A stretch of 5,647 nt of DNA from an uncultured Anaerolineaceae bacterium (GTDB taxonomy: Bacteria; Chloroflexota; Anaerolineae; Anaerolineales; Anaerolineaceae). This document shows, in pieces, positions 1 through 5,647 of the stretch. The stretch is taken from positions 1 to 5,647 of the forward strand of contig CALAEB010000348.1 of assembly GCA_937890875.1 (NCBI GenBank), given 5' to 3'. Within the stretch, counting starts at the first letter, position 1; each line of letters starts with the position of its first letter. Made by a program: the position numbers and the translations under genes. Below the pieces are notes generated by a model, which searched no databases, was not told the DNA's origin, and saw only the letters and a program-made list of their open reading frames with translations.

Positions 1-20
1 ACCATTCAAAATATGACTCA

Positions 21-157
21 GGCGTCAAAAGGGTAAAATTTCCAAAAAGGAGTTATTTGTTGTTCTATTTTTTGTCAGGCAAAACCCAACAAAAAAAAAT
101 AGAACAACAATTTCCGCTTCGACAATTTGCCTTTTGATGCTTTAACTGAATATGATT
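21..157 (+). repeat. Palindromic repeat element, copy 1
   Basis: A block of about 137 bases with a second copy in the opposite orientation at 2604-2736. Bases 21-59 are identical, as reverse complement, to 2698-2736 (39 of 39). The centre is a long hairpin: arm 58-74 (starts TGTTGTTCTA) pairs with 90-109 around a loop at 75-89, with extra As in the right arm. An outer pair, GCGTCAAAAGG (22-32) with CCTTTTGATGC (130-140), encloses it. Beyond that, TTTAACTGAATATGATT (141-157) matches TTTAACCAAATATGATC in copy 2. The hairpin arms differ from copy 2 by changes made on both sides, so pairing is kept. No ORF is credible inside it. It may be a small non-autonomous mobile or REP-like element; no transposase is nearby, and I cannot name the family. 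Confidence 0.75.
127..156 (+). promoter_or_regulatory. Possible sigma70-type promoter for rnz
   Basis: TTGCCT (127-132) and TATGAT (151-156) are 18 bases apart, facing rnz about 85 bases upstream of its start. The pair lies in the right end of the repeat element, and the same positions in the other copy read TTGACT-N18-TATGAT. Assignment rests only on consensus match and spacing. Confidence 0.35.
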
Positions 158-240
158 GCTGATCCGAGATACGTTCCGGAATCCGGTCTCTGGTAAAATT
201 AGCATCGTTTATCAAAAGCAGTTTTTCAAAGGAACCGAAC

Positions 241-1170
241 TTGTTTGAACTACTATTTTTAGGGACATCCGCTTCTGCGCCGTCCGTACACAGAAATTTA
301 CCATCCATGCTGGTCAAACATGAGGACCGCCGTTTTCTGATCGACTGCGGCGAAGGCACACAGCGCCAGATTCTGAAATCCGGCGCCGGATTCAAAAACC
401 TGAACAAAATTCTGATCACGCATGGGCACCTGGATCACATTCTCGGACTTGCGGGGCTGGTTGCCACGCTTCTGCGCTGGGAAGATTCGGAAGGGATTGA
501 CATTTATGGCGGGAAAGATGCGATCGTCCGGATCACGGATCTGATTTATTCGGTTGTTATCCGGGGGAATAAAATGCCTTCTCCGATCCGCTTTCACACC
601 CTGTCTCACGGACTTCTTTTTGACGAGGAAAAATTTACCGTCAGCTGCTTTCCTGTGATACACCGAGGAACCGATTCTTATGGTTTCGTTTTTGAGGAGA
701 AAGGAAAGCATCCCTTCCTGCCGGAAAAGGCGGAACTTTTGGCAATTCCGCCCGGCCCCTGGCGCCGGGAACTTGCAAACGGAGAAGTCGTCACATTACC
801 GGACGGAAGGAAAATCAGCCCGGATCAGGTTTTGGGCGATTTCAAAGCCGGGAGCAAATTAGCCATTGTCGGGGACACCGGTGAGACGGATTCCCTCGTT
901 GCCTATGTTAAAGACGCAGATGCATTGGTCATTGAGGCCACTTACCTGGAAGAAGAGGCAGATCTGGCCGGCAGTTTCTCTCACATGACAGCCAAACGAT
1001 CCGCGTTGCTGGCAAAAGAGGCCGGGGTCAAACATCTTTACCTGACGCATATATCGCGCAGACACCGTGAAAAAGATGTTCTGGCCGAAGCGCAATCCGT
1101 ATTTCCGGATACGACTGTTGCACGGGATCTGTCGGAATACATCATCAAAAAGGTCCAGCCGGAGGAATAA
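241..1170 (+). CDS. rnz: Ribonuclease Z (tRNA 3'-processing endonuclease)
   Basis: Cytoplasmic zinc-dependent endonuclease that cuts the 3' trailer from tRNA precursors so that CCA can be present or added. The 309 residues match the usual length of the bacterial short form. Visible motifs, in order: the N-terminal GTSASAP (8-14), IDCGEGTQRQ (34-43), the metal-binding HGHLDH (61-66, the HxHxDH signature) followed by ILGLAGL, H141 in HRGTDSYGF, GDT (211-213) with the metal-bridging D212, H248 in SFSHMTAK, and H270 in LYLTHISRR. All expected metal ligands are therefore present. The start is TTG: the LFLGTSA strand typical of the family begins right after it, and AAAGGA lies 7 bases upstream (228-233). 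The next ATG, at 307, would remove the conserved N-terminus. The gene stands alone, converges on the binding-protein gene and ends before a terminator at 1269-1296. Confidence 0.96.
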   Translation: MFELLFLGTSASAPSVHRNLPSMLVKHEDRRFLIDCGEGTQRQILKSGAGFKNLNKILITHGHLDHILGLAGLVATLLRWEDSEGIDIYGGKDAIVRITDLIYSVVIRGNKMPSPIRFHTLSHGLLFDEEKFTVSCFPVIHRGTDSYGFVFEEKGKHPFLPEKAELLAIPPGPWRRELANGEVVTLPDGRKISPDQVLGDFKAGSKLAIVGDTGETDSLVAYVKDADALVIEATYLEEEADLAGSFSHMTAKRSALLAKEAGVKHLYLTHISRRHREKDVLAEAQSVFPDTTVARDLSEYIIKKVQPEE

Positions 1171-1184
1171 AAAATCTGCCATAT

Positions 1185-1257
1185 CGGTTCAGAATCGCGG
1201 ATCCATCCGGTTCAGAAAACAGTGCTCCAAGCGGATATCCATTTCCTGAACCGGATG
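1185..1257. repeat. Inverted and direct repeat downstream of rnz
   Basis: CATCCGGTTCAG (1204-1215) and CTGAACCGGATG (1246-1257) form a perfect 12-base inverted repeat with a 30-base spacer. CGGTTCAGAA also occurs as a direct repeat at 1185-1194 and 1208-1217. It lies between the rnz stop and its terminator, so it would be a 3' UTR hairpin. No T-run follows it directly. Confidence 0.6.
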
Positions 1258-1268
1258 ATGCGTTTCAA

Positions 1269-1296
1269 CCCCGCTGCCTGAGCAGGGGATTTTTTG
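1269..1296 (+). terminator. Rho-independent terminator of rnz
   Basis: CCCCGCT (1269-1275) pairs with AGCAGGGG (1281-1288) with one bulged A and a short loop, followed by ATTTTTTG. It is oriented to stop rnz transcription just before the convergent binding-protein gene, which ends at 1306. Confidence 0.75.
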
Positions 1297-1305
1297 TTAT
1301 CCCGG

Positions 1306-2286
1306 CTATTCCGTATAAATTTCAGTCGCCCTTTCCAGAACGTTTTCGGGAAATACGTATCCAATCGCATCCGCGACAGTTTGATTCAGCACCACATCCA
1401 CATCCGCCAGTGACTCCACCGGCATTGTCGCCGGTTCCGCTTCACCATTCAGCACTCGGGCCGCCATCGCGCCAGTCTGAACACCAAGTTTATAATAATC
1501 GATCCCGACCGTCGCCAAACCGCCGGCTTCAACCATCGCCGGTGCGCCGCAGAAGACCGGAATCTTCTTTTCCTCTGCCACTTTGGCCAGGTTCGGCATA
1601 GCGGAGGCAATCGTGTTGTCCGTCGGAACATAAATCATGTCGACTTTTCCGGAAAGCGAAGAGGCAATCTGTTCAATGTCATTGACCGATGTGATCGTGC
1701 CGGTCTCAATCGCCAGTCCGGCCTGCTCCGCCAGTGCGGAAATCTGTTCAGCCTGAATTTCTGAATTAACTTCGGAAGAAGTATAGATGATGCCCAGCGT
1801 CTTTGCCTCCGGGAAAAGTTCAATCATCAGCGCCAGCTGCTGCTCCATCGGAGCCGCGTCGTTCGTCCCGCTGACATTTGTGCCGGGGGTCTCGTTGCTC
1901 TCAACCAGTCTCGCGCCGACCAGATCGGTCACCGCGGTGACAATGATCGGAATCTCCGTTGTCGCGGAGGCAACGGCCTGCGCGGACGGCGTCGCAATCG
2001 CCAGAATCAGATCGACCTTGTTTTTAACAAAACGTTCGCTGATGGTCATCAGGTTTGCCTGGTCTCCCTGTGCGTTCTGGAAATCGACTTCGATATTGAC
2101 GTCTTCCGTATAGCCGGCTGCCGCCAGCCCATCGATGAAACCGGCATAGGCTGCGTCAAGCGACGAGTGTTCAACCAATTGCAGCGCTCCGATTTTAATC
2201 AGATCATCTTCCGCAGAGACAATGCCGGCATGAATAGCGAAGGTCATAACGACCAGACATAAAAATAAGACGGTTGTTTTTTTCAT
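1306..2286 (-). CDS. TrpX-type ABC transporter substrate-binding protein (predicted Phe-regulated)
   Basis: Exported binding protein of 326 residues of the ABC_sub_bind family (PF04392, formerly DUF534; TrpX is a member). Such proteins deliver an amino acid to an ABC importer. Residues 1-25 form a signal peptide (MKK, hydrophobic stretch, VSA before EDD); there is no lipobox cysteine, so signal peptidase I cleavage is expected. Family-like stretches are IGALQLVEHSSLDAAYAGF, the FQNAQGDQANL block, ILAIATPSAQAVA, IPIIVTAVTDLVGARLV, the GTNVSGT turn, YVPTDNTIASAMP and GGLATVGIDYYKLG. ATG start with AGGAG 7 bases upstream (2294-2298). About three quarters of residues match the paralogue at 2875-3855, with no gaps. 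No permease or ATPase gene follows; the gene ends against rnz and is probably monocistronic. The leader encodes a Phe-rich peptide, so phenylalanine is the best ligand guess. That is inference; another aromatic amino acid is possible. Confidence 0.9.
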   Translation of the reverse strand: MKKTTVLFLCLVVMTFAIHAGIVSAEDDLIKIGALQLVEHSSLDAAYAGFIDGLAAAGYTEDVNIEVDFQNAQGDQANLMTISERFVKNKVDLILAIATPSAQAVASATTEIPIIVTAVTDLVGARLVESNETPGTNVSGTNDAAPMEQQLALMIELFPEAKTLGIIYTSSEVNSEIQAEQISALAEQAGLAIETGTITSVNDIEQIASSLSGKVDMIYVPTDNTIASAMPNLAKVAEEKKIPVFCGAPAMVEAGGLATVGIDYYKLGVQTGAMAARVLNGEAEPATMPVESLADVDVVLNQTVADAIGYVFPENVLERATEIYTE

Positions 2287-2309
2287 TAAACAGCTCCTGT
2301 TGAAAGAAT

Positions 2310-2341
2310 AAAAAAACCTCCTGTCGGTGCAGGAGGTTTTT
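2310..2341 (-). terminator. Attenuator terminator upstream of first binding-protein gene
   Basis: A perfect 12-base stem: AAAAACCTCCTG (2312-2323) and CAGGAGGTTTTT (2330-2341), loop TCGGTG on the + strand. On the transcribed (-) strand the stem is followed by seven Ts. It sits between the leader peptide gene and the start codon (23 bases from it), downstream of any plausible promoter, so it can act only as a conditional terminator for this gene. The AGGAGG within it is too far from the ATG to be its ribosome binding site. Confidence 0.9.
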
Positions 2342-2365
2342 GTTTACCAAAAATGAACGCTAAAC

Positions 2366-2434
2366 TTACACTGCACCCGGAGTGTTTTCCGCAAAAAAGC
2401 TAAAAAAGAAGAAAGCGCGTGTAAGTTTATTCAT
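2366..2434 (-). CDS. Phe-rich attenuator leader peptide
   Basis: A 22-codon ORF, ATG at 2434 and TAA at 2366-2368, starting MNKLTRA and then reading FFFFSFF at codons 8-14 (six Phe in seven codons), ending AENTPGAV. Phe clusters of this kind are the hallmark of regulatory leader peptides such as that of enterobacterial pheA. The peptide itself is not expected to have a function; its translation is the sensor. Five codons separate the last Phe from the GGT GCA G antiterminator segment, about what is needed for a stalled ribosome to leave that segment exposed. A paralogous leader with Tyr instead of Phe sits at the same place before the second binding-protein gene. No good Shine-Dalgarno sequence lies before the ATG, and the predicted promoter leaves only a few untranslated bases. 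Confidence 0.87.
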   Translation of the reverse strand: MNKLTRAFFFFSFFAENTPGAV

Positions 2435-2444
2435 GATAGCTGAT

Positions 2445-2472
2445 ACTATATCATAACCTCAAAAAAAAACAA
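2445..2472 (-). promoter_or_regulatory. Probable promoter of Phe attenuator transcript
   Basis: On the - strand TTGTTT (2467-2472) and TATAGT (2445-2450) are 16 bases apart. The overlapping 9-mer TATGATATA (2447-2455) is shared exactly with the region before the Tyr leader (4023-4031), at almost the same distance from the leader ATG (12 and 11 bases). That supports a promoter here, but which hexamer is the true -10 is open. Transcription would begin within about ten bases of the leader start codon. Confidence 0.45.
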
Positions 2473-2514
2473 GCCCGAATTATTTCGATTGATGACACGG
2501 AAATTTCAAACAGG

Positions 2515-2566
2515 ATTCGACTTTTGACCCGCAAACCATATCTGGTTCGGGTATCAAAAGTCGAAT
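2515..2566. repeat. Nested palindrome of the CTTTTGA family
   Basis: ATTCGACTTTTGA (2515-2527) and TCAAAAGTCGAAT (2554-2566) are a perfect 13-base inverted repeat. Pairing continues with CCCG/CGGG past a TA bulge, and the interior AACCATATCTGGTT is itself palindromic. It has the same plan as the units at 2590-2629 and 2726-2773: arms containing CTTTTGA/TCAAAAG around a core with ATATG/CATAT. It is in the spacer between the two binding-protein genes. No T-run follows, so it is not an evident terminator. Confidence 0.75.
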
Positions 2567-2603
2567 AGATCAAGATCGGTCGTTCAAACCTTTTGACATC
2601 CGG

Positions 2604-2633
2604 ATCATATTTGGTTAAAGTGCCAAAAGTCAA
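2604..2633 (-). promoter_or_regulatory. Possible outward promoter within repeat element copy 2
   Basis: On the - strand TTGACT (2628-2633) and TATGAT (2604-2609) are 18 bases apart, a good sigma70-type match. It points toward the Phe leader 170 bases away and is the exact counterpart of TTGCCT-N18-TATGAT in copy 1. Transcripts from here would pass through the palindrome at 2515-2566 before reaching the leader. Confidence 0.35.
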
Positions 2634-2736
2634 ATTGTTGCAGCAGAAACTGCTGTTCTGTTTTTTATTGGGCTTCGCCCAATAAAAAACAGAACAGCAA
2701 ATAACTCCTTTTTGGAAATTTTACCCTTTTGACGCC
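2604..2736 (-). repeat. Palindromic repeat element, copy 2 (inverted)
   Basis: Reverse-complement copy of the element at 21-157. The central hairpin here is a perfect 23-base stem, 2651-2673 with 2677-2699, closed by GGGC-TTC-GCCC. Against copy 1 the arms change T to C and A to G on one side and make the matching change on the other. The 39-base conserved flank is 2698-2736. Next to the stem is a smaller hairpin, CAGCAG-AAA-CTGCTG (2641-2655). An outer pair joins TGCCAAAAG (2621-2629) with CTTTTGACGC (2726-2735), imperfectly. The smaller palindrome 2590-2629 overlaps one end (CTTTTG...CAAAAG). The long stem could also stop transcription of the second binding-protein gene arriving from the right, although there is no classical T-run. 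Confidence 0.75.
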
Positions 2737-2773
2737 CTGATGCTCGAATCAGATATGCGCTGTGCGTCAAAAG
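2726..2773. repeat. CTTTTGACGC palindrome
   Basis: CTTTTGACGC (2726-2735) and GCGTCAAAAG (2764-2773) are a perfect 10-base inverted repeat with a 28-base spacer containing TCAGATATG. Its left arm is also the end of repeat element copy 2, so the element and this palindrome share an arm. At the window's left edge, GCGTCAAAAG (22-31) preceded by ATATGACTC looks like the right half of the same unit. Confidence 0.7.
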
Positions 2774-2786
2774 AATTGAACGCCCG

Positions 2787-2849
2787 GGAAACGGCAGGCT
2801 TGTGATTCTGTTTTTTGTGCCTCCCGCAAAAAACAGAATCACTGTTTCC
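2787..2849. repeat. Hairpin 3' of second binding-protein gene, related to the element core
   Basis: GTGATTCTGTTTTTTG (2802-2817) pairs perfectly with 2827-2842 (16 bases) around the loop TGCCTCCCG. GGAAAC (2787-2792) and GTTTCC (2844-2849) add a weaker outer pair. The arm resembles the central arms of the two repeat elements (TTCTGTTTTTT), and TTTCCGC after it also follows the stem in copy 1. It lies 26 bases beyond the stop of the gene at 2875-3855, so it would be the first 3' hairpin of that mRNA and may protect or end it. Confidence 0.7.
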
Positions 2850-2874
2850 GCACAAAGCCGCCCTTCGTTTCAGG

Positions 2875-3855
2875 CTATTCCGTATAAACAGTTGCCGCTG
2901 ATTCCAGAACACTTTCGGGGAACTCGACCCCGATTGCATCCGCGGCAACCTGGTTCAAAACAATATCAACGTCTTCGAGCGATTCGACCGGCATTGTGGC
3001 CGGTTCCGCCTCGCCGTTCAGCACACGGGCGGCCATTGCGCCGGTCTGCAGACCAAGTTTGTAATAATCAATCCCGACTGTCGCCAATCCTCCGCCGGCA
3101 ACCATGCTCGGCTCACCGCAGATGACCGGGATCTTCTTTTCTTCCGCAACTTTGGCCAGGTTCGGCATAGCGGAAGCGATCGTGTTGTCTGTCGGAGCGT
3201 AGATTACATCCACCTTCGAAGCTAACGAGGAGGCAACCTGCTCGATATCATTGACCGAGGTAATTGTTCCCCTTTCAACTTCAAGACCCAACGCTGTTGC
3301 CTGTTCTTCGACCTGCGCAGCTTGAATTTCGGAATTCACCTCAGACGAGTTATAAATAATTCCGAGCGTCTTCGCCTCCGGGAAAAGTTCGATCAGCAGG
3401 GCCAATTGCCGGTCAATCGGAGCAGCGTCAGTCGTCCCGGAAACATTCGTCCCCGGCAGTTCGTTGCTCTCAATCAACCTGGCGCCGACCAGATCAGTGA
3501 CCGCAGTGACGATGATCGGAATTTCAGAAGTCGCCGATGCAACCGCCTGGGCAGCCGGCGTCGCGATGGCCAGGATCAAATCGACCTTATTCTTTACAAA
3601 CCGGTCGCTGATGGTCATCAGGTTCGCCTGATCCGCCTGTGCGTTCTGGAAGTCAATCTGAATATTCACCCCATCCTCATACCCTGCTTCTTTCAATCCA
3701 TCGACAAAACCGGCATACGCGGCATCCAGAGCCGAATGTTCGACCAGTTGGAGCACACCAATCTGAAGAAGACTGTCATCAGCAAAGACAGCACCGAACT
3801 GCATGGCAGAAGCCAAAACGACAATTAACAAAATAAGAACGGTTGATTTTTTCAT
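2875..3855 (-). CDS. TrpX-type ABC transporter substrate-binding protein (predicted Tyr-regulated)
   Basis: Exported amino-acid-type binding protein, 326 residues, ABC_sub_bind family (PF04392). It is the same length as the paralogue at 1306-2286 and collinear with it. Signal peptide 1-25 with FADDS after the hydrophobic stretch; no lipobox cysteine. The two mature proteins share long identical blocks (for example FVKNKVDLILAIATP and SAMPNLAKVAEEKKIPV). They differ at scattered sites such as ICGEPSMVAGGG versus FCGAPAMVEAGG and YAPTD versus YVPTD, which could include ligand contacts. ATG start with AAGGAG 7 bases upstream (3863-3868). The preceding leader peptide is Tyr-rich, so tyrosine (or aromatic amino acids generally) is the likely ligand by inference. 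No permease or ATPase gene adjoins; a hairpin at 2802-2842 follows. Probably arose by duplication of the leader plus gene unit. Confidence 0.9.
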   Translation of the reverse strand: MKKSTVLILLIVVLASAMQFGAVFADDSLLQIGVLQLVEHSALDAAYAGFVDGLKEAGYEDGVNIQIDFQNAQADQANLMTISDRFVKNKVDLILAIATPAAQAVASATSEIPIIVTAVTDLVGARLIESNELPGTNVSGTTDAAPIDRQLALLIELFPEAKTLGIIYNSSEVNSEIQAAQVEEQATALGLEVERGTITSVNDIEQVASSLASKVDVIYAPTDNTIASAMPNLAKVAEEKKIPVICGEPSMVAGGGLATVGIDYYKLGLQTGAMAARVLNGEAEPATMPVESLEDVDIVLNQVAADAIGVEFPESVLESAATVYTE

Positions 3856-3879
3856 AACGCTACTCCTTGTAATATGTAT

Positions 3880-3909
3880 AAAAAAACCTCCTGTCTGTGC
3901 AGGAGGTTT
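3880..3909 (-). terminator. Attenuator terminator upstream of second binding-protein gene
   Basis: AAACCTCCTG (3884-3893) pairs perfectly with CAGGAGGTTT (3900-3909), loop TCTGTG on the + strand. Seven Ts follow on the - strand. It has the same stem as the terminator at 2310-2341 but a different loop, and it lies 24 bases upstream of the ATG, between leader ORF and structural gene. Confidence 0.9.
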
Positions 3910-3939
3910 CTGTTTAACCAGAAATTTGAAACGAGAAAA

Positions 3940-4011
3940 TCACTCTGCACACGGAGCGTTCTTAGGATAGGTATAATAATAAAAATCAAACGACCAGATG
4001 ATTTCCCTCAT
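3940..4011 (-). CDS. Tyr-rich attenuator leader peptide
   Basis: A 23-codon ORF, ATG at 4011 and TGA at 3940-3942. It starts MREII, then W6, F8, F10 and YYYTY at codons 11-15, and ends PKNAPCAE. Four of five consecutive codons are TAT. Five codons separate the last Tyr from the TGT GCA G antiterminator segment, exactly as in the Phe leader. Codons 19-22 (GCTCCGTGTGCA) align with the ACTCCGGGTGCA of the Phe leader, while the sensing stretch is unrelated in sequence. The cluster W-F-F-Y-Y-Y-Y might respond to all three aromatic amino acids, with Tyr dominant because its codons are nearest the switch. Only a weak GGA lies upstream of the ATG. Confidence 0.85.
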   Translation of the reverse strand: MREIIWSFDFYYYTYPKNAPCAE

Positions 4012-4022
4012 GGTTTTCCAAA

Positions 4023-4031
4023 TATATCATA
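4023..4031 (-). promoter_or_regulatory. Probable -10 region of Tyr attenuator transcript
   Basis: TATGATATA on the - strand, identical to the 9-mer before the Phe leader and 11 bases from the leader ATG. I see no convincing -35 at the right distance (TTTATG and CCGATT are poor), so the assignment depends on conservation between the two leaders. Confidence 0.35.
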
Positions 4032-4135
4032 TTTGCGGCAGACATAAAATCGGTTTTTGAAAAATTGATGACATTTCTGCGCATTTTTTTTATTTTCGCT
4101 CGCAAAAAAACAAGAAACTTCAAACATTTTCGCAA

Positions 4136-4169
4136 TTCGGCCTCTGCCGCAATAGCAACAGAGGCCGAA
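4136..4169 (-). terminator. Hairpin at the end of the trk operon
   Basis: TTCGGCCTCTG (4136-4146) and CAGAGGCCGAA (4159-4169) form a perfect 11-base GC-rich stem with a 12-base loop, 35 bases after the stop of the TrkA gene. On the - strand only a mixed sequence follows at once, with a T-run (TTTTTTT) about 30 bases further on. It may be an imperfect terminator or an mRNA 3'-end stabiliser. It separates the trk operon from the Tyr attenuator promoter. Confidence 0.6.
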
Positions 4170-4203
4170 CCGGTAGATTCTATAAAGAGCCGGGATTAAA
4201 GGA

Positions 4204-4899
4204 TCACTGCGGATTATTTCTGCGCTGCGGCTCCACCATGCCCAAAGAATCAAACAGCTGAGCCAAATGCCGCTCGCCTTCGCGGTCGACCAGCGCAATC
4301 ACTTCATCGTTCGCCATAAATGTGGTTTCGCCGTGCGGAGGGACCACCTCCCCATTCCGGATAATCGCCGCAATGACCGACCGAAGATCCAAATCTTTTA
4401 ACGCCTTGCCGATAATTGCCGCCTTTTCAGGAACCACCTCTTTTACCAGCGAGAAATCACCGCGCCCCAATTTCAGCAGCACCATCATATGCCCGCTCGA
4501 GATTTCCTCCTCGATCATCATGGACAGCAGCGCGACCTGATTCAAAGCGTAATCCACATGAAATGCGCTGTCAAAAAGCCAGGCGTGCTTCGGATTGTTC
4601 ACGCGGGCAATTTTCCTCGGCACCTGATATTTTTCGGCCGCCAGGTAGCATAACAGCAGATTCACATGATCGTCATCCGCCCCGGCGACCAGAACATCCG
4701 CCTCATTGATTCCCGCACGTTCCAATACCTCAGCGTCCAAACAATCGCCTTCGAAAATGATTTCCGTCGGGAGTTCTTTATGGACCAAACTCAAAACTTC
4801 CGGCCTGTGCTCGATCACAGACACCGTATGCTTTTGCGCCAGCAGCACACGGGCCAGCTGTGAACAGGTTCTTCCGGCAGAAGAAATCAGTACATTCAC
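4204..4899 (-). CDS. TrkA-family K+ uptake regulator, degenerate nucleotide-binding motif
   Basis: Cytoplasmic RCK-type protein of 231 residues that would gate a TrkH/KtrB-type potassium channel. TrkA-N (Rossmann) covers about 1-120 and TrkA-C about 135-218 (ending IALVDREGERHLAQLF). The glycine-rich loop is altered: SSAGRTC (6-12) where GxGxxG is expected, so G7 and G12 are Ser and Cys, while G9 and the acidic E30 after the second strand remain. The neighbouring TrkA keeps a normal loop, which suggests a specialised pair in which this subunit may bind nucleotide differently or not at all. The start is GTG; the previous gene's TGA overlaps it in GTGA (4 bases), and AGAGGTGG lies just upstream, so the two are translationally coupled. 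Last gene of the operon. Confidence 0.88.
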   Translation of the reverse strand: MNVLISSAGRTCSQLARVLLAQKHTVSVIEHRPEVLSLVHKELPTEIIFEGDCLDAEVLERAGINEADVLVAGADDDHVNLLLCYLAAEKYQVPRKIARVNNPKHAWLFDSAFHVDYALNQVALLSMMIEEEISSGHMMVLLKLGRGDFSLVKEVVPEKAAIIGKALKDLDLRSVIAAIIRNGEVVPPHGETTFMANDEVIALVDREGERHLAQLFDSLGMVEPQRRNNPQ

Positions 4900-5564
4900 T
4901 TTGCCACCTCTTTTGAGTCGACGCCTAAACTGATGAAAAGATTCTTCAATCCTTCCGTATTCGCGCTGACATGCAGAATATCGCCGGGAACGACCGGCAG
5001 GTTACTGGTAAAAAGCCGCGTCTTATTTTCATGGGTGATGGAAAAAATCAAACATTGGCTCACTTTCTGCAGTTCCTGGGCCGAAAAAGACAACCCGTTA
5101 TCCGGAACAACCACGTTATAAACGCCGACAGCTTTCGGATCCAGCGACGCCGCGCTTTTTCCCATACGATGCGCGATTTTTTCCTCGATCCGCAGAACGC
5201 CCCAGCTGATCATGGATACCGTTTGGACTTCCATCGCGTCAAACAGCAGGCGATATTCCAGTTTCGTATTCAACGCGACAATATTCTTCTGCTGATACTT
5301 TTCCTGGAACATTCTGGCCAGCGTCAGATTGAGCGTATCAACCGATGTTGTCAGGATGACAGCATCGGCCTGATCCGCGTGCGCCCGGTCCAGAACCTCC
5401 TTCACCAGCGCATCCCCATTAATCCGTTTTCCGCGGAATGTGTCCGGAAGTTGATTGAAATTCTCATATTTTGTTTCCACAACCGTAATTTCATGCCCGG
5501 CCAAATCCATCTCAACTGCCACATTCGCGCCAAATGTTCCGCAGCCAATCACTAATATTTTCAT
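4896..5564 (-). CDS. trkA: TrkA-family K+ uptake regulator
   Basis: Cytoplasmic RCK-type regulator of 222 residues for a Trk/Ktr potassium channel. The N-terminal Rossmann domain starts MKILVIGCGTFGANV, a proper GxGxxG loop (7-12), with E30 in TVVE as expected for NAD(H)-type binding. INGDALVKEVLDRA and ADAVILTTSVDTLNL are typical of TrkA-N. The C-terminal TrkA-C domain covers roughly 147-215 (VVPDNGLSF to VSANTEGLKNLF). ATG start with an A/G-rich ribosome site (AAAGGA, two copies). It lies 31 bases after the end of an unrecognised upstream gene and overlaps the second TrkA by 4 bases. The channel subunit (TrkH/KtrB) is not seen here and may lie further upstream. Confidence 0.92.
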   Translation of the reverse strand: MKILVIGCGTFGANVAVEMDLAGHEITVVETKYENFNQLPDTFRGKRINGDALVKEVLDRAHADQADAVILTTSVDTLNLTLARMFQEKYQQKNIVALNTKLEYRLLFDAMEVQTVSMISWGVLRIEEKIAHRMGKSAASLDPKAVGVYNVVVPDNGLSFSAQELQKVSQCLIFSITHENKTRLFTSNLPVVPGDILHVSANTEGLKNLFISLGVDSKEVAK

Positions 5565-5595
5565 ATCCTTTTTTTCCTTTTTTGCAAATTCTCAA

Positions 5596-5647
5596 TCAAA
5601 GGTCGTCAATATCATAAGGGACTTCCGTAATAACCACATTCGGATAG
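5596..5647 (-). CDS. C-terminal end of an unrecognised protein (partial)
   Basis: An open frame entering from the right edge ends in TGA at 5596-5598 and reads YPNVVITEVPYDIDDL. The 31-base gap to the trkA start and the lack of a terminator suggest the same operon. The tail is too short to name; it does not look like a typical TrkH C-terminus to me. Coding status rests on position and an open frame of only 17 codons. Confidence 0.4.
   Translation of the reverse strand, partial: YPNVVITEVPYDIDDL

Follow-up and report, generated by a model that had tools for sequence, protein, structure and literature searches.

The locus

The 5,647 nt of DNA analysed here, called the window, make up contig C348 of a draft genome with 80.75% completeness (handle G000), from a genus that likely belongs to the Anaerolineaceae, Chloroflexota. 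Its minus strand carries two paralogous binding-protein genes, at 2875–3855 and 1306–2286, whose products are both 326 amino acids long and 78% identical. Each gene is preceded by a short leader ORF and an intrinsic terminator, the second leader–gene unit lying about 440 nt past the end of the first gene on the same strand. Paired genes of this kind pose a question about duplication: do sensor and ligand pocket specialise together?

The leader ORF of the first gene, MREIIWSFDFYYYTYPKNAPCAE (3940–4011, minus strand), was read directly and has 23 codons, ATG to TGA, without a Shine-Dalgarno site. A sequence-only reading of this DNA had described Trp6, Phe8 and Phe10 followed by Tyr-Tyr-Tyr-Thr-Tyr at codons 11–15, and this is exactly what stands on the minus strand from 4011 to 3940. 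The Tyr run (3967–3981) is the putative sensor, and such a run is present in 5/5 Tyr-type leaders. A candidate −10 box, TATATT (4021–4026), lies 9 nt 5′ of the leader ATG with a weak −35 box, and a leaderless start is predicted. Folding and comparison of arms gave an antiterminator whose 5′ arm UGUGCAG (region 2, 3945–3951) adjoins the leader stop codon and whose 3′ arm CUGCACA (region 3, 3896–3902) overlaps the stem and loop of the terminator. The latter (3880–3909), identified from sequence and folding, has the stem AAACCTCCTG / CAGGAGGTTT with 10 pairs, a loop of 6 nt and a 7-U tract. The gene itself (2875–3855), a TrpX-like member of PF04392 with a Glu248 pocket, is predicted to be Tyr-type and has its own AAGGAG ribosome site.

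The second gene (1306–2286), with an Ala248 pocket, is predicted to be Phe-type. Its leader ORF, MNKLTRAFFFFSFFAENTPGAV (2366–2434), was also read directly, and is associated with region 2 GGUGCAG (2371–2377), region 3 CUGCACC (2326–2332), both by folding and comparison of arms, and a terminator with a 12-pair stem and U tract (2310–2341; scan and folding). The terminator segments of the Tyr and Phe attenuators are 89% identical across 46 nt.

In the relatives read by eye the gene order is a large permease, which we take to be KimA-like, two TrkA-like genes, one or two binding proteins and RNase Z. Neither in the window nor in the relatives read did inspection by eye reveal an ABC permease or ATPase beside the binding proteins. 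A 76 nt inverted repeat (89%; 21–96 and 2661–2736) bounds, on both sides, the segment that holds RNase Z and the Phe-type gene; it has a perfect inner hairpin (2651–2699), and a further palindrome lies nearby (2515–2566), which suggests that repeat and palindrome are a small repeated element.

A simple promoter/terminator scan of the window lists the Phe terminator but not the Tyr terminator, and the TATATT box, like any other promoter for the Tyr leader, is absent from it; the totals are at chance (seven terminator-like elements against 7.5 expected, six promoter-like against 5.9). The fold of the whole leader was outstanding for the Phe copy (z −5.66) and not for the Tyr copy (z −1.43). The Rfam matches in the window (microRNA families, STnc370 and RF01859) were low-scoring and were set aside as far under their gathering scores; the best for Phe_leader, RF01859, reached 28.3 bits against 55 (plus strand, 2261–2346). 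Chance was assessed with dinucleotide shuffles of the two intergenic stretches (20,000 each), in which ATG ORFs of 14–35 codons were sought. A 4-of-5 run of Phe or Tyr appeared in 145/20,000 shuffles for the Tyr gene and 248/20,000 for the Phe gene, and a 4-of-5 run of any amino acid in 613/20,000 and 426/20,000 respectively. Conservation is a stronger test of the leader than shuffling.

Leaders in related genomes

Homologues at E values up to 0.001 were found in 14 of the 147 genomes of the window's family, all 14 belonging to the window's genus, and at E up to 1e-60 in eight of 301 genomes drawn from the order, in that genus only. Of the genomes named below, G037 is likely Flexilinea flocculi TC1, a named strain, while G049 appears to be an uncultured Anaerolineaceae bacterium and G039 ‘Leptolinea sp.’ UBA1437.

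Nine genomes hold 16 close binding-protein genes (63–100% identity), and 14 of the 16 have a leader. All 14 leaders, which thus come from nine of the 14 genus genomes, carry a Phe run, a Tyr run or both. The Tyr-type runs are YYYTY (G000), YYYY (G049), YYFYGYYY (G039 and G044) and YGYYYY (G040); the Phe-type runs are FFFFSFF (G000 and G049), FFFFFFF (G039 and G044), FFFFFF (G040), FDFFFGFF (G041) and HFFFFFGF (G038). Dual leaders, with FFFFGYYFY in G037 and YFFFGYYFY in G045, stand before a gene that is present once in each of these genomes. For the second copies, in G041 and G038, neither inspection by eye nor the filter revealed a leader. Drift of the Tyr codons to other amino acids under retained hairpins, the outcome named beforehand as speaking against a Tyr-codon attenuator, was not what the relatives displayed: the nearest orthologue has YYYY, and the second lineage YYFYGYYY or YGYYYY.

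The remaining five genus members have only a 41–43% relative of the binding protein, and in four of the five the filter gave no leader-like ORF or one overlapping the gene's ribosome site. In G047 (L014) a short ORF, MHFHNFEDYLYFYRITSIISTK, containing YLYFY, lies about 147 nt 5′ of the 41% relative and is followed by a hairpin; it is possibly a more distant member of the same switch.

More widely, the best 80 of 528 matches in a scan of named genomes comprised five genus members and 75 more distant homologues. A loose pattern gave a short aromatic-rich ORF upstream of 14 of these 75, at scattered distances (e.g. YYYY at −257 in L082), and a strict T-box-core pattern gave none upstream of the 75, which is weak evidence. 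Among 31 pattern matches in viral contigs there was no relative. A covariance model, R1, was built from 13 leaders and searched in the 147 family genomes: 14 matches at E up to 2.3e-7 were the known leaders, and one further true find was the argG leader of G038 (E 2.5e-5). Thirteen other matches, read by eye, look like ordinary terminators behind genes and were discarded.

Antiterminator, folding and leader start

A GUGCAG × CUGCAC core is found in the same register in 11 of the 13 distinct leader regions, the arms of the G044 Phe leader being those of the G039 Phe leader. Pairs flanking the core co-change in some leaders (pair 7 is U-A, G-C or U-G; pair 8, U-A or C-G; pair 9, G-C or C-G), and in two leaders the arms are shifted yet complementary (CGGUGUG × CACACCG in the Tyr leader of G039; GUUUGC × GCAAAC in the Phe leader of G041). 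When an arm was slid by 1–3 nt, at most four contiguous pairs were left. The covariation is modest, since crossing the arms of different leaders costs little (a mean of 6.7 contiguous pairs, against 7.2 for a leader's own arms).

Folding was modelled on truncated transcripts, with the RNA extending to the start of the terminator 3′ arm and a ribosome footprint of 30 nt. For most ribosome positions within the run, the helix between regions 2 and 3 (2:3) formed in 14/14 leaders, with 5.1–9.5 expected pairs. Once the ribosome was moved to the stop codon, none of the 14 kept more than 0.7 expected 2:3 pairs, a loss that is partly built into the model because the footprint then masks region 2. By a broader measure, in which region 3 may pair with anything upstream, 0.2–5.2 pairs were kept at the stop through other partners. 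The 2:3 helix was lost a few codons past the run in most leaders, and already at Tyr13 in the window Tyr leader and at Phe13 in the Phe leaders of G000 and G049. In the window Tyr leader, Tyr13 (2.0 pairs) and Tyr15 (1.3 pairs) are past the switch point, so that the effective stalls would be at Tyr11–12 and at Phe8/Phe10. The leader trpL of E. coli, the positive control, behaved alike, giving 3.1 pairs at Trp10, 5.8 at Trp11, 0.7 at the stop and 0.6 with no ribosome by the broader measure.

An intrinsic terminator between leader ORF and gene was found in 14/14 cases by folding and alignment. When the complete transcript was folded at equilibrium, the terminator formed in every state, stalled or not, for all 14 leaders and likewise for trpL. 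The switch must therefore be kinetic. With no ribosome, the antiterminator already formed in 10/14 leaders (4.0–9.1 expected pairs) and a classical protecting hairpin is therefore not claimed for all of them; a 1:2 hairpin that would protect stands out in the Phe leaders of the window and of G049, and is weak or absent in 10/14.

A Shine-Dalgarno-like site is absent at all 14 leader starts and present at 13 of 14 binding-protein genes. The best −10-like box ends 6–12 nt 5′ of the leader ATG, accompanied by weak −35 boxes, so leaderless translation of the leader ORF is probable. The strict pattern TTGACA-N16–18-TATAAT-N5–8-ATG was counted 46 times across the 14 genus genomes, its reversed form not once. 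Some of these matches precede long ORFs, and the perfect TTGACA/TATAAT boxes 5–8 nt before the ATG of long ORFs at L192, L194, L199, L205 and L208 suggest that leaderless genes are common in the genus.

Binding proteins and their pockets

Both proteins are members of PF04392 (ABC_sub_bind), with 301.8 and 300.8 bits against a gathering score of 25.9. The TrpX equivalog NF041285 was not reached (366.8 and 363.5 bits; cut-off 390). A predicted structure (pLDDT 90) had CD0873 as its best structural match, with 48% identity. CD0873 is a Tyr binder in which, as its structural description reports, Glu-263 hydrogen-bonds the tyrosine hydroxyl; the residue there is Ala in VC_1101 (Phe) and SP1069 (Trp), and Tyr-279/Tyr-262 versus Gln-284 is described as excluding or admitting Trp in this group of binding proteins (PMC6816091). 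Glu-263 and Tyr-279 map to residues 248 and 264 of the window Tyr-type protein. The product of 2875–3855 thus has Glu248 and Tyr264, which makes it a predicted Tyr binder of the CD0873 type, and the product of 1306–2286 has Ala248 and Tyr264, which makes it a predicted Phe binder of the VC_1101 type. Compared with the TrpX, CD0873 and VC_1101 proteins (NF041285; PDB 3lft, 6hni, 3lkv), the window proteins share fold and pocket; they differ from the Trp binder in having Tyr264 where it has Gln, and from TrpX in standing under a probable attenuator, not a T-box, and in scoring below the NF041285 cut-off.

Site 264 is Tyr in all 15 aligned close copies. Site 248 is Ala in 7/7 proteins behind Phe leaders and Glu in 4/4 readable proteins behind Tyr leaders, 2/2 behind dual leaders and 2/2 copies without a leader. 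The fifth Tyr-leader protein, that of G044, is truncated where its contig stops; at a second contig end, which resembles its other part, the residue is Glu. On these sequences the leader codon type is in agreement with pocket residue 248, the ligands being predictions. This correspondence, and the dual leaders of the two single-copy relatives, had been absent from the sequence-only reading. Among the 75 distant homologues (from the best 80 of 528 matches) site 248 is Glu in 74, Asp in one and Ala in none. The rule is not exclusive: Ala248 is also found in two distant G049 proteins (L024 and L029) that stand behind a T-box-like leader. A leader codon run gives a testable forecast, from sequence only, of the ligand of a transporter, and here that forecast can be compared with a known pocket residue.

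A pair of ABC permease and ATPase genes with no adjacent binding protein was found in six genomes read (L240 at 1713–3460, L241, L242, L243, L244 and L246), and in G037, where it lies on contig 3 at about 130.2–132.0 kb, this pair is the sole strong relative of the permease of trpX-type operons. The orphan pair is likely the partner of the lone binding proteins.

Proposed mechanism and alternatives

The ORF, the codon runs, the hairpins, the complementary arms, their conservation and the pocket residues make it highly likely that the segment is a ribosome-mediated transcription attenuator of the Tyr-type gene; from them we infer leader translation, stalling, read-through, the ligand, the permease partner and the leaderless start. 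When Tyr-tRNA is scarce, a ribosome would stall on the Tyr codons of the short, probably leaderless, leader ORF, leaving GUGCAG by the ORF stop to pair with CUGCAC in the 5′ arm of the terminator; with this antiterminator formed, transcription would continue into the gene for the likely tyrosine-binding protein. Ample Tyr-tRNA would instead let the ribosome run on to the stop, where it would hide GUGCAG and leave the terminator free to form. An equivalent arrangement, built on Phe codons and coupled to a Phe-type pocket, is predicted for the adjacent paralogue, and the two binding proteins, with no ABC permease adjoining, likely share one encoded elsewhere. An attenuator is well supported by comparison among relatives, and the proposal that the Tyr-codon attenuator is separate from the Phe one and shares its terminator and antiterminator geometry is supported by the relatives' leaders, by the arms and by folding.

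Three other explanations were weighed. The hairpins might be plain intergenic terminators and the short ORFs accidental, with no amino-acid sensing: a trkA-like gene upstream of the Tyr leader on the same strand could need a terminator, the overall fold of the Tyr leader is unremarkable, and terminators alone gave many weak covariance-model matches in the family. This is nevertheless very improbable, given that Phe or Tyr runs stand in the same place in 14/14 leaders, that the arms are complementary in all 13 distinct leaders, that the position of the run fits the switch point and that the codon type fits the pocket. In addition, the hairpin lies about 24 nt from the gene in both copies and there is therefore no room for a promoter behind the terminator. 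A T-box, or another riboswitch that binds a tRNA or ligand, in place of ribosome stalling could be imagined from the T-box that precedes the related trpX-type operon in this genus and from the T-box control reported for trpXYZ of S. suis (PMC9382623). We find it scarcely credible for a leader RNA of only about 130 nt in which what is conserved is a run of codons read in frame from an ATG; moreover, T-box RF00230 gave no match in the window at E up to 1, and in none of the 10 leader-bearing loci that were searched did it reach the gathering threshold.

It had also been suggested that Trp6, Phe8/Phe10 and the Tyr run together form a graded sensor of all three aromatic amino acids. The folding model is compatible with this for the window, where stalls at Trp6 (7.1 pairs), Phe8 (7.0) and Phe10 (6.2) favour the antiterminator, and dual Phe and Tyr leaders do exist in two relatives. 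The composition of the other Tyr leaders argues the other way: Trp6 is present in 1/5, while in two others a Trp occurs at codon 23, beyond the switch point; Phe8 together with Phe10 occurs in the window only, two others having Phe10 inside the Tyr run. The nearest orthologue reads KKIICVNSYYYY. Furthermore, in three genomes read, a trpX-type operon elsewhere that includes its own permease is preceded by a T-box-like leader (L039, L041 and L042; one over the Rfam threshold, two by eye), in which the specifier, by eye, is UGG. A graded sensor of the three is very unlikely and was rejected on conservation; since the model lets stalls at Trp6, Phe8 and Phe10 relieve termination, some cross-sensing of Phe and Trp is possible in the window strain alone.

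Relation to known attenuators

With the trp, pheA, pheST and his attenuators of E. coli the proposed device shares a short leader ORF with a cognate codon run and an antiterminator set against an intrinsic terminator. It differs from them in its Chloroflexota host, in serving lone binding proteins and not enzymes, in having a Tyr-dedicated copy, in a leader that is probably leaderless and in the tandem arrangement of two codon types. Mycobacterial leaderless polycysteine leader peptides are cysteine-specific and occur in Actinobacteria; both systems would use a leaderless short ORF as an amino-acid sensor, here for Phe, Tyr and Arg and with intrinsic terminators. The mixed leader aroR of the C. 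glutamicum aroF operon (Phe-Tyr-Phe) resembles the dual leaders of G037 and G045, and a review describes AroR as responding when Phe is limiting, but not to how much Tyr is available (PMC11802643). The separate Tyr leaders described here, in contrast, have 4–7 Tyr codons.

A 2010 survey places leader-peptide systems in Proteobacteria and Actinobacteria, and adds His genes of bacilli (PMC2965389). The His leaders of hisZ and hisS are similar to the present ones in lying outside those two phyla and in placing a codon sensor before duplicated paralogues; in bacilli they are for His only, and the part of the survey drawn on here contains no codon-type split between paralogues. RNA-level control by tyrosine was assigned to T-boxes in a 2005 study (PMC1262725). 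Among the matches listed in the open-access literature, neither a Tyr-dedicated attenuator nor a leader-peptide attenuator in Chloroflexota was found. Branched-chain leaders in Listeria and Staphylococcus were reportedly added later, to judge by titles.

Origin of the Tyr and Phe copies

In a protein tree the Tyr and Phe copies of G000 and G049 cluster together (82/74), separate from those of G039, G040, G044, G041 and G038 (96/100), and the single gene with a dual leader is the first branch (91/93 for the rest). The AU test rejects one clade of the Phe-type copies of G000, G049, G039, G040 and G044 (p 3.3e-4), and one clade of the four Tyr-type copies (p 1.3e-5). When the two halves of the protein were taken apart the rejection held, more weakly (p 0.030 and 0.035 for Phe; 4e-5 and 0.028 for Tyr), and the place of the dual-leader gene differed between the halves. 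Because both single clades are rejected, the Tyr/Phe split probably arose at least two times. The order of the copies is also opposite, Tyr first in G000 and G049 and Phe first in G039, G040 and G044. On the best tree site 248 changed four times, in every case together with a Phe leader; only two of these changes fall on well supported branches. A test of site–leader pairs, with two supported pairs (four on the best tree), has no power, and its count is a restatement, as the states were entered from the row labels, which agree with the aligned sequences in every row.

Read most simply, these trees reflect two independent duplications, after each of which leader and pocket split in parallel; gene conversion between the tandem copies is the alternative. 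The fuller account would be that an ancestor with one dual Phe and Tyr attenuator, as in Flexilinea flocculi, was duplicated independently at least twice, that each time the Tyr codons and Glu were kept in one copy and the Phe codons and Ala taken by the other, and that the result is the first Tyr-dedicated leader-peptide attenuator. We judge that this account could as easily prove wrong as right. If true, it would be a replicated natural example of a regulatory codon run co-evolving with the ligand pocket of a transporter, set in a genus-wide style of leaderless attenuation (Phe, Tyr, Arg). One of the dual leaders is in a named strain, the likely Flexilinea flocculi TC1.

Other leaders in the genus

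The gene argG was above the cut-off in 12/14 genus genomes. Thirteen Arg leaders were read, 12 of them upstream of argG (including a second copy in G041) and one at the end of a G000 contig that breaks off short of the gene. CGA-CGA Arg codons are present in 13/13 (L156, L170–L175, L177–L182, L248), with TATAAT ahead of the ATG by 7 nt in 12 of them and by 6 nt in the other; no Shine-Dalgarno site was found in the 12 scored. A hairpin and U tract follow the leader ORF, as a perfect 12-pair stem by script in 4/11 and as imperfect stems, by eye, in the others. The argG leader is likely an arginine attenuator, its ORF probably leaderless.

No T-box-like leader was seen before the trpX-type operon of G040, and no Phe leader was found by the filter before prephenate dehydratase at the 20 loci read (of 22 matches in the 14 genomes). 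In this genus T-boxes seem to be assigned to Trp, and Phe, Tyr and Arg seem to be sensed through leader peptides. TIGR00564 found trpE in 0/14 genus genomes, while prephenate dehydratase was found in 14/14; Trp auxotrophy in the genus is possible on this gene content. In G049, argG is in two pieces (L183 and L181, on contig G049:C287), the first with internal stops, consistent with either a frame break or an assembly error.
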